Part shown: piece after piece, positions 1 through 64,000 of the stretch
How the letters are laid out: each line of letters opens with the position of its first letter
Position numbering within the stretch: position 1 is the first letter of the stretch
From: Kribbella flavida DSM 17836
GTDB lineage: Bacteria > Actinomycetota > Actinomycetes > Propionibacteriales > Kribbellaceae
Assembly: GCF_000024345.1 (NCBI RefSeq)
Contig: NC_013729.1
Coordinates: 4,774,001-4,838,000 of the forward strand
Direction of reading: 5' to 3'
Length of the DNA: 64,000 bases
Notes under the pieces: generated by a model
The model's input: the letters and a program-made list of their open reading frames with translations, nothing else
Database searches by the model: none
Told to the model about the DNA's origin: nothing
Position numbers and translations under genes: made by a program

Positions 1-282
1 CCCCGGCCGCGGGTCCGTCGGCCAGGACGCGGGCTCGAGCTGGTACGGCAGGACCCGCTGGGGGCGGCGCAGGTCGTCGAGGCAAGCGTTCGTGGCGATC
101 CGGTAGAGCCACGCCCGGAAGCTCGACCGGCCTTCGAAGTCGGCCCGGTGCCGCCAGGCCCGCAGGAACGTCTCCTGGACGAGGTCCTCGGCGTCGTCGT
201 ACGAGCCGAGCATGCGGTAGCAGTGCACCCGCAGCTCGTGCCGGTATCGCTCGGTCTGCTCGGCGAAGGCATCCTCGGTCAA
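1..282 (-). CDS. ECF RNA polymerase sigma factor, N-terminal part (cut by window edge)
   Basis: Reading leftwards from a TTG at 282, the protein begins LTEDAFAEQTERYRHELR and continues with a region-2 sequence: HCYRMLGSYDDAEDLVQETF followed by FRAWLYRIATNACLDDLR. These are hallmark sigma-70 region 2.1-2.4 residues, which bind core polymerase and the -10 element. The TTG overlaps the TGA of the upstream membrane-protein gene (TTGA) and has a GGAGG 7 nt upstream, so the start is well supported and translation is probably coupled. About 94 residues are present; region 4 and any C-terminal domain lie outside the window. The LGSYDDAEDLVQET style resembles the larger SnoaL-tailed ECF group, but that cannot be checked here. 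Confidence 0.9.
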   Translation of the reverse strand, partial: MTEDAFAEQTERYRHELRVHCYRMLGSYDDAEDLVQETFLRAWRHRADFEGRSSFRAWLYRIATNACLDDLRRPQRVLPYQLEPASWPTDPRPG

Positions 283-767
283 CTGCCGTCCTCCAGCTCG
301 ATGGTGCACGGCATCGGCGCGTGCCCCGCCAGCCGGAACCAGGTGACCAGCCGTCGCCGCCGCAGCTCCCGGGTGGACACCACGATGTCGTTGTGGAACC
401 GCCGGGCCAGCTGCACCCGGCGCAGGGCAGCCGCCAGCTCCCCGGCCCACGGTTGCACGTCCGTGCCGGTCGCCACGATCGCTCTGGTCAGCGCCGACTC
501 CCGCTGTTCCCGCTCCTCCTCCGGCGCGGTCCGGGCCCGGTGCGCGGCGTCCAGCAGGAGCAGGGACGACGCCGGATCGAGTACGCCGCTGCCGGCGAGC
601 TCGGCAACGAGTGCGGAGCGGCGGGCGAGCTCCGTCTCCAGCCGGGCCCTCGCAGTCGCCACCCGGTGGTGCAGCCGGTCGAGCCGGCCGGCGGTCCAGC
701 TTCCGTAGACGACGAACAGCAGCAGCAGGACCGCGCCCGCCGCCAGCAGCACGCCCGAGAGTTCCAC
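279..767 (-). CDS. LemA-like single-pass membrane protein
   Basis: A 162-residue protein with one N-terminal membrane segment (about residues 4-22, GVLLAAGAVLLLLFVVYG), then a charged helical region rich in Arg, Ala and Leu. The C-terminal block RRFHNDIVVSTRELRRRRL followed by FRLAGHAPMP resembles the end of LemA-type proteins, which form N-terminally anchored cytoplasmic four-helix bundles. The function of the family is not established. The gene overlaps the start of the ECF sigma gene by 4 bp, so the two are co-transcribed. It could influence that sigma factor, but it has no zinc-binding anti-sigma motif. Confidence 0.75.
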   Translation of the reverse strand: MELSGVLLAAGAVLLLLFVVYGSWTAGRLDRLHHRVATARARLETELARRSALVAELAGSGVLDPASSLLLLDAAHRARTAPEEEREQRESALTRAIVATGTDVQPWAGELAAALRRVQLARRFHNDIVVSTRELRRRRLVTWFRLAGHAPMPCTIELEDGS

Positions 768-792
768 GCCCCCATTCTGCGCGCCGCTCCCG

Positions 793-885
793 TGCCTCTC
801 GTGGGTTGACCTCCGAAGTGCATGGTTGGCCTGTCAGATCGCGATGGGCCAACCATGCACCTCGGAGGTCAACCCATGAAAGGCA
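793..885. repeat. 40-bp near-perfect inverted repeat (long hairpin)
   Basis: Arms 793-832 and 846-885 match at 36 of 40 positions around a 13-nt spacer (833-845). The core arm contains GGGTTGACCTCCGA then GTGCATGGTTGGCC. It lies between the end of the histidine kinase gene (stop at 933) and the start of the LemA-like gene (767), both leftward. There is no T-tract, so it is not a textbook intrinsic terminator, although it could still end transcription or protect a 3' end. A species-specific palindromic repeat family is the other option. Confidence 0.85.
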
Positions 886-932
886 CGCGTCCGGGCGCAA
901 GGTTGTCCGGGGCTGAGACGGCCGAACGGCGT

Positions 933-2096
933 TCAGGAGTGGGCGGTGACGCGCGGCAGGTCGATGCTGAAGGCGCAGCCACCGGGGACGTTGCTGACGG
1001 CGATGGTGCCTCCGTGCGACTCGACGACGCCGCGGGCGATCGCCAGGCCGAGACCACCGCCGGCCTCGCGGGTGTCGGCGCCGACCGTCGCGGGGGTGCG
1101 TTGCTCGTCGCCGCGCCAGCCGATGTCGAAGACGCGCTCGAGGTCGTCGGCAGGGATGCCGCCACAGCCGTCGGTGACGGCGAGCCGGACCCGGCCGTCG
1201 GGTGCGCGGTCGACCGCGATCTCGACCGTGCCGCCCGGCGCGGTGTGGCGGATGGCGTTGCCGACCAGGTTCGTCACCGCCCGGGTCAGTTCGTCGGCGT
1301 CGCCGTGCACGGCCAGCCGGTCGTCGTCCGCCGGCGCCTTCACTGTCACCGTGACGCCCACCGAACGCGCGTGCTCCGAGGTCTCCCCCGCGACGTCGTC
1401 GGCCAGCTCGTGCAAGCTCACCGCCGACCGGCGGCGCGGCAGCGGAGCGGCTGACAGCCGGGACAGCTCGAACAGGTCGTCCACCAGCCCGGTCATCCGG
1501 TCCACGGTGGTCCGCAGCTGCCGCAGCGCGCCCGGAACGTCGTCGATCACGCCGTCCTCGAGCCCTTCCGACAGTGCCCGCAGACCGGCCAGCGGCGTCC
1601 GCAGGTCGTGCGACATGAACGCGACCAGCTCCCGCCGGCTCGCCTCCAGCGCCCGCTCGCGCTCCCGCGAGGCCGCGAGCCGCTGCCGGGTCGTCTCCAG
1701 CTCGTTGGTCAGCTCGGCCAGCTCCGCGGGCACGTTGCCGTTCGCCGCGACGCCCACCGACTCGTACGCCGTACCGAGGTCGCGCAGGCGACGGCCGACG
1801 TCGCGGGAGCCCGCGCTGATCCAGTGCGCGAGCAGCACCGCCATCAGCAGCCCGAGCAATCCGGAGAACGCCAGCGTCCACATCACCACCAGCGAGTCGT
1901 GCGCCGAGATGAACATCGCCCGCGTGCTCTGCCCGATCGCCGCCAGCGCGGCCGCCATCGGAACCAGCGCCACCACGATCATCGTGATCCGCAGCGACCG
2001 GCGCCGGAACCGCCACAGCACCAGCGCGCCGAACGCGGCCACCGCCAGCGTCCACAGCGCAGTCAGCGCGAAGATCGTGGCGGTGTCGCGGTTCAT
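933..2096 (-). CDS. Sensor histidine kinase of an OmpR-type two-component system
   Basis: A 387-residue membrane kinase with three hydrophobic segments (about 8-28, 36-55, 70-92), a short linker/coiled region (100-155), a HisKA domain with phospho-acceptor H163 in FMSHDLRTPLAG, and a HATPase domain. The N box is NLVGNAIRHT (around N280), the G1 box DGCGGIP (D309) and the G2 box GGGLGLAIARG (347-356). There is almost no extracytoplasmic loop, so it probably senses a membrane or cytoplasmic signal. It follows the response regulator by 81 nt. Its ATG lies inside the first copy of a 17-bp tandem repeat and has no good ribosome-binding site, so the precise start is less certain than the gene. Confidence 0.93.
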   Translation of the reverse strand: MNRDTATIFALTALWTLAVAAFGALVLWRFRRRSLRITMIVVALVPMAAALAAIGQSTRAMFISAHDSLVVMWTLAFSGLLGLLMAVLLAHWISAGSRDVGRRLRDLGTAYESVGVAANGNVPAELAELTNELETTRQRLAASRERERALEASRRELVAFMSHDLRTPLAGLRALSEGLEDGVIDDVPGALRQLRTTVDRMTGLVDDLFELSRLSAAPLPRRRSAVSLHELADDVAGETSEHARSVGVTVTVKAPADDDRLAVHGDADELTRAVTNLVGNAIRHTAPGGTVEIAVDRAPDGRVRLAVTDGCGGIPADDLERVFDIGWRGDEQRTPATVGADTREAGGGLGLAIARGVVESHGGTIAVSNVPGGCAFSIDLPRVTAHS

Positions 2097-2194
2097 CGCG
2101 GTCCGCCGGTCATTGCGCGTCGCCGCTCATCGCGGGCCGCCGCGCATCGCGGGCCGCCGCGCATCGCGGGCCGCCGGTCATCGCCCGGCGCCGG
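2093..2194. repeat. 17-bp tandem repeat, six copies, between regulator and kinase genes
   Basis: Copies start at 2093, 2110, 2127, 2144, 2161 and 2178; the unit is close to TCATCGCGGGCCGCCGC. A degenerate seventh copy may follow at 2195. The array runs exactly from the kinase ATG (complement 2094-2096) to the response-regulator TGA (complement 2178-2180). On the coding strand each copy carries an ATG, and because 17 is not a multiple of 3 these fall in rotating frames. Copy-number change would alter the spacing and potential start codons of the kinase. Confidence 0.9.
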
Positions 2195-2891
2195 CCATCG
2201 CGTCGCCGGCGAACAGGTAGCCGGTGCGCGGCACGGTCAGCACCAGCTTGGGGTCGGACGGGTCCGCCTCGATCTTCTCCCGCAGCCGGCGGACGTGCAC
2301 GATCACCGTCGAGGAGTCGCCGAAGTCCCAGCCCCAGACGCGCCGCAGCAGCTCGACCTTGGTGTACGCCTTGCCCGCGTGCGCGACCAGGAACGCCAGC
2401 AGGTCGAACTCCCGATGCGTCAGCGACAGCTCGGCGCCGTCCAGCGTCGCCGTCCGGGCCGCGGTGTCGATCACCACCGGACCGGCGTGCAGCTTGGTCG
2501 GCGTCAGGTCGAGCCCGGCCAGCCGCTCCTCGCGGCGCAGCAGCGCCTGCACCCGCAGCACCAGCTCGCGCGGGCTGAACGGCTTGACCACGTAGTCGTC
2601 GGCGCCGACCTCCAGCCCGACCAGCCGGTCCTCCTCCTCGCCGCGCGCGGACAGCATGATCACCGCCGCACCGTCGTCGGCCGACCGCAGCCGGCGCAGC
2701 ACCTCCAGTCCGGACAGGCCGGGCAGCATCACGTCCAGCACGACGACCGAAGGTTTCCACTGCTGCCAGACCTCGACCGCCTTCACGCCGTCCGGGACCA
2801 CCCGGGCGTCGTACCCGGCCTTGGTCAGGTACGCCGACACGACGTTCGACACGGTCGGGTCGTCATCCACCACGAGCACACGAGTAGCCAC
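2178..2891 (-). CDS. OmpR/PhoB-family response regulator
   Basis: A 237-residue protein with a receiver domain (1-120): acidic DDD at 9-11, phospho-acceptor D53 in VVLDVMLPG, and K103 in VVKPFSP. A winged-helix DNA-binding domain follows (about 130-232), with LTHREFDLLAFLVAHAG and VIVHVRRLREKIE. It should be phosphorylated by the kinase encoded just downstream and then bind promoter repeats as a dimer. It is the first gene of the pair and is divergent from the ATP-grasp gene across a 238-bp region, which must hold both promoters. Its stop codon is the last copy of the tandem repeat. Confidence 0.95.
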   Translation of the reverse strand: MATRVLVVDDDPTVSNVVSAYLTKAGYDARVVPDGVKAVEVWQQWKPSVVVLDVMLPGLSGLEVLRRLRSADDGAAVIMLSARGEEEDRLVGLEVGADDYVVKPFSPRELVLRVQALLRREERLAGLDLTPTKLHAGPVVIDTAARTATLDGAELSLTHREFDLLAFLVAHAGKAYTKVELLRRVWGWDFGDSSTVIVHVRRLREKIEADPSDPKLVLTVPRTGYLFAGDAMAGAGR

Positions 2892-3129
2892 GGCACGAGC
2901 CTAGATCGTCCGCAGCCGCACCGATCGCGGTGGCTGCCTCCCCCGGGGCGGCCGTAAGCGACCCGTAGCCGTGGATGCGGCCGGAGCGTGCTGGTCGTTG
3001 CCGCCACCGCGATCACGCTGCGTCACCGATCCACTTGCGGCACCGGGTTGATTTCTGGCCGGAGCGCTCGGACACTGATGCGGGCGCCGTAGCCACGGGG
3101 CCCGCGAGCTCTTCCGAAAGGCAACCAGC

Positions 3130-4023
3130 GTGACCGTCCGTATCGCCCTGGCGACGTCAGCCGACCATCCGGACCTGCACGAGGACGACCAGCCGCTCGT
3201 GCCCGCGCTCCGGACCGCCGGCCTCGACCCCGTGATCGAGGTCTGGAGCGACCCGTCGGTCGACTGGTCCTCGTACGACGCGGTGCTGCTCCGCTCCGTC
3301 TGGGACTACCACACCCGCTACGTCGAGTTCGCCGAGTGGCTCGGTCAGCTGGACAAGGCCGGCGTCCGGGTGCTCAACGACAGCGCCCTGGTCCGCTGGA
3401 ACGCCGACAAGAGTTACCTGCTGGAGCTGCGCGAGCGCGGCGTCGCGATCGTGCCGTCGCAGGTCGCCGCCGGCGCCTGCCTTCGAGAGGTGGTCGCGGG
3501 CCTGGCCGGTCAGGAGATCGTGATCAAGCCGACCGTCAGCGCCAGCGCGCTGAACACGGTCCGCGGCGTCGCCGGCTCCGAGCAGCTCGAGCGCGCGATG
3601 GACGACCTGCCCGACACGGTTTACCTGGTGCAGCCGTTCCAGCGGGAGATCGTGACCGACGGCGAGTGGTCGCTGATGTTCTTCGGCGGTGTCTACTCGC
3701 ACGCGGTGGTGAAGCGCCCGGCGGCTGGTGACTACCGGGTCCAGCACGAGTACGGCGGCACGGTCGAGCGGGTCGAACCCTCGCCGGCCGTCCTGGGGGC
3801 TGCGACGGCCGCCCTGGCAGCGGGTTCGCGCACGGCTCCGGCGTACGCGCGGGTCGACGGCATCGTCTCGGCCGGCCGGTTCCTGCTGATGGAGCTGGAG
3901 CTGATCGAGCCTTACCTGTTCTTCCCCGACCATGCCCCGGCGGTCGACGCCCTCGCCACGGCCGTCGCCGACCAGCTCGCCGCGGCGCAGCCGCGCGGTC
4001 AGGCGGTCGCTGCCGCCGGGTGA
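3130..4023 (+). CDS. ATP-grasp domain protein
   Basis: A 297-residue protein starting at GTG, with AAAGG 9 nt upstream. ATP-grasp features are RWNADKSYLLELRERGVAIVPS (subdomain hinge), EIVIKPTVSAS (nucleotide-binding lysine), VYLVQPFQREIVTDGEWSLMFFGG, and the late acidic YARVDGI and LMELELIEPYLFF segments that bind Mg. ATP-grasp enzymes join a carboxylate, via acyl-phosphate, to an amine or thiol. The pattern is closest to the glutathione-synthase/DcsG-like branch, a group with varied ligase roles. The substrate cannot be read from the sequence. The dehydratase gene follows after 33 nt on the same strand. Confidence 0.85.
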   Translation: MTVRIALATSADHPDLHEDDQPLVPALRTAGLDPVIEVWSDPSVDWSSYDAVLLRSVWDYHTRYVEFAEWLGQLDKAGVRVLNDSALVRWNADKSYLLELRERGVAIVPSQVAAGACLREVVAGLAGQEIVIKPTVSASALNTVRGVAGSEQLERAMDDLPDTVYLVQPFQREIVTDGEWSLMFFGGVYSHAVVKRPAAGDYRVQHEYGGTVERVEPSPAVLGAATAALAAGSRTAPAYARVDGIVSAGRFLLMELELIEPYLFFPDHAPAVDALATAVADQLAAAQPRGQAVAAAG

Positions 4024-4056
4024 GCCCGGTGATCCGGCGTGGATAGGCTCCGAGGT

Positions 4057-5010
4057 ATGCCGACTCTCGACGACGTACGCCGTGCCGCCGACCAGCTCAG
4101 CGGGCGGATCCACCGCACCCCGATGGTCACCTGCTCGGCGCTCGACGCGATGTTCGGCGGACCGCTGTCGCTGAAGGCGGAGCTGTTCCAGAAGACGGGC
4201 AGCTTCAAGGTCCGCGGCCTGCTGTCCAAGACACTGCAGCTCACGCCCGAGCAGCGCGAGCGCGGTGTGGTCACCGTGTCGGCCGGCAACGCGGCCGGCG
4301 CACTGGCCTGGGCCGCGCGGGACGCCGGGGTGCCCGCCACCGTGGTGATGGCGACCACCGCCGTCCAAGGCAAGATCGACGCCGCCCGCGCGTACGGCGC
4401 GCAGGTCGAACTGGTGGACGGCGACCTGATCACGGCGTACGAGGCAATCCGGGACGAGCGCAAGCTGACCGGCGTGCACCCGTTCGACGACCTCGACGTG
4501 ATCACCGGGCACGGCAGCCTGGGGCTGGAGCTGCTGGCGGACGCGCCGCAGGTCCGGACCGTGCTGGTGCCGATCGGTGGCGGCGGCCTGATCTCCGGCG
4601 TCGCGCTCGCGGTGAAGCTGCTCGATCCCTCGGTCCGGGTGGTCGGCGTCGAGCCGGCCGGCGCCGACGTGGTCAGCCGCAGCCTGGCCGCCGGTTCGCC
4701 GCAGAAGCTGCCGACCGCGAAGAGTCTCGCCGACGGCCTGGCCGCCCCGGTCTGCGGCGCCCACACCTTCGCCCTCATCAGCCAGTACGTCGACGAGGTG
4801 GTCCGGGTCGGCGAGGACGCGATCCTGGCGGCCACTCGGCTGGTGATGTCGCGCACCAAGCTCGCCCTCGAACCGGCCGCGGCCGCCCCCTTCGCCGCGC
4901 TGCTCGAAGGCAGCCTGCAGCTCACCGGTCCGACCGCGAGCGTGATCAGCGGTGGGAACCTCGATGTCGGGCAGCTGTTCGGATCCGGGAGCTTGGGAGA
5001 CACGCCCTAG
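4057..5010 (+). CDS. PLP-dependent threonine/serine dehydratase-like enzyme
   Basis: A 317-residue fold-type II PLP enzyme. The Schiff-base lysine is K51 in TGSFKVRG, substrate-loop residues are in VSAGNAAGALA, and the phosphate of PLP is held by GGGG at 174-177. There is no C-terminal ACT regulatory domain, so this is the short catabolic/racemase-like type and not biosynthetic IlvA. Likely reaction: threonine or serine to 2-oxoacid plus ammonia; serine racemase activity is possible. I chose the ATG at 4057 over a GTG at 4039 because homologs begin about here. The stop codon is shared as CTAG with the convergent gene. Confidence 0.88.
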   Translation: MPTLDDVRRAADQLSGRIHRTPMVTCSALDAMFGGPLSLKAELFQKTGSFKVRGLLSKTLQLTPEQRERGVVTVSAGNAAGALAWAARDAGVPATVVMATTAVQGKIDAARAYGAQVELVDGDLITAYEAIRDERKLTGVHPFDDLDVITGHGSLGLELLADAPQVRTVLVPIGGGGLISGVALAVKLLDPSVRVVGVEPAGADVVSRSLAAGSPQKLPTAKSLADGLAAPVCGAHTFALISQYVDEVVRVGEDAILAATRLVMSRTKLALEPAAAAPFAALLEGSLQLTGPTASVISGGNLDVGQLFGSGSLGDTP

Positions 5011-6464
5011 ACGCGCACCGGCTCGCGGGCCGGGAGGTCCGGGGCGACGCCGTCACCGGGATCGTCGACCAGGTCGCCGTGCCGGACCGGGTCCTTGTCC
5101 GGCAGCAGGATGTCGCGGGCCACCACGATCATCAGCCACAGCGTGCCGGCCATCCGCAGGATCACCGAGAACCAGTAGATCTTGTCCGGTGCCTCGGGCT
5201 GCCCGGGCGCCAGGAACTGGGCCAGGTGCAGCCAGACCATCATCCAGTAGAAGCACTCGCAAGCCTGCCAGACCAACCAGTCCCGCAGCTTCGGCCGGGC
5301 CAGCGCGACCAGCGGCAGCAGCCACAGCACGTACTGCGGCGAGTACACCTTGTTCACCAGCAGGAACGCGGCGACCACCAGGAACGCCAGCTGCGCGAAC
5401 CGCGGCGGTCGCGGCGCCATCAGCCCGAGGATCGCGATCGACAGGCAGAGCCCGGCGAAGATCACGATGTTCAGCTTGTTGACGTCGGCGACCTCGTTGC
5501 CGGCCAGCTTCAGCACGTACCAGATCGAGCCGTAGTCGCTGGCCCGCTCGTCGTTGAACACCCAGAACGACAGCCACTCCTCCTTGGCGAGCAGGTAGAT
5601 CGGCGCGTTCACCAGCACCCAGGCGACGACCGCGGCGACCACGGCCTGGAACCACGGCCACAGCTTGCGGCCGCGCAGGCAGACGATCAGCAGCGGCCCG
5701 AGCAGCAGGAACGGGTAGAACTTCGCCGCCGTACCGAGTCCGAGCAGCACGCCGAACCAGATCGGCTTGCCCCGCGACCAGGCGTACATCGCGCCGGCGG
5801 TGAGCACGACGGCGAACAGGTCCCAGTTGATCGTGGAGGTCAGCGCCAGCACCGGCGCGGCGGCGACGTACAGGGCGTCGAGCGGCTGACCGCGGGGCGC
5901 GCCCGGCCGGGTCGCGACGCCGCGCGCGGTCGCGACGGTGAGCCCGACCAGCAGCAGCGCGCAGAGGAACAGCAGCACCACGTTCACCACGAAGAAGACC
6001 CCGGCGGTGTCGCGCTTCTGCTCGACCGTGACGTCCTGCTCGGGGTCGCCGGTGATCACCCAGGTGATCTGCGCCGCGGCCTCCATGAACCCGCCGGTCA
6101 GCACCGGGTACTCCAGCACCGGGTAGTTGCCGGTGTCGAGGAACGGCACGTTGCCCTCGGCGAAGCCGCGCTCCTGGTACAGGTAGCCGATGTCGGAGTA
6201 GCACAGCGCCTTGAACGGCCGCCAGCTCTGCCGGTCCCAGCCGGCGTCCATGCACGGCGCCTTCTGCAGCACGCCGAGCGCGAAAGTGACCGTGCACACC
6301 GCGAGCGCGATCCGCAGCGGCGTCCACCACGACGAGCTCAGCCGGGCGAACCGGCCGGTCGGTCCACCCAGCCCCACCGTCAAACCCGCGACGGCGGGAT
6401 CGGCCTCCGACGGGGCCGGCCGAGCCTGCGCGTCCTGGGCGTCTCGTGAGGTCACGGGGGACAT
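5007..6464 (-). CDS. Polytopic membrane glycosyltransferase, GT87-like (DUF2029)
   Basis: A 485-residue integral membrane protein with roughly ten hydrophobic segments from residue 50 to 460. The first large extracytoplasmic loop has the acidic PCMDAGWDRQSWRPFKALCYSD followed by LYQERGFAEGNVPF and YPVLEYPVLTG, the pattern of polyprenyl-phosphate-mannose-dependent GT-C transferases of the DUF2029/GT87 type. Such enzymes add alpha-mannosyl residues to envelope glycolipids or glycans on the outer face of the membrane. Acceptor unknown. It converges with the dehydratase gene, sharing CTAG 5007-5010. Confidence 0.85.
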   Translation of the reverse strand: MSPVTSRDAQDAQARPAPSEADPAVAGLTVGLGGPTGRFARLSSSWWTPLRIALAVCTVTFALGVLQKAPCMDAGWDRQSWRPFKALCYSDIGYLYQERGFAEGNVPFLDTGNYPVLEYPVLTGGFMEAAAQITWVITGDPEQDVTVEQKRDTAGVFFVVNVVLLFLCALLLVGLTVATARGVATRPGAPRGQPLDALYVAAAPVLALTSTINWDLFAVVLTAGAMYAWSRGKPIWFGVLLGLGTAAKFYPFLLLGPLLIVCLRGRKLWPWFQAVVAAVVAWVLVNAPIYLLAKEEWLSFWVFNDERASDYGSIWYVLKLAGNEVADVNKLNIVIFAGLCLSIAILGLMAPRPPRFAQLAFLVVAAFLLVNKVYSPQYVLWLLPLVALARPKLRDWLVWQACECFYWMMVWLHLAQFLAPGQPEAPDKIYWFSVILRMAGTLWLMIVVARDILLPDKDPVRHGDLVDDPGDGVAPDLPAREPVRV

Positions 6465-6622
6465 CGTCTCCTATCCGGTCGGTCGCCGGGGCAGCGGCGC
6501 CCGCCAGATTACCCAGCCCGGCGAGGGCCACACGCTACCGGCACCGAGGCGTCCTGCACACCGTCGCGGCCGCGCCCCGACCGTGGGCCGACGGGTGAGG
6601 CGCGACGCCGTACGGACCGTGG

Positions 6623-7291
6623 TCAGTCGGTGGCCAGCAGGGTCAGCGCGTCGGGCACGGAGTCGGTGACCGGGAAGCCGGTGGCCTGCAGGGCGGTGCG
6701 GGACATGGCGCCGGTGGTGACCAGCACGCACTGGGCGCCGACCGAGGCGGCAGCGGTCGCGTCGTCGACGACGTCCCCGATCAGTACGACGTCGGTGGGG
6801 TCGAGGTCCTGCGCGGTCAGGTGCCGGGCGAGGTGCTCGGCCTTCGAGTCGCCGCCGACCGCCGTGGTCAGCCCGTCGACCCGCGAGAACAGCTCGGTCA
6901 GCCCGAACCCGTCAATGGTCGGCACAAGCTGCGCGTGGAACCACATCGACAGCAGCGACTGCGTGCGCCCGCTCGCACTCCAGGCGTGCAGCCCGTCCGG
7001 TACGCCGGGCGCCAGGCCGCAGGTGTGCAGCAGCAGGTCGTACCGCTCGTGGTACAGCTTGTCGACCTTGGCCCAGTCGTCCTCGCTCAGCTCCCGGTCC
7101 AGGATCCGCTCGTACGACAGCCGCATCGGCCGGGCGTAGACCTCGCGCCACTCGTCCCAGCTGAGCGGCGGCCGGCCGAACCCGGCGCACACCTCGTTGA
7201 CCGCGGCAAGCACCGCGGCGTTGTCGTCGAGCAGCGTCCCGTTCCAGTCCCAGACGATGTGGGACACCTTCAGCCTCATCACATCCGCCAC
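6623..7291 (-). CDS. HAD-superfamily hydrolase (DWNGT subtype)
   Basis: A 222-residue protein with HAD motif I WDWNGTLLDD near the N terminus, a helical cap (about 20-95), a motif II-like Ser in LLSMW, a lysine in GGDSKAEHL and motif IV GDVVDD. Motif I has Asn where canonical phosphatases have the second Asp (DxD). This DWNGT variant recurs in actinobacterial Gph-like HAD proteins and need not mean loss of activity. Probable role: small-molecule phosphatase; substrate unknown. Met residues at codons 1 and 5 are both possible starts. Confidence 0.85.
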   Translation of the reverse strand: MADVMRLKVSHIVWDWNGTLLDDNAAVLAAVNEVCAGFGRPPLSWDEWREVYARPMRLSYERILDRELSEDDWAKVDKLYHERYDLLLHTCGLAPGVPDGLHAWSASGRTQSLLSMWFHAQLVPTIDGFGLTELFSRVDGLTTAVGGDSKAEHLARHLTAQDLDPTDVVLIGDVVDDATAAASVGAQCVLVTTGAMSRTALQATGFPVTDSVPDALTLLATD

Positions 7292-7398
7292 CCTAGACAG
7301 CAGCCGCCCCGCCCACCCGTCGGGGTGAGCGGGGCGGCGCGCATGGCTCGTCGTCGCTCGGGGTACCGGATGCTCACACGGGGACGCGGAGGCACGAG

Positions 7399-8403
7399 AT
7401 GCGGATCGCGAAACGCTACCGGCTGGAGTCGCTGCTCGGCCGCGGCGGAATGGGCGAGGTCTGGCGGGCCACCGACGAGGTCCTGGACCGCCCGGTCGCC
7501 GTCAAGCTGCTGCCACCCGGACAGACCGATCCCGACGCGATGGAGCGGTTCCGCCACGAGGCGCTCACCGCGGCCGTGGTCAACAACCCGCACGTGATCG
7601 GCATTCACGACTTCGGCCCGTACGGCGACAGCTGCTACCTGGTGATGGAGCTCGTCGACGGCCGGAACCTCGCGGCGGAGCTGCGCCGGCAGGGCCCGTT
7701 CGGTCCGGCCGACGCCGCCTGGATCGCGGCCCAGGTCGCCGAGGGACTGGCCGCGGCCCACCACGAGGGCGTCGTGCACCGCGACATCAAACCCGGCAAC
7801 CTGCTGATGACCGCCGACCGGACCGTGAAGATCGCCGACTTCGGCATCGCCTGCTTCGTCACCGAGGCGGCCGGGCCGGACACCCCCGACGGCTACGTGC
7901 TCGGAACCAGCTACTACCTCGCCCCCGAACGCGCGACCGCCCAGCCGGCCGGTCCGGCCGCGGACATCTACTCGCTCGGCTGCGTGCTGCACCAGCTGCT
8001 CACCGGCGGCCCGCCGTTCGTCGCCGACACCCCGACCGGAGTGCTGCGCCAGCACCTGCATGGTTGCCCGGTGCAACCGACCGGCGTACGCCGGGACTTC
8101 CGGCAGTTCCTGCTCCGGATGCTGGCCAAGGACCCCGAGGACCGCCCGGACGCCAACGACGTCGCCGCCTGGTGCTGGCGGACCTACCTGAACACGCCGC
8201 GGCGGCACCTGAGCCTGCTCGGCCACCGGACCCCGGCCCATCCCCCGGCCCCCTCACCGACGGCGCTGTCCGCGATGTCCGCGAGGTCCGCGAGGTCCGC
8301 AGTCTCCGCTCCGACCGTCCTGACCGCGGACACCGCCCTCACCGCCGAGACCGCGCAGAGCACGCTGACGGCCGACGCCACCGTCCCGATGGCCGCCGTC
8401 TGA
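7399..8403 (+). CDS. Serine/threonine protein kinase, cytosolic (no membrane segment)
   Basis: A 334-residue Hanks-type kinase. Glycine loop LGRGGMGEVW (13-22), ATP lysine K36, catalytic HRDIKPGN with D129, metal-binding DFG with D147, and APE-like LAPERAT at the activation segment. The catalytic domain ends near residue 262. The tail (about 270-334) is a low-complexity Ser/Ala/Thr stretch with repeated SAR, TAD and TAE units and no transmembrane helix or PASTA domain, unlike PknB. The kinase is therefore soluble and its signal input is unclear; the Thr/Ser tail is a plausible autophosphorylation region. Confidence 0.92.
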   Translation: MRIAKRYRLESLLGRGGMGEVWRATDEVLDRPVAVKLLPPGQTDPDAMERFRHEALTAAVVNNPHVIGIHDFGPYGDSCYLVMELVDGRNLAAELRRQGPFGPADAAWIAAQVAEGLAAAHHEGVVHRDIKPGNLLMTADRTVKIADFGIACFVTEAAGPDTPDGYVLGTSYYLAPERATAQPAGPAADIYSLGCVLHQLLTGGPPFVADTPTGVLRQHLHGCPVQPTGVRRDFRQFLLRMLAKDPEDRPDANDVAAWCWRTYLNTPRRHLSLLGHRTPAHPPAPSPTALSAMSARSARSAVSAPTVLTADTALTAETAQSTLTADATVPMAAV

Positions 8404-8466
8404 CCCCGACCGCCCTAGCCGTCCTGGGTTCCGCTGAGCTGCGAAGTGGACCGACTCTGCTCAGGG

Positions 8467-8498
8467 ATTCCATCCGTACACTTATCCAAGATTCCATC
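8467..8498 (+). promoter_or_regulatory. Direct repeat ATTCCATC, candidate operator of the ROK gene
   Basis: Two exact ATTCCATC units at 8467-8474 and 8491-8498, 24 bp apart, lie in the most AT-rich part of the leader 40-70 nt before the ROK start. A related CTCCATGATTAAT sits in the promoter of the next gene (9728-9740). Shared motifs before an autoregulated repressor gene and its neighbour would fit one regulator. This is inferred from position only. Confidence 0.4.
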
Positions 8499-8537
8499 AT
8501 TATCGGCATCCATGGCGACGAACCTCGAGGGGCGACG

Positions 8538-9695
8538 ATGACCGAGCAGCCGACCGGCGGCGACCTGTCCCGGCTGCGGCAGCTCAACGCAGTGGCGGTC
8601 ATGCGGGCACTGCGCGACGACAAGCCGCTGACGCTGACGGAGCTGGCCAGGCGAACCGGCCTGTCACGCGCTTCCACCGAAGATGTGGCGCGGGAGTTGA
8701 TCGAGCGGGGCTGGGTGGCCGAGGTGGAGCCGACCGTGGGCACCGTGGGGCGGCCCGCCCGCCGTTATCGGTTCCGCGCCGACGCCGGGCGGGTGCTCGG
8801 CGTCGACATCGGAGGTCACACGATCCGAGCCTTGGTCACGGATCTCGACGGCGAGGTCCTGCACACCAGCACCGTCGCTGTGACGCCCCAGCTCGGCCGT
8901 CCAGAACGCCTCACCGCGCTGGACCGCTGCGTCATCTCGGCGCTTGCCGGGGCTAGAGTCACGCCCGGGCAGATCTGGTCGACCGGCGTCGCCACCACCG
9001 GCCTGGTCGACGGCACCGGCCGGGTGATGCTCTCCGACTCGCTGGCCGAGTGGACCGGCGTGGATCTCGCGGAGCACCTGCGCCGCCTGGTGGCGGCACC
9101 GGTCCGGGTGGAGAACGACGGCAAGCTCGCTGCGCTCGCCGAAGCCTGGCGCGGAGTCGCCCGGCACGCCAAGGACGTGGTCTTCCTGCTGGCCGGCGTC
9201 CGGACCGGTACCGGCCTGATCATCGACGGCAAACTTCACCGCGGGTTCGGCAACGCCGCGGGCGAGATCGGCGCCCTGCCGGCCGCCGGCTGGCTGAAGG
9301 CGCCGGACCACCTGCGTGCCTGGTCAGGCGGCAAGGACGAGTTCGAGGACGTCTTCCAGGCCGCCCGCGACGGCGACCGCGCCGCCGTCACGGCGGTCCG
9401 CCGGTACACCCGCGACATCGCGGTGGGCGTCTCTGCCCTGGTCCTCACGCTGGATCCGGAGCTGGTGGTGATCGGTGGTGGCTTCTCCCGGTCGGCCGAC
9501 GTCATGGTCCAGCCACTGCGCGACCAGCTCGACCGCTGGTGCCTGCGGACACCGGAGATCCGGATTTCGACGTTCGGCGGCGAGGGGGTCGCCTACGGTG
9601 CCGTCCGGCTGGCTCTCGAGCAGGTCGAGACGGCTCTGTACGAGGGAACCGAGCTGCCCTCGGCCACCATGGCCATCACCGCCGGCCGGAAGTGA
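8538..9695 (+). CDS. ROK-family transcriptional regulator
   Basis: A 385-residue protein starting at ATG 8538 with GAGGGG upstream. N-terminal winged helix (about 12-70: LTLTELARRTGLSRASTEDVARELIERGW) and an actin-like sugar-kinase fold (about 78-380) with GVDIGGHTIRALV and NDGKLAALAEAW. The typical ROK zinc motif (CxCGxxGC) is absent, and the usual GEIGH is GEIGAL. Its ligand binding and glycolytic activity are therefore probably altered, which suggests a dedicated sensor. It lies directly before two DUF4832 proteins and most likely controls them in response to a sugar derivative. Confidence 0.9.
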   Translation: MTEQPTGGDLSRLRQLNAVAVMRALRDDKPLTLTELARRTGLSRASTEDVARELIERGWVAEVEPTVGTVGRPARRYRFRADAGRVLGVDIGGHTIRALVTDLDGEVLHTSTVAVTPQLGRPERLTALDRCVISALAGARVTPGQIWSTGVATTGLVDGTGRVMLSDSLAEWTGVDLAEHLRRLVAAPVRVENDGKLAALAEAWRGVARHAKDVVFLLAGVRTGTGLIIDGKLHRGFGNAAGEIGALPAAGWLKAPDHLRAWSGGKDEFEDVFQAARDGDRAAVTAVRRYTRDIAVGVSALVLTLDPELVVIGGGFSRSADVMVQPLRDQLDRWCLRTPEIRISTFGGEGVAYGAVRLALEQVETALYEGTELPSATMAITAGRK

Positions 9696-9708
9696 TGCTC
9701 ACGACCCC

Positions 9709-9740
9709 TTGACACAGTTTCCCTGGACTCCATGATTAAT
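9709..9740 (+). promoter_or_regulatory. Promoter of the DUF4874/DUF4832 pair
   Basis: A consensus -35 TTGACA (9709-9714) is followed after 17 nt by ATGATT (9732-9737), a fair -10. The CTCCATGATTAAT element overlapping the -10 resembles the ATTCCATC repeats ahead of the ROK gene, so a repressor could block this promoter. Confidence 0.5.
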
Positions 9741-9779
9741 CCCAACCACTCGGGATGGACAGGGAAGGACCCACCGCCC

Positions 9780-11543
9780 ATGAGGCCTGCTCGCAATCGC
9801 TCGTTGAAGTCCGTGCTGACACCGCTCGCCGGCATCATCGCCGGCAGCCTGCTGGCCACGCTCGGCACCGTCTCCCCCGCCTACGCCACCATCAGTGGCC
9901 CGTCGGCCACCAACACCGCGACCACAGTCACCTATCAGTTCACCTACACCGGCGCTCCGGAGCACGCGCGGACCTACATCGACACCGATCGCAGCGCCGC
10001 GACCGGCTTCGCGCAGAACGGTGTCGGGGCCGACTACCTGCTGGAGAACGGCAGCCTGTACCGGCACAACGGCGGCGGCTGGAGCTGGACCTCGGTCGGA
10101 GCCGTCACGTACTCCGCGACCGGCGGAGTGGCGCGCTGGACGGTCAACCGGGCCGACCTGGCCGAGACTGCCACGCCGAACGACGCCGATCTGGTCTTCC
10201 AGGTCGAGAGCCCGCTGGAGACCTCCGCGAAGTACACGCACGTCTACAGCGGGAGCAGCGGTTCAGGACAGGTCAACTACGTGGCGTCGAACGACAACTT
10301 CGCCAATCCCGAGCGTGGGTTCTACCACCACACCGGCGACTGCGACAAGAACGACTTCTCGGCGGCGACCTTGCAAGGCTACCGGTCCAGCCAGGGCATC
10401 TCGCTGGTGATGTGTGTCTTCTACCTCGCGGAGTACAAGAACTCGGCGATCGGGCAGTCTGCGCTCGACCAGCTCCAGCAGCAGCTGACGACCGTCCGCG
10501 CGGCCGGGCTGAAGATGATCCTGCGCTTCGCGTACACGACCTCGACGGCCGGCGACGACGCTCCGCTGTCCCGGGTGCACGCCCATCTCGACCAGCTGGC
10601 GCCGTACCTGAGCAGCAACAACGATGTCATCGCCGTCATGCAGGCGGGCTTCGTCGGAGCCTGGGGCGAGTGGTACTACACCCAGAACTTCGGCAACGCC
10701 GGCGTGATCAGTGCGACCGACTGGGCGAACCGCAAGGCCGTCGTCGACAAGCTGCTCAGCGTGCTGCCCACGGACCGGATGATCCAGGTCCGGACGCCGA
10801 AGCTCAAGCGGACGATGTACTCGACCAGCCCGGTGGCAGCCGGCCAGGCCTACAACGGCACCACGCTGTCCAGGGTCGGGCACCACAACGACTGCTTCCT
10901 GGCCAGCCCGGACGACTTCGGGACCTACGAGAACACCTCGGTCGAGTACCCGTACCTGCAGGCGGAGACCACCTATCTTGCGATGGGCGGCGAGACCTGC
11001 GCGTCGAATCCGCCGCGATCCGACTGCCCCACCGCTGTCAGCGAACTCGGGCAGTTCCACTGGTCCTACCTGAACGTCGACTACGAGCCGACTGTCCTCA
11101 ATGCGTGGAGTTCCGGCGGCTGCATGGCCGACGTCACCAGGCGTCTCGGCTACCGCTTCACCTTGCAGACCGGCACCTTCCCGGCTACCGCTACCCGAGG
11201 CGGTGGTCTGCCCGTGACGATCAACCTGCGCAACGACGGCTTCGCCACGCCGTACAACCCTCGTCCCGCCGAGCTCGTACTCCGCAACACCGCCACCGGC
11301 GCGATCCAGCGGCTCGCGCTGAGCACCGACCCGCGCCGCTGGACCGCCGGCTCGACGACCACGATCTCGCAGACACTCACCGTCCCCACGAGTCTCCCGA
11401 CGGGTACCTACACCCTCCTCCTCAACCTCCCTGACCCGCAGCTGTCCAACCGTCCGGAGTATTCCGTGCGCTTCGCCAACCAGAACACCTGGGAAGCAGC
11501 GACCGGGATGAACTCGCTCCTCCGCACCGTCACCATCAGTTAG
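9780..11543 (+). CDS. Secreted DUF4874/DUF4832 protein with extra N-terminal beta domain
   Basis: A 587-residue protein starting at ATG 9780, with GGAAGGA 10 nt upstream; an in-frame ATG at 9732 falls in the promoter. Signal peptide 1-36 ends VSPAYA. Residues 37-160 look like a beta-sandwich domain (YIDTDRSAATGF, ADYLLENGSLYR). From about 165 comes DUF4874 with NPERGFYHHTGDC, ILRFAYT and QAGFVGAWGEWYY, then DUF4832 with VGHHNDCFLASPDDFGTY, HWSYLN and a C-terminal Ig-like part. These domains resemble TIM-barrel glycoside-hydrolase folds, and GxWGEWYY carries a likely acidic residue. Probable extracellular glycan-active enzyme; substrate unknown. Confidence 0.88.
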   Translation: MRPARNRSLKSVLTPLAGIIAGSLLATLGTVSPAYATISGPSATNTATTVTYQFTYTGAPEHARTYIDTDRSAATGFAQNGVGADYLLENGSLYRHNGGGWSWTSVGAVTYSATGGVARWTVNRADLAETATPNDADLVFQVESPLETSAKYTHVYSGSSGSGQVNYVASNDNFANPERGFYHHTGDCDKNDFSAATLQGYRSSQGISLVMCVFYLAEYKNSAIGQSALDQLQQQLTTVRAAGLKMILRFAYTTSTAGDDAPLSRVHAHLDQLAPYLSSNNDVIAVMQAGFVGAWGEWYYTQNFGNAGVISATDWANRKAVVDKLLSVLPTDRMIQVRTPKLKRTMYSTSPVAAGQAYNGTTLSRVGHHNDCFLASPDDFGTYENTSVEYPYLQAETTYLAMGGETCASNPPRSDCPTAVSELGQFHWSYLNVDYEPTVLNAWSSGGCMADVTRRLGYRFTLQTGTFPATATRGGGLPVTINLRNDGFATPYNPRPAELVLRNTATGAIQRLALSTDPRRWTAGSTTTISQTLTVPTSLPTGTYTLLLNLPDPQLSNRPEYSVRFANQNTWEAATGMNSLLRTVTIS

Positions 11544-11558
11544 CCCAAGGAGATCCCT

Positions 11559-13004
11559 GTGAAACGGCCCATCGTGTTACGGCCCGTCGTGAAGAGGCTG
11601 GGCACCGCCATCGCCTTGCTGGGTCTGGCCCTGCCGACCCAAGCTGCCGTTGCCGACGACAACGGATTGACGAGCACCCGGAACTACACCCCGTCCAGTG
11701 AGGTGATCGCCAACCCGGAGCGTGGTTTCTACCACCACACCGAGACGCACTACCGGCCCGACGGCAGCGGCTACGTGCCCCTCGACCAGACGACGCTGCG
11801 CACCTTCCGGACCCAGGAGAACATCACCCAGATCCTGCGGGTGTTCTACCTGGAGAAGTTCGCCGGCCAGGACACCATCGACAAGGCCTACCTGGACAAG
11901 GTCCGGGCCGACTTCCGAATCCTCCGCGCCGCCGGGGTGAAGGCGATCGTCCGGTTCGCCTACGCCAAGCCGCCGAGCTGGCCGCCGACGACGCCGTACG
12001 GCGACGCGCCACTGGCCCGGGTGCTCAAGCACATCGACCAGCTGACCCCGATCCTGCGGCAGAACGCCGCCGTCATCGAGCTGGTCCAGCAGGGGTTCAT
12101 CGGGTTGTGGGGCGAGGGCTACTACACCGACCACTTCTCCGACCCGACCGACCCGAGCGTCGTCACCGACCAGAACTGGGCCGACCGCCGGGCGGTGACC
12201 GACGCGCTGCTGCGGGCTCTCCCCCGCGACCGGACGATCCAGGTGCGGACGCCGTACATGAAGCAGCGCATGTTCGGAGTGCCGACCGGTGCCGCGGGAG
12301 CGCTCAGCGCAAGTCAGGCGTACGACGGCTCGCCGGTCGCGCGGGTCGGGCATCACAACGACTGCTTCCTGGCCAGCCCGGACGACTTCGGGACCTACCT
12401 GAGTGACCCGGTCGAGCTCGACAAGGACTTCGTCGCGCAGGAGAGCAGGTACCTGCCGCAAGGTGGTGAGACGTGCGCGGTGAACTCACCGCGGTCGGAC
12501 TGGCCGTCGGCGTCCGAGGAGATGGCCAGGCTGCACTTCTCCTACCTGAACATCGACTACCACCAAGACGTCCTGGCGTCCTGGGGTGACAACATCACCA
12601 CCGCGAAGAAGCAGCTCGGCTACCGCTTCGCGCTCGTCCGGGGGACCTTCACCCACACCACGCGGCCGCGCGGAGACGTGTCGATCAGCCTCGACATCCG
12701 CAACGACGGCTGGGCCGCTCCGTACAACCCGCGGAAGGTGCGGCTGATCTTCCAGGGCGACCGGCACAGCCACACCGTGACACTGCGTGCGGACCCACGC
12801 CGCTGGGCGTCCGGCACGACCACGACGCTCACCCAGAAGGTCCGCGCACCCGCCGTCCCAGGCCGCTATCGCCTGCTGCTCGAAATCGCCGACCCCCGCC
12901 TGCCCAACCGCCCCGAGTACTCCGTCCGCCTTGCCAACCAGGGCGTCTGGCAGGAGGCCACCGGCTACAACGACCTGGCGCAGACTGTCACAGTCGGCCG
13001 CTAG
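11559..13004 (+). CDS. Second secreted DUF4874/DUF4832 protein (tandem paralog)
   Basis: A 481-residue paralog starting at GTG 11559, with AAGGAG 8 nt upstream and only 15 nt after the previous stop, so clearly one operon. Signal peptide about 1-32. It repeats the whole core of its neighbour: NPERGFYHHTETH, IVRFAYAKPP, QQGFIGLWGEGYY, DRTIQVRTPYMKQRM, VGHHNDCFLASPDDFGTY and PRRWASGTTTTLTQ. It lacks the 125-residue N-terminal beta domain. In the acidic motif the neighbour has GEWYY and this one GEGYY, a difference near the presumed active site that could change specificity. The pair looks like an old tandem duplication. Confidence 0.88.
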   Translation: MKRPIVLRPVVKRLGTAIALLGLALPTQAAVADDNGLTSTRNYTPSSEVIANPERGFYHHTETHYRPDGSGYVPLDQTTLRTFRTQENITQILRVFYLEKFAGQDTIDKAYLDKVRADFRILRAAGVKAIVRFAYAKPPSWPPTTPYGDAPLARVLKHIDQLTPILRQNAAVIELVQQGFIGLWGEGYYTDHFSDPTDPSVVTDQNWADRRAVTDALLRALPRDRTIQVRTPYMKQRMFGVPTGAAGALSASQAYDGSPVARVGHHNDCFLASPDDFGTYLSDPVELDKDFVAQESRYLPQGGETCAVNSPRSDWPSASEEMARLHFSYLNIDYHQDVLASWGDNITTAKKQLGYRFALVRGTFTHTTRPRGDVSISLDIRNDGWAAPYNPRKVRLIFQGDRHSHTVTLRADPRRWASGTTTTLTQKVRAPAVPGRYRLLLEIADPRLPNRPEYSVRLANQGVWQEATGYNDLAQTVTVGR

Positions 13005-13100
13005 GGCGTGTTGATCGATTCCCTGCGTGCTGCGCGGTGCTCAGGTTTCAGGTGCGGAGAACCTCCGGAGGGGTGGCTGGTCCAAGGCGCGCCCTAGCGG
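12998..13100. repeat. Inverted repeat bounding the convergent gap
   Basis: CCGCTAGGGCGTG at 12998-13010 and CGCGCCCTAGCGG at 13088-13100 are inverted copies (12 of 13). Each arm contains the stop codon of its flanking gene. The 77-nt interior holds a small CGGAG/CTCCG hairpin. It may work as a bidirectional terminator, or be the scar of a small inverted-repeat element. Confidence 0.55.
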
Positions 13101-13732
13101 CCTGCGGCCAGGTCCTCGCAGATGTCCCAAGCGGCCTGCCGCAGAAGCGCCGCGGTACCCACGTCCAGCCCTTTCACCGGCACCTCGACGCCGACCGGAT
13201 CCTGCTCCAGCAGCGCGATCAGGAACACGCACGCCGCCAGGTAGCTGCCGGCGAGCGCCGGATGGCTGTTGTCGGCGTCGTGCAAAACCGGTTGGTCGTG
13301 CGTGGCCAGGAACCGCTGCCACACCATCCCGACCGGCACCACCGTCGCCCCGAGCTCCGCCGCGACGCTCCCGTACGCCGTGGTCAGCGCTTGCTGCGTC
13401 TCCGGAGCGTTCCGCCGCGCCCAGGTCAGGTACAAGGCGGTCCGTGCCCCGGCGGCCTCGATCGCGGCGTGGAAGTCGCGCACGCTGTCCTGCATCCGGG
13501 CCGGGTTCTTCACCGGCAAGGTGCTCTGCTCCTGCAGGACCACCGTGTCGTAGCCGCCGCTCGCGATCGCCTCGAGCGCCGTGCCGGCGTTGAGGTGCTG
13601 GCGCAGCGACGCGCCGCCGGCGGAGATCAGCCGGTGCTCGACCTCGATCCCGCGCGCGGCCGCCAGTCCCGCGAGCAGGCCGGGCAGGTTGTTCCGGGCG
13701 GTGAAGCTGTTGCCGATGTACAGGATCCGCAC
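13094..13732 (-). CDS. SGNH/GDSL-type hydrolase
   Basis: A 212-residue protein from a GTG at 13732: VRILYIGNSFTARNNLP is SGNH block I with the nucleophile Ser, ISAGGASLRQHLNAG covers block II, VVLQEQS block III, and HDADNSHPALAGSYLAA block V with the catalytic Asp/His pair. Such proteins are esterases or acetyl-esterases acting on sugars or lipids. No signal peptide is seen from this start. A longer reading frame begins at 13867, but its first 45 codons would run through a strong terminator and lack family similarity, so the shorter start is preferred. It converges with the DUF4832 operon and could act on the same glycan. Confidence 0.82.
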   Translation of the reverse strand: MRILYIGNSFTARNNLPGLLAGLAAARGIEVEHRLISAGGASLRQHLNAGTALEAIASGGYDTVVLQEQSTLPVKNPARMQDSVRDFHAAIEAAGARTALYLTWARRNAPETQQALTTAYGSVAAELGATVVPVGMVWQRFLATHDQPVLHDADNSHPALAGSYLAACVFLIALLEQDPVGVEVPVKGLDVGTAALLRQAAWDICEDLAAGR

Positions 13733-13766
13733 CTGCCGACCGTACTGCACCCGCGGTGCGCGGCGG

Positions 13767-13812
13767 AAAAATAGGGGCTCGGCCTGGCCGTCACGGGGGG
13801 AACGGCCAGGTC
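13767..13812 (-). terminator. Intrinsic terminator after the MMPL gene
   Basis: On the minus strand, a GACCTGGCCGTT / GACGGCCAGGCC hairpin (arms 13801-13812 and 13781-13792; inner 9 bp perfect, loop 8 nt) is followed by a run of five T (13771-13767). It lies 77 nt beyond the MMPL stop codon, the right place to end that transcript. Confidence 0.7.
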
Positions 13813-13888
13813 GAGCCGGGAAGGAAGGTATCGATTCCAGCGGGCTCTCGGCAAGCCCCTGTGACAAATCGAGACCGGACAGTCACAT

Positions 13889-15928
13889 TCAATGCCCGAC
13901 GACCGGTCGGCCGGGCCACCAGAACCGGTCGCCGAGCAGGAACGCCAGCGCCGGTACGACGACCGTGCGGACCAGCAACGTGTCGAGCAGCACGCCGACG
14001 CAGACGATGACGCCGACCTGGGTCAGCGTGATCAGCGGCAGCACGCCGAGCACCGCGAAGACGGCGGCGAGCAGGAGTCCGGCGCTGGTGATGACGCCAC
14101 CGGTGACCGCCAGCGCGGTGCGCATCCCGGCCCGGGTACCGGCGGTCCGGGCCTCTTCGCGGGCGCGGGTACTGAGGAAGATGTTGTAGTCGACGCCGAG
14201 CGCCACCAGGAAGAGGAAGGACAGCAGCAGCACCGACCCGTCCAGGGCGGGAAAACCCAGCACGCGATCGAAGATCAGCCAGCTCGCGCCGAAGCTGGCG
14301 AAGAACGAGGCGACCACCGTGAGCAGGAGCAGGAACGGCGCCAGCAGCGACCGCAGGACGGCGACCAGGACCAAGCCGACCAGCAGCAGGACGAGCGGGA
14401 TGACGATCAGCTGGTCCCGCCGGTCGGCGGTGCGCAGGTCGAGGCTCTCGGCCGCACCACCGCCGACGAGCACGTCGGGACTGACGGCGTCGAGCTGACT
14501 CCGCAACGCCCGGAGCGCGTCGAACGACTCGGCACTGCCCGGCTCCGAGGTGAGCACCACGTCGAACTGCGCGAGCTGATCACTGCGGGAGCCCGGCCGC
14601 ACCGAAGCCACGCCGTCGACGTCCTGCACCAGCTCGGTGATCTCCGCGGACTGGCCGGTGGGGCCGATCACCCGCACCGGCTCGGTGGTCCCGGCCGGGA
14701 ACGCGGCGGCCAGCACCTTGGCTCCGCGGACCGACTCGGGTTCGACCCGGAACTGCTCGTTCTGGGCCAGGCCGGTACGGACACCGACGGTGCCGGCCGC
14801 GCACCCGGCCAGCACGATCGTCGACGCGACCAGAACCAGCACCGGGCGACGCGCGACCACTCCACCGAGCCGGCCCCAGATCTTGCCGTCGCGCGCCGCG
14901 TCGCCGACCCGCGGGACGAACGGCCAGAAGATGCCACGTCCGAAGACGGCGAGCGCGGCCGGAAGCACCAGCAGCCCGGCGCACATCGCCAGCGCGATGC
15001 CGATGATGCAGGAGACCGCGATGCCGCGCAGGGTTTCGGTGCTGGCCAGCAGCAGGATCGCCAGCGCGCCGATGACCGTGCCGCCACTCGCGAGCACCGG
15101 CTCCGCCACCCGGCCTACGGCGGTCCGCAGGGCGGCCAGGGCGTCGTCGGTCGCGCGCAGTTGCTCGCGGTACCGGGCGATCAGCAGCAACGCGTAGTCG
15201 GTCGTGGCACCGAAGACGAGCACGCTGGTGATGCCGGTGACCTGACCACCCGCGGGCAACCCGAGCGCGGCCAGCGCCTGCTCCGACAATGCGGTGGTCA
15301 CCTGCTCGGTCAGCGCGACGACGATCAGCGGCACGAGGACCAGCCCCGGGCTGCGATAGGTCAGCAGCAGGAGCAGGGCGACGACCGCGGCGGTCACCAC
15401 CAGCAGCCGGATGTCCGCGCCGTCGAAGACCCGGGTCAGGTCGGTGGTGAACGCCGGCGGTCCGGTGACCTGGACGTCGACCCCGGATGGCAAGGACTCC
15501 CGCACCTTGCCGCGCAGGTCGTCGATCTGACGCTCCGTTTCCGCCTCGTCGGCGGCCGGCAAGGGCAGGACCACCAGCGCCACCTGGCCGTTCTCCGCGA
15601 ACTGCACCGGCGCCACCTGGCCGCCGGGCGCCAGCGGGCGCAGGGACTGCGCGACTTGCTGCACGGCTCCCCGGTCGGCCTCGGACAGCCGGCCGTCGCC
15701 CGGCCGGCTGAACACGATCAGCGCCGCGGTCTCGTCGGCCTTCGGCAGGCTCTCCCGCAACTGCTCCACCCGCGCGGACTCGGCGCTGGTCGACAGCCCC
15801 GTCGCCGACCGGGGCTCGGCCGGCGTCGCGGTCGGCAGCAGCAGCACCAGGACGGCGACCGCGAAGGCACCGAGCAGGACGAGGGCCGCCGACCTCCGCG
15901 AGCGCAGGACGGATCGAGTACCTGACAC
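13889..15928 (-). CDS. MMPL/RND-family membrane transporter
   Basis: A 679-residue protein with the duplicated RND layout: TM1 (about 15-32), a large extracytoplasmic loop, five clustered TMs (about 170-330), a second TM near 365-385, a second loop, and five more TMs (about 500-670). MMPL signatures are GATTDYALLLIARYREQL in the first half and LGVDYNIFLSTRAREE in the second; the Asp-Tyr pairs are the proton-relay sites. MMPL proteins export lipids or amphipathic drugs using proton motive force. It is divergent from a MarR gene with paired operators in between, which strongly suggests drug- or lipid-inducible efflux. Confidence 0.93.
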   Translation of the reverse strand: MSGTRSVLRSRRSAALVLLGAFAVAVLVLLLPTATPAEPRSATGLSTSAESARVEQLRESLPKADETAALIVFSRPGDGRLSEADRGAVQQVAQSLRPLAPGGQVAPVQFAENGQVALVVLPLPAADEAETERQIDDLRGKVRESLPSGVDVQVTGPPAFTTDLTRVFDGADIRLLVVTAAVVALLLLLTYRSPGLVLVPLIVVALTEQVTTALSEQALAALGLPAGGQVTGITSVLVFGATTDYALLLIARYREQLRATDDALAALRTAVGRVAEPVLASGGTVIGALAILLLASTETLRGIAVSCIIGIALAMCAGLLVLPAALAVFGRGIFWPFVPRVGDAARDGKIWGRLGGVVARRPVLVLVASTIVLAGCAAGTVGVRTGLAQNEQFRVEPESVRGAKVLAAAFPAGTTEPVRVIGPTGQSAEITELVQDVDGVASVRPGSRSDQLAQFDVVLTSEPGSAESFDALRALRSQLDAVSPDVLVGGGAAESLDLRTADRRDQLIVIPLVLLLVGLVLVAVLRSLLAPFLLLLTVVASFFASFGASWLIFDRVLGFPALDGSVLLLSFLFLVALGVDYNIFLSTRAREEARTAGTRAGMRTALAVTGGVITSAGLLLAAVFAVLGVLPLITLTQVGVIVCVGVLLDTLLVRTVVVPALAFLLGDRFWWPGRPVVGH

Positions 15929-15959
15929 AGTGACTCCCAGCAGATCGGTCGAGAATTAC

Positions 15960-15989
15960 CTTGCTGATCGAGTATCTTGATGATCAAGA
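15960..15989. promoter_or_regulatory. Two MarR-type operators between MMPL and marR-like genes
   Basis: TCTTGATGATCAAGA (15975-15989) is a perfect 7-1-7 palindrome, and CTTGCTGATCGAG (15960-15972) is a second copy differing at two positions from CTTGATGATCAAG. The two 13-bp cores start 16 bp apart. They lie between the divergent starts (15928 and 16004) and overlap where both promoters must be. This is the standard arrangement for a MarR dimer repressing itself and the exporter. Confidence 0.75.
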
Positions 15990-16003
15990 CAATAGGAGGA
16001 CGG

Positions 16004-16498
16004 GTGACCACGCGCAAGCCGGCGGACGGCGAGCGGGAGGAACTGGTGCGGCTGATCCAGACCCTCACCGCCGAGAGCCAGCGGATCGGTCATGCCTTCG
16101 CGCACCGGCACGGCGTGCACGGCACCGATGTCGAGGCGCTGATCCGGGTCCTGGTCGGCGGCGCCGACGGCCGGCCGCTGACCGCTGGTGAGCTCGCCTC
16201 CGAGCTCGGCCTCACCACCGGCAGCGTGACCAGCCTGCTCGACCGGCTGGAGCGGGCCGGGCACGTCCGCCGCGAACGCGACGAGCGGGACCGCCGCCGG
16301 GTCAACCTGCACTACGGCGAAGCGGGGCTCGCCCTGGCCCAGCAGTTCTTCACCCCGCTCGGCAGCCTGCACCGCTCGGTCACCGCCGACTTCTCCCCCG
16401 CCGAGCTGGCCGTCGTACGGCGGTACCTGGCGGCCACCATCGAGGCGTTCCGGACCTACCGGGAGCAGCTCGACAAGCCGTTGAACGACCTGCCCTAG
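16004..16498 (+). CDS. MarR-family transcriptional regulator
   Basis: A 164-residue protein from GTG 16004, placed 4 nt after a perfect AGGAGG; an in-frame TTG at 15977 lies inside the operator and is rejected. The winged helix is LTAGELASELGLTTGSVTSLLDRLERAGHVRRERDERDRRRVNLHYG, with the recognition helix at TTGSVTSLLDRLE and the wing DERDRRR. Flanking helices form the dimer and ligand pocket. It very likely represses the divergent MMPL exporter and itself, and is released by an exported compound. It converges with the anti-sigma gene, sharing CTAG. Confidence 0.93.
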   Translation: MTTRKPADGEREELVRLIQTLTAESQRIGHAFAHRHGVHGTDVEALIRVLVGGADGRPLTAGELASELGLTTGSVTSLLDRLERAGHVRRERDERDRRRVNLHYGEAGLALAQQFFTPLGSLHRSVTADFSPAELAVVRRYLAATIEAFRTYREQLDKPLNDLP

Positions 16499-17199
16499 GC
16501 CGGCAGGGTGCCGCGGATGACGCTGTCCAGGGAGTGCGCGGGGTTGCCGTCGTCGGGCTCCAGGGACACGTCGACGATCCGGTAGCCCTGAGCCGGCAGG
16601 TCACTGGGAAGCTGGAAGGTGCCGTCGTGGCCGGCCGCGAGCACGCCGAGGGAGACCATGCGTTTGCCGTCCTCGTTGATCAGCCACACCTCGTAGTACC
16701 CGCTGGCCGCACTCAGCCCGGACGCGGAAACCTTGAGCTGTGGGCCTGTTGCGGCCTGGACCAGCCCCGCCGTACCGTCGCCGGTCTTGCCGTTCAGCGG
16801 CGCCAGCTTGATGACGGTCTCCGGCGCGGCCGCCGGGACGTCGTCGCCACCACGGAGCAGCAAGGTGCCGCCGATGCCGACACCGATCCCGACGATCGCC
16901 GCGACACTCGCCGCCAGCACAACCGCCCGCCGGCTCCACCCATCCGTACGCCGTTCAGGCCGTACAACAGAGTCGACCGGGACGGACAGACCCAGCTCAG
17001 CCGTGATCCGTTGCCAGACTTCCCGCGGCGGGTTCTCCAGCTCCGGCAGGTCGTCGACCGTCGCGGCCAGCTCCCGCAGCTCGTCGAGACTCGCCTGGCA
17101 GGCCGGGCAGCTGCGGAGGTGGCCGGTGGCTCGCTCGTCGGGCTGCGACTGCTCGAAGGCCCACTGGGCCAGCAGCTCGTCGTCAAGATGCGTCGTCAC
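16495..17199 (-). CDS. RskA-like anti-sigma factor
   Basis: A 234-residue protein: N-terminal zinc anti-sigma domain with HxxxCxxC (H27, C31, C34 in HLRSCPACQ), one membrane helix (about 92-115) and an extracytoplasmic RskA domain (120-234) with YYEVWLINEDGKRMVSLGVL and SLEPDDGNP. It should hold the upstream-encoded sigma factor at the membrane until regulated proteolysis releases it, as for RskA/SigK of mycobacteria. The start ATG overlaps the sigma gene by 17 bp, so the two are translationally coupled. Its stop shares CTAG (16495-16498) with the convergent MarR gene. Confidence 0.92.
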   Translation of the reverse strand: MTTHLDDELLAQWAFEQSQPDERATGHLRSCPACQASLDELRELAATVDDLPELENPPREVWQRITAELGLSVPVDSVVRPERRTDGWSRRAVVLAASVAAIVGIGVGIGGTLLLRGGDDVPAAAPETVIKLAPLNGKTGDGTAGLVQAATGPQLKVSASGLSAASGYYEVWLINEDGKRMVSLGVLAAGHDGTFQLPSDLPAQGYRIVDVSLEPDDGNPAHSLDSVIRGTLPA

Positions 17200-17764
17200 C
17201 TGTCACCTCCTTCAGCCGGTCCCGCAGGTGCAGCAGGCCACGGCGTACGTGGCTCTTCACCGTGCCCAACGGTAGATCGAGCCGGTCCGCGATCTGCGGA
17301 TACGTCTGGTCTTCGTAGAAGGCGAGCCGAAGGATGGTTCGGCGCGGCTCCTCGATCCGGTCGAGCTCGTCGGCGATCACCACCCGGTCCACCAGCAGCT
17401 CGTCGTGACCCGGCGCGACGCCCTGCTCGGCCAGCGTCGCGGCGGCGGCCTGGTCGCGCTGCGCCCGGTACCGCTCGGCCAGCCGGTCGGCGATCCGATG
17501 CCTGGCCACCCCGGCCAGCCAGGCGCCCAGCTCCCCCGTGCCAGGATCGAAGCTGCCGCGGCCCCGCCAGGCCGACACGAACACCTGCTGGGTGACGTCC
17601 TCGGCGTCGCCGCGGTCGCCGAGGGCGCGCAGGCAGAGCGTGAAGACCAGCTTCGACCAGCGCCGGTAGGCGTCCGCGAGGCTGTCCTCACGGCCGTCGG
17701 CGAATCCCTTCGCGATCTCGGCCGGAGCGGGTGGACCCGACTCCGTAGTGGTCACGAACGGCAC
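17183..17764 (-). CDS. SigK-like ECF sigma factor
   Basis: A 193-residue ECF sigma from GTG 17764, with GGGAG 8 nt upstream. Region 2 includes LADAYRRWSKLVFTLCLRALGD, AEDVTQQVFVSAW and ELGAWLAGVARHRIAD; region 4 includes EPRRTILRLAFYEDQTYPQIADRLDLPLGTVKSHVRRGL, the -35-reading helix. The next gene is an RskA-like anti-sigma, making the assignment to the SigK-type (ECF19-like) group likely. It is third in an operon after the DUF4397 protein and the sortase, 25 nt from the sortase stop. That layout hints that it controls envelope proteins, including its own operon. Confidence 0.92.
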   Translation of the reverse strand: MPFVTTTESGPPAPAEIAKGFADGREDSLADAYRRWSKLVFTLCLRALGDRGDAEDVTQQVFVSAWRGRGSFDPGTGELGAWLAGVARHRIADRLAERYRAQRDQAAAATLAEQGVAPGHDELLVDRVVIADELDRIEEPRRTILRLAFYEDQTYPQIADRLDLPLGTVKSHVRRGLLHLRDRLKEVTGDDAS

Positions 17765-17789
17765 TCTAGTGGCTCCCGGTCGAGTCTGG

Positions 17790-18494
17790 TCAGGGCGTAG
17801 TCGCGGTGACGACAAGGTTGTCGCGGTAGCCACCACCGTCCGGGTCGTAGGGACCACCGCAGGTGACGAGGTGAAGGCGGCGCGGACCGGTGCGGCCGAA
17901 GAGCTCGCCGACGGCCAGCTCCTGCTTCTCGACATCCCGCACTCCTTCCACTCGGTACTGCACCGTGCTGCCGTCCGTGGCCCGTACGTCGATCAGCGCG
18001 CCCGGCCGGAGTTTGCGCAGCCGGACCAGCGGCCCGACGCCGTACTCCTTGCTGTCGACATGCCCGCCGAGCACGACCGACCCCTCGCGCTCAGCCGGCG
18101 CCGGCCCGAACCGGTACCAGCCGACCACCGACGGGTTCACCGGCAGCTCCATCTGACCGTCGGCCGCGACACCGACGGCCCGGACCGGCAGGTCGAGCCC
18201 GACGGACCGGATCGTCAACCGCTCCGGCGCCGGGACGACTGTTGCTCTCGGCAACTCGGCGGCCCGGGTCCGGACCGCCGTACCGGGCGCCGGTGGCGAC
18301 GGGACGGGTGAAGGGGCGGCCGGACCGGGAGTGGGAGAACCACCGGCCGCCGGGCTCGCACCCTGCACCCGCCCGTCTCCGGACGCCGTCGACGACGACG
18401 AGGCGCCGGGGCCACCACACCCCCCGAGCACCAGGACCATCAAGACGACGGCCAGTGCCCGGGCGGTGTGCAGCGGGGAGAGCGGTGTGTTCAC
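17790..18494 (-). CDS. Class F sortase, lipoprotein-type N terminus
   Basis: A 234-residue protein whose GTG overlaps the preceding stop (GTGA). Residues 1-25 are a signal peptide ending VLGGC, a lipobox with C26 as the lipidated residue. A Pro/Ser/Gly-rich linker (27-85) precedes the sortase barrel (90-234). Catalytic residues are H145 in LGGHVDS, C212 in LHLVTCGG and R224 in GGYRDNLVV, all present. Class F sortases cleave an LPxTG-like signal and attach the substrate to peptidoglycan or another amine. The obvious partner is the DUF4397 protein just upstream, although that protein lacks a classical LPxTG. Confidence 0.9.
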   Translation of the reverse strand: MNTPLSPLHTARALAVVLMVLVLGGCGGPGASSSSTASGDGRVQGASPAAGGSPTPGPAAPSPVPSPPAPGTAVRTRAAELPRATVVPAPERLTIRSVGLDLPVRAVGVAADGQMELPVNPSVVGWYRFGPAPAEREGSVVLGGHVDSKEYGVGPLVRLRKLRPGALIDVRATDGSTVQYRVEGVRDVEKQELAVGELFGRTGPRRLHLVTCGGPYDPDGGGYRDNLVVTATTP

Positions 18495-19327
18495 GACCGG
18501 GCGCGCACCGCGGACGTGCCGACGCCGACCAGGCCGAGCGCCGCGGCGCCGCAGAACAGGACGGCCCACAGCGGCAGCCCCTGCTCCTGCGTCGACTGCG
18601 CGGCCTGCCCGCCGGTCCCGCCGGGGACGCCGCTCGGGTTGCCGTGCAGGCCGGAGATCGTCTGGACGGCCAGCTTCAGGTTCTTGCCGCTGGCGCTGCC
18701 CCAGGCGTAGACGACCGTGTTCGTGCCTTCCTTGAGGTTCACGTCGGCCGGGCCGATCGCGACCGTCGAGGTGCCGGCCAGCACCACGTCGGCGGTGACC
18801 GTGCCCGCGGGCAGGTCGGCCTTGACCTGCTGGGGGTTGGTCAGCCCCTCGAAGACCGGGTCGCCGCCGGCGCGAACGTCGACGGCGGGCGCCGCCGCGG
18901 TGTGCCGTACGGTCAGCCGGGCCTTGCCGGCACCGAGCTTCGACACGTCGTTCACGAACGGGGTGAGCGCGGGCTTGCCGCCCGCGTTCAGGTGCGCGAC
19001 CACGGTGACGTTGGCCCCGCCCGGTACGGCGACGTCGTTGGCCTGGATGACGGCGGCGCCGTTCGCACCTGCTCCCGCCGCGGTCACCTTCAGGTCGTAC
19101 TCACCCTCCGGCAGCTTGAGCGGATCGGTCAGCGTGCCGGGCTCGAAGTTCGTCAGCAGTGCCTTGCCGTTGGCGTAGACGTCGACGGTCGCGCCGGGCA
19201 CCGCGTGCAGGATCGAGACGGTGGCGTCGGCCGTCGGCCGGGCCTCGGCGGTGGTGGCGGCACCGATCGGCAGCGCGGCGGCGAGCAGCCCGGCGGCGGT
19301 CAGCGCGGTGATACGTCGTACAGACAT
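18491..19327 (-). CDS. DUF4397 secreted, membrane-anchored surface protein
   Basis: A 278-residue protein from ATG 19327, with GGAGG 6 nt upstream. Signal peptide 1-29 (ends TTAEA), then two DUF4397 repeats: VSILHAVPGATVDVYANGKALLTNFEPGTLTDPLKLPEGEYDL and ARLTVRHTAAAPAVDVRAGGDPVFEGLTNP. A Gly/Gln-rich linker and a C-terminal helix (LPLWAVLFCGAAALGLVGVG) ending in basic VRARS follow. This is the form of a sorted wall protein, but instead of LPxTG there is only EQGLPLWA. It is the first gene of the operon with the sortase and the SigK/RskA pair, and is divergent from the epimerase gene. Likely an extracellular structural or adhesion protein. Confidence 0.88.
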   Translation of the reverse strand: MSVRRITALTAAGLLAAALPIGAATTAEARPTADATVSILHAVPGATVDVYANGKALLTNFEPGTLTDPLKLPEGEYDLKVTAAGAGANGAAVIQANDVAVPGGANVTVVAHLNAGGKPALTPFVNDVSKLGAGKARLTVRHTAAAPAVDVRAGGDPVFEGLTNPQQVKADLPAGTVTADVVLAGTSTVAIGPADVNLKEGTNTVVYAWGSASGKNLKLAVQTISGLHGNPSGVPGGTGGQAAQSTQEQGLPLWAVLFCGAAALGLVGVGTSAVRARS

Positions 19328-19468
19328 CGTTTCCTCCTGGGGTGGCGGTTCTGGTGTCTGTCTGTTCCGTCCGGACCTCCTGCGTGGATGCGGCAGCTGC
19401 AGCCCAAACTTATGCAAAACTCACGCGTGGCATCCTGGGGGGCAGCGCTACCGAGCAGAGGAGACGCA

Positions 19469-20815
19469 GTGGGTCTGACCTACAGCAGCATCGTGGAGGC
19501 GCCGCGGGACGAGGTCTTCGGCTGGCACGAGCGGCCGGGCGCGATCCAGCGGCTGACGCCGCCGTGGATGCCGGTCCGGATCAAGCAGGAGGCGCAGGAC
19601 CTGGCCGGTGGCCGGGCCGTGCTCGGCTTCCCGCTCGGCCTGGACTGGGTCGCCCAGCACAGCGGCTCGGTGCCGCCGGAGCACTTCGTCGACGAGCTGA
19701 CGTCGGCCCCGCTGCGCTGGGTGGTGAGGTGGCGGCACACCCACGAGTTCGAGGCCGTTGGCAACGAACGGACCCGGATCACCGACCGGATCGACGGCAA
19801 CGTGCCGGGCGTCCTGCTCCGCTCGATGCTGGTCTACCGGCACCGCCAGCTGGCCGACGACCTCGCGGCGCAGCAGCGCGCCTCAGCGCACGGGGCCCGG
19901 CCACGAACCGTCGCGGTGACCGGAAGCCACGGCACGATCGGCCGCGCGCTGGTCGCCCTGCTCGGCACCGCGGGCCACACGGTGATCAGGCTCGTCCGCA
20001 CCGAACCGTCCGGCCCGAACGAACGTCGCTGGGACCCGGCCGCGCCGGCGGCCGACCTGCTGCGAGGTGTCGACGCCGTCGTCCATCTGGCCGGCGCCTC
20101 GATCGCCGGGCGGTTCACCGAGGAGCACCGCCGCGCGGTCGTCCAGTCGAGAATCGGTCCGACGCACAAGCTCGCGAAGCTCGCCGCCACCACCGCGGAC
20201 GGTCCGCGCACCTTCGTCAGCGCCTCGGCCATCGGCTTCTACGGCCCGGACCGCGGCGACGAGATCCTGACCGAGCAGAGCTCCCGGGGTGAGGGGTTCC
20301 TCGCCGCACTGGTCGAGGACTGGGAGCGCGCGACGGATCCGGCCCGGGACGGCGGCCTCCGGGTCGTCACCGTGCGGACCGGCTTGGTCCAGACGCCGGC
20401 GGGCGGCGTCCTGCGGCTGCAGTACCCGATGTTCGCCGCCGGGCTCGGCGGGCCGCTGGGTGACGGCAGCCAGTGGCAGGCCTGGATCGGGATCGACGAC
20501 CTGCTCGACATCTACCACCGCGCCCTGTACGACGAGGCGCTGAGCGGGCCGGTCAACGCGGTGGCGCCCGAGCCCGTCCGCAACGCCGACTACACCAGCA
20601 CGTTGGCCGAGGTCCTGCACCGCCCGGCCCTGCTGCGGGTCCCGGCGTTCGGACCTCGTCTTCTGCTGGGCGACGAAGGCGCGAAGGAACTGGCCGAAGC
20701 CTCGCAGCGAGTCATGCCCGACCTGCTGACGAAGCTCGACCACACGTTCCGCTACCCCACGCTGGCTCCGGCTCTGCGTCACCTGCTGGGCAGGAGCCCG
20801 TCAGCACAGGACTGA
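19469..20815 (+). CDS. TIGR01777-family epimerase with N-terminal SRPBCC domain
   Basis: A 448-residue protein from GTG 19469 with AGAGGAG upstream. Residues 1-150 form an SRPBCC/START-like ligand-binding domain (YSSIVEAPRDEVFGWHERPGAIQRLTPPW). From about 158 there is an NAD(P) Rossmann fold, VAVTGSHGTIGRALV, then VDAVVHLAGASIAGRF, FVSASAIGFYG and a DUF1731-like C-terminal tail (LAEASQRVMPDLLTKLDHTFRYP). The Tyr of SAIGFYG corresponds to the SDR active site. This fused architecture is frequent in actinobacteria. The reaction is not established; a nucleotide-sugar or lipid-linked epimerase/reductase is possible. Confidence 0.9.
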   Translation: MGLTYSSIVEAPRDEVFGWHERPGAIQRLTPPWMPVRIKQEAQDLAGGRAVLGFPLGLDWVAQHSGSVPPEHFVDELTSAPLRWVVRWRHTHEFEAVGNERTRITDRIDGNVPGVLLRSMLVYRHRQLADDLAAQQRASAHGARPRTVAVTGSHGTIGRALVALLGTAGHTVIRLVRTEPSGPNERRWDPAAPAADLLRGVDAVVHLAGASIAGRFTEEHRRAVVQSRIGPTHKLAKLAATTADGPRTFVSASAIGFYGPDRGDEILTEQSSRGEGFLAALVEDWERATDPARDGGLRVVTVRTGLVQTPAGGVLRLQYPMFAAGLGGPLGDGSQWQAWIGIDDLLDIYHRALYDEALSGPVNAVAPEPVRNADYTSTLAEVLHRPALLRVPAFGPRLLLGDEGAKELAEASQRVMPDLLTKLDHTFRYPTLAPALRHLLGRSPSAQD

Positions 20816-20829
20816 GGCGACCGGCGTTG

Positions 20830-22314
<1,485 letters not shown>

Positions 22315-22351
22315 CTACGTCACCGGCCGCGGGGCGCCCGGCCGTCGGACG

Positions 22352-23542
22352 TCAGCGCCGGACGACGGCGAGCGCCTGCCGGGCGATCTGCCACTCCTCG
22401 TTCGTGGCAACGACCAGCACGGTCACCTCGCTGCCGTCGGCCGACACCGTGCCGGTGCCGGGCGGCTCGGCGTTGCGGCCGGGATCGAGCCGGATGCCGA
22501 GGCGTTCGAGGCCCTGCAGCGCGGCGGCCCGGACCTCGGCGGAGTGCTGGCCGACGCCTGCGGTGAAGACGATCGCGTCGACCGTGCCGAGCACGGCGTA
22601 GTACGCGCCGACGTACTTCTTGATCCGGTGGCAGTACACGTCGAAGGCGAGCTCGGCCCGCGGGTCGCCCGCCGCGCGCAGCCGGGAGAGCTCGCGGAAG
22701 TCGTTCTCGCCGGCCAGGCCCTTCAGCCCCGACGCGGAGTTCAGCACGCGGTCGATCTCGTCGATCGACCAGCCCAGCTCCCGGGCCAGATGGCCGTGGA
22801 TCGCCGGGTCGAGGTCGCCGGACCGGGTGCCCATCACCAGGCCTTCGAGCGGCGTCATGCCCATCGACGTCTCCACCGACCGGCCACCGTGGACCGCCGA
22901 CGCGGAGCACCCGTTGCCGAGGTGCAGCACGATCAGGTTGAGCTCGGTCAGGTCCCGGCCGAGCCGCCGCGCGGCCTCCTCCGCGACGAACGAGTGGGAC
23001 GTGCCGTGAAATCCGTACCGGCGGATGCCGTGCTGCTCGAGCCAGTCGGACGGGACGGCGTACGTGTACGCGTGCGGCGGCAGCGTCTGGTGGAACGCGG
23101 TGTCGAACACGGCCACCTGCGGCAGGTCCGGGAACAGCCGGCGGGCGACCTCGATGCCCTCCAGGTTGGCCGGGTTGTGCAGCGGCGCCAACGGCACCAG
23201 CTCGCTGACCTCGGCGATCAGCGCGTCGTCGACCAGGCTCGGGGCGCCGAAGCGTGCGCCGCCGTGCACGACCCGGTGACCGACGGCCGCCAACTCCACG
23301 TCGTCGAGCGACGGGCCGTGCGTCTCGAAGGCCTTGAGCGCCGCGCGCAACGCGTCCTCGTGGGAGGCGATCGGGTCCGAGCTCTCCGTCTCGCCGTCCG
23401 GACCGCGGTGCCTTCGATGCCCCTGCGGCTCGCCGATGCGCTCGATCACGCCGTCCGCGGCCGCCGCACCGGACCCGGCGTCCATCAGGCTGTACTTGAG
23501 CGAGGACGAGCCCGCGTTGATCACCAGCACGTGGTCGCTCAC
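22352..23542 (-). CDS. ackA: Acetate kinase
   Basis: A 396-residue ASKHA-fold kinase converting acetyl phosphate and ADP to acetate and ATP, and the reverse. Diagnostic sequences: VLVINAGSSSLKYSL at the N terminus, GHRVVHGGARF, VFDTAFHQTLPPHAYTYAVP, YGFHGTSHSFV and LHLGNGCSASAV, with GMTPLEGLVMGTRSGDLDP in the core. All match the family over full length. The GTG start overlaps the pta stop as GTGA, so the two are co-translated. Together with Pta it forms the overflow/acetate-activation pathway. Confidence 0.97.
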   Translation of the reverse strand: MSDHVLVINAGSSSLKYSLMDAGSGAAAADGVIERIGEPQGHRRHRGPDGETESSDPIASHEDALRAALKAFETHGPSLDDVELAAVGHRVVHGGARFGAPSLVDDALIAEVSELVPLAPLHNPANLEGIEVARRLFPDLPQVAVFDTAFHQTLPPHAYTYAVPSDWLEQHGIRRYGFHGTSHSFVAEEAARRLGRDLTELNLIVLHLGNGCSASAVHGGRSVETSMGMTPLEGLVMGTRSGDLDPAIHGHLARELGWSIDEIDRVLNSASGLKGLAGENDFRELSRLRAAGDPRAELAFDVYCHRIKKYVGAYYAVLGTVDAIVFTAGVGQHSAEVRAAALQGLERLGIRLDPGRNAEPPGTGTVSADGSEVTVLVVATNEEWQIARQALAVVRR

Positions 23543-25668
23543 CGGCTGCCGCCTTCCACCGGCACCGTGGCCGGTCCGCTCGATTCGACGGCCGGCTTGG
23601 CCTGCTGGGCCTGCAGGGCGGTGATCGCGACGGTGTTGACGATGTCCCGCACGGTCGCACCCCGGGACAGGTCGTTCACCGGTTTGCGCAGCCCCTGCAG
23701 GACCGGTCCCACCGCCACCGCGTTCGCGGACCGCTGCACCGCCTTGTACGTGTTGTTGCCGGTGTTGAGGTCGGGAAAGACGAACACCGTCGCCCGGCCC
23801 GCGACCGGCGATCCCGGCAGCTTCGTCCGCGCGACCGCGGCGTCGATCGCCGCGTCGTACTGGATCGGGCCCTCGACCAGCAGGTCGGGCGCCCGGTCCC
23901 GGATGATCGCGGTCGCCGCCGACACCTTCTCCACGTCGGTGCCGGTGCCCGACGTCCCGGTCGAGTACGACAGCATCGCGACCCGCGGCTCGATGCCGAA
24001 GGCAACAGCTGTCGCGGCCGAGGAGATGCCGATGTCGGCCAGCTGCTCGGCGGTCGGATCGGGATTGACCGCGCAGTCGCCGTACACCAGGACCTGGTGC
24101 TGCAGGCACATGAAGAACACCGAGGACACCACCGACACCCCCGGGACCGTCTTGACGATCTCCAGGGCCGGCCGGATCGTGTGCGCGGTCGTGTGCACCG
24201 AGCCCGACACCATGCCGTCGGCGAGCCCGAGCTGGACCATCATCGTGCCGAAGTACGACACGTCCTTGACCAGCTCGCGGGCCCGGTCCAGGTCGACGCC
24301 GCGATGCTGCCGCAGCCGGTGCAGCTCCAGCGCGAACTGCTCCGCCAGCGGGTCGTTCTCGGGATCGACGACCTTCGCCGCGGACAGGTCGAGGCCGAGG
24401 CCGGCCGCCTTCGCGCTGATCGCGACCGGGTCCCCGAGCAGGGTCAGCTCGGCCACCCCACGCCGCAGCAGGACGTCGGCCGCCCGGAGGATGCGTTCCT
24501 CCTCGCCCTCCGGCAGCACAATGTGCTTGCGGTCGGCAACTGCCGCGTCGATCAGCTGGTGCTCGAACATCAACGGCGTCACCGCGCTGCTGCGGGCCAC
24601 CGCGAGCTGGTCCAGCAACGCCTGGCTGTCGACGTGCTGCTCGAACAACGCGAGCGCGGTGTCGAGCTTGCGCGGCGAGTCCTTCGTGAGCCGGCCCCGG
24701 ACGGCGGTGAGCGCCGCCGACGCCGCTTGGGTGTCGAGGTCCGTCTCCAGGATCGGCAGCGTCACGCCGAGGCCCTCGATCAGCCGCTGGACCTGGGCGG
24801 GCAGGGTGAACCCGCCGTTGAGCACGATCGCCGAGATCTGCGGGAAGGTGCGCGAGGCATGCGCCATCAGCACGCCGAGCACCACCTCGGGCCGGTCCGC
24901 GGCGGTGATCACCGCGGCTCCGTCGAACAGCCGGTCGAGCACGTTCGGCATCGTCATCCCGGCCACCACCAGCCCGGTGACCTCCCGCGACAGCAGCTCG
25001 GGATCACCGCTCAGCATCCGGCCGGCGATCGGCTCGAGCAGATCCGCCGGCGTCGGCTGACTCAGGACCGGCTCCTCCGGCAGCGCGTACGCCGGTACGC
25101 CGACGCCGGCCAGCGCGCCGACGGTCCGGCCGAGGTCGTGCGGGTTGACCCGGTTGGCGACGACCGCGGCCAGTGCCCCGTGGTTGGCCGTCAGCTCGGC
25201 GACGGCCAGGTCCGCGATCGCCCGCAGGTCCTCCAGACTCCGGCGGAACCCGTTGAGCACGAGCAGCACCGGCGTCCCGAGGTTCGCCGCGATCTTCGCG
25301 TTGTAGGAGAACTCGGTCGGCGTACCGACGTCGGTGTAGTCGCTGCCGACCACCAGCACCGCGTCGGCCCGCTCGGCCACGTCGTGGTAGCGCCGGACGA
25401 TCACGTCCAGCGCCGCCTCCGGGTCGTCGTGCACCTCGTCGTAGGTGACGCCGACACAGTCCTCGTACGCCAGGTCCACCGCGTCGTGCGAGATCAGCAG
25501 GTCCAGCACGTAGTCGCGCCCGCCGTGCCTGGCGGTGTCCGGCCGGACGATGGGGCGGAAAACTGCCACCCGCCCCACCCGTCGCGACAACTGCTGCAAC
25601 ACCCCGAGGGCCACCGTCGACTTCCCGGTGGAACCCTCCACGGACGCGACGTACACGCTGCTCCCCAT
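23539..25668 (-). CDS. pta: Phosphate acetyltransferase, long form
   Basis: A 709-residue three-domain enzyme that interconverts acetyl-CoA and acetyl phosphate. The N-terminal P-loop (CobQ/DTB-synthase-like) domain has VEGSTGKSTVALGVLQQL; a DRTGG domain spans about 215-335; and the catalytic PTA_PTB domain runs from about 380 to 695 with KHIVLPEGEEERILRAAD, YGDCAVNPDPTAEQLADI and VEGPIQYDAAID followed by FVFPDLNTGNNTYKAVQRSA. The long form is typical of regulated Pta in E. coli and actinobacteria. It is the first gene of the pta-ackA operon. Confidence 0.97.
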   Translation of the reverse strand: MGSSVYVASVEGSTGKSTVALGVLQQLSRRVGRVAVFRPIVRPDTARHGGRDYVLDLLISHDAVDLAYEDCVGVTYDEVHDDPEAALDVIVRRYHDVAERADAVLVVGSDYTDVGTPTEFSYNAKIAANLGTPVLLVLNGFRRSLEDLRAIADLAVAELTANHGALAAVVANRVNPHDLGRTVGALAGVGVPAYALPEEPVLSQPTPADLLEPIAGRMLSGDPELLSREVTGLVVAGMTMPNVLDRLFDGAAVITAADRPEVVLGVLMAHASRTFPQISAIVLNGGFTLPAQVQRLIEGLGVTLPILETDLDTQAASAALTAVRGRLTKDSPRKLDTALALFEQHVDSQALLDQLAVARSSAVTPLMFEHQLIDAAVADRKHIVLPEGEEERILRAADVLLRRGVAELTLLGDPVAISAKAAGLGLDLSAAKVVDPENDPLAEQFALELHRLRQHRGVDLDRARELVKDVSYFGTMMVQLGLADGMVSGSVHTTAHTIRPALEIVKTVPGVSVVSSVFFMCLQHQVLVYGDCAVNPDPTAEQLADIGISSAATAVAFGIEPRVAMLSYSTGTSGTGTDVEKVSAATAIIRDRAPDLLVEGPIQYDAAIDAAVARTKLPGSPVAGRATVFVFPDLNTGNNTYKAVQRSANAVAVGPVLQGLRKPVNDLSRGATVRDIVNTVAITALQAQQAKPAVESSGPATVPVEGGSR

Positions 25669-25748
25669 GTCCGAACCCTAACCAGTCGCCCGATCAGGAC
25701 TCCGGACGCACCCGCACGCCGCGGCGGGCCCCGCCCCCGTACCGGCGG

Positions 25749-26558
25749 CTAGCGCCGGTCGTCGAGGTCGCCGTCGGTCTCGATGCGCTCCTTGCGCACC
25801 TCGCCCGACACCGTCTCCTCGTCGGAGCGCTGCTCCTTGCCCAGCCGGACCCGCTCGACCGGCTCGACGTGGGTGTCGACCACCGGCTTCTCCTCGTGCA
25901 GCACGATCTCGTGCTCCTCCTCGGAGATCTCCGGGCCGGACGTGGCGTCGCCGACGTTGGCGTCGGTGATCGGCTCGCGCTCGACGACCGCGCGCTCCTT
26001 CTGCACCGGCACCGTGGTCTGCACGTGCTCGGTCTCCACGTACTTGCGCAGCCGCACCCGGCCGGCCTCCTGCCGCTGGGTACCGACGTCGAGGCGCTCC
26101 TCGGACCTGGTCATCGCGTCGTCGGTGGTCGGGCCCGAGGTGTCGTGCCCCTCCGCGCGCACGCCGTCGTCGGTGTCGCGGTACCGGTCGTCGTCGCGGT
26201 ACCGGTCGTCGTCGCGGTCGCCGGTGAAGCCGGAGTCGCCGCCGTAGGACAGTCCGTAGTACTCGAAGAGCGATCGCTCGTCGTCGACCGACAGGTGCCC
26301 GGCGTCCGGGCTGACGTTCGGCGCGTCCTTGACCTTGTCCTTCGTGAACGGCACGGTCAGACCGTCGCCGGTGAAGGACGCCTCGGCCAGCGGGACGAAG
26401 CTCTCGCTCATTCCGAACAGCCCGGTCTGCACGGTCGCGAAGTCGGGCCGACCGGTCTGGTCGTCCAGGAAGACCTGGCCCACCTTGCCGATCTTGTTTC
26501 CGTCGCTGCCGTAGACCTCGGATCCGGTGACGTCTCGTACTTGTTCAGCCGTGATCAT
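25749..26558 (-). CDS. PRC-barrel and DUF2382 (YsnF/AvaK-type) stress protein
   Basis: A 269-residue soluble acidic protein. Residues 1-85 are a PRC-barrel (VRDVTGSEVYGSDGNKIGKV, DFATVQTGLFG). A disordered Asp/Arg-rich linker (about 110-145) includes DDDRYRDDDRYRD, made by an 18-bp DNA repeat at 26175-26210. The C-terminal half (145-260) is DUF2382: RSEERLDVGTQRQEAGRVRLRK, HVQTTVPVQKERAVVEREPI and EEEHEIVLHEEKPVVDTHVEPVERVRL. Such proteins are associated with general stress responses; the molecular role is unknown. It lies 80 nt upstream of pta on the same strand. Confidence 0.92.
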   Translation of the reverse strand: MITAEQVRDVTGSEVYGSDGNKIGKVGQVFLDDQTGRPDFATVQTGLFGMSESFVPLAEASFTGDGLTVPFTKDKVKDAPNVSPDAGHLSVDDERSLFEYYGLSYGGDSGFTGDRDDDRYRDDDRYRDTDDGVRAEGHDTSGPTTDDAMTRSEERLDVGTQRQEAGRVRLRKYVETEHVQTTVPVQKERAVVEREPITDANVGDATSGPEISEEEHEIVLHEEKPVVDTHVEPVERVRLGKEQRSDEETVSGEVRKERIETDGDLDDRR

Positions 26559-26775
26559 CGCTGCTCCTCAGGTAACAGGGGTATGAGGCTCTGTGCGTAC
26601 CCCTCCAGCACCGCTGAATTCCCGCTGCACAAGTTTCCTTCCAGCAATTGCGGTGGCCGCACCGGTAGCGCTACTCCCTGTCCCGAACCGACCCCGGCGC
26701 GTCCGTGCCGGAGCCGTTTGCTGACCCGCTGGAACGGACCGCCTCGTGACGGCTCCGAGCGTCTAGATTGGCTGG

Positions 26776-27063
26776 ATGCTGGTTCGCGAGGTCCGGTTCG
26801 AGGTGCGGCCGTGGGACGGGGCGCGGGAGTTGGTGCCGTACGAATCGCCGTACTGGAAGGACCGGAGTGCCCTGCTCGGCTGCGACTGCGGGGAGCTCGG
26901 CTGCTGGTCGCTGGAGTGCCGGGTGCAGACCGACGAGCAGTACGTGACCTGGCTCGGCTTCAGCCAGCCGCATCGCCCCCAACGCGACTACGACGGCTTC
27001 GGCCCGTTCACGTTCCGGCGCACCCAGTACGAGCGAGCGCTGCAGGACGTCGCTCCGGGTTGA
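26776..27063 (+). CDS. Small conserved protein of unknown function (CDCGELGCW motif)
   Basis: A 95-residue protein. Central LLGCDCGELGCWSLECRV has three closely spaced cysteines plus a fourth, and is followed by WLGFSQPHRPQRDYDGFGPFTF and QYERAL. This pattern resembles a family of short actinobacterial proteins without known function. The CxCxxxxC cluster could bind metal, but this is not shown. It is divergent from the PRC-barrel gene across 217 bp and converges on the STAS gene with only 19 bp between stops. Confidence 0.75.
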   Translation: MLVREVRFEVRPWDGARELVPYESPYWKDRSALLGCDCGELGCWSLECRVQTDEQYVTWLGFSQPHRPQRDYDGFGPFTFRRTQYERALQDVAPG

Positions 27064-27082
27064 GTCAGTGGCCTGGCCAGGT

Positions 27083-27376
27083 CTAGTGGCGAATCGTGAC
27101 CAGGCTGGCGAGACCGGAGATGGTCAGGACCGGCTCCAGGAGCGCGGGCGCGACCAGCTCGATGTGGTCGGCGTGATCGAACAGGGCGGCCAGGCCGGCG
27201 CTGTCGAGGTACTCCACGGCAGTGAGGTCCACGACCAGCGGCGGCGTCTCCGCACTCGCCTCGGACAGCGCGGTCGCGAAGGCTGCCGCATTGCTCACGT
27301 CGATCTCTCCGGCCACGGTCAGCGTCTGCCGGCCGTCGGCGGTGCGGCCCGTCGTGAGGCTGAGGGGCGTGGTCAT
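27083..27376 (-). CDS. STAS-domain anti-sigma factor antagonist
   Basis: A 97-residue RsbV/SpoIIAA-like protein. The STAS core has LTVAGEIDVSNAAAFATAL and VVDLTAVEYLDSAGLAALF; S59 in LDSAGL is the residue phosphorylated by an RsbW-type kinase. The ATG overlaps the stop of the big fusion gene upstream (ATGA). That fusion contains both an RsbW-like kinase and a PP2C phosphatase domain, so this STAS protein is the natural substrate of both. The usual output would be freeing a SigB/SigF-type sigma; no such sigma gene is nearby. Confidence 0.93.
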   Translation of the reverse strand: MTTPLSLTTGRTADGRQTLTVAGEIDVSNAAAFATALSEASAETPPLVVDLTAVEYLDSAGLAALFDHADHIELVAPALLEPVLTISGLASLVTIRH

Positions 27377-30300
27377 CCGGTGATCCTTGTCTGCAGTGCC
27401 ACGGTGGTGCCCGTGCTGTCGGTGGTGATGGTCACCTCGTCCATCAACGCCTTCATCAGGACCAGACCACGTCCGCGTCGACGGTCGTCGTCGGAAGTAG
27501 ATTCTGGGGTCTTCCAGCGACCGTTGTCGACCACCGTCAGGTGAAGGTCGTCCGCCGTCGCGGCGGCCAGCAGCCGGATCCGGCCGCCGGAGTCGAAGCG
27601 GTTGCCGTGCTCGATGGCGTTGGCACAGGCCTCGCCGGCCGCGACGAGCACATTCTGGGCGACTTCGGGCGCCAGGCCGCACCGGTCGAGCCAGGTCCGT
27701 AGCGCCGCGCGGGTGGCGGCGAGCCCCCCGAAGCCGGAGGCCACGTCCAGCTCGAGCGGTCCGGGGTGCCGGTAGAGCAGGAGGGCCACGTCGTCGTCGA
27801 AGTCGCCGTGCGGAGCCAGCGTGGACATGACGCTGCTCGCGATGGATTCGATCGGATCACCCCGGCGGGCTTGCACCGCTGCCGCGGCTTGCTCGATGCC
27901 GGCCGTGAGCGGTTCTCGCCGGCGCTCCACCAGCCCGTCGGTGTAGAGCATGAGGATGGCCCGGGCGGGGAGGGTGAACTCCGCCTCCGGCCGGACGACG
28001 TCCAGCCGCACGCCGAGCGGCAACGACCGGCCCTGGTCCAGCAGGCGGGTGGTGCCGTCGGGCTGGCCGACGATGCCCGGCGGGTGCCCGGCGCTGGAGT
28101 ACGTGATGCGGCCGGTCGCGGGGTCGAGAACCCCACAGAAGACGGTGGTGCACAGCGCGCCGGGGATCGTCGTGGCAAAGCGGTCCAGGGCCGCCAAGGT
28201 GTGCGCCGGTCGCGGGTCCTGCAGCAGCAGAGCTCGGCAGGCGCTGCGCAGTTGCCCCATCACGGTGGCTGCCTCCAGGCCGTGCCCGACGCAGTCACCG
28301 ACGACGATGCCGATCCGGCCGTCGAGCAACTCGATCGTGTCGTACCAGTCGCCGCCGACCTTGAGCGGCTGGGCGGCCGGCTGGTACCGGACCCCGAATC
28401 CGCTCGGCAACTGGGCCGGGCCCAGGATGGCCAGCTGCAGCGCGAGCGCCGTCTGGCGCTGCTGGTCGATCTGGTGGACGCGGTGCAGCCCTTGACCCAG
28501 GTGACCAGCGAGCAGCGCCAGCAAGGTCTGGTCCTCGTCGGTGAAGGGGCGTTGCTCCTCCAGCTCGATCCAAAGCACCATCGTCCCGTCAGGGTGATCC
28601 AGACACACGCCTGCACCGGCCATCTGGCCCGCAGTGGGCGTCAGCGGCGGCTTGTCCCGCAGCAGGGTCAGGTCCTGGCGCCGTTCCTCGGACAGCTCGG
28701 TCCAGCTCAGGTCCGGCTCGGTCGAGGTCACCGTGGGCGTGCCGGAGCTGTCGAACACAACACCCAGTACGCGGCGCGCATGCCACACGGCCTGCAGTTC
28801 CTTCAGGGCCGTGCGCAGCGCCTCCGTGAGGCTCTCGGACTCCGTCAGCCGCATGCTCAACGCGGCCAAGGCGCTCTCCCGCTGGACGGCATAGTGCTCG
28901 GCGGTGACGTCACGGAACGTGCCGACGATCACCCGGCGGCCCGTGTCGGGGTCCGTGACCTCGTTGAACGCCGCCGCCACCCACAGCCGGTGCCCGTCGC
29001 GGTGGCGCACCGGAATCGTGTAGGTCCCGCGCGGCTGTTCGAGCACTGTCGCGAACGCGTCGGCCACCTGACGGTGCGCCTCGGGATCGGTCTGCTGGTC
29101 GGGCCACCACGGGTGCACCGGGACGTAGGGCAGCTGGTCGGGACCGAAGCCGAGCACCTCGGTGAAGGCGCTGTTGATCTCGATCACCGCGCCGTCGTGG
29201 TCGCAGACGAAAAACGCCTCCTGCAGGGAGTCGACCAACGCGGTACGCCAGCGGGCGTGCTGGTTGCGCAGCCGGACCAGCTTCACGTTCGTCTGCACGC
29301 GGGCGAGCAGCTCCGCCGCGGAGAACGGCTTCACCAGGTAGTCGTCGGCCCCGGCTTCCAGTCCCTCGATGGATGCCTCCTGCCCCGCACGCGCGGACAG
29401 CAGCAGCACCGGGATGCCGGCCGTCCGGCCGTCGGCGCGCAGATCGGCCACCAGCCGCAATCCGTCCAGGCCGGGCATCATCACGTCGCTGATGATCAGG
29501 TCGGGCGTCTCCGCGCGGGCCCGGTCGAGGGCGGCGTACCCGTCCGTGACGGCACTGACCCGGTGACCGGCGCCGCGCAGGAGGCGGGCGAGGTACTCGC
29601 GCATGTCGGCGTTGTCGTCGGCGATCAGCACCCGGGCCGGCAGATCCCGGCCGGTCCCTGGCGACAGCTGGGTGTCCAGCGCCGAGGCGTCCTCCTCCCG
29701 CGCCGAGCCGGCGTCGTCCTGAACGCCCTCGGACGACGGCAGCCACCGCAGCGCCTCGTGCACGAAGGGGTCGGCGGTCGTCGAAACGCTGCCGGAGCCG
29801 CTGGCCGGCTTCACTGCCGCGGCCGGCAGGTGGCTCGTCCCGTACGGGATCCGGAGGGTGAACGTCGTGCCCTGCTTCTCGACGGAGGCGGCGGAGATCG
29901 TGCCGCCGTGCAGCCCGACCAGTTCCTTCACCAGCGCCAGCCCGATACCGCTTCCTTCGTTGGAGCGGGACCGCGCGTTCTCGATCCGGTGGAACCGCTC
30001 GAACAGCCGCGGCATCTCCTGCTCGGGCACGCCGATCCCGGTGTCGGCGACGGCGACGACCGCGTGGCCTTCGTCGGCTCGCACCGCCACCCGGACGGAA
30101 CCGTCGAAGGTGAACTTCAGGGCGTTGCTGAGCAGGTTGAGCACGACCTTCTCCCACAGCCCCCGGTCGATGTACACCGGCTCCGGCAGCGGCGGGCAGT
30201 CCACCTCGAAGGTCAGGCCCGCCTTCTCGACGGCAGAGCGGAACACGCTCGCCAGCTCAGCCACCACGGCAGCGAGATCCACCGGCTCGTACTGGGCCTG

Positions 30301-31575
30301 CATCCGGCCGGCTTCCAGGCGCGAGAAGTCCAGCAGGCTGTTGACCAGCTTGCCCAGCCGCAACGCACTGCGGTGGATGAGTTCCAGCTCCTCCCGAGCC
30401 CGCGCGTCGACGCCGTCCGGGCGGGCTCGCAACTCCTCCAGCGGGCCGACGATCAGGGTCAGCGGGGTCCGGAACTCGTGGCTGATGTTGGAGAAGAAGG
30501 CGGTCTTCGCGCGATCGAGCTCGGCCAGTTCCTCGGCTCGCCGCTGCTGGGCCTGGTAACTGCGAGCGCTCGCGACTCCCGCCGCGACATGTCCGGCCAC
30601 CAGGTCGAGAAAGCCACGGTAACTCTCGTCCAGGGGCCGGTACCGGTTCAGGGCCACCACCAGGAACCCGGACGGCGACGTGCCCTGCTGCAGCAACGGC
30701 ACCACCAGCGCCTGGGTCGGCGGCTCAGGCCAGTCGCCGGTCGGCAGGCGGCCGAAGACAGCGTCGTCGAGCGCCACCAGGGCCGATGCTCCTTCGGCCG
30801 CGGTCGCCGCGGGCCAGCGGCCGCCCGGGCCCATCGGGTCCGGGCCGATCGGCACGGTCTCCGCGGCGGCGGCATGGCCCGCGGCGATACCGGTCCGGCC
30901 CGCCAGCCGGGCGACGCCCTCGTCGTCGAACAGGTAAGTCAGCGAGAAGGGCAGGTCACGCGGATTGCCGGCCAGCTGCTGGCCCACGAAGCCGAGCATC
31001 TCCCGCTCGGTGCGGACGACGCTGGGGTCCGACCCGAGGTCGCGCAGGGTGGCCATCCGCCGCTCGCCGATCACCCGGTCGGTGTCCTCGGTGACCACGC
31101 ACAACATGCCGACGACCGCGCCGTCGTCGTCGCGCAGCGGGCTGTAGGAGAACGTGTGGTAGGTCTCCTCCGGGTACCCGGACCGCTCCAGGAACAGCAG
31201 CAGCGCCTCGTCCCAGGTCGCCCGGCCCGTCGTCAGCACGGTCTCGATGCGCGGACCGATGTCGTCCCAGATCTCGGCCCACACCTCACTGGCCGGCCGG
31301 CCGAGCGCCCACGGGTACTTGCGCCCCAGGGTGTCCCGCCGGTACGCCGCGTTGCAGAAGAACGTCAGCTCCGGCCCCCACGCCATCCACATCGAGAACC
31401 GGGACGACAGCAGGATGCTGACCGCCGTCTGCAGGCTCTGCGGCCACCCGTCCGGCGCCCCGAGCGGCGTCGCCGCCCAGTCCACCCGGGCCAGATCCCG
31501 GCCGACCTCGCTGTCGGCAGCGAACACGCCACCCGCCGTGAACTCCACCCGGTCAGGATCGTCAGTACGCGCCAC
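27373..31575 (-). CDS. Giant hybrid sensor: PAS, GAF, histidine kinase, receiver, PAS, GAF, PP2C phosphatase and RsbW-like kinase
   Basis: A 1400-residue cytosolic protein with no clear TM. Approximate domains: PAS-like 25-170; GAF 185-345; HisKA with H366 in [14 protein letters not shown]; HATPase 465-578 with [16 protein letters not shown] and [10 protein letters not shown]; linker 580-645; receiver 647-765 with D697 and K749; PAS 775-890; GAF 900-1030; SpoIIE/PP2C 1065-1270 with [14 protein letters not shown] and [10 protein letters not shown]; HATPase/RsbW-like 1275-1400 with [13 protein letters not shown] and [12 protein letters not shown]. It joins two-component phosphorelay and partner switching in one chain. 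The following STAS gene overlaps it. The receiver has no separate partner nearby, so intramolecular transfer is likely. Confidence 0.93.
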
Positions 31576-31750
31576 TCGACGCCCTTTCCCTCAGCCCGGC
31601 CGTTGCCCTCGCCCTACCCTCAGCGCCTCTCGCACCTGGCCGCCCCTGGCCGGCGCTGTTCCGTTATACGGCATCCGCCCCGGTGGACCACGCGCGGCAC
31701 GGAAGTTGGGCACCGCTGCGAGAAATCGATGCAGACCGACATGACTACTG

Positions 31751-31771
31751 AAATGAAAACCGTTATCATTT
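31751..31771. promoter_or_regulatory. Zur/Fur-type palindrome before the first ABC importer operon
   Basis: A 21-bp palindrome, AAATGAAAAC-C-GTTATCATTT, with one mismatched pair. Its TGAAAAC-C-GTTATCA core has the 7-1-7 form of actinobacterial Zur sites. It ends 6 nt before the permease ATG (31778), so it must overlap the transcription start, and the mRNA may be leaderless. Almost the same sequence recurs at the head of the second importer operon (62463-62481). Confidence 0.7.
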
Positions 31772-31777
31772 ACTGTC

Positions 31778-32866
31778 ATGTCAGCCACCGCTCCTCCCCG
31801 GCGGCCCGCGCTCGCGCGGCGCGAAGCCCCACCGAGATCCTCGGCCGGCCGGCAGCGGCTGATCGTCGCAGCGCTGCTGGGGGTGCTCGTCGTCGTCGTG
31901 GTGGTGAGCTCGGGCATCGGGCCGGTCCGCGTCCCGGTCGGTACGACGGCCAGGATCCTGTGGGCTCATCTCGTTCCCGGTGAGCACATCGCCACCTGGT
32001 CCCTCACCGAGGACCAGATCGTCTGGCAGTTCCGGCTGCCGCGCACGCTGCTGGCGGCTCTGGTCGGCGCCGCGCTGGCGGTGGCCGGCACGATTCTGCA
32101 GGCCGCGATCAGGAACCCGCTGGCCGACCCGTTCGTGCTCGGCGCCTCGTCCGGAGCGTCGCTCGGCGCGGTCGCCGCACTGGCCGCCGGGGCCGTCGTG
32201 CCGGGGGTGATCGTCTCCGGCGCGGCGTTCTGCGGCGCTGCCGTCGCGGCGTTGCTCGTCTTCGTGCTCGCGCAGCGGGGCGGCCGGGTCGAGTCGCTGC
32301 GCCTGGTCCTGGCCGGGGTCGCGCTCTCCTACCTGTTCAGTGCCGCGACCAGCTGGATCACCGTCACCGCCGATCACGGCAAGCTGCCCGGCCTGGTGTT
32401 CTTCCTGCTCGGCAGCGTCTCGACGGCGACGTGGCAGACGCTCGCGATCCCGGCCATCATCGTGCTCGGCTGCGTGGTCCACGCCCGGCAACGGGTCGGA
32501 CCGCTCAACGCGGTGATGACCGGCGACGAAACCGCGACTTCCTTGGGCGTCGACGTCTCCCGGTTCCGGGTCGAGATGCTGCTCGCCACCTCGTTGCTCA
32601 CCGGGGCGGTGGTCGCGGTCAGTGGCGGCATCGGCTTCGTCGGCATGGTCGTGCCGCACGTCTGCCGGCTGCTGGTCGGTGCCGACCACCGGCGATTGGT
32701 GCCGGTGGCAACTCTGGGCGGGGCGATCTTCCTGGTGCTCGTCGACATCGTCGCGCGCATCGCTGCCGCCCCCCAGGAGCTGCCGATCGGGATCGTCACC
32801 GCTGCCGTCGGCGCTCCGTTCTTTCTCTGGATGCTGCGCCGGCGTCCGGTCGGAGGCGTCCGATGA
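31778..32866 (+). CDS. FecCD-family ABC importer permease (metal/siderophore type)
   Basis: A 362-residue permease with about ten TMs. FecCD signatures are FRLPRTLLAALVGAALAVAG, LQAAIRNPLADPFVLGASSGAS, SLGVDVSRFR (the cytoplasmic coupling helix) and GGIGFVGMVVPHVCRLLVG. It begins right after the palindrome, with no ribosome-binding site between, so leaderless translation is probable. It forms a type II importer with the ATPase and binding protein encoded downstream by overlapping genes. Such systems take up siderophores, haem or cobalamin. Related actinobacterial cassettes are labelled proposed F420-0 transporters. Confidence 0.92.
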   Translation: MSATAPPRRPALARREAPPRSSAGRQRLIVAALLGVLVVVVVVSSGIGPVRVPVGTTARILWAHLVPGEHIATWSLTEDQIVWQFRLPRTLLAALVGAALAVAGTILQAAIRNPLADPFVLGASSGASLGAVAALAAGAVVPGVIVSGAAFCGAAVAALLVFVLAQRGGRVESLRLVLAGVALSYLFSAATSWITVTADHGKLPGLVFFLLGSVSTATWQTLAIPAIIVLGCVVHARQRVGPLNAVMTGDETATSLGVDVSRFRVEMLLATSLLTGAVVAVSGGIGFVGMVVPHVCRLLVGADHRRLVPVATLGGAIFLVLVDIVARIAAAPQELPIGIVTAAVGAPFFLWMLRRRPVGGVR

Positions 32867-33684
32867 AGGTCAGTGCGCAGAACATCGGCGTCACGCTGTC
32901 CGGTCATCCCGTTCTCAGCGACGTCGACCTGGAAGTGCGACCCGGCGAAGTGGTCGGCCTGCTCGGGCCCAACGGCTCGGGCAAGTCGACGCTGCTTCGC
33001 ACGATCTACCGAGCCATCCGTCCGGACGCCGGCGCGGTGCACCTGGGCGACCTCGACGTGTGGAGCGCGACGACCCGCGAGGTGGCTCGGCGATGCGCCG
33101 TCCTGACTCAGGACAACCCGTCCGAGGTGGAGCTGAACGTGCTCGACGTCGTGCTGCTCGGCCGCATCCCGCACCGGTCCCTGACCAGGCGCAGCGACCG
33201 GGAGGACCTCCCCCGGGCCCGCGACTGTCTGGCCGAGGTCGGCGCGCTCCACCTCGAGGATCGGCTGCTGCCGACACTGTCCGGCGGTGAGCGGCAGCGC
33301 GTCATGCTTGCCCGCGCCTTGGCCCAGGAGCCGCAGGTGCTGCTGCTGGACGAGCCCACCAACCACCTCGACATCGCCCATCAGCTAGACCTGCTCAGCC
33401 TCGTCCGGCGCCTCGGCGTCACGGCGATCGTCGCCCTGCACGACCTCACCCTCGCAGCGGCGTACTGCGACCGCCTGGCGCTGCTGGACCGGGGACGCCT
33501 CGTCACCGTTGGACCGCCCGGTGAAGTCCTCACACCGGAACGCGTCCAGGCCGTTTACGGCGTCGCCTGCGACGTCCTGGTGCATCCCCGGACCGGGCGG
33601 TTGCTGCTGGCACTGACCCAGGTCGACTCCCCCGAGCTCCCCTCTCCCGGCCTCGAATCCTCTGCAAAGGAACCGATCGCATGA
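32863..33684 (+). CDS. ABC importer ATPase, FecE/BtuD type
   Basis: A 273-residue ATPase whose ATG overlaps the permease stop (ATGA). Walker A is LLGPNGSGKSTLLR, the Q-loop VLTQDNPSE, the signature LSGGERQRVMLARALAQEP, Walker B VLLLDEPTNHLD and the switch His is in VALHDLTLAAAYCD. All catalytic elements are intact. The C-terminal tail (after 250) is Pro/Ser-rich. It energises the FecCD permease encoded immediately before it. Confidence 0.95.
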   Translation: MKVSAQNIGVTLSGHPVLSDVDLEVRPGEVVGLLGPNGSGKSTLLRTIYRAIRPDAGAVHLGDLDVWSATTREVARRCAVLTQDNPSEVELNVLDVVLLGRIPHRSLTRRSDREDLPRARDCLAEVGALHLEDRLLPTLSGGERQRVMLARALAQEPQVLLLDEPTNHLDIAHQLDLLSLVRRLGVTAIVALHDLTLAAAYCDRLALLDRGRLVTVGPPGEVLTPERVQAVYGVACDVLVHPRTGRLLLALTQVDSPELPSPGLESSAKEPIA

Positions 33685-34703
33685 CGAACCGCCCGATCCG
33701 CCCTCTCCTGGCCGCAGCTCTGGTACTGACCGGCGTCGCGGGCTGCGGCTCCGTGTCCACCGCCTCCCAGTCGCCCACCGGCAGCCCGTCCGCGGCCGGC
33801 ACCGCGCAGGCGCAGTACCCGATGACGATCAGCAACTGCGGCCGCGACTTCACGATCGCGAAAGAGCCCCAGCGCATCGTCGGCCTCTACCCCGGCCAGA
33901 CCGAGATCCTGCTGCGGCTCGGTCTGAAGGACCGGATCGTCGCGCAAGCCCAGGACGGGGTGTCGAAGCCGAGCCCGGACCTGGCCGACGAGCTGAAGAC
34001 GATCCGCTCCCTGGGCGCGAAGACGCCGCCGAGCAAGGAGATCCTGGTCTCCCAGTCGCCGGACTTCGTGTTCAGCGGCTCGGAGTACGAGTTCAGCACC
34101 GAGCAGGGCTTCGCCGGCAAGGACGACCTGCTCAAGGCGGGGGCAACGCCGTACGTCGCGACCGCGGGCTGCCGGCAGCGCAGGTCCACCGGCACGGTCG
34201 AGGACGCGTTCTCCGACCTGCGCACCCTCGGCAAGGTGCTGGGCCGGGCCGACCAGGCCGCCGAGCTGGAGAAGCAGGCTCGCGCCGACCTGGCCGCGGT
34301 GACCGACCGCATCGCCGGTCGTTCGCCGGTCAAGACCGCCCAGGTCTTCTACGAGGGCGGCAAGCTCTACGCCATCGGCGCCGCCATCGAGGTGGACATG
34401 CTGCGGCTGGCCGGCGGCCGGAACGTGTTCGCCCCGACCGAGCAGCGCTTCGCCGACTTCTACGCGGCCGAGATCAACGCCGAAGTCGTGCTGGAACGTA
34501 ACCCCGACGCGTTCGTCTTCGCTGTCCAGAACGACGAGCACCAGCGGCAGACGGTCGACTACCTGACCCGCACCTTCCCCGGGACGCCGGCCGTTCGCAC
34601 CGGACGACTGGTCGGCGTCCGCAACGCCACCTTCGCGCCGGGTACGCTCGCCTCGATCGAGGGCGTCGCCACCATCGCCGACGGCCTGCACCCGAAGAGC
34701 TGA
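33681..34703 (+). CDS. ABC importer substrate-binding lipoprotein, NCG-type
   Basis: A 340-residue lipoprotein: signal peptide with lipobox TGVAGC (Cys about residue 23), then a type III helical-backbone binding fold. The mature part starts with YPMTISNCGRDFTIAKEPQRIVGLYPGQTEILLRLGLKDRIV. The NCG opening resembles the family once proposed to bind F420-0 (TIGR03868-like). Another feature is CRQRRSTGTVEDAFSDLRTLGKVLGR. The ATG overlaps the ATPase stop. The Zur-like box upstream argues for a metal complex as ligand. Confidence 0.9.
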   Translation: MTNRPIRPLLAAALVLTGVAGCGSVSTASQSPTGSPSAAGTAQAQYPMTISNCGRDFTIAKEPQRIVGLYPGQTEILLRLGLKDRIVAQAQDGVSKPSPDLADELKTIRSLGAKTPPSKEILVSQSPDFVFSGSEYEFSTEQGFAGKDDLLKAGATPYVATAGCRQRRSTGTVEDAFSDLRTLGKVLGRADQAAELEKQARADLAAVTDRIAGRSPVKTAQVFYEGGKLYAIGAAIEVDMLRLAGGRNVFAPTEQRFADFYAAEINAEVVLERNPDAFVFAVQNDEHQRQTVDYLTRTFPGTPAVRTGRLVGVRNATFAPGTLASIEGVATIADGLHPKS

Positions 34704-34706
34704 CCC

Positions 34707-35963
34707 GTGCCGGAGACCGTCGAGACCCCACTGCTGCGGGACCGGGCTTTCGTCCTGTTCCTGCTGGCCCGGACCGTCGCAGTGGTCGGGTCGGCCATCA
34801 CGACGGTGGCGTTGCCGCTGCTCGTCTTCCAGGTGACGTCGTCGCCGCTGGTGACGTCACTGGTCACGGCGATGCAGGTCGCTCCGTACCTGCTGTTCGG
34901 GCTGATCGCCGGCGCGATGGCGGACCGGCTCCCGCGGCGGCGGCTCATGCTCGGCTGCCAGGCGGTGTCCGCCGCGGCACTGCTGAGCGTCCCCGTCGCG
35001 TCCTGGATCGGGCAGCTGACAGCACCCCATGCCGTCGTGGTGGCGGCCGTCGTCGCCACCAGCTTCGTCTGGTTCGACGCCAGTTCCTTCGGCGCCTTGC
35101 CGGCTCTGGTCGGCCGGTCCCGGGTCGTCCCGGCGAACAGCATGATCTGGACCGTGACAACGCTCGCCGGTCTCGGCGGTCCGGTCGTCGGCGGTGCGCT
35201 GGTCGCCACCGTCGGCGCCGCACCCGCACTCTCCTTCGACGCTGCCTCGTACGTCGTGGCCGGCGCGCTGCTCGCCCTGATCGGCAGATCCTTCGACGCC
35301 CCCGACGCCCGGACGAGAAGCCCGGAAACCCTGCGCACCGGCATCCGGGAAGGCCTGCAGTTCGTCCGGCGGCAGCCGGTCGTCCGCTCGCTCACCCTGC
35401 TGGGCTTCGGCAACTCCGTCACCGGCGGCGCGGTGAGCGCTCTCCTGGTGGTCTTCGCCGTCCGCGACCTCGGCCTGTCGGAGCAAGGCAGCGGCATCGG
35501 GGTCCTGGTCGCCGTCGTCGCGGCCGGAGCCTTCCTGGCCGCCGTCGCCCTCCGCCGCCTGACCGACCGCGTACCGATCGGCTGGATCACCATCGCCACC
35601 CTCAGCACGAACCCCGTCGCCCTGCTGCTGACCGCCTACGCACCCTCGTTGCCACTGGCAATCACCCCGCTGCTGCTCTGGAGCTTCACCAGCACCCTCA
35701 CCATCCTCAACGGCATCACCGCCCGCCAACTCGTCACCCCGCTGGAACTGCAGGCCCGCGTCAACACCACCGCCCGCATGCTCGCCTGGGGAGGCACCCC
35801 GCTCGGCGCCCTCGCCGCCGGTCTGCTCGCCGAGTTCACCAGCGCCCGGCACGCCTACGCGGTGATGTCGTCCGCCGTACTGATCAGCGCGATCCTCGCT
35901 TGGCGTTCACCGCTGCGCGCCCGCTCCTTCGGCGTACCGGCGCCAGCACTCCAGTCGCCCTAG
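34707..35963 (+). CDS. MFS exporter (EntS-like, MFS_3 type)
   Basis: A 418-residue major facilitator with 12 predicted helices. It starts at GTG 34707, 3 nt after the binding-protein stop. The MFS_3 type is suggested by LARTVAVVGSAITTVALPLLVFQ, IAGAMADRLPRRRLMLGCQ (loop 2-3 motif) and FDAASYVVAGALLALIG. This subgroup contains enterobactin exporter EntS and macrolide exporters. Sitting at the end of an uptake operon, it could export the apo-metallophore whose loaded form the ABC system imports. No synthesis genes are nearby. Its stop shares CTAG with the convergent gene. Confidence 0.88.
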   Translation: MPETVETPLLRDRAFVLFLLARTVAVVGSAITTVALPLLVFQVTSSPLVTSLVTAMQVAPYLLFGLIAGAMADRLPRRRLMLGCQAVSAAALLSVPVASWIGQLTAPHAVVVAAVVATSFVWFDASSFGALPALVGRSRVVPANSMIWTVTTLAGLGGPVVGGALVATVGAAPALSFDAASYVVAGALLALIGRSFDAPDARTRSPETLRTGIREGLQFVRRQPVVRSLTLLGFGNSVTGGAVSALLVVFAVRDLGLSEQGSGIGVLVAVVAAGAFLAAVALRRLTDRVPIGWITIATLSTNPVALLLTAYAPSLPLAITPLLLWSFTSTLTILNGITARQLVTPLELQARVNTTARMLAWGGTPLGALAAGLLAEFTSARHAYAVMSSAVLISAILAWRSPLRARSFGVPAPALQSP

Positions 35964-37477
35964 CCGCACCGGGTCAGCAAGAACGCGATGCCGCCGATGA
36001 GGACCACCGGCCAGAAGACGTAGAGCATCACCATGGCGATCGGCAATGGGGCCAGCAGGATCCGCAGGAAGCCGAACAAGCCGTGGCGGGTGCGGCTCGA
36101 CCATGGCTCGAGGACTGTCGTGGCCAACTCGGTCCAGTCGCGCCCGGTGGCCGGTCTCACCTGGTCGCCGCAGCGCAACTGGGCCACGCCGCGGTCGTTC
36201 ACCGACAGCGCGATCGTCGCGGCCTCGGCGACTGTGTCGTCGCCCAGTTCGGTCGTCCGCCGCAGGTGCCAGGTGTAGCCGGGCGTCACCGGGTCGAACC
36301 TCCGGACCGTCGGGTAGTCGGCGTCCGGAGTCGTGATCACCTTCGTGACGAGATAGGTGTCCTCGCTGACCGGAGTGACGCCGGCGATTTCCACGAACTC
36401 GTACCCGGTGTACTGCTGCAGCTGCATGCGCAACCGCAGCCGGCGAGCAGCCGGTCGCACCGCCCGGTACGCCGTCTCGACGATCCGGTCGGCGTCCGCC
36501 CATCGACGATCGTCGCCCTGACTCGCCGACTGCCGGACCGGACGCACCTTTGGCTCGTCCCGACGCACCCTGGCTTCCGCACCCGCTTCGCGCGACGAGG
36601 ACGACGCCGAGCCTGTGCCCAGGGACAAGCGGGCGATCTCGGCAACCCACGGATTCTGCTCACCGGCTACTGCCTCTGCGACGGCTGCCTGCTGGTCGGC
36701 GCGGCGACCCAACGAGCAGAGCGCCGCCGCCCGGACGACGGCTGCCTCGTCAGCCGTAGCTCGGGTCAGCGCGGGCAGCACCCGGTCAGGCGGCTCGTCT
36801 CCGCCCTCCAGGTTGCTGAGCTGCAAGGCGATCCGGGCCCGGCGTACCGGATCGATGCCCGCGTCGACGACCTCGCGGACCATCTCGTCCGGGCGCACCG
36901 GCCACCGGCCGAACCAGGCTCCGGTCAGCACCCCGCAGATCACCTCGTCCAGCCATCCCTCGTACCACGCCACGAAGTCGGCGTACGGCGGAAAGTACGG
37001 CGGCCCGGCATCGGACGTGTAGACGACGCGGCCCGCGGCCGGCCCGGTGACGACGAGCCCGACCAGGTCGCCACAGCCCAGATGACCGACAGTGAGCATT
37101 CCCGGCCACACCGCCTCCCCCTCGTCCTGCCAGCCGAACTCGCGCCACCAGTCCTCGCCGGCGTACCGGTGGTCCGGCCCGACCGGGAACGGCCGGGCCG
37201 GCTCGATCTCGTCCAGGTCGTCCCACTGGTACGTCGGCAGCAGGCCGTGGTACGGGCCTGCTCCCGCCTCGCCGACCTCGCGCAAGAAGGCCCGGTAGGC
37301 GGCAGGCAGCCGGATGTGCCACTGCGCCTCGAGGGTGGTCAGCCACTGTTCCGACACCGGCCGCCTGAGCTCGAGTGCCTCAGCCGATCCGTGGCCGCCG
37401 GCGATCAGGGATGCCACCTTCGGCACCGCCGCCAGCTTGCGGCGCAGACGTGCGATCCTCTCGTCGAGCGCCCTCAT
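35960..37477 (-). CDS. SUKH/SMI1-KNR4 domain protein with C-terminal membrane helix
   Basis: A 505-residue protein. Residues about 30-185 form a SUKH domain (WLTTLEAQWHIRLPAAYRAFLREVGEAGAGPYHGLLP, DLVGLVVTGPAAGRVVYTSD, FVAWYEGWLDEVI). A HEAT-like helical part (200-285) counts VRAAALCSLGRRADQQAAVAEAV. A disordered Ser/Arg linker (about 290-325) and a basic domain containing RIVETAYRAVRPAARRLRL follow, then a membrane helix (about 470-500). SUKH proteins often act as immunity proteins against contact-dependent toxins. No toxin gene is visible next door, so the role here is open. Confidence 0.75.
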   Translation of the reverse strand: MRALDERIARLRRKLAAVPKVASLIAGGHGSAEALELRRPVSEQWLTTLEAQWHIRLPAAYRAFLREVGEAGAGPYHGLLPTYQWDDLDEIEPARPFPVGPDHRYAGEDWWREFGWQDEGEAVWPGMLTVGHLGCGDLVGLVVTGPAAGRVVYTSDAGPPYFPPYADFVAWYEGWLDEVICGVLTGAWFGRWPVRPDEMVREVVDAGIDPVRRARIALQLSNLEGGDEPPDRVLPALTRATADEAAVVRAAALCSLGRRADQQAAVAEAVAGEQNPWVAEIARLSLGTGSASSSSREAGAEARVRRDEPKVRPVRQSASQGDDRRWADADRIVETAYRAVRPAARRLRLRMQLQQYTGYEFVEIAGVTPVSEDTYLVTKVITTPDADYPTVRRFDPVTPGYTWHLRRTTELGDDTVAEAATIALSVNDRGVAQLRCGDQVRPATGRDWTELATTVLEPWSSRTRHGLFGFLRILLAPLPIAMVMLYVFWPVVLIGGIAFLLTRCG

Positions 37478-37564
37478 GCCCAGCAGTGTGGTGGTCCGGC
37501 CGCGTGTGCCCCGCCCGGTGGCAGGTTGCGGCCACCGCTGGGGCCCGATAGTGGAACCTGCACC

Positions 37565-40243
37565 TCACGTGACGAGGTGCGGCAGGTCCTTGAGTTGGCG
37601 GCGGGAGGTGATGCCGAGCTTCCGGAAGATGTTGCGCAGGTGGGCGTCCACGGTGCGCGGGCTGAGGAACAGCCGGGACGCCACCTCCTTGGACGTGGCG
37701 CCGGTGGCGACCAGCCGGGCGATGTGCACCTCTTGCAGGGTGAGTTGATCGCCACCGTCGGTCGAGCGGTTGCGGGCGACCTCTCCGGTGGCGCGCAGCT
37801 CGTCGGCGGCGCGCCGCGCGAACGCCTCCATCCCCGTGCCGGAGAACAACTCGTGCGCCGTACGGAGGTGCTCGCGCGCGTCCCGCCGACGGCCTTCCCG
37901 ACGAAGCCACTCGCCGTACAGCAGGTGGGCGCGTCCGCGGTACGGAAGCGCCGGGCTGTCGCCCAGCCGCTCGACCGCCTCGACATAGTTGTCCTCGGCA
38001 TCGGTCACCAGCGCCCGCGCGAACGCGGCGACACCGAGACCCCAGGAAGTGCCGCTGGCAGCAGTGCGTTCCGTCAAGGACTCCAGCGCCGCTGCGGCGA
38101 CGGCGTGCTCGTCGCAGCGGACGGCCGCCTCGACGAGCTCGGGCAGCGCGATTCCGGCGAGGTAGAGGTCGCCGGCTTCGACGGCCTGCCGGGCGGCAGC
38201 GAGCGCCGCCGGGTAGTCGGCCAGTGCGTTGTTGAGCAGCGCGGTCGCCCAGTGCACGTTCGCGATGATCAGCCCGCTGCCGAGGTCGGTGGCCACCGAC
38301 GTGGCGGTCGCGATCAGCTCGAACGCCTCCTGCCGGCGACCGCGCATCGCGGCGAGGTGCAGCTGCGGGTAGAGCGACGTCGGTACGCCGAGCGCGTCAG
38401 CGACCGCCTCTTCCTCGGCGACCGCCGCCATCGCCTCGGTGAACTCGCCCGAGGCCACCGCACGGCACGCCAGTTGGGCGAGACCGAGGCGGAGAAGCAG
38501 CGGCGACCCGATCTCCCGACCGGTCCGCACCAGCCACGCGGTGATCTCGGCGTGCGTCGCCAGATCCCACAGCTCTGCCGCGAGCACGGTGGCCAGCGCA
38601 GGACGCCGCGTCCACAGCTCGCTGTCGGCAAGAACCTGCCGCACCAGTGGTACGGCGGACTGGTGGCCCTCGGTGGCCAGCAGAACCAACGCGTCGAGCA
38701 GATCCGGGGACTGCGGGGCCGCCGGAGCCGAGCGGGCTTCGTTCAGCACCATGTCCATCACGCCGCCCGCCCGTCCGACGACCAGCCCCATCTCCAGCGC
38801 GTCGAGGAAGCAGTCGCGCGAGCGCAGCGCGTCCACGGGCGCCAGTCGGTGTGCCGCCCGCACCATGGACATCGCCCCGTCGCTGTGGGCGTGCCGCACG
38901 AAATCGATCTGTCCGTGCAACAGGTCGACCCGGGCCTGCGCTGCCTCGTCCACGGCACTCGTTTCGACGGTGGTGAGCAGGTCGGCCGCCGCGTCGGTCA
39001 TCCCCGCGTCGAGCTTCGCCTGAACGGCAGCGAGCGTCCGCTCCGCCCTGAGCGCCGGGTCGAGCGACAGGGCCGCCGCGCGCTCCAGGAACGCGGCTGC
39101 GGCGGCCACCCCACCACGGGCCTGTGCCCGGGCCGCCGACTGCTCGAGAGCAGCCGCAAGCTCGTCGTCGGGTCCCGAATTGCCCTGCGCGCGATGCCAC
39201 ACCTGCCGATCCGGGTCGGCCGTGGACGCCGTGACGGCTGCCAGCGCGCGATGAGCCGCCTGGCGCTCACCGGTGGCCGCAGTGCGGTACGCGGCCGAGC
39301 GCGCCAGCGGATGGCAGAAGCGCACACGGGTGGAGAACTCGACGAGCCCTGAGGCCTCCGCAGCGGTGGAAGCGGCCGTCACGTCGACACCCAACTGTTG
39401 CGCGGCGCGCCACAGCAGGCCGGGATCACCGGTCGGATCGGCGCTCGCCACCGTCAGCAACAGTCGCGCCCCGGCCGGGAGCTCCAGCAGCCGGGCCTCG
39501 AAGCTGCGCTCGATCCGGTTCGGCACCGACGACGTGTCGGGCATCGCGAAGCCGCCCGCGCGCGGCAGCTCGAGCAGGGCCAGCGGATTGCCGCGCGCCT
39601 CGGCCAAGATCCGGTCACGCACCTGCTCGTCGATCGGCGCCGCGCTCTCGGCTGCGAGCAAGGCCCGAGCGTCGCCATCGTTCAGACCTTCCAGCACGAG
39701 GCCGGGCAACTCCTCCAGACCGGCGGCACCGTCCGGCGTACGGGCGGCGAAGACCATCGCGACAGGTTCCGAAGCGAGGCGCCGGGCCAGGAAGGTCAGC
39801 ACCTTCGCCGAGGCGTCGTCCAGCCACTGTGCGTCGTCGACGACGCACAGCAACGGGCTTCTCCGGCTTGCGGCGGCCAGCAACTCCAGCGTGGCCAAGC
39901 CGATGCCGAAGAAGTCCGGCCGTCCGGCCGCCAGCCCGAACGCGACCTGCAGCGCCTCGGAGTGACGCTGGGACAGCTCGCCGAGGTGACCCAGCACCGG
40001 CACACACAGCTGGTGCAGCGCCGCGAACGGCAGTTCCGTCTCGAACTCCGAGCCCGACGCCTCGATCACCCAGAACCCGGCGGCCGCTTGCCGTCCGTGG
40101 TCCAGCAGGGCGCTCTTGCCGATCCCGGCCTCGCCGCGCAGCACCAGCGCGCCGCCGTTGCCCTTGCGGGCCGCTTCCACGAGCTGGTCGAGCCGCTGGA
40201 CCGCCTCGCGTCGGCCGAGCAGCGGGGGAGACGGAGTTCGCAT
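37565..40243 (-). CDS. LAL-type LuxR regulator with AAA ATPase domain
   Basis: An 892-residue large ATP-binding LuxR-family regulator. Walker A is GEAGIGKSALL (37-47), Walker B LLCVVDDAQW (131-140). A long helical/TPR-like middle (about 330-800) is rich in Ala and Leu, and the C-terminal LuxR helix-turn-helix is LTLQEVHIARLVATGATSKEVASRLFLSPRTVDAHLRN. LAL proteins (MalT-like) need ATP and an inducer to activate transcription. The divergent four-gene operon (40434-43832), 190 bp away, is the likely target. I chose ATG 40243; a TTG two codons earlier is possible, and no strong ribosome-binding site marks either. Confidence 0.92.
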   Translation of the reverse strand: MRTPSPPLLGRREAVQRLDQLVEAARKGNGGALVLRGEAGIGKSALLDHGRQAAAGFWVIEASGSEFETELPFAALHQLCVPVLGHLGELSQRHSEALQVAFGLAAGRPDFFGIGLATLELLAAASRRSPLLCVVDDAQWLDDASAKVLTFLARRLASEPVAMVFAARTPDGAAGLEELPGLVLEGLNDGDARALLAAESAAPIDEQVRDRILAEARGNPLALLELPRAGGFAMPDTSSVPNRIERSFEARLLELPAGARLLLTVASADPTGDPGLLWRAAQQLGVDVTAASTAAEASGLVEFSTRVRFCHPLARSAAYRTAATGERQAAHRALAAVTASTADPDRQVWHRAQGNSGPDDELAAALEQSAARAQARGGVAAAAAFLERAAALSLDPALRAERTLAAVQAKLDAGMTDAAADLLTTVETSAVDEAAQARVDLLHGQIDFVRHAHSDGAMSMVRAAHRLAPVDALRSRDCFLDALEMGLVVGRAGGVMDMVLNEARSAPAAPQSPDLLDALVLLATEGHQSAVPLVRQVLADSELWTRRPALATVLAAELWDLATHAEITAWLVRTGREIGSPLLLRLGLAQLACRAVASGEFTEAMAAVAEEEAVADALGVPTSLYPQLHLAAMRGRRQEAFELIATATSVATDLGSGLIIANVHWATALLNNALADYPAALAAARQAVEAGDLYLAGIALPELVEAAVRCDEHAVAAAALESLTERTAASGTSWGLGVAAFARALVTDAEDNYVEAVERLGDSPALPYRGRAHLLYGEWLRREGRRRDAREHLRTAHELFSGTGMEAFARRAADELRATGEVARNRSTDGGDQLTLQEVHIARLVATGATSKEVASRLFLSPRTVDAHLRNIFRKLGITSRRQLKDLPHLVT

Positions 40244-40433
40244 GACCAAACGCTAGGCGAAGACCGTCGCCGCTGTCGTTCCCGCGGCCGGCAGTCCGCC
40301 GGCCGAGACCACCTACCTGCGCCGGCGCGAGCCCGCTAGGCGGCGAGATCGGTGATTTTCACCGACGCGAGCGAGGTGCCCGCGCTGCGACCTTGGAGGT
40401 GTCACCAGCCGAGCAGAATCCCGAGGAGTCACC

Positions 40434-41639
40434 ATGACAGCAACGACCCTGGCCCCGGGCCGGGTCAGCGCACCGACGCGCCTGGCCCGCGGCACCGTAC
40501 TCGCCGCGGCGAGCCTGACGCTGATGGCGGCGGCCATCATCTCGCCCAGCCTGCCGGTGATGCGGGAGGTCTTCGCCGGCACCGCCGGCGCCGACCTGCT
40601 GGTCCGGCTCGCACTGACGGTGACCTCGCTGGCCATCGCGATCAGCGCACCGCTGTCCGGGATCATTGCCGACCGCATCGGTCGCCGCCCGCTGCTGGTG
40701 TGGAGCCTCGTCCTGTACGCCGTGACCGGCACCGCGGGCTTCTTCGTGAACGACCTCTACCTGCTGCTGGTCACCCGAGCGGGCCTCGGCCTCGCGGTCG
40801 GCGGAGTCATGACCGCGGTCAGCGCCACCATCATCGACTGGTACGCCGGACCCCGGCGCGCCGCGTTCCTCGGGCTGCAGCAGGCGGCCGCGAGCCTGGG
40901 CGGTGTGGTCTTCCTGCCGCTGGCGGGCGTCCTGTCCGCCGTGAACTGGAAGGCGCCGTTCTGGATCTACTCGCTCTCCGCGATCGTCGCGCTGGCCGCG
41001 GTGCTCGGCCTGCGAGAACCGCACCGGCCGGCTCCGGCGTCCACCCGAGGCGCACCGTCGGACCTGCCCCGCGGCCGCGTCTTCGGTATCTACGCCCTCG
41101 CGCTGGCCGCGACGCTCGTGTTCTACATGGCACCCACCCAGCTGCCCTTCCTGCTCGGCGAGTTCGGCAGCGGGCCGGCCGCCATCGGCACAGTGGTTGC
41201 CGGCAGCACCTTGACCAGCGTCGCCGGAGCGCTCGCCTTCCGCCGGGTCCGCCAACGACTGAGCCCGACCGCGATCACCACGCTCGCCCTCGCGCTGCTC
41301 GGCGTCGGCTGGGTGCTGGTCGGCACGGCCGGCTCGCTGACCCAAGTCGTGGCCGGACTGCTCGTCGGCGGCCTCGGAGTCGGGTTCGTCGTCCCCAATC
41401 TCAACCTGCGGCTCAGCGAGTTCGCCGGACCCGCCCAGCGCGGCCAAGTGCTCAGCGGTCTGGTCGCCGGAATCTTCCTCGGCCAGTTCCTCTCGCCGCT
41501 GGCCGTGCAGCCGCTCATCCAGACCACCGGTATCGCCGCAGCCTTCACCTGGACAGGCGTGGCGCTGACAGCCGGTGCCGCACTCGCGGCGATCCGGTCC
41601 AGGACCACCAAGGTATCCACCCGAAAGGAATCCCGATGA
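40434..41639 (+). CDS. MFS transporter
   Basis: A 401-residue major facilitator with 12 helices and GAGGAG before the ATG. SLPVMREVFAGTAGADLLVRLALTV opens helix 1-2, and the loop motif GIIADRIGRRPLLVWSLVLY is canonical for drug/H+ antiporters. The drug-transporter subtype (12 TM, bicyclomycin/chloramphenicol-like) fits best. It is the first gene of the operon facing the LAL regulator. The others encode a Dabb protein, a membrane protein and a quinone reductase, so efflux or uptake of a small, perhaps redox-active, organic compound is the likely theme. Confidence 0.9.
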   Translation: MTATTLAPGRVSAPTRLARGTVLAAASLTLMAAAIISPSLPVMREVFAGTAGADLLVRLALTVTSLAIAISAPLSGIIADRIGRRPLLVWSLVLYAVTGTAGFFVNDLYLLLVTRAGLGLAVGGVMTAVSATIIDWYAGPRRAAFLGLQQAAASLGGVVFLPLAGVLSAVNWKAPFWIYSLSAIVALAAVLGLREPHRPAPASTRGAPSDLPRGRVFGIYALALAATLVFYMAPTQLPFLLGEFGSGPAAIGTVVAGSTLTSVAGALAFRRVRQRLSPTAITTLALALLGVGWVLVGTAGSLTQVVAGLLVGGLGVGFVVPNLNLRLSEFAGPAQRGQVLSGLVAGIFLGQFLSPLAVQPLIQTTGIAAAFTWTGVALTAGAALAAIRSRTTKVSTRKESR

Positions 41640-42052
41640 TCTACCACGGCAACCGTTTCACCATCAAGCCCGGCATCCCGCAGGAGCAGCTCGAGGAGGC
41701 GCTGGAGAGCCTGCGCAACCAGGGCCGGTCCATCCCCTCGGTCAAGCACTTCGTCGTCGGCCGCGACTACGGCGGCGAGTACGAGTGGGGCGCGATGTTC
41801 GCGATCGAGGACCTCGACGGCTACTGGGAGTACCTGATCCACCCGACCCACGCCCGCACCGACCGCCTCGGTCTGCCGCTGGTCGACAAGTTCATGTCGT
41901 ACGACATCACCGACGACCTGGACCCCGAGATGGACGCGAAGATCGCCGCCCTGCACCAGCGCCGCTACGACAGCGACGCCGAGCTCACCCAGCTGATCTC
42001 CGACTTGGGCGAGTACACCGGCAGCGCCGCCCCCGGTCCGCACGGCAAGTAA
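41636..42052 (+). CDS. Dabb-domain (stress-responsive alpha/beta barrel) protein
   Basis: A 138-residue protein whose ATG overlaps the MFS stop (ATGA), with AAAGGA upstream. Residues 1-95 match the ferredoxin-like dimeric barrel: MIYHGNRFTIKPGIPQEQLEEALESLRNQ, SVKHFVVGRDYGGEYEWGAMFAIEDLDGYWEYLIHP and VDKFMSYDITDD. A helical tail (100-138) follows. Dabb proteins include polyketide cyclases, dehalogenation helpers and proteins of unknown role. Conserved His/Tyr residues could form a small active site in the dimer. Confidence 0.85.
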   Translation: MIYHGNRFTIKPGIPQEQLEEALESLRNQGRSIPSVKHFVVGRDYGGEYEWGAMFAIEDLDGYWEYLIHPTHARTDRLGLPLVDKFMSYDITDDLDPEMDAKIAALHQRRYDSDAELTQLISDLGEYTGSAAPGPHGK

Positions 42053-42132
42053 CCCACCCGAGTGACCTCCGGTCCGCCCGTCCGCGGGCGGACCGGTCGC
42101 CTTCCCCCACCAGCCGAACGAGGAGTCCTGCC

Positions 42133-42753
42133 ATGACCGCGACGAACCTGCCGACCACCATCCCGCCCGCTCCCCCGGTCCACCGCCGCCTCGTGCTGAA
42201 CAACCGGCCGCAGTACGTCGCCTTCGGCCTGGCCTGGCTGGTCGGCTACGGGCTGTTCGCCGTGACCAGCGGCCGGTCGCCGATCGTGTCGCTGCCCGGT
42301 CTTGCCCCCGCTGCGCTCATCGGCGGCCTGGTCGCCGCCATCGTCGTCACCAGCGTCGTCGCCGGCAGGGACCAGCGGCGCGCGTCACCGACCGAGGTAC
42401 TGACCGGCAAGCTGCTGACCGCGTCCTGGCTGGTTGGCTTCGTCGCGTTGTTCCTGCTCATCACGGGCGTCGCCTCGGCCACCGGTGACGCACACCTGCA
42501 GTCCCTCCTGTGGCCGACCGGATCGGGACTCGTGGTCGGACTCGTCTATCTCGCCGGCGGCGCCGCTCATCGCGACATGCTGCAGTACGCGCTCGGAACC
42601 TGGCTCGCGCTCATCTCGTCAGCGTCCGTGTTCTTCGACGCTCCCGGCATGTACTGGGTGCTGGCCGTGGCCGGCGGCGGCGCCTACCTCGCCGCCGCAG
42701 CCCTTGAACCGCGCCGCCGTACGGCCGCACTGGCCGAGCTCCCCGAGGCCTGA
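42133..42753 (+). CDS. Polytopic membrane protein of unknown function
   Basis: A 206-residue protein with GGAG before ATG 42133. After a Pro-rich N terminus (MTATNLPTTIPPAPPVHRRL) come about six hydrophobic segments, including YVAFGLAWLVGYGLFAV, APAALIGGLVAAIVVTSVVAG, LTASWLVGFVALFLLITGVA and WPTGSGLVVGLVYLAGGA. No catalytic motif is obvious. It lies between the Dabb and reductase genes in the same operon, 80 nt after one and 32 nt before the other. It resembles conserved actinobacterial membrane proteins without a known role. Confidence 0.8.
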   Translation: MTATNLPTTIPPAPPVHRRLVLNNRPQYVAFGLAWLVGYGLFAVTSGRSPIVSLPGLAPAALIGGLVAAIVVTSVVAGRDQRRASPTEVLTGKLLTASWLVGFVALFLLITGVASATGDAHLQSLLWPTGSGLVVGLVYLAGGAAHRDMLQYALGTWLALISSASVFFDAPGMYWVLAVAGGGAYLAAAALEPRRRTAALAELPEA

Positions 42754-42785
42754 CACCACGACGTTCCAACCGAACGGAGACATTG

Positions 42786-43832
42786 ATGTATCAGCGCCAG
42801 AACCACGGCACCGAACAGCTGACCCAGGTGGTCCTGCCCGGCAAGGTCGAACCCGACGGACTGCACCTCACCCGCGGCGCGATCCCGGTGCCCGGGAGCG
42901 GCGAAGTCCTGGTCGCGATGGAGGCCACCGGCATCTCCTTCGCCGAGCAGCAGATGCGCCGCGGCCGGTACTACGACCAGCCGCCCTTCCCCTTCGTCCC
43001 GGGCTACGACCTGGTCGGCACCGTGGTGTCGGCGGGTGCGGGCGTCGAGCCGGCGCTACTCGGCCGCCGGGTCGCAGTACTGACCAAGATCGGCGGCTGG
43101 GCCAGCCACTTGGTCGTCGGAGCCGCCAAGGTCGTCGAGGTACCGGACGGCATCAGCGCGGTCGACGCGGAAACCGTCGTCGTCAACGGCGTCACGGCGT
43201 GGCAGATGCTGCACGGCAAGGCCAAGATCCGCGCCGGTCAGACGATCCTCGTGCACGGCGCGAACGGCGGCGTGGGCTCCACGCTGGTCCAGCTCGCCCG
43301 CGCCGCCGGCGTCCACGTCATCGGTACGGCGTCCGCCCGCCACCACGCCGTCCTGCGCGCACTGGGAGTCGAGCCGGTCGACTACCGCAGCGAGGACGTG
43401 CCGTCCCGGGTCCGGGAACTCGCGCCCGGCGGCGTCGACGCGGTGTTCGACCACGTCGGTGGCCGCAGCGTCGTGGACTCGTGGGGACTGCTCGCCAAGG
43501 GCGGCACCCTGGTCTCGTACGGCACCGCGTCGACCAAGGAGGACTCCGGCTCGAAGCAGCTGCCGGTGCTCAAGATCCTCGCCCGGGTGCTGCTGTGGAA
43601 CGCGCTGCCCAATGGGCGCCACGCGTACTTCTACAACCTCTGGGCCGGCGTGAAGCACGAGGCGGCGTACTACGCGCGCCTCCGCGAGGACCTGACCTCG
43701 GTCTTCGGCGTGATGCGCAGCGGCGACCTCACCGCGCAGGTCGCCGGCGTCCTCCCGCTGACCCGCGTCGCCGACGCCCTCCGACTCGCCGAGTCCGGAA
43801 CCGTCACCGGCAAAGTCGTACTGATCCCGTGA
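42786..43832 (+). CDS. NAD(P)H:quinone oxidoreductase, MDR superfamily (zinc-free)
   Basis: A 348-residue medium-chain dehydrogenase. N-terminal GroES-like part: GEVLVAMEATGISFAEQQMRRGRYYDQPPFPFVPGYDLVGTVV. Cofactor-binding Rossmann core: AWQMLHGKAKIRAGQTILVHGANGGVGSTLVQLARAAG, followed by VIGTASA; FDHVGG and GTVTGKVVLIP complete it. No catalytic Cys/His zinc ligands are present, as in quinone reductases. It should reduce quinones or enones with NADPH. I use ATG 42786, not the TTG one codon earlier. Last gene of the LAL-linked operon. Confidence 0.92.
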   Translation: MYQRQNHGTEQLTQVVLPGKVEPDGLHLTRGAIPVPGSGEVLVAMEATGISFAEQQMRRGRYYDQPPFPFVPGYDLVGTVVSAGAGVEPALLGRRVAVLTKIGGWASHLVVGAAKVVEVPDGISAVDAETVVVNGVTAWQMLHGKAKIRAGQTILVHGANGGVGSTLVQLARAAGVHVIGTASARHHAVLRALGVEPVDYRSEDVPSRVRELAPGGVDAVFDHVGGRSVVDSWGLLAKGGTLVSYGTASTKEDSGSKQLPVLKILARVLLWNALPNGRHAYFYNLWAGVKHEAAYYARLREDLTSVFGVMRSGDLTAQVAGVLPLTRVADALRLAESGTVTGKVVLIP

Positions 43833-43900
43833 CTGTCGTCCGGGACCTCGGCCGGGGCCGGTCGCGGGCCCCTGCCGACCTCGCACCCACCAGCTCAGCA

Positions 43901-43927
43901 TCCGGCGGCCACTCGACGGCCGCCGGA
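43901..43927. terminator. Perfect 10-bp hairpin between convergent genes
   Basis: TCCGGCGGCC (43901-43910) pairs exactly with GGCCGCCGGA (43918-43927) around a 7-nt loop. It lies 68 nt after the reductase stop and 13 nt beyond the stop of the small minus-strand gene, so it can serve both transcripts. No T-tract follows. Confidence 0.6.
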
Positions 43928-43940
43928 CCACTGGCCTCGA

Positions 43941-44147
43941 TCAGCAGCTGCCGATGTCGTGCGTGTGCAGCTGCACAAGGTGTCCTTCGCCGTCGAAGTC
44001 GGCGTACACCTCGGTGAGCACGTGGTTGTGACAGACGTCGCCGAGATGCACACCCCCGACCCCGCCCTGCTCGTTCGCCATCATCGGAAACCGCAACTTC
44101 GGCCGTTCCTGCTTCACCGCGGTGTTCTCGGTGTCCACGCTGTCCAT
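43941..44147 (-). CDS. 68-residue His/Cys-rich small protein, possible precursor peptide
   Basis: Begins at ATG 44147 with an excellent GGGGGAAG 3 nt upstream. An acidic/charged N-terminal half (MDSVDTENTAVKQERPKLRF) is followed by MMANEQGGVGGVHLGDVCHNH and a tail ending LVQLHTHDIGSC. It has two Cys (one the last residue) and five His in the second half. Repeated GG could resemble a leader cleavage site, but no modification enzyme is nearby. A small metal-binding protein or a peptide precursor are both possible. I do not recognise a family. It is divergent from the arginase-like gene. Confidence 0.6.
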   Translation of the reverse strand: MDSVDTENTAVKQERPKLRFPMMANEQGGVGGVHLGDVCHNHVLTEVYADFDGEGHLVQLHTHDIGSC

Positions 44148-44285
44148 GGTCTTCCCCCTTTGTGCCGTACCGAACACCCTCAGCCTGCACCCCGGTCTTC
44201 AGACAGCCTTAAAGCCGATCCACCCACCCGGTCCGGCTCACCTTGCTCCATCGCCGCAGCACCTCTCGAAACGTATGGTCCACCC

Positions 44286-45098
44286 ATGACAACAGTGCTG
44301 TGCGTACCGCAGTGGCAAGGTTCAGGTCTCGGCGACTCACCGCGGCTCGCAGCCGGCGCCCACCGAACCGCCGAGCTGGTTCCCGCCGACAGCCGCATCA
44401 CGGTGCCGGTGCTCGACACCGGCGGCAAACCGGACGCCGGCGTACGAGGTCTCGACGTACTGACCACGAACCTGCGACTGACCTACGACGCGCTGACGCA
44501 GATCGACGACGACGTCGTGATCACCACCGGCGGCGACTGCGCGGTCGACCTCGCACCGATCGCCCTGGCTCGACTCCGGTACGGCGATCGGCTGACCGTG
44601 CTCTGGATCGACGCACACCCCGACCTGTACACACCCCAAACGCTCCGCTCGGGCTCCTTCCACGGAATGGTGCTGCGCACTCTCCTGGGCGAGGGGCCGG
44701 CCGCACTGGTTCCGGCGCAGCCGCTGGTTCCCGAGCAGGTGATCATCGCCGGCGAGCGCGCCGGAAGCCCGTCCGAGCACGAGTACCTCGAACGTGCCGG
44801 CATCCGCCGGTACGGCGTCGACACCTTCGGCCAGGCGTTGGACGGTGTCACCGGTCCTGTCTACCTGCACATCGACCTGGACGTCCTGGAACCGACCGAG
44901 TTCGGTTCTCTGGGCTATCCCGAGCCGGACGGCGTACGGGTCGACCAGCTGATCGAGCTCGTCTCCGGCGCCGACCACGTCATCGGTGCCGCCATCACCG
45001 AGCACATGCCGACGGGGCAAGCGACGGACGAGGCCGACTCCGAGGTCATCCGCCGCCTGACGGCCGCGCTCTGCTCGCGACTCGACCACCAGGCCTGA
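44286..45098 (+). CDS. Arginase/agmatinase-fold hydrolase with altered metal site
   Basis: A 270-residue ureohydrolase-fold protein from ATG 44286. Metal motifs: TGGDCAVDL at the GGDH position (C85 instead of His), WIDAHPDLYT with D109, H111 and D113, SFHGM, and HIDLDVLEP with D197 and D199. Five of six usual Mn ligands are kept; the first is Cys. The family hydrolyses guanidino or amidino groups to urea or formamide. Substrate prediction (arginine, agmatine, formimino-Glu) is not safe here. It stands alone, divergent from the small His/Cys-rich protein gene. Confidence 0.87.
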   Translation: MTTVLCVPQWQGSGLGDSPRLAAGAHRTAELVPADSRITVPVLDTGGKPDAGVRGLDVLTTNLRLTYDALTQIDDDVVITTGGDCAVDLAPIALARLRYGDRLTVLWIDAHPDLYTPQTLRSGSFHGMVLRTLLGEGPAALVPAQPLVPEQVIIAGERAGSPSEHEYLERAGIRRYGVDTFGQALDGVTGPVYLHIDLDVLEPTEFGSLGYPEPDGVRVDQLIELVSGADHVIGAAITEHMPTGQATDEADSEVIRRLTAALCSRLDHQA

Positions 45099-45169
45099 CG
45101 ATTTCGCGTTCGGTGTGACGTCCGGGGTGGGCTCCGCATCGAAAGGGGTGACGCCGACCGAGGAGTGAC

Positions 45170-45691
45170 ATGCCGAATCGCAGCAGCCCGAGCCGCGAGC
45201 AGGAGTTCGAGGAGTTCGCCCAGGCGTGCGCCGCACAGCTCTACCGCTCCGCGTGGTTGCTGTGCGGCAGCCACTACCAGGCCGAGGATCTCGTCCAGGA
45301 GACGCTCGCCAAGGTCTACGCCAAGTGGCACCGGCCGTTCGGCCGGATCGACAATCCCGCGGCCTACGCCCAGACCACCCTGACGCGGACGTTCCTCAGC
45401 GCGGTACGCCGGCGGAGCCACGGCGAGCAGTCGCATGCCGACGTGCCGGACCAGCCAGTGGCCGACCTGGCCGCCGTCGCCGACGTGCGGGTCGCGCTGC
45501 ACGACGTACTGGCGGAGCTGCCGAAGGCCGACCGGGCGGTGCTGGTGCTGCGCTACTTCGAGGACCTGAGCGTCGACGAGGTCGCCGTCCGGATGGGGCT
45601 CTCGGCCGGGGCGGTGCGCAACCGCAGCATGCGCGCTCTGCAACGGATCCGCGTCCTGATCGACGACTCACTGCGCATCGGAAAGGACTGA
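45170..45691 (+). CDS. SigE-family ECF sigma factor
   Basis: A 173-residue sigma with GGAG before ATG 45170. Region 2: EFEEFAQACAAQLYRSAWLLCGSHYQAEDLVQETLAKVYAKW and IDNPAAYAQTTLTRTFLSAVRRR; region 4: VLAELPKADRAVLVLRYFEDLSVDEVAVRMGLSAGAVRNRSMRAL. The sequence style and length match the actinobacterial SigE-family ECF group (TIGR02983), which includes antibiotic-cluster and stress regulators. The next gene, 5 nt later, encodes a single-pass membrane protein that is the likely anti-sigma or signal receptor. Confidence 0.92.
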   Translation: MPNRSSPSREQEFEEFAQACAAQLYRSAWLLCGSHYQAEDLVQETLAKVYAKWHRPFGRIDNPAAYAQTTLTRTFLSAVRRRSHGEQSHADVPDQPVADLAAVADVRVALHDVLAELPKADRAVLVLRYFEDLSVDEVAVRMGLSAGAVRNRSMRALQRIRVLIDDSLRIGKD

Positions 45692-45696
45692 CCACC

Positions 45697-46527
45697 ATGT
45701 ACGACGACACCAACACCCCCGAGGACGACCGGGTCTCGGCGCTCTTCCACCGCTCCGCCGCGGAGCTCGACCCGGACGTCGCCGGACTGGTCCAAGGCGG
45801 CGTGCATCGCGGCCGGACCAAGCGGCGCCGGCGTGCCGTCGGCGCCACGGTGGCAGCCGTGACCGCCGTCGGCGCTGTCGCGATGGCAACCAGCTTCGCG
45901 GCCGGGCTGGGCCCTGCGGTCACCGGATCCGGCACCGGCGTCGCCGGCGCTCCGACGGCAACGGCCGCCACGCCGTCCAGCCCAGCGGGCGCCCCGCCCA
46001 CGGTGACCCGGCCGGCAACGAAGCCGGACCGGCTGCCGCCGATCCCGAAGGCCGCGATCCCGGTCAAGGCCGCCGACCTCCCGCGCAAGTTCACCCGGCT
46101 CCATCCAGGCAAGGTGACCCCCGCCGAGGCCAGCAGCGGCCGGATCACGGACGACGGCGCAGCGGGTCAGTACGCTCATTTCCGCTGGAACGGTTTCGCC
46201 ACCACCATCGCGTTCGTGGCCTACGCCGGAACACCGGAGCAGCGCTGCCGAGTGGTTCAGCAGCAGGCGAGGCAGGCAGGCGGCCTTCCCGTGTCCTGCC
46301 AGAAGCGTCCGGACGGGACCATTGTGATCACTTTCCGGGGGCAGGGCCCGGCCGCCGACGGCGGCGTGACCAGCCAGGGGGCAACGCTGTTCACCAAGAA
46401 CGGCTACGAAATCTTCATCCAGTCCTACAACTCCGGAGTGATGAAAGAAGGACGCACCCTCGCCGCAGAACCGCCGTTCAGCCTGGCCCAGCTGACGCGG
46501 GCTGTCACCAGCGACGTCTGGTTCTGA
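45697..46527 (+). CDS. Single-pass membrane protein, candidate anti-sigma partner
   Basis: A 276-residue protein, GAAAGGA before ATG 45697, 5 nt after the sigma gene. Cytosolic N terminus (1-44) includes DDRVSALFHRSAAELDPDVAGLV then a very basic RGRTKRRRR, one membrane helix (about 47-68), a Pro/Thr/Ala linker (75-125) and an extracytoplasmic domain (130-276) with two Cys (in EQRCRVVQQ and PVSCQKR), likely a disulfide. No HxxxCxxC zinc motif. Position and topology are those of the membrane partners of SigE-family sigmas; the anti-sigma role is inferred. Confidence 0.8.
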   Translation: MYDDTNTPEDDRVSALFHRSAAELDPDVAGLVQGGVHRGRTKRRRRAVGATVAAVTAVGAVAMATSFAAGLGPAVTGSGTGVAGAPTATAATPSSPAGAPPTVTRPATKPDRLPPIPKAAIPVKAADLPRKFTRLHPGKVTPAEASSGRITDDGAAGQYAHFRWNGFATTIAFVAYAGTPEQRCRVVQQQARQAGGLPVSCQKRPDGTIVITFRGQGPAADGGVTSQGATLFTKNGYEIFIQSYNSGVMKEGRTLAAEPPFSLAQLTRAVTSDVWF

Positions 46528-46543
46528 CCTAGAATGCGGCCTG

Positions 46544-47116
46544 ATGACCGCACCCCGACCGCGCAAACTTCGCAAGGACGCCGCGGAGAACGCTGAACGG
46601 ATCATCGCGGCAGCCGTCCGGGCCGGTCTGGCCGAGGGCAGGTTCGTGCCGATGGAGAAGATCGCCGCCGAGGCCGGGGTCGGGGTCGGAACGCTGTACC
46701 GCCGCTACCCGAACCGGGAGGCGCTGCTCGAGGCGATGGCGGTCCGCGCCTACCGCCTGATCCTGGCGGAGGCGGAGGACGCCCTGGAATCCGGCCAGAC
46801 CGGCCACGACGCGATCAGCCGGTTCCTGCACCAGACGTTCGCGCATCGCGACGAGCTGGTGCTTCCGCTGCACGGAGCGCCGATGACCGAGGGCACGGAG
46901 TCGGCGGAACTGCGCGCGCGGATGCGGCAGACGATGTCGGCCATCGTCGAGCGCGGCCATCGCGACGGTTCGGTGCGCCCGGACGTCCATGCGGGGATCG
47001 TGGTGCGTTTCGGCGCGATGCTCGCCCAACCGATGTCGAACGTGCCGGACTGGCCGAGTGCGGCCGCGGAGCAGCGCGCGGTGTTCCTCCGCGGCATCGC
47101 ACCCGATCCCGGCTAG
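46544..47116 (+). CDS. TetR-family transcriptional regulator
   Basis: A 190-residue protein. N-terminal helix-turn-helix: RIIAAAVRAGLAEGRFVPMEKIAAEAGVGVGTLYRRYPNREALLEAMA, followed by an all-helical ligand domain (60-190) with a His-containing pocket (FAHRDELVLPLHGAP). It starts 16 nt after the previous gene but has a different role. It converges with an NmrA-like gene, sharing CTAG 47113-47116. It is the nearest regulator to the NmrA/FAD-oxidase divergent pair and a fair candidate for binding the 48021-48036 palindrome. Confidence 0.93.
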   Translation: MTAPRPRKLRKDAAENAERIIAAAVRAGLAEGRFVPMEKIAAEAGVGVGTLYRRYPNREALLEAMAVRAYRLILAEAEDALESGQTGHDAISRFLHQTFAHRDELVLPLHGAPMTEGTESAELRARMRQTMSAIVERGHRDGSVRPDVHAGIVVRFGAMLAQPMSNVPDWPSAAAEQRAVFLRGIAPDPG

Positions 47117-47988
47117 GCCGACGCAGCAGCCCGTACGCCGGTGCGCTCGGCCACCCACCGCGCGAAGTCGTGCACCTCGGGAACGAGGCGGCGCGTCACG
47201 TCGAAGTCCGCGCGGTAGGCGGGAACGGTCCGGAACCACCGGAACATGGCGCGCAGGTCCTCGTCGTCGCCGAGCACGTCGAGCGGCAGCTCCTCGTACC
47301 GGGTCGGCCGGCCGTGAGCCGCCGCCGTGCGTTCGGCCACCTGCGCCATCGTGAGCTCGTCGCCCCCGAGTTCGACCGCATCATCGACGACCGCCTCCGG
47401 CTGCAGCAGCACCCGCGCGGCGGCAGCGCCGATGTCGCGAACAGCGATCATCTGGAGCGGAACGTCGGACGGAACCGGCAGCCGAAGTACCAGTTCGTCA
47501 CTTTCGCCGGCGGCGAGCTGCGGTGACAGGTTCTCCATGAAGAACGTCGGGCGGAGGAACGTCGCCGGCACCACCTGGCTGAGCCGCCGCTCGACCTGGT
47601 ACTTGCTCTCGAAGTGCGGAATTCCCGTCGCGCGTTCGGCCCCACCGACGGACGAGTACACGACGTGCGGCACTCCCGCACGCGCTGCCGCGTCCGCGAC
47701 CGCCACACCGCGGCGCACTTCGCCCTCGGTTCCGTCCGATCCCTCGAACGTCGTCATGAAGAACAGCGCCGCGACATCGGTGAGTCCTCGCTGCAGCGAC
47801 GCGCTGTCCTGCTGATCGGCGGCGACGACGTCGACGCCCCGGGCTTCGAGCGCCCGCGCGGCGGCCGAGGCCGGATCGCGGACGAGCGCACGCACTGCCT
47901 GCCGTTGGTCGAGCAAGGCCTCCACCACGCTGCTGCCCTGCTGCCCGGTCGCGCCGATGACGGCGATCGGGTGCTGAAGGTGATTCAT
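47113..47988 (-). CDS. NmrA-family NAD(P)-binding protein
   Basis: A 291-residue atypical SDR. N-terminal Rossmann motif IAVIGATGQQGSSVVEALL (GxxGxxG), then AVRALVRDPAS, VAALFFMTTFE, VVYSSVGG followed by AERATGIPHFESKYQVERRL, and TFLRPTFFMENL. The typical SDR Tyr/Lys dyad appears only as SKYQ, so enzymatic and redox-sensor roles are both possible, as for NmrA and HSCARG. It is divergent from an FAD oxidoreductase gene with a palindrome between them. Confidence 0.88.
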   Translation of the reverse strand: MNHLQHPIAVIGATGQQGSSVVEALLDQRQAVRALVRDPASAAARALEARGVDVVAADQQDSASLQRGLTDVAALFFMTTFEGSDGTEGEVRRGVAVADAAARAGVPHVVYSSVGGAERATGIPHFESKYQVERRLSQVVPATFLRPTFFMENLSPQLAAGESDELVLRLPVPSDVPLQMIAVRDIGAAAARVLLQPEAVVDDAVELGGDELTMAQVAERTAAAHGRPTRYEELPLDVLGDDEDLRAMFRWFRTVPAYRADFDVTRRLVPEVHDFARWVAERTGVRAAASA

Positions 47989-48020
47989 GGGTCTCCCATC
48001 TGAGTCGATGATCGGGTAAA

Positions 48021-48036
48021 CGGAAGAAATCTTCCG
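48021..48036. promoter_or_regulatory. Palindrome CGGAAGA-AA-TCTTCCG in divergent promoter
   Basis: Seven-bp perfect arms around AA, midway between the divergent starts of the NmrA-like gene (47988) and the FAD-oxidase gene (48059). An operator for a dimeric regulator of both genes is likely; which regulator is unknown. Confidence 0.6.
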
Positions 48037-48058
48037 CTTATTCCCCTAGCATGGGCGC

Positions 48059-49387
48059 ATGCTTCTTGACGCCCAGTCGGACGGCTATGCGGCCGCCACC
48101 CGACCTCACAACTCCTCCGTGGAGCAGCGACCAGCGCGAGTCGCCGCCATCACCAGCCCCGAAGACCTCGCGCCGGCCCTGGCAGCGGTGGCACTGCTCG
48201 AGCAGTCCTCGGGGGCAGCGCTCGAGATCGTTCCGCAGGCAACTGGCCACGGCGCCGGCGCTCCGGTCGGCGACGGCGCGGTCCTGCTCGACACCTCAGG
48301 CCTCGGCCAGGTCTCCATCGATCCGGAGGCGCGAGTCGCCACCGTGGGGGCCGGCGCGACCTGGGCCGCAGTGAACGCCGCCGCCGAACAGCACGGCCTG
48401 CTCGGGCTCGCCGGTTCGGCGCCGAGCGTGTCCGTGTCGGGATACACCTTCGGCGGCGGCATCGGCTGGCTCGTCCGGCGGAACGGGCTGGCCAGCGGAG
48501 CACTACGCGCCGTGCACTACGTCGACGGGAACGGTCGCTACCGGGTCGCCGCTGACGACGCGGCCGAGGAGACCGATCGCGCGGCGATCTGGGCCTTTCG
48601 CGGAGCGGGCGGTGTCGGGATCGCGCACACGTTGCAGTTCGACCTCGTGCCGGCTCCCGACCTGCACGCCGGCGCACTGCTGTGGCATGCCGACGCACTG
48701 ACGGAGCTGATGGCCGCTTGGTCGACCCGGATCGGGACCGTCGGCGGCAGCGTCTCCTCCAGCATCGCAGTGCTGCACGTGCCGCCGCTGCCGCCGTTCC
48801 CGGAGGAACTGCACGGCAAGGTCGCTGTCCACTTGGCGATCGCCGATCCCGACGGCCCCGCCGGCGCAGCCTCGTTGCTCGACGCCATGCGGGCCGCGGC
48901 GACACCCGTGTCCGACACCTGGGGCCCGACCGACGCCACCGGACTCACGCGGATCCATCTCGACCCACCCACAGCGACCCCGGCCATCGGTGACGCGCGT
49001 TGGCTGGACGCGTCCACCCCCGACATCGCCGCGGCGCTGCTCACGACCGCGGCCGGAGACGACGCCCCGATCGTGATGATGGAGATCCGGCACGTCGCGG
49101 GCGCACCGACCGGCCGCAGCGGAGCCGTGGTGGCCCCACCGGGCGACTTCGTCTACCACGCCGTCGCGCCGCTCGGCCGGTTCCCACGCGAGCGCATCGA
49201 AGCAGGCTTCGACCGGGCCCGATCCGTCTGGTCGACGGCCGACGCCGGCTTCACCCCCGGCTCGTGGGTCGAGGGCGCCGCGACCGTACCCGAAGCACTA
49301 CCGGCGGATGTCCGGGTCCGGGCCCGAGCGATCGCGGACACCGTCGACCCCAGGGCCCGCATCCGGCGTTCCCGCCTGCTCGGATGA
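48059..49387 (+). CDS. FAD-linked oxidoreductase (PCMH/BBE-like)
   Basis: A 442-residue flavoprotein. FAD-binding PCMH domain about 25-200: EIVPQATGHGAGAPVGDGAVLLDTSGLGQVSIDPEARVATVGAGATWAAVN and SPSVSVSGYTFGGGIGWLVRRNGLASGAL-like segments. The His in ATGHG is where 8-alpha-histidyl FAD forms, while the second Cys link of berberine-bridge enzymes is replaced (NGLASG). The substrate domain covers 200-430. No C-terminal BBE motif. Likely oxidises an alcohol, sugar or small aromatic with oxygen. Divergent from the NmrA-like gene. Confidence 0.88.
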   Translation: MLLDAQSDGYAAATRPHNSSVEQRPARVAAITSPEDLAPALAAVALLEQSSGAALEIVPQATGHGAGAPVGDGAVLLDTSGLGQVSIDPEARVATVGAGATWAAVNAAAEQHGLLGLAGSAPSVSVSGYTFGGGIGWLVRRNGLASGALRAVHYVDGNGRYRVAADDAAEETDRAAIWAFRGAGGVGIAHTLQFDLVPAPDLHAGALLWHADALTELMAAWSTRIGTVGGSVSSSIAVLHVPPLPPFPEELHGKVAVHLAIADPDGPAGAASLLDAMRAAATPVSDTWGPTDATGLTRIHLDPPTATPAIGDARWLDASTPDIAAALLTTAAGDDAPIVMMEIRHVAGAPTGRSGAVVAPPGDFVYHAVAPLGRFPRERIEAGFDRARSVWSTADAGFTPGSWVEGAATVPEALPADVRVRARAIADTVDPRARIRRSRLLG

Positions 49388-49456
49388 GGGCACGGAGTAC
49401 GACAGGCCGGCTCGGTGGCCGGAGCACGACCGCGGCGACCGGCGTACCCGGCTGTC

Positions 49457-49960
49457 TCAGCCGCTTCTCCGGCGCGGCTTCGCCGAACGCGGTGGAACCG
49501 AGCGCATGTGGTCACGGACGACGGTGAGGATGCGCGCCAGATTCTCGACCTCATCGGAGGCGAGGGGGGCGAGGAAGAGCTGCCGCAGCACGTCGATGTG
49601 CCCGGGGAACACCGTGGAGAGCACGTCCCGCCCTGCCGCGCTGATCGTCACGACGACGCCTCGGTCGTCGTCGACGGACGGGCCGCGGGAGACGAGCCCG
49701 GCCTTCTCGAGCTGTCCCACCTGGTACGTCAGGCCGCTTCGGCTGTACACGACACCGTCGGCCAGCTCGGTCATCCGGCGACTGCCGTCCGGTGCGTCTC
49801 CGAGGGTGGCCAACAGCTGGAACTGGACGTAGCTAAGGTCTCCCGCGTCAAGCAACTGCTGCTCCACGGTGTGCCGCAGCAGGCTGCTCACCTCGATCAA
49901 CGCGAAGTACGCGCCGAGACCAGCCGGGTCGAGCGCGGACGACGTCTCCTCTTCAGCCAT
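49457..49960 (-). CDS. MarR-family transcriptional regulator
   Basis: A 167-residue protein. Winged helix RMTELADGVVYSRSGLTYQVGQLEKAGLVSRGPSVDDDRGVVVTISAAG; helix 1 LGAYFALIEVSSLLRHTVEQQLL and C-terminal helices complete the dimer. It is divergent from a quinone reductase/oxidoreductase gene, with two strong TGCTTCGAATTCGAAGCA-type palindromes in the gap, so it very likely represses both. No reactive Cys is present in the protein, so sensing by Cys oxidation (OhrR style) is unlikely; a ligand or quinone is more probable. Confidence 0.93.
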   Translation of the reverse strand: MAEEETSSALDPAGLGAYFALIEVSSLLRHTVEQQLLDAGDLSYVQFQLLATLGDAPDGSRRMTELADGVVYSRSGLTYQVGQLEKAGLVSRGPSVDDDRGVVVTISAAGRDVLSTVFPGHIDVLRQLFLAPLASDEVENLARILTVVRDHMRSVPPRSAKPRRRSG

Positions 49961-49974
49961 GTCGGCATCTTAGT

Positions 49975-50028
49975 TGCTTCGAGTTCGAAGCAGTGTTACG
50001 GTTTCCATATGCTTCGAATTCGAAGCAT
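49975..50028. promoter_or_regulatory. Two MarR operators (GCTTCGAATTCGAAGC type)
   Basis: ATGCTTCGAATTCGAAGCAT (50009-50028) is a perfect 20-bp palindrome. TGCTTCGAGTTCGAAGCA (49975-49992) is the same site with one mismatched pair. Centres are 35 bp apart. The first lies 15 bp before the MarR gene start and the second 29 bp before the oxidoreductase start, so both promoters are covered. Confidence 0.85.
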
Positions 50029-50056
50029 CCTCTCTCTCCACGGAAAGAAGTTCGCC

Positions 50057-50992
50057 ATGAAGGCAGTACGGTTCCACGAGTACGGCGACGCCGACGTGCT
50101 CCGGTACGAGGACGTGGACCTGCCGGTCCCCGCCGCCGGCCAGGTGCGGATCAAGGTCGCCGCGACGTCGTTCAACCCGGTCGACGCCGGGATCCGGGGC
50201 GGCGGCCTGCAAGGGCCGTTCCCGGTGGCGCTGCCGCACACGCCCGGCATCGACGTCGCCGGAGCGGTGGATGCGATCGGCGCCGGTGCCGACGGCCTCG
50301 CGGTCGGGGACGAGGTCATCGGGTTTCTCCCGATGGTCGGCGCCGGCGCCGCCGCGGAGTACGTCATCGCTGCCGCCGAGGTGCTGACGTCCGCACCCTC
50401 GAGCGTGCCGCTCGCCGACGCCGCGGCCCTGCCGCTGGTGGGCCTGACCGCGTGGCAGGCCTTGTTCGAGCTCGGTCAACTGACCGCCGGGCAGCGCGTG
50501 CTCATCACGGGAGCCGGCGGTGCCGTCGGCGCCTACGCGGTCCAGCTGGCGAAGAACGCCGGTGCGTACGTCATCGCCACGGCGAGTCCGCGCAGCGCGG
50601 ACCGCGTCCGGGCCGCGGGAGCCGACGAGATCGTCGACCACACCGCGACCGATGTGGCCGGCGCGGTGACCGAGCCGGTCGACATCCTGCTCAACCTCGC
50701 ACCGATCGATCCGCCGGAGTTCGCCAAGCAGGCAGCCTCGGTGCGGTCCGGCGGGACCGTGGTCAACACCACGGTGTGGATGCAGGCACCGAGCGACGAG
50801 GCGCGCGGCGTCCGCGGCCTCAACCTCTTCGTCCGCAGCGACGCCGAGCAGCTCGCCGGTCTGGTGGCCGCGGTCGACCGCGGCGACCTGCACCTCGACA
50901 TCAGCCGCCGCATCCAGCTCGAGGACCTCCCTGCCCTGCACAAGGAAGCCGCCGACGGCGCCGTGTCCGGCAAGGTCGTCGTCCTCGTCTGA
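50057..50992 (+). CDS. NADP-dependent oxidoreductase, MDR superfamily
   Basis: A 311-residue zinc-free MDR protein from ATG 50057, with GGAAAGAAG upstream. GroES-like part MKAVRFHEYGDADVLRYEDVDLPVPAAGQVRIKVAATSFNPVD and GIDVAGAVDAIGAG; Rossmann core RVLITGAGGAVGAYAVQLAKNAGAYVIATA followed by GADEIVDHT; end GKVVVLV. Such enzymes reduce quinones or alpha,beta-unsaturated carbonyls. Regulation by the divergent MarR through two operators suggests induction by an electrophile or quinone. A distant paralog is at 42786-43832. Confidence 0.93.
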   Translation: MKAVRFHEYGDADVLRYEDVDLPVPAAGQVRIKVAATSFNPVDAGIRGGGLQGPFPVALPHTPGIDVAGAVDAIGAGADGLAVGDEVIGFLPMVGAGAAAEYVIAAAEVLTSAPSSVPLADAAALPLVGLTAWQALFELGQLTAGQRVLITGAGGAVGAYAVQLAKNAGAYVIATASPRSADRVRAAGADEIVDHTATDVAGAVTEPVDILLNLAPIDPPEFAKQAASVRSGGTVVNTTVWMQAPSDEARGVRGLNLFVRSDAEQLAGLVAAVDRGDLHLDISRRIQLEDLPALHKEAADGAVSGKVVVLV

Positions 50993-51053
50993 CCCCGCAC
51001 CGGGCCGGGCGGCCGGCCGGTTCCGGATCGCCGTCAGAGCGGCCGCATTCGTC

Positions 51054-51080
51054 GCTGAGCGCTGATCGATCGCGCTCAGC
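51054..51080. terminator. Hairpin after the oxidoreductase gene
   Basis: GCTGAGCGC (51054-51062) and GCGCTCAGC (51072-51080) form a perfect 9-bp stem with a 9-nt loop, 62 nt after the oxidoreductase stop. There is no clear T-run. The rest of the 231-bp gap before the protease gene shows nothing recognisable apart from the protease ribosome-binding site. Confidence 0.45.
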
Positions 51081-51223
51081 CGGCGACCGGCCTCGAAATT
51101 TCGGAGTGGCCCGCGGCTGTTGCCGACGCCGCCCGGATTCGGTGTCATCGACCTACGTCCCTTCGCCGTCGTGGGCCGGGACGGAGAACACCTTTCGCAC
51201 CGCCCCACCGAAGGAGTTCGATC

Positions 51224-52375
51224 GTGAGGTCAACCAGAGGAACGAACGCCGCGCTGGCCGCCCTGCTGGCCGCCGGCACACTGCTCACCGCCCCGTCCGC
51301 GCAAGCCGCCGAGACCGGCGCCGCCACCGAGTCCAGGGAATCGGCCGGCGATCTGTCCCGCGCCCAGCGCCCGCTGGTCGAGGCCGCGGAGAAGATCCGC
51401 GCCGCGGTCGACGACGGTGCCCACCCGGGCTTCGCCGGAATCGTGCTCGAGGACGACCACGTCACGCTGTGGTGGAAGGGCCGCGTCCCGCCCGCGCTCA
51501 CCGCCGTGGTCGCCCGGGTGTCCCGCGCGGTTCCCGTCCGCGTGGCAGCGGCCGCGCACTCGCGGGCCGAGATCGCCGCGGCCGCCGCCAAGGTTCGCGC
51601 CTGGCTGCACGCGAACCCGGGCACCGGAATCCACGGTGTGAAGAGTGCCGGCGACGGCAGCGGTCTGGTCCTCGCCGCGCGGCCGGGCTCGACGGCCCGC
51701 TCGACCGGCATCGCGCCGCTGCGGGCCGCCGCCGGCGTACCGGTGTCGGTGCGGCAGGAGGAGCCGATGACGGAGGTCTCCCGACAGGACGACGCGCCCC
51801 CGTGGTCGGGCGGCACGCGCACCTGGAACCAGACCGCGGGCACGCTCTGCACGTCCGGGTTCGGTGTGCGGGACAGCGCCAACCGCCGCTACATCCTGAC
51901 CGCGGAGCACTGTGGGCAGGTCGGCAGCCGGATCACCGACCGCACGGGTGAGCTGATCGGCACCACCAGCCGCGGCCACGACGACCACGACATCGGCCTG
52001 GTACCGGCCTCCAGCGGCAACACCATGTACGTCGGCGGCGGCAACAGCAACACGAAGGTCCCGGTGACCGGCTGGGGGCACGTGTTCGTCGGCCAGTACC
52101 TGTGCCAGTCCGGCGTCAGCAGCGCCGAGGCGACCGGTGGCCCGGTGTGCAATCTCAAGGTCATCTTCTTCTGGCAGGACCGGGAAGATCTCGTCGAGGC
52201 CGAGCAGACTCAGGGTCTGACCGCGGCCCGTCCCGGTGACAGCGGTGGTTCGGTGTACTCGACCGCGTCCGGCGGCGTCGTCACCAACGGCACGGTGACC
52301 CGAACGGCTGGAGCTCGCATCGGTTTCCAGGACTTCGCGACCGCCAACCGCGACTTCGGCGTGACCATTCCCTGA
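51224..52375 (+). CDS. Secreted trypsin-like serine protease with propeptide
   Basis: A 383-residue protein from GTG 51224, with AAGGAG upstream. Signal peptide 1-28 (ends AQA), a 150-residue Ala-rich propeptide-like part (about 35-190, GFAGIVLEDDHVTLWWKGRVPP, AAAAHSRAEIAAAAAKVRAWL), then an S1 chymotrypsin-like domain: H229 in YILTAEHC, D256 in HDIGLVPA and S340 in RPGDSGGSVYS. Cys pairs are in the expected places. The layout resembles streptogrisin-type secreted proteases, whose N-terminal segment acts as an intramolecular chaperone and is cut off after export. Confidence 0.9.
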   Translation: MRSTRGTNAALAALLAAGTLLTAPSAQAAETGAATESRESAGDLSRAQRPLVEAAEKIRAAVDDGAHPGFAGIVLEDDHVTLWWKGRVPPALTAVVARVSRAVPVRVAAAAHSRAEIAAAAAKVRAWLHANPGTGIHGVKSAGDGSGLVLAARPGSTARSTGIAPLRAAAGVPVSVRQEEPMTEVSRQDDAPPWSGGTRTWNQTAGTLCTSGFGVRDSANRRYILTAEHCGQVGSRITDRTGELIGTTSRGHDDHDIGLVPASSGNTMYVGGGNSNTKVPVTGWGHVFVGQYLCQSGVSSAEATGGPVCNLKVIFFWQDREDLVEAEQTQGLTAARPGDSGGSVYSTASGGVVTNGTVTRTAGARIGFQDFATANRDFGVTIP

Positions 52376-52390
52376 GCGCAGCCGCCCTGC

Positions 52391-52418
52391 GGCCGGCCGC
52401 CGGTTCCGGGGGCCGGCC
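52391..52418. terminator. GC-rich hairpin after the protease gene
   Basis: GGCCGGCC at 52391-52398 and again at 52411-52418 (self-complementary octamers) can pair across a 12-nt spacer, 16 nt after the protease stop. Without a T-tract this is only a weak terminator candidate. Confidence 0.35.
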
Positions 52419-52521
52419 TCCGGGTGTTGTGGTGGTGCCAGGTGTAAGCGGCCGCTGACGGCGGTAAGTTCACCACACCGCCGGCCAGGGCGGCCCGCGA
52501 AGCGCCGACCCAGGTGGCATC

Positions 52522-53457
52522 ATGAGCCGATCCAGCAATGCGACGAGACAGCACGACCTCGGCAGCCAGCTCTACACCGAGCCATTCCACCTCGCGCTGC
52601 GGGCAGCGATCCGGGCGCGCGGGCTGACCCTTCAGCGGTTGCGGGACCATCTGGCTCGTCGGGGGATCACCGTCGGTCTGTCCAGCTTGAGCAACTGGCA
52701 AACCGGTCACGCCCGCCCGGAGACAGCCAGTTCGTTGCGGGCGGTGCGGGGGCTGGAGGACATTCTCGACCTCCCGCTGGGCTCGCTGCTGCGGCTGCTG
52801 CCCGCCGCACCCGGTCCGGGCGAACTGCGACGAGCCAAGATGGTGGACATCGCGCCGGTCGCGGAACTGGTCGGCGCGGTTCCCGGCGCGCTGAACCGTG
52901 ACCTGGAGTTCGTGAACGTCCAGCACCGGCTCACGATCGACGCCGGGCGGCGCAGTACGTCGATCTGGACCCGTGCGGTGGTTCGCGCGCTGCGCGACGG
53001 TGTGGACCGCCACATCGCGCGGTACTACGGCAACCCGGGCACCGTACCGGCGCTGGTCCGGCTCCGCCGGCTAGCCAACTGCCGGCACGGCCAAGTGGTG
53101 CATCACCCCAGCGCCCCGGCACTGGTGTACGAGATCCTGTTCGATCACTCGCTCGGCAAGGGCGAGACGTGGGTGTTCGAGTGTGAACTGTTCGATCCGA
53201 CCGCGGGTGTGTCCTACGAGTTCGCCCACGGCTTCCGGTACCCGACCGAGCAGTACCTGCTCGAGGTGCGGTTCGACCCCCGCGCCCTGCCGGTCGCGTG
53301 CTACTCCTTCGCTCAGCGAGATCTCACCGATGAGCGCCACGTGACCGGCGACCTCCACCTGAGCACGCACAGCACCGTCCACCTGGTCGCATCGGCGGTG
53401 ACCTCGGGCGTCCTGGGGATCCGCTGGGAGTGGCAGGACGACTCCGAAGGCACCTGA
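52522..53457 (+). CDS. Helix-turn-helix (XRE-like) protein with unknown C-terminal domain
   Basis: A 311-residue protein, AGGTGG before ATG 52522. N-terminal HTH: LRAAIRARGLTLQRLRDHLARRGITVGLSSLSNWQTGHARPETASSLRAVRGLEDIL. The rest (about 95-311) has no catalytic motif I recognise; it is beta-rich with FVNVQHRLTIDAG, VYEILFDHSLGKGETWVFECELFD and YEFAHGFRYPTEQYLLEVRFDP. It could be a ligand-sensing regulator. It is a stand-alone gene between the protease and a small secreted protein, converging with the latter. Confidence 0.75.
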   Translation: MSRSSNATRQHDLGSQLYTEPFHLALRAAIRARGLTLQRLRDHLARRGITVGLSSLSNWQTGHARPETASSLRAVRGLEDILDLPLGSLLRLLPAAPGPGELRRAKMVDIAPVAELVGAVPGALNRDLEFVNVQHRLTIDAGRRSTSIWTRAVVRALRDGVDRHIARYYGNPGTVPALVRLRRLANCRHGQVVHHPSAPALVYEILFDHSLGKGETWVFECELFDPTAGVSYEFAHGFRYPTEQYLLEVRFDPRALPVACYSFAQRDLTDERHVTGDLHLSTHSTVHLVASAVTSGVLGIRWEWQDDSEGT

Positions 53458-53474
53458 TCACCAACCGCCGCCGG

Positions 53475-53514
53475 GCCGGCGTGCCGCAGCTCGGACAAGC
53501 CGCGGCACACCGGC
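53475..53514. terminator. 13-bp hairpin between convergent genes
   Basis: GCCGGCGTGCCGC (53475-53487) pairs with GCGGCACACCGGC (53502-53514) at 12 of 13 positions around a 14-nt loop. It lies 17 nt after the HTH gene stop and 11 nt from the stop of the secreted-protein gene, so it is likely a bidirectional terminator. Confidence 0.6.
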
Positions 53515-53525
53515 TACGACTGGTA

Positions 53526-53903
53526 TCAGTAGCTCAGCGTTCCTTTGACCAGGTAACCGCCGTTGCCGGACTGCGGAGCGAACAGGATCAGGAAGCAGGT
53601 CCCCTTCTCCAAGCCGGTGGCCAGCGTGTGGCTCGGCGCCTTCTTGGTGAAGGTCTGCACATCACCCAGGTCCGAGCCCTCACACTGCTCGACAAACACC
53701 CTGGTGTTCTTCTCCAAGGTGGTCAGGTTCAGCGTGACGTCGCCGCCAGTGGAGACGTAGGTCCCGCCGGAGCTCCAGGACTTGCCGGTCACCAGATGCT
53801 GGTACGGCTGAGTCTGCGCCGGCGCGCTCGCGTGCGCGGCCGACGGGGTCACCGCCAGCGCCGTCACAGCCAGCGTGCTCCCGACGACGGTACGAATCTT
53901 CAT
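53526..53903 (-). CDS. Small secreted protein of unknown function
   Basis: A 125-residue protein, GAGGAG before ATG 53903. Signal peptide 1-25 (MKIRTVVGSTLAVTALAVTP then SAAHA). The mature part (100 residues) looks beta-rich with TYVSTGGDVTLNLTTLEKNTRVFVEQCEGSDL and two Cys (EQCEG, GTCFL), possibly a disulfide. No family recognised. Its promoter carries a strong AT-rich double palindrome, so expression is probably tightly controlled. Confidence 0.75.
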   Translation of the reverse strand: MKIRTVVGSTLAVTALAVTPSAAHASAPAQTQPYQHLVTGKSWSSGGTYVSTGGDVTLNLTTLEKNTRVFVEQCEGSDLGDVQTFTKKAPSHTLATGLEKGTCFLILFAPQSGNGGYLVKGTLSY

Positions 53904-53923
53904 GAATGGCTCCTCGCAGTGGC

Positions 53924-53955
53924 TGCATACTGGGTATTCACATACTCAGTATGCA
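53924..53955. promoter_or_regulatory. Double ATACTNAGTAT palindrome, candidate PadR/GntR operator
   Basis: TGCATACTGGGTAT (53924-53937) and ATACTCAGTATGCA (53942-53955) are inverted copies (13 of 14) around TCAC. Each half also contains its own palindrome: ATACTCAGTAT is perfect, ATACTGGGTAT has one mismatched pair. It lies 20 nt before the secreted-protein ATG, where the -10 should be. No regulator gene of a fitting family is adjacent. Confidence 0.65.
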
Positions 53956-54047
53956 TTGCGAGAGCATGCCCGTCCAGGCCGTCTCCGTCGGCGACCACAC
54001 CTCGGCGCTGCAAGTCGTCCGCGGAGCCCATGCGCCGGGGGACGCGA

Positions 54048-54695
54048 TCAGCGCATCAGGCCGTACTCCCACGCCCAGACGGCGATCTCGGTGCGGTTCC
54101 GGGCGGCGATCTTGCGTTGCACCGAGGCGAGATGCGACTTCACGGTGGACAGCGAGATCATCAGCTCCGCGCTGATCTCGGCGTTGGTACGACCCCGGGC
54201 GACGGCCTTGACGGCGTCGAGCTCGCGGTCGGTCAGCGCCGGCCTGGGGCTGCGGACGTGGCCGCTGGTGGTGCTGAAGTGGGCCAACAGCCGGGTGGTG
54301 ATGGAAGGAGAGACGAGGGACTCGCCGTTCGCGGCGGCGTGCACCGCCTCCACCAGCAGCCGGGGTCCGGCGTCCTTGAGCAGAAATCCGCGGGCGCCGG
54401 ACCGGAGGGCCTCGTGCACGAGTTCGTCGAGGTCGAACGTGGTCACGATGAGCACCCGGAGCGGGTGAGCGACGCCCTGACCGGCCAGCACCCGGGTGGC
54501 GGCCAAGCCGTCCATCAGTGGCATCCGGATGTCCATCAACGTGACATCGGGGCGCAGCTGCTGAGCGAGCTCCACCGCGCGCTTGCCGTCCTCGGCCTCG
54601 CCGACGATCTCGAAGTCCGGCTCCCGCTCGAGGATCAGCCGGAACCCCGCCCGGACCATCGCCTGGTCGTCGGCGAGCAGGATTCGCAGCGTCAC
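54048..54695 (-). CDS. NarL/LuxR-family response regulator
   Basis: A 215-residue regulator from GTG 54695 (overlapping the kinase stop as GTGA). Receiver: RILLADDQAMVRAGFRLILE, phospho-acceptor D55 in VTLMDIRMP, K in GFLLKDAGP. LuxR HTH: LTDRELDAVKAVARGRTNAEISAELMISLSTVKSHLASVQRKI. It is paired with the upstream histidine kinase. Possible targets include the neighbouring hydrolase or the small secreted protein, but no operator is evident. Confidence 0.95.
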   Translation of the reverse strand: MTLRILLADDQAMVRAGFRLILEREPDFEIVGEAEDGKRAVELAQQLRPDVTLMDIRMPLMDGLAATRVLAGQGVAHPLRVLIVTTFDLDELVHEALRSGARGFLLKDAGPRLLVEAVHAAANGESLVSPSITTRLLAHFSTTSGHVRSPRPALTDRELDAVKAVARGRTNAEISAELMISLSTVKSHLASVQRKIAARNRTEIAVWAWEYGLMR

Positions 54696-55891
54696 GGCGC
54701 CGTTCTCCTTTCCGGCGGCTGGGCCGCCACCACACCGCCCGGCAAGGGAAGCTCGGCCAGGACCCGCCATCCGTGCTCGCCGTGTTCCCCGACCGTCAGT
54801 CGTCCGTCCAACGCGTCGATCCGCTCGCTCATTCCGATCAGTCCGTAGCCGTCGGCCGAGTGACGGTTGCGGCCGCGGCCCTGCCGCGTGCCGTCGTTGC
54901 ACACCTCGACCCGCAGGCAGTGCCGATCGGCGGCCGGTTCCACGGTGACAGTGATGCGTCGAGCGTCCGGCGCATGCTTGCGCACGTTGGTCAGGGACTC
55001 GAGCAGCACACGATGCACCGTCGACACCGTCTCCGGAGCGACCGAGAGGCCGGCGAGTTCGGGCGCGAGCCGCAGCCTGACGGCCTTGTCCCCGTCGATG
55101 GCCGCCTCGATGGTCTCCACCAGGTTCCCGGCCCTGGGTGGAAGCTGCTGGTCGGGGCTGCGCAGCATCACCACCAGCCGCCGTACGGCGCTGAGTGCCT
55201 CGGCCCCGGCCCGCTCGATCTCTCCGAGCAACTCCCGCTCCTGCCCGTCGGCGAGCACGACCTGGGCCGCCTGGGTGCGCACCACAACCCCCGTGATGTG
55301 GTGGGCGACCAGGTCGTGCAGCTCCCGGGCCAGCGCGAGCCGTTCCCGGTTCCGCGCCGCGATCTGGGCGGCCTCGCGGCGGGCGTCGGCGTCGCGCAGG
55401 ATCAGTCCGACCGCCACGCCGACACCCCACAGCAGTGCCCACAGGACGGCGACGGTGAGGTTGACCGAGACGAAGCCGTGCCGCAGGACGGGCGCGATGA
55501 CGACGATCAAGCCGCCGGCCACCGCGATCCCGCCGGCTTGCCGCGGCCGCAGCTGGTGACAGCTCGCTCCGATCAGCAGGATCAAAGCGAGCGTCTCGGT
55601 GTCACCGGCGAGCCGTCCGCCCGGCTTGGCGAGAAAGCCAATCAGGCTGCACACCAGCGAGAGGACGATGGCGGCCGTCGCCAGCTGCGCGAGCATGCCC
55701 GGCCGCCAGCGCCGGAGTACCGCGAGCACGCCGATCGCCGCGCCCGCGCCGAAGTACAGGATCTCCCCCGCCGGCGGCGAGTCCTCCAGCACCAGGCGTC
55801 GGACGACCTGCTCGATGTTCAGGCCGAGCAGGACGACGACTTCGGCGATGAACAGGCCCCGGCGCAACGGCCTGTTGGTGGCGAGGATCAC
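54692..55891 (-). CDS. NarL-type sensor histidine kinase (HisKA_3)
   Basis: A 399-residue kinase from GTG 55891 with GGAAGGA upstream. N-terminal membrane part of about five helices (11-165), then HisKA_3 with H192 in LARELHDLVAHHITG, and a HATPase domain with VLLESLTNVRKHAPDA and DGYGLIGMSERIDALDGRLTVG. There is no extracellular domain, so it probably senses within the membrane, as DesK or LiaS-like kinases do. Translation is coupled to the response regulator that follows. Confidence 0.93.
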   Translation of the reverse strand: MILATNRPLRRGLFIAEVVVLLGLNIEQVVRRLVLEDSPPAGEILYFGAGAAIGVLAVLRRWRPGMLAQLATAAIVLSLVCSLIGFLAKPGGRLAGDTETLALILLIGASCHQLRPRQAGGIAVAGGLIVVIAPVLRHGFVSVNLTVAVLWALLWGVGVAVGLILRDADARREAAQIAARNRERLALARELHDLVAHHITGVVVRTQAAQVVLADGQERELLGEIERAGAEALSAVRRLVVMLRSPDQQLPPRAGNLVETIEAAIDGDKAVRLRLAPELAGLSVAPETVSTVHRVLLESLTNVRKHAPDARRITVTVEPAADRHCLRVEVCNDGTRQGRGRNRHSADGYGLIGMSERIDALDGRLTVGEHGEHGWRVLAELPLPGGVVAAQPPERRTAP

Positions 55892-55941
55892 CGAGTCGTC
55901 GTCCTTCCGTACTGGGAGTCTGGCGCCCAGGGGATTCGGCG

Positions 55942-57450
55942 TCAGCGGGGTTCTGCGTCGGCTGTGCAGTGGTAGCTGTGTGTGGGGCGTTGGCCGGTGG
56001 TGAGGAAGGTGGTGACGGCGTGTTTGGCGCACTGGTTCTTGCCGGCAGGGTAGACGCCGTGGCCGCCTTGGTCGGCGGTGACCATGGTGGCACGGTGGCC
56101 GAAGGCCCGCAGGAGTTTGTGGGCGCCGGCCAGTGGGGTGGCGGGGTCGCGGAGGTTTTGCACCAGCAGCACGTTCGCGGGACCTTGGTCGGTGATGCGG
56201 ACCGGGGGTTGGGTGGGTTCGGGCCAGAACGCGCAGGGCTGGATGTTGGCGCCGGCCGCGCCGAACAGGGGGTAGCGGATCCGGTCGATGGCGACGTTGC
56301 GCTGGTAGGTGTGGACCGAGCGTGGCCAGCGGGAGTCGTTGCAGATGATGTAGTAGCGGGCCGAGATCAGGTTGTCCGCGTCCTGGCCGGCGGTGGTGGC
56401 GGTGGTGGTGCCGGCGGGGACCGGTGGTTCCTGGCCGGCGTTCACGGCGCGCCAGATGCCGGCCAGGGTGGGGAACTGCTGCCCGCCGTACATGAAGACG
56501 AACGTCAGCAGCCGGAAGGTGGAGCCGTCGATGGTCTGGAGCGGTTTGGTGTCCAGGCGCGCGGCGAGTTGGAAGTATTTCGCGGTGACCTGGGCCGGTG
56601 TGCGGCCCAGGCCGTACTCGCGGTGGTTGGCTGCGGCGTACTTGGCGAAGTCGGGGAACCGGTCGGCGAAACCGCGCGCGAACAGGCGGTCGTTGGGGTA
56701 GTCCCAGCCGTCGGGGCCGACGTTGCTGTCGAGCACGATCCGGTCGCTGCGGTGCGGGAACAGCGTGGTGTAGACCGCGCCGAGGTGGGTGCCCCAGGAA
56801 GCACCGGCGAAGGAGATCTTCGCCTCTCCCAGCGCGACCCGGATCCGATCCATGTCGCGGGCGGTGTTCGCGGTGCTGGTGTGGGGCAGCATCCAGGCCG
56901 TCTTCGACGCAGCGCACTGCTGGGCGATCTGCTTGACCTGCGCGGCCCGCTTGGTGACGTCGGCCGCGTGGCGCGCGTACGGCGGAACGTTGCCCGCGGC
57001 CTGCTGCTCCACGCTCAGGTCACAGGTCACCGGCGTACTGCGGCCCATGCCACGCGGGTCCATCCCGATCACGTCGTAGCTGTCGCGCACACTCTGCGGC
57101 AGACCCATCGCGACCAGAAACGCCGGATAGTTCTGCCCCGGAGACGGCCCACCAGGATTGGTCAGCAACACCCCCCGCCGCTTCTCGGGCTTGGTGCTGG
57201 CCAACCGCGACACGGCGATGTCGATCATCCGGCCATCAGGCTTACGGTAATCCAACGGCACCTTCACCGTGCCGCACTGCATCCCCTCCGGAAGCGGCAC
57301 CGGAGAAATCTCCACCGGACACTTACTCCACTGGATACCACCCGACGGTGATGCTTGCGACGCTGCGGCGCCGATCTTGGAGACTCCCGGGACCAGGGCG
57401 GTCACCACCGCGGCAATGGCAACCGTCAGCGGAATGGCTGTGCGTCTCAT
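55942..57450 (-). CDS. Secreted alpha/beta hydrolase, tripeptidyl aminopeptidase (TAP)-like
   Basis: A 502-residue protein from ATG 57450, with GGAGGG upstream. Signal peptide about 1-30 (MRRTAIPLTVAIAAVVTALV). Alpha/beta-hydrolase core: GVLLTNPGGPSPGQNYPAFL (oxyanion), DVIGMDPRGMGRS, nucleophile S218 in FAGASWGTHLGA, acid Asp in VQNLRDPATPLAGA and His in ADQGGHGVYPAGKNQCAKHAV. This matches the TAP-like secreted peptidases of Streptomyces (SlpD/SlpE group), which remove N-terminal tripeptides or dipeptides. It is upstream of the two-component pair on the same strand, 50 nt away. Confidence 0.92.
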   Translation of the reverse strand: MRRTAIPLTVAIAAVVTALVPGVSKIGAAASQASPSGGIQWSKCPVEISPVPLPEGMQCGTVKVPLDYRKPDGRMIDIAVSRLASTKPEKRRGVLLTNPGGPSPGQNYPAFLVAMGLPQSVRDSYDVIGMDPRGMGRSTPVTCDLSVEQQAAGNVPPYARHAADVTKRAAQVKQIAQQCAASKTAWMLPHTSTANTARDMDRIRVALGEAKISFAGASWGTHLGAVYTTLFPHRSDRIVLDSNVGPDGWDYPNDRLFARGFADRFPDFAKYAAANHREYGLGRTPAQVTAKYFQLAARLDTKPLQTIDGSTFRLLTFVFMYGGQQFPTLAGIWRAVNAGQEPPVPAGTTTATTAGQDADNLISARYYIICNDSRWPRSVHTYQRNVAIDRIRYPLFGAAGANIQPCAFWPEPTQPPVRITDQGPANVLLVQNLRDPATPLAGAHKLLRAFGHRATMVTADQGGHGVYPAGKNQCAKHAVTTFLTTGQRPTHSYHCTADAEPR

Positions 57451-57591
57451 GTTTCCCTCCGAAAGGCGCTGTGAACGCCGCCAGTCTTCGGGAGTCACTC
57501 GTGGCAGACACCCACCCGCAGACCATTTCGCCCGGCCGAAAGTACTAGACGGCCGCGAAGCGGGCTGCGGCTGGTAGCGCTGAGCCGATCG

Positions 57592-58629
57592 TCAGGTCCA
57601 GTAGAGCGAGCGGGCTGCTGGGAGATGATCTGCCAGCGCGATGTCGAACCAGGTGCGCAGCTCACGCATCTCAGCTGCTGTGTACACGTACTTGACGGCG
57701 CCGAACTTGCCGAACTTGCGGCTGCGACGCTCAGGGTCCATCTCCAGCTTGGTGCGCGGGTACCAGGACTCCAGCACCTCCTTGCTGCCCGGCGTGAAGC
57801 GGTGGGTGATGCACTCGACGGTGAGGTCGGCGTCGGCGGGCAGCGCTGCAGCCGCCGACTCGAGCAGCGCGGTGTACTGCTCGCGCCAGCCCTCCACCGG
57901 CATGATCGGAGCAATCGTCAGCCCCACCGGGTAGCCGGCGCGGGCCAGCGCACCCAGTCCCGCGAGGCGGACAGCGACCGGATCGGTGCCGCCCTCGAAC
58001 CGGCCCGCGACGCTGTCGGCGTTGACCGAGGCACGGATGCGGGTGCGGCCGCCGTGCGGAAGGTCGAGCAGGCCGTCGACGGCGCCGTACTTGGTCGTCG
58101 CCCGCAGCTGCACCGGCCCGGGAAACGCGTGGGTGCCGACGTGCGTAATGGCCGCGGCGAGGCTGCCCGTCACCGGCTCGATACCGAGCGGATCGGTGTA
58201 GCAGGACGCCTCGTACGTCGTGCCCTCGCCGGCCCGCGCGGTACGGGTGGAGGTGACGGTGCCGCGCCCGACATAGGCGTCCATGCCGGCGAGAATGTCG
58301 TCGAGATCGGCGTACACGCGGGTGATCGGCGGCCCGCTGAGCGACCCTGCCAGGTAGCAGTACTGGCAGTGGGCGGGGCAGCCGCGGGCCAGGTCGAGTC
58401 GCCAGTCGGCGCTGGGCGCAATCGGCTGCAGTTTGCGTGCCGAGGGCGGACTGACCACGACGGCGAGCGTGGCCTTGGCCCGGGCGTAGGCTGCGCGCTC
58501 GTCCTCGCCGCCGAGCCCGCTGATGCGGTCCGAGCGCAGCAACGTGATGTCGGTGACGCCGGCGGCCTCGACCCGGGCGAGCACCTCGCGGGTGTGCGCG
58601 CGCTCGCCGGCCGAGCGCGTGACGAGCAC
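57592..58629 (-). CDS. Radical SAM protein, spore photoproduct lyase-like (start uncertain)
   Basis: At least 345 residues from GTG 58629. The radical-SAM cluster CPAHCQYCYL (C84, C88, C91) follows DWRLDLARG; other SPL-like parts are KLQPIAPSA, ITRVYADLDDILAGMDAYVGRG, LRATTKYGAVDGLL, RIRASVNADSV, VGLTIAPIMPVEGWREQY and SWYPRTKLEMDPERRSRKFGKFGAVKYVY. In Bacillus, SPL repairs spore photoproduct with SAM; in non-sporulating actinobacteria the role is unclear. Family-like residues RRPKLWTPKH lie before the first usable in-frame start, and a good ATG (58680) is in another frame. A frameshift or non-standard start is possible. Confidence 0.82.
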   Translation of the reverse strand: MLVTRSAGERAHTREVLARVEAAGVTDITLLRSDRISGLGGEDERAAYARAKATLAVVVSPPSARKLQPIAPSADWRLDLARGCPAHCQYCYLAGSLSGPPITRVYADLDDILAGMDAYVGRGTVTSTRTARAGEGTTYEASCYTDPLGIEPVTGSLAAAITHVGTHAFPGPVQLRATTKYGAVDGLLDLPHGGRTRIRASVNADSVAGRFEGGTDPVAVRLAGLGALARAGYPVGLTIAPIMPVEGWREQYTALLESAAAALPADADLTVECITHRFTPGSKEVLESWYPRTKLEMDPERRSRKFGKFGAVKYVYTAAEMRELRTWFDIALADHLPAARSLYWT

Positions 58630-58784
58630 GTGCTTGGGAGTCCACAGCTTCGGGCGGCGGGTGAACCGGAGATGTCCATTACCTTGTACAACACCGGGCC
58701 GAGCCTCGGGATGCCGTTCTGCGGTCTGCTGCGGGCGTGACCCGCGCCACCCCGGTGAGCGCCGATCCCGAAGGGCTCCCGACG

Positions 58785-59567
58785 TCAGCCTGACCGTGAG
58801 GATGGGCCGAGATAGGTCGCGCTCGGAGCTCCGGTATGGGCAGAGCGTTCGACCACGGCATCGACGGCGTAGACCTGCTGGATCAGAGTCGCGGTCAAGA
58901 CCTCCGCCGGAGCTCCAGTGGCGACCACCCGGCCCTGGGCGAGCACCGCGAGTCGATCGCAGAACCGCGCGGCCAGGTTGAGGTCGTGCAGCGCTGTCAC
59001 GACCGTGAGCCCGAGGCCGCGCAGGAGGGTGAGCGTCTCGAGTTGGTAGCGGATGTCGAGGTGGTTCGTCGGCTCGTCGAGCACGATGGTTTCCGGCTCC
59101 TGGGCCAAGGCCCGGGCGAGCTGGGCGCGCTGCCGTTCGCCGCCGGACAGGGTTTGCCACGAACGGTCGCGGTAGGCACTCATTCCGGTCACCGCGAGGG
59201 CGTAGTCGATCGCGGCGTGGTCGGCCCGGCCGAGTGGGGCGAAGGTACCGCGGTACGGCGTACGGCCGAGCGCGACGGTCTCGTCCACCGTGATGTCGGA
59301 GTGGACCTCCGGCGACTGCTCGACGATCGCCAGTCGCCGTGCGACGGTACGCCGGGCGGCGCCCCGCAGCGGCTGTCCGCCGAGCAGGACGGTCCCCCGG
59401 TCCGGGCGCCGAAGGCCGGCCAGGATGCGAAGCAGCGAGGTTTTGCCCGCACCGTTGGGACCGAGCACACCGAGCACCTCCCCCGCGCGCGCTTCGAGGT
59501 CCACTCCGTCGAGGATGCGGACACCGCCGGCCGTCCAGTCGATGCCGGAGGCAACCACGGCGGTCAC
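58785..59567 (-). CDS. ABC importer ATPase, FecE/BtuD type (second cassette)
   Basis: A 260-residue ATPase, GTG overlapping the permease stop (GTGA). Walker A VLGPNGAGKTSLLR, signature LSGGERQRAQLARALAQEP, Walker B TIVLDEPTNHLD, switch His in TALHDLNLAARFCD. The same order of motifs and a very similar sequence are seen in the ATPase at 32863-33684, so the cassettes are paralogous. Last gene of a four-gene operon. Confidence 0.95.
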   Translation of the reverse strand: MTAVVASGIDWTAGGVRILDGVDLEARAGEVLGVLGPNGAGKTSLLRILAGLRRPDRGTVLLGGQPLRGAARRTVARRLAIVEQSPEVHSDITVDETVALGRTPYRGTFAPLGRADHAAIDYALAVTGMSAYRDRSWQTLSGGERQRAQLARALAQEPETIVLDEPTNHLDIRYQLETLTLLRGLGLTVVTALHDLNLAARFCDRLAVLAQGRVVATGAPAEVLTATLIQQVYAVDAVVERSAHTGAPSATYLGPSSRSG

Positions 59568-60664
59568 TGCCGGGCCGCCTTGCGCAGCACGAGCGCGAAC
59601 ACCGGCGCGCCGATCAGCGCGGTGATCACCCCGACCGGGACCTCCCGCGGCGAGAACGCTGTCCGGGCAAACGCGTCGACCCAGATCAGGAAGATCGCCC
59701 CGCCGAGACCCGTCAGCGGCAGCAGCAACCGATGTGTGCCCCCGGCAAGCAACCGCGCGATGTGCGGCACCAGCAGCCCGATGAAGCCGATCGCGCCGGA
59801 GGCCGCCACGGCCGCCGCGGTCATCACGGCGGTGAGCACCATCAGCACGACCCTGACCTTGGTGACGTCGATCCCCAGCGAGGCAGCGGTGTCCCAGCCG
59901 AAAACGAACGCGTCCAGCGCGGGAGCGAAGAACAGGCAGCACAGGGCGCCGGCCACGATGACCACGGCAGCGACCGTCAGCGAGGGCCATCGCGCACCGC
60001 CGAGCGAACCGAGCAACCAGTACGTGAAGGCCCGCGTGGCGTCCGCGTCACCGTCGAGCATCAGCACCAGCGAGGTGAGCGCCGAGAAGAACTGCGACAC
60101 CAGTACGCCGGTCAGCACCACCCGCGCGGGGTTGGACACCCGTCCACCACCGATGAGCAGCAGCACGATCGCGAACGCCGCCAAGGCGCCGGCGAAAGCC
60201 CCCGTCGACAGCGTGACGGCGCCGGATCCGAGGCCCAGGATCATCACCGACACCGCGCCCGTCGAGGCCCCTGAGCTGACCCCGAGCAGGTACGGCTCGG
60301 CGAGCGGATTGCGGGTGATCGACTGCAACACCGCGCCGCAGACCGACAAGCCCAGTCCGATCACGCCCGCGAGCAGCACGCGGGGCAGCCGCGACTCCCA
60401 GATCAGCGCGTCGATCAGCGGAGACGGCGCCGGAACGGGTGCCAGGTCGCCGAGCCGGAGATGACGCAGGATGATGCCCAGGACGTCGGCAGCGCCGATG
60501 TTCGCCGTACCGACGAACGCCGCCACCACAATCGAGACCAGCAGTGCGCCGCCGAACGAACCGATGAGCAAGGTCGAGCGCATCCGGCCGGCAAATCCCC
60601 GCCGGCCGGCCACCGGCTCCGGGTCGACGGTGTCGGCCGAGGGCGCCTTCAGGAGCTTGGTCAT
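59564..60664 (-). CDS. FecCD-family ABC importer permease (second cassette)
   Basis: A 366-residue permease of about ten TMs. Signatures: SRLPRVLLAGVIGLGLSVCGAVLQSITRNPLAEPYLLGVSSGAS, SLGIDVTKVR, GAIGFIGLLVPHIARLLAGG. ATG overlaps the methyltransferase stop (ATGA). Its closest counterpart here is the permease at 31778-32866. It forms a type II importer with the ATPase and the binding protein of this operon. Confidence 0.93.
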   Translation of the reverse strand: MTKLLKAPSADTVDPEPVAGRRGFAGRMRSTLLIGSFGGALLVSIVVAAFVGTANIGAADVLGIILRHLRLGDLAPVPAPSPLIDALIWESRLPRVLLAGVIGLGLSVCGAVLQSITRNPLAEPYLLGVSSGASTGAVSVMILGLGSGAVTLSTGAFAGALAAFAIVLLLIGGGRVSNPARVVLTGVLVSQFFSALTSLVLMLDGDADATRAFTYWLLGSLGGARWPSLTVAAVVIVAGALCCLFFAPALDAFVFGWDTAASLGIDVTKVRVVLMVLTAVMTAAAVAASGAIGFIGLLVPHIARLLAGGTHRLLLPLTGLGGAIFLIWVDAFARTAFSPREVPVGVITALIGAPVFALVLRKAARQ

Positions 60665-61455
60665 CGCCGCGCGAACACCACGACGTCGTCGTAGTGCCGC
60701 CAAATGGTCCCTGTCTCGCCGAACCCCGCGGCTCCGAGCGCCTGCAGGTGCAGCCCGAGCGGCGCATGCGGAGTAGGCGGCCGGTCCGCGAACCTGCGTT
60801 CGCGCTCGGCCAGCCGCTGCCCGAGCTCGGGGATCTCCACGGCGTCGGTCCACCACTCGTCCCAGGTCTGCGCTCCCCCGTCGTGCGCCAAGCGCTGAGT
60901 CTGCTCGTCATCCAGGGCGGCCAGTTCGGTGAGGAACGGCTGGGACCGCGGGTCGTAGCGCAGGTGATCGGCGTTCATGAACACGCCGTCCGTCGGCAGC
61001 AGCTCCCCGAGAGTCGCGTAGACGGCGACGAGCTCAGCCGGCTTCAGCCAGTGCAGAGCGGTCGACGACACGGCAGCGTGCACCGGGCCGGCCGGCAACT
61101 GCCTCACCCAAGCTGCTCCGGCGAGGTCCGCGTCGACCGCGGTGAAGCGGTCGCCGTACCGGCCGGTGAGCCAGGTCTCGGCGAGCGCGAGCAGGACAGG
61201 GTCGTAGTCGAGGCCGATCACGCGAGCCCCGGAGAAGCGCTCCAGGATCCGCCCGGCGAGACTTCCCGGACCGCACGCCAGGTCGAGCACGGTCAGCCCC
61301 GCGCCGTCGGCGGTGAACTCGTCCGACCCGGCACAGAGCTGCGCCAGCACGTCCCCCATGATCGCGAAGCGCTGCTCGCGGTGGTTGATGTAGGCGGCCT
61401 GCTGGTCGTCCCAGCGCTGGATGAGCCGCTCGATCGGCTTCGGCGTCCCGGTCAT
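60661..61455 (-). CDS. Class I SAM-dependent methyltransferase inside importer operon
   Basis: A 264-residue methyltransferase. Motif I VLDLACGPGSLAGRIL, acidic loop VIGLDYDPVLLALAE, VDADL and AVSSTALHWL are the standard SAM-binding pieces of class I enzymes. ATG overlaps the binding-protein stop, and its own stop overlaps the permease start. Placement between the binding protein and the permease is unusual and ties the enzyme to the imported compound: it may methylate the metallophore or a breakdown product. The methyl acceptor is unknown. Confidence 0.9.
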   Translation of the reverse strand: MTGTPKPIERLIQRWDDQQAAYINHREQRFAIMGDVLAQLCAGSDEFTADGAGLTVLDLACGPGSLAGRILERFSGARVIGLDYDPVLLALAETWLTGRYGDRFTAVDADLAGAAWVRQLPAGPVHAAVSSTALHWLKPAELVAVYATLGELLPTDGVFMNADHLRYDPRSQPFLTELAALDDEQTQRLAHDGGAQTWDEWWTDAVEIPELGQRLAERERRFADRPPTPHAPLGLHLQALGAAGFGETGTIWRHYDDVVVFARR

Positions 61456-62486
61456 CGCGGCGCGCCCAGCCGCACGAGTCCCTGCGCGACCGCGGAGATC
61501 GCCTCGACACTGTGGATCGAGGGATCCATCGCCTGCCCTGGTACGACGATGAAGCGGTCGTTGCGAACGGCGTCCATCTTGTTCGTCAACGGGTCGCGCT
61601 TGAGGAACGCGATCTTCTCCTTGGCCGTGTCGCCCGGGTACCCACGGGTCAGGTCCGCCAGCACGATCGCGTCCGGTTTCCGCGCCGCGATCTCGTCCCA
61701 GCTGACCTCGGGCCACTTGGTCGAGGCATCGTCGAACAGGTTCTCGGCTCCGAGCATCTCCGTCACCGTCTGCGGCAGACCGCCCGGGCCTGCCACCGAC
61801 GGCGTGGCCGACGACGCCGCGGTCGAGTAGAACCACACCAGCTTGGGCTTACCGGCGACCTTCTGCGCGAGTTCCTGGCCCTGGTCCACGACCGCCTGCT
61901 GATCGGCGACCAGCTTCTCCCCCGCCTCCCGGACACCGAAGATCCGGGCGATCGCCCGGATCTCGTCGAACAGCATCTCGAACTTCGCACCGCCCGCCAC
62001 GGACGCGTGGTAGGTGCAGTCGAACTCGGTCAGGTACGTCGGCACCCCGAGCTTGTGCAGCTCGGCCCGCTCGCCGGCGTTCTGCGCGGTCAAGAACGAG
62101 GCGAACGACGAGTAGACAAAGTCCGGCTGCGCCTCGAGCAGCGTCTCGTGCTTGAGCAAACCCTTGCTGAGCAGCGGAACCTTCCGGTACGCCGCCGCGA
62201 TGTCGGCCGGCACCGGATCGGTCTCGTACGCCGTACCGGCCAGCCGGTCGCCGAGCCCCAGCCGGATCATGATCTCCGTCGCGGACTGGTTGAGCGACAC
62301 CGCCCGAGTGGGCGCGCGCGGCACGGTCACCTTCGACCCACAGTTGTCGTAGCTGAGCGGGTAGGCGTCCGTCCCGTCCTGCGCGCCGGCCGCCTCGACG
62401 GTGGCGGGGGCCTCGGTGCCACCGCACCCCGCGACGGCGAGTAGCGCAGCAGTCACTACGCTAATGATAGTCGTTTTCATTTTCAC
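61452..62486 (-). CDS. ABC importer substrate-binding lipoprotein, NCG-type (second cassette)
   Basis: A 344-residue lipoprotein: signal peptide with lipobox AVAGC (C20), mature part beginning YPLSYDNCGSKVTVPRAPTRAVSLNQSATEIMIRLGLGDRL. The NCG motif and the SATEIMIRLGL stretch match its relative at 33681-34703. FDCTYHA and NLFDDASTKWPEVSWDEIAARKPDAIVLAD belong to the helical-backbone binding-protein family. A second Met at codon 3 (62480) is an equally good start; the first codons lie within the Zur-like palindrome. First gene of the operon. Confidence 0.92.
   Translation of the reverse strand: MKMKTTIISVVTAALLAVAGCGGTEAPATVEAAGAQDGTDAYPLSYDNCGSKVTVPRAPTRAVSLNQSATEIMIRLGLGDRLAGTAYETDPVPADIAAAYRKVPLLSKGLLKHETLLEAQPDFVYSSFASFLTAQNAGERAELHKLGVPTYLTEFDCTYHASVAGGAKFEMLFDEIRAIARIFGVREAGEKLVADQQAVVDQGQELAQKVAGKPKLVWFYSTAASSATPSVAGPGGLPQTVTEMLGAENLFDDASTKWPEVSWDEIAARKPDAIVLADLTRGYPGDTAKEKIAFLKRDPLTNKMDAVRNDRFIVVPGQAMDPSIHSVEAISAVAQGLVRLGAPR
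62463..62481. promoter_or_regulatory. Zur/Fur-type palindrome at the head of the second importer operon
   Basis: On the minus strand AATGAAAAC-G-ACTATCATT: one half-site is identical to that at 31752-31760 and the whole box matches the first one at 16 of 19 positions. It overlaps the start codons of the binding protein (ATG 62486 and 62480). Repressor binding here would cover the transcription start. Confidence 0.65.
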
Positions 62487-62492
62487 GACCGG

Positions 62493-62523
62493 AGCTTAAC
62501 CGGTCATCCCGGCACCTGGTCAA
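62493..62523 (-). promoter_or_regulatory. Promoter of the second importer operon
   Basis: On the minus strand TTGACC (62523-62518) and TAAGCT (62498-62493), spacer 19. This puts +1 within a few nt of the start codon at 62486, so the mRNA is leaderless or nearly so and the Zur-like box sits on +1. Confidence 0.5.
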
Positions 62524-62634
62524 GGTCGCGTGACGGACCGCACGGCGACGACGCGGAGCCCGTCTGGCCGTTAGCTGTCAGGGGCGCCTCGGTGCGCAAC
62601 TGCTGGGCAGAATGCTTCCGATGAGGCGGTTCGA

Positions 62635-63036
62635 ATGATCGACTGGCGGCAGGCTCTGCCCGCGGCGCTGACGAGCTTGCTCGCGCTCGTGGGCGGCATC
62701 GTGCTGCTCGCCCACCCCTCCGACTTCGCCGCGGATCCGGTCATCCGGCTGCTCGTCATTGGGTTCATGGCCCTCTGCGCTTCGCTCTTGGTTCTGTTCG
62801 GCCTTCGGGTGCTGGGCGCATCGGACCGAGCAGTTCGCGGGGTGATCCCGGCCGGAACTCTGACCATGCTCGCCTGCCTGGTGGCCGCGCTCCACCTGAA
62901 GGGCCAGCTCTGGGGAAGCCTGATCGTCATCGTTGCCGAGCTCATCGGCCTCGTCGCCGTCGGCACCGTATGGACCCTGCTCCACCGCCGCCGAAGGCGC
63001 CGCAAACCGTCTGAAAGCGGTACCGGCCGCGAATGA
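62635..63036 (+). CDS. Small four-helix membrane protein
   Basis: A 133-residue protein, GAGG before ATG 62635. Four hydrophobic segments (about 8-27, 36-58, 66-85, 90-112: LPAALTSLLALVGGIVLL, VIRLLVIGFMALCASLLVLFGL, GVIPAGTLTMLACLVAAL, LWGSLIVIVAELIGLVAVG) and a very basic C-terminal tail (HRRRRRRKPSES). No known domain; possibly an accessory membrane protein. It is divergent from the second importer operon across 148 bp. Confidence 0.65.
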   Translation: MIDWRQALPAALTSLLALVGGIVLLAHPSDFAADPVIRLLVIGFMALCASLLVLFGLRVLGASDRAVRGVIPAGTLTMLACLVAALHLKGQLWGSLIVIVAELIGLVAVGTVWTLLHRRRRRRKPSESGTGRE

Positions 63037-63165
63037 CGGCGCAGCGTCCGCGCGGACCGAGTGGCGGAACCCGCTCCAGATCGGCGACCTCCCGCGCACG
63101 CTGCCTTGCTGTCAGCTTGAGGACAACCCGGCCGTCGACGCGCGCGATCCCCGTACGTTGGCCGG

Positions 63166-64000
63166 GTGCGGACTCCTCTGGTGACATCGCTCATCTCAAC
63201 GCTCATCCTGGCGGTGAGCGCATGCTCGGCTGAAAAGGGCTCAGCAGAGCAACCACCCCCGCCCGAACCGACGCAGACGCCGACGCCGACGCCGCTACCG
63301 AAACGCGAACTGGTCGTCTGGGCCGACACGATGTGCTCGGCGGTCGCGCGACTCGACAACGAACGCGCTGCACTGACGACGATGAACGCAGAGCTGAAGG
63401 AGCCGAACTTCGGGTCGATGGCGGCCTACTCCTACCTCAGCGGCAAGGCATCCGCGATCGAATCGCTCGTCGGCACCCTGGCCGAACTGAAGCCCAGCAG
63501 CAACGCCGCGGCGGACAAGCTCGCCGCGGAGTACCGACGCAAACTGGCGGCGATCAGCCCGCAGGTCACCTCCCTGGCCGGCGCTTTCGGCGACAGCTAC
63601 AACCTGCCACTCGCCGAGCAGGTCCGCCGAGCCCGGCAGGTCGGTGCCTTGATCGCGACCGTCAAGCCGACCGGGCCCGACCTCCCCACGCTGATCAAGA
63701 CCGATCCGGCCCTCGCCGTCGCGTACCACCTCGCGCCTAGCTGCACGCCGCTGTCCCCGTCGCCCTCGACCAGCAGCACCGCACCGACTACACCGCCGAC
63801 CACTCCGCTACCGCTCGCAGCCGACGGCGAGAACTACCAGGCCTGCACCGACGGCAACTGCGAGGTACTGGTGAAACAGTCCGCCAGATTCGCAGTCAAG
63901 GGCAAGCTCCTCACGGTCACGGTGACCAACGGCGAGGTGAACGTGAGCAACCGAGAAGCGGACGGATCGGGCTTCACCACGGGCCTGACCGAGCAAGGTG
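63166..64000 (+). CDS. Lipoprotein of unknown function (3' end outside window)
   Basis: Starts at GTG 63166 (a GTG at 63181 is in frame and possible). The signal peptide ends LAVSAC, a lipobox with Cys about residue 20. A Pro/Thr-rich linker (PPPPEPTQTPTPTPLPK) precedes a helical domain (WADTMCSAVARLDNERAALTTM onward, about 50-190) and then a Ser/Thr/Pro stretch (SPSPSTSSTAPTTPPTTPL) and a beta-rich part with CTDGNC. At least 278 codons are open and no stop is reached. No family recognised. Confidence 0.8.
   Translation, partial: MRTPLVTSLISTLILAVSACSAEKGSAEQPPPPEPTQTPTPTPLPKRELVVWADTMCSAVARLDNERAALTTMNAELKEPNFGSMAAYSYLSGKASAIESLVGTLAELKPSSNAAADKLAAEYRRKLAAISPQVTSLAGAFGDSYNLPLAEQVRRARQVGALIATVKPTGPDLPTLIKTDPALAVAYHLAPSCTPLSPSPSTSSTAPTTPPTTPLPLAADGENYQACTDGNCEVLVKQSARFAVKGKLLTVTVTNGEVNVSNREADGSGFTTGLTEQG

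Follow-up and report, generated by a model that had tools for sequence, protein, structure and literature searches.

We analysed a 64,000-nucleotide stretch of the genome of the soil bacterium Kribbella flavida (the window), in which a large gene and a STAS gene together span 27083-31575 on the minus strand. The stop codon of the large open reading frame (ORF) and the start codon of the STAS frame share the letters ATGA, a 4-bp overlap. As can be seen from Table 1, the domains of the 1400-residue chain follow the order PAS-GAF-HisKA-HATPase-REC-PAS-GAF-PP2C-GHKL, according to the ORF, Pfam matches above curated cut-offs and the secondary structure of AF2 models. The SpoIIE profile matched residues 1085-1270 (9.7e-47, 159.8 bits against a cut-off of 25), and HATPase_c_2 matched residues 1285-1395, directly after the PP2C (7.7e-35, 120 bits). 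This layout bears out the preliminary description of the locus, which had placed PAS/GAF sensors, a hybrid histidine kinase with a receiver, a second PAS/GAF pair, a PP2C phosphatase and an RsbW-like kinase on one chain. Its numbering of H366, D697 and S59 is correct, with the expected residue at each position, and the domain search that it proposed found the catalytic residues of the PP2C and the terminal ATPase present, the sites being intact in all four modules.

Table 1 Features at the locus and nearby, with positions in the window and residues of the encoded protein
Feature	Position	Strand	Residues and sites	Basis
Hybrid histidine kinase / PP2C / RsbW-like protein	27373..31575	-	GTG start, 1400 aa	ORF, Pfam, 80 full-length relatives
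STAS protein	27083..27376	-	ATG start, 97 aa; predicted phospho-acceptor S59	Pfam STAS
PAS1 sensor	31081..31458	-	40-165	Second Pfam PAS_4 stretch; conservation; AF2 secondary structure
GAF1 sensor	30577..31011	-	189-333	Pfam GAF_2
HisKA	30307..30510	-	356-423; phospho-acceptor H366	Pfam; H in 81/81
HATPase_c	29842..30153	-	475-578; N484, D511, G513, G543	Pfam; 81/81
HK-to-REC tether	29638..29841	-	579-646	Spacing counts; pLDDT
Receiver REC	29293..29631	-	649-761; D653, D654, D697, S727, K749	Pfam; 81/81
PAS2	28894..29235	-	781-894	Pfam PAS_4; fixed-length helix joins it to REC
GAF2-like domain	28471..28818	-	about 920-1035	AF2 secondary structure; Pfam GAF_2 gives three stretches
Signalling helix, GAF2 to PP2C	28426..28539	-	1013-1050	One 38-residue helix in AF2 model
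SpoIIE-type PP2C	27760..28398	-	about 1060-1272; D1076, D1079, D1094, D1213, D1261, D1262	Pfam SpoIIE; 81/81
RsbW-like GHKL domain	27391..27723	-	1285-1395; E1315, N1319, H1323, D1350, G1352, G1368, G1370	Pfam; 81/81
ECF-type sigma gene	17183-17935	-		9.1 kb away; adjoins RskA_C anti-sigma gene
ECF-type sigma gene	45170-45691	+		13.6 kb away

The chain contains a hybrid histidine kinase, as HisKA, HATPase_c and receiver are all present with intact catalytic residues. The word phosphorelay, used in the same description, is too strong; the chain offers one His and one Asp, and because no HPt match was found in it by Pfam up to E 1, we rejected a full multistep phosphorelay. A CHASE3 match was also absent from the chain up to E 1, and no RsbM methyltransferase was recognised among the neighbouring ORFs inspected by eye.

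Conservation, linkers and the STAS partner

We compared the chain with the 80 closest full-length relatives retrieved (63-72% identical; 81 sequences with K. flavida), whose hosts include Streptomyces, Actinoplanes, Actinomadura, Mycobacterium and others. All 23 catalytic or motif positions checked in the four modules were invariant in 81/81 sequences, including the six metal-site Asp residues of the PP2C and seven residues of the GHKL E/N-box and G-boxes, as was D58-S59 of the STAS protein, although such invariance is partly expected because the 81 sequences are close relatives. The relatives, together with the 23 residues kept, rule out a chance ORF, and the invariance rules out degenerate PP2C or kinase sites. 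Region 20-170, comprising the N terminus and PAS1, was the best conserved part (mean identity to the relatives 86%), and the length of GAF1 varied from 106 to 154 residues over 190-333 in the 81-sequence alignment.

The PAS1-GAF1, GAF1-HisKA, REC-PAS2 (20 residues), PAS2-GAF2 and PP2C-GHKL spacings each had one length in 81/81 sequences, and the GAF2-PP2C spacing was 40 or 41 residues over 1035-1076. In contrast, the HATPase_c-REC tether, between 578 and 649, took 29 lengths of 45-94 residues among the same sequences. It holds a conserved EALRWLP-type motif at 607-613 and is mostly of low confidence in the AF2 model, with pLDDT <50 at 615-643. The AF2 models, which are monomers built from 61 aligned sequences each (pTM 0.50 and 0.56), have an unbroken REC-PAS2 helix at 753-785 and a continuous GAF2-PP2C helix. 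Since the linkers are fixed except between kinase and receiver, the receiver appears to be coupled rigidly to the PP2C half, with a looser connection between kinase and receiver. These helices resemble the linker mechanism proposed for RsbU, RsbP, OsaC and Rv1364c (PMC12143880). Judged from its sequence, the chain is a two-component system whose end continues into the output of a partner switch, and the set of fixed linkers against a single variable tether makes a sharp, testable prediction.

A STAS ORF lies downstream on the same strand in 80/80 relatives and overlaps the stop of the large gene in 79 of them, by 4 nt in 33 and by 1 nt in 45 (the overlap in L022 was inferred from a partial alignment); in the exception, L058, it is 1.4 kb off. 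In a relative from another class (L093/L132) the fused enzyme is present and the STAS gene does not adjoin it. The K. flavida protein, assigned to STAS by Pfam, was aligned with RsfB 8ih8 and RsbV 6m36_B. This operon pairing agrees with the earlier suggestion that the overlapping gene encodes the substrate, and its product is the likely partner of the 1400-residue chain.

STAS and PP2C distances had a partial correlation of 0.337, reached by 0/500 permutations (0.309, 0/500, in 46 de-clustered rows), which is not specific to enzyme-substrate contact because the PAS2 and GAF2 distances correlate with STAS too. No partial correlation with STAS distance was found for GHKL (0.040, 127/500; de-clustered 0.046, 141/500) or for REC (-0.043, 393/500; de-clustered -0.053, 405/500). 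We aligned the GHKL domain with 3ke6 (Rv1364c), RsbW 6m36 and SpoIIAB 1til. Its ATP lid is short, with 18 residues from D1350 to G1368 (16 in 77/81 sequences); counts by eye on the alignments gave 30 for RsbW and 15 for Rv1364c.

Known systems, distribution and surroundings

The best PDB match by sequence and by fold was 3ke6 (Rv1364c of M. tuberculosis, PAS-PP2C-GHKL-STAS), with which the PP2C was aligned; the VIA-align match list contained mostly receiver domains. Both proteins carry a PP2C followed by an RsbW-like kinase on one chain, with one STAS serine as the target, which for K. flavida is a predicted one. With the Asp site of its PP2C, a GHKL domain after it and a STAS protein with a conserved Ser, the K. 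flavida pair is, on these predicted features, a putative Rv1364c-type PP2C-GHKL regulator. Rv1364c, however, by its published description, is without histidine kinase and receiver and has a single PAS domain, and its STAS domain is on the same chain, whereas that of K. flavida is encoded by the separate overlapping gene. The preliminary description was right that both antagonistic domains lie on one polypeptide, but Rv1364c has already been described as combining the kinase and the phosphatase of a single STAS serine in this way. The title of one paper reports a loss of Rv1364c kinase activity.

RsfS/RsfR of M. smegmatis and RsbK/RsbY of B. cereus already provide examples of a histidine kinase that phosphorylates a receiver and so controls a PP2C whose substrate is a STAS anti-sigma antagonist. 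In those systems the kinase, which carries CHASE3, and the REC-PP2C response regulator are separate proteins, and yet another protein serves as the STAS kinase. In K. flavida, by contrast, REC and PP2C share the chain of the histidine kinase and are separated by PAS2-GAF2. OsaC of S. coelicolor, compared by description only, is likewise a multidomain PAS/GAF/PP2C protein; its kinase domain is reported to bind sigma-B, and it has been linked to the return of sigma-B activity after osmotic stress. One review credits it with an N-terminal kinase domain, HK and REC domains, and another paper with N-terminal GAF and PAS. GAF-PP2C-GHKL proteins followed by STAS (for example, L097) share the output enzymes and the STAS neighbour, and are without the HisKA/HATPase_c/REC half.

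The architecture is carried by many actinomycetes, with a few copies on plasmids, and the joined form is a widespread family built from known parts. Within the genus Kribbella it is present in 1/38 genomes. No clean site of insertion could be demonstrated within Kribbella, because the two flanking genes tested are themselves patchy, present in just 12/38 (E 1e-30) and 4/38 (E 1e-100) genomes. Neither the full architecture nor biochemistry on any family member was found in searches of the open-licence literature. The 2011 review of RsbK-type hybrid kinases by de Been et al. reportedly extends to actinobacteria and to variation among the C-terminal domains, so fused proteins of this kind may already be mentioned in it.

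We also counted neighbours, as unfiltered ORFs within about 6 kb at the 80 loci, with Pfam run on examples. An extra STAS ORF occurred in 49 (39 of these upstream on the opposite strand), an extra SpoIIE-type phosphatase in 23 and an RsbW-like neighbour in seven. Genes for Dps, phosphoketolase, hemerythrin and Hsp20 lie beside plasmid copies. The stress-gene neighbourhood was dropped as a clue to the regulon because homologues of these four occurred in 1, 0, 3 and 0 of the 80 loci, respectively (coding-filtered ORFs).

Proposed control of the STAS serine

We propose a complete His-Asp system joined to a partner-switch output acting on STAS S59, a reading that we favour as a whole, if by a little. 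Ligands at PAS1/GAF1 would set the activity of a soluble histidine kinase, and the phosphoryl group would pass from H366 to D697 of its own receiver across the flexible tether. The state of the receiver would reach the PP2C through the fixed-length helices of REC-PAS2-GAF2-PP2C, with PAS2/GAF2 as a second input. The phosphate on Ser59 would be added by the C-terminal RsbW-like kinase and removed by the PP2C, so that receiver state and second sensors together determine how much of the STAS pool is free. In its unphosphorylated form, STAS would then bind an RsbW-type anti-sigma factor, and a SigB/SigF-type sigma factor encoded elsewhere would be freed. The earlier idea that the receiver biases the balance at the serine is supported by the linker lengths, which lock REC to the output half while the tether to the kinase varies. 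The precedents do not predict whether REC phosphorylation would stimulate the PP2C or restrain it, as phosphorylation activates RsbY and inhibits RsfR.

The receiver could instead serve to inhibit its own histidine kinase or act as a phosphate sink for it, leaving the PP2C to PAS2/GAF2 alone. Deletion of REC in B. cereus RsbK gave constitutive sigma-B, read in that report as REC being inhibitory (PMC4574943), and REC distances lack partial correlation with STAS. However, the receiver is length-locked to the output and loose to the kinase, whereas a domain that only brakes the kinase would seem to call for the opposite arrangement, and we consider a brake unlikely. The GHKL domain, a putative kinase of S59, may alternatively be an anti-sigma or docking domain, with a stand-alone RsbW phosphorylating STAS in trans and the large protein acting as phosphatase only. 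STAS divergence tracks the PP2C and not the GHKL, the ATP lid is short, in M. smegmatis RsbW2 is reported to be a kinase only and RsbW3 to act as antagonist, and a review states that the kinase domain of OsaC binds sigma-B. Against this, the seven checked motif residues are kept throughout, and two papers describe phosphorylation of STAS Ser600 by Rv1364c itself, a protein that has the PP2C-GHKL pair in common with the K. flavida chain; a GHKL domain that is not the STAS kinase is doubtful.

It is also conceivable that the circuit acts on something other than a sigma factor, through a different partner binding STAS or the GHKL domain. The preliminary description noted no sigma factor nearby, which holds for the SigB/SigF type, as the nearest SigBFG match of >200 bits is about 264 kb away, but not for ECF-type genes; of the two in Table 1, the one at 17183-17935 was ruled out as a target by its adjoining anti-sigma gene. 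Among relatives, 76/80 loci lacked a clear SigB/F-type sigma in the surrounding 6 kb or so (74 counting two weaker sigma-70 matches), by a sigma profile built partly from genes that it finds. Such a sigma is close in four loci, however (L015, L016, L044 and L053, six with the weaker matches), and in L016 its ORF ends just ahead of the large gene's frame. In addition, the K. flavida genome has three SigBFG matches over the cut-off and two below it (228 and 211 bits), and actinomycete partner switching has precedents for unlinked sigma factors; in S. coelicolor, for instance, sigF and the gene of its regulator do not share an operon (PMC8346170). A target other than a sigma factor seems quite improbable.

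Within the proposed His-Asp control of STAS, REC phosphorylation might, through a rigid REC-PAS2-GAF2 rod, shift the PP2C and the GHKL kinase in opposite directions. We regard such push-pull as speculative and rather unlikely. If true, one His-Asp event would sharply flip the balance at one STAS serine within one chain; a single receiver would govern both opposing enzymes, so that two-component and partner-switch logic are fused. If the overall proposal is true, one purified chain and one small substrate would suffice to reconstitute in vitro the whole route by which the histidine kinase leads to phosphorylated STAS, and would give a direct view of how a receiver controls a PP2C, the sign of which differs in the two known examples. 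As the architecture occurs in many actinomycetes, a general rule would apply widely.

The fused protein and its catalytic sites

In the large protein, Pfam found GAF_2, HisKA, HATPase_c, REC, PAS_4, SpoIIE and HATPase_c_2, all above the curated cut-offs, which bears out the domain order given in the preliminary description. The small product matched STAS, also above its cut-off, and the short overlap described between the two genes is present. By eye, an AAGG-type purine-rich stretch lies a few bases upstream of both starts. The host genome is a single contig of 7,579,488 bases. Elsewhere in the window an ECF-type sigma factor gene adjoins an RskA_C anti-sigma gene (Pfam).

Positions of the genes and regions discussed
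Feature	Sequence	Position	Strand	Remarks
Large ORF	window	27373-31575	-	GTG start, 1400 aa
Small ORF (STAS)	window	27083-27376	-	ATG start, 97 aa; overlaps stop of large ORF by 4 bp (ATGA)
Tether	window	29638-29841	-	
First PAS region	window	31081-31458	-	
ECF-type sigma and RskA_C genes	window	16495-17935	-	
RsbRD_N-STAS gene	L041, a relative's locus	4469-5320	-	
SigB/F-like frame	L016, Paractinoplanes durhamensis	3175-5883	+	

One tblastn scan of genome contigs gave 458 relatives. The best 80, 63-72% identical to the window protein over nearly its whole length, were aligned with it (n=81). Invariant in all 81 were H366, N484, D511, G513 and G543 of the histidine kinase; D653, D654, D697, S727 and K749 of the receiver; D1076, D1079, D1094, D1213, D1261 and D1262 of the PP2C phosphatase; E1315, N1319, H1323, D1350, G1352, G1368 and G1370 of the C-terminal RsbW-like (GHKL) domain; and D58 and S59 of the STAS protein. 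The preliminary description depended on intact PP2C and terminal ATPase sites, and their motif residues are thus present throughout, although such conservation is partly expected, since the 80 are the closest relatives. The checked positions that vary are H1098 (R in 46, H in 35), G1099 (G in 76), D1260 (D in 55), R1369 (R in 80), L1371, L1377 and D1379, and L57, A60, G61 and L62 of the STAS protein. Residue roles follow standard motif knowledge, aided by alignments to Rv1364c (3ke6), RsbW (6m36) and SpoIIAB (1til), and for STAS to RsfB (8ih8) and RsbV (6m36_B).

Linker lengths and possible contact with the STAS protein

Five spacings have one length each in 81/81 sequences (PAS1-GAF1 25, GAF1-HisKA 33, REC-PAS2 20, PAS2-GAF2 26, PP2C-GHKL 28), and GAF2-PP2C has two (41 or 40). 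Between HATPase_c and REC the tether spans 45 to 94 residues, with 29 different lengths. Within the kinase module the stretch from H366 to 475 varies little (105-110); GAF1 (106-154) and GAF2 (110-124) vary more, so length drift is tolerated elsewhere in the chain. An AF2 model of residues 640-1400 (pLDDT 82.2) has continuous helices from REC to PAS2 (753-785) and from GAF2 to PP2C (1013-1050), and in a model of residues 1-780 (pLDDT 83.2) one helix, 317-384, runs into HisKA, while tether residues 615-643 fall below pLDDT 50; at pTM 0.50 and 0.56, respectively, relative domain placement in these monomer models is not evidence. We read the chain as two putative rigid signalling rods with a flexible tether between them, the receiver being part of the output rod. 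Phosphotransfer would occur in cis, followed by control of PP2C via the helices, which the layout fits. Helical linker control of PP2C has been proposed for RsbU, RsbP, OsaC and Rv1364c (PMC12143880).

The otherwise variable tether holds a conserved ADP(F/Y)VxEALRWLP-type motif (residues 601-613; E607 and W611 in 81/81), which may dock the kinase and receiver, or another partner. Conservation peaks in the first PAS region (residues 20-170), whose mean identity to relatives, 86%, exceeds that of the kinase and receiver and hints at one shared ligand.

Pairwise STAS distances were correlated with those of each domain, all other domains being partialled out (500 permutations). In the full set the partial correlation was highest for PP2C (0.337; reached in 0/500 permutations), followed by GAF2 (0.227; 0/500), PAS2 (0.197; 1/500), HK (0.168; 1/500) and PAS1 (0.112; 30/500), with little or none for GHKL (0.040; 127/500), GAF1 (0.004; 238/500) and REC (-0.043; 393/500). 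With 46 de-clustered rows the values were PP2C 0.309 (0/500), PAS1 0.222 (1/500), PAS2 0.219 (1/500), GAF2 0.204 (0/500), HK 0.106 (53/500), GAF1 0.067 (107/500), GHKL 0.046 (141/500) and REC -0.053 (405/500). These correlations weakly favour the STAS protein as a PP2C substrate, and lend no support to the GHKL domain as its putative kinase.

Neighbouring genes, distribution and possible origin

A STAS ORF lies downstream on the same strand in all of the best 80 loci, its inferred start overlapping the large-gene stop by 4 nt in 33 and by 1 nt in 45; L022 has an uncertain 16-nt overlap (partial alignment), and in L058 the start is 1.4 kb away. Among unfiltered ORFs within about 6 kb (the flank was shorter in 6 loci), an additional STAS ORF was present in 49/80 loci, in 39 of them upstream on the opposite strand, a further SpoIIE-type phosphatase in 23/80 and a further RsbW-like domain in 7/80. 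Sigma-70 matches, to a profile built partly from the same neighbour genes as those counted, occurred in 6/80: L015, L016, L044 and L053 are clearly SigB/F-like (regions 2, 3 and 4), L055 and L061 weaker. Pfam assigned ten example neighbours to STAS, GAF-SpoIIE, RsbRD_N-STAS, HisKA, HATPase_c_2-SpoIIE, REC-SpoIIE, sigma-70 and MEDS-STAS proteins. Given 17 RsbV, 45 RsbW and 44 RsbU/RsbP homologues in the whole S. coelicolor genome (PMC8346170), finding another STAS ORF close by in over half of the loci greatly exceeds chance expectation, in a comparison that takes literature genome counts as background for loci related by descent. By these counts the family sits among partner-switch genes, usually without a linked sigma gene.

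In Paractinoplanes durhamensis the SigB/F-like frame (regions 2, 3, 4) ends just before the large-gene frame on the same strand, and its product is a candidate sigma target there. Some relatives from Actinomadura, Actinacidiphila and Streptomyces have a stressosome-type RsbRD_N-STAS gene upstream of the operon, on the other strand: L041 (Pfam on this locus only), with homologues in L043, L048, L053 and L054 (BLAST cluster).

With the window's own genome included, near-full-length matches occurred in at least 6/246 genomes of the phylum and at least 12/148 of the class, the latter figure including G318 (matched over 239-1398). In the genus the own genome alone had one (at least 1/38). These are lower bounds, as scoring covered the top 2, 4 and 16 candidates in each genome, respectively. 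The gene pair thus looks accessory in the genus. Four plasmid records have matches spanning at least 90% of the protein (61-68% identity); the three annotated ones call it 'SpoIIE family protein phosphatase', and the Rhodococcus ruber R1 plasmid is typed conjugative. A STAS gene with a 1-nt overlap is annotated in two of the three plasmid copies inspected (R. ruber R1 and S. fungicidicus). In the third, from Streptomyces sp. M54, none is annotated at that place and the readable sequence downstream of 9182 offers no more than a short STAS-like start, so the partner may have degenerated, with the large reading frame remaining open.

The full form was found in 6/30 phylum-search loci, own included. 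L093, from another class, encodes PAS-GAF-HK-REC-PAS-SpoIIE-HATPase_c_2 with no adjoining STAS gene, and L095 HK-REC-GAF-SpoIIE without a GHKL match. PP2C-GHKL occurred without HK in the stretch examined in 17/30, in 8 of which the frame runs beyond that stretch and HK may lie farther out; STAS was in the same chain in 4, a separate ORF in 10 and not shown in 3. From these loci, the output half appears to be the older module, with a hybrid kinase joined on to it.

Relation to known partner switches

The central surprise of the preliminary description, an antagonist kinase and a phosphatase for one serine on one chain, is not new, as Rv1364c is reported to do both; another cited paper, by its title, reportedly concerns loss of kinase activity in Rv1364c. 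A single Rv1364c chain holds PAS, PP2C, kinase and STAS, and is reported to phosphorylate and dephosphorylate its own Ser600 (PMC10950880, PMC7693655, PMC9138534). Phosphorylation by RsfS makes RsfR, a REC-PP2C protein, less active on RsfB, whereas the activity of RsbY is raised by RsbK (PMC10950880); the REC of RsbK itself is reported as inhibitory (PMC4574943). The window protein brings parts known from Rv1364c, RsfS/RsfR and RsbK/RsbY together on one chain, and our search of open-licence literature found no description of the full architecture. Judged from its sequences, the protein family is real and conserved. Each principle is already known and the combination on one chain appears to be new; a better lead than the shared serine is the layout of fixed rods and flexible tether.
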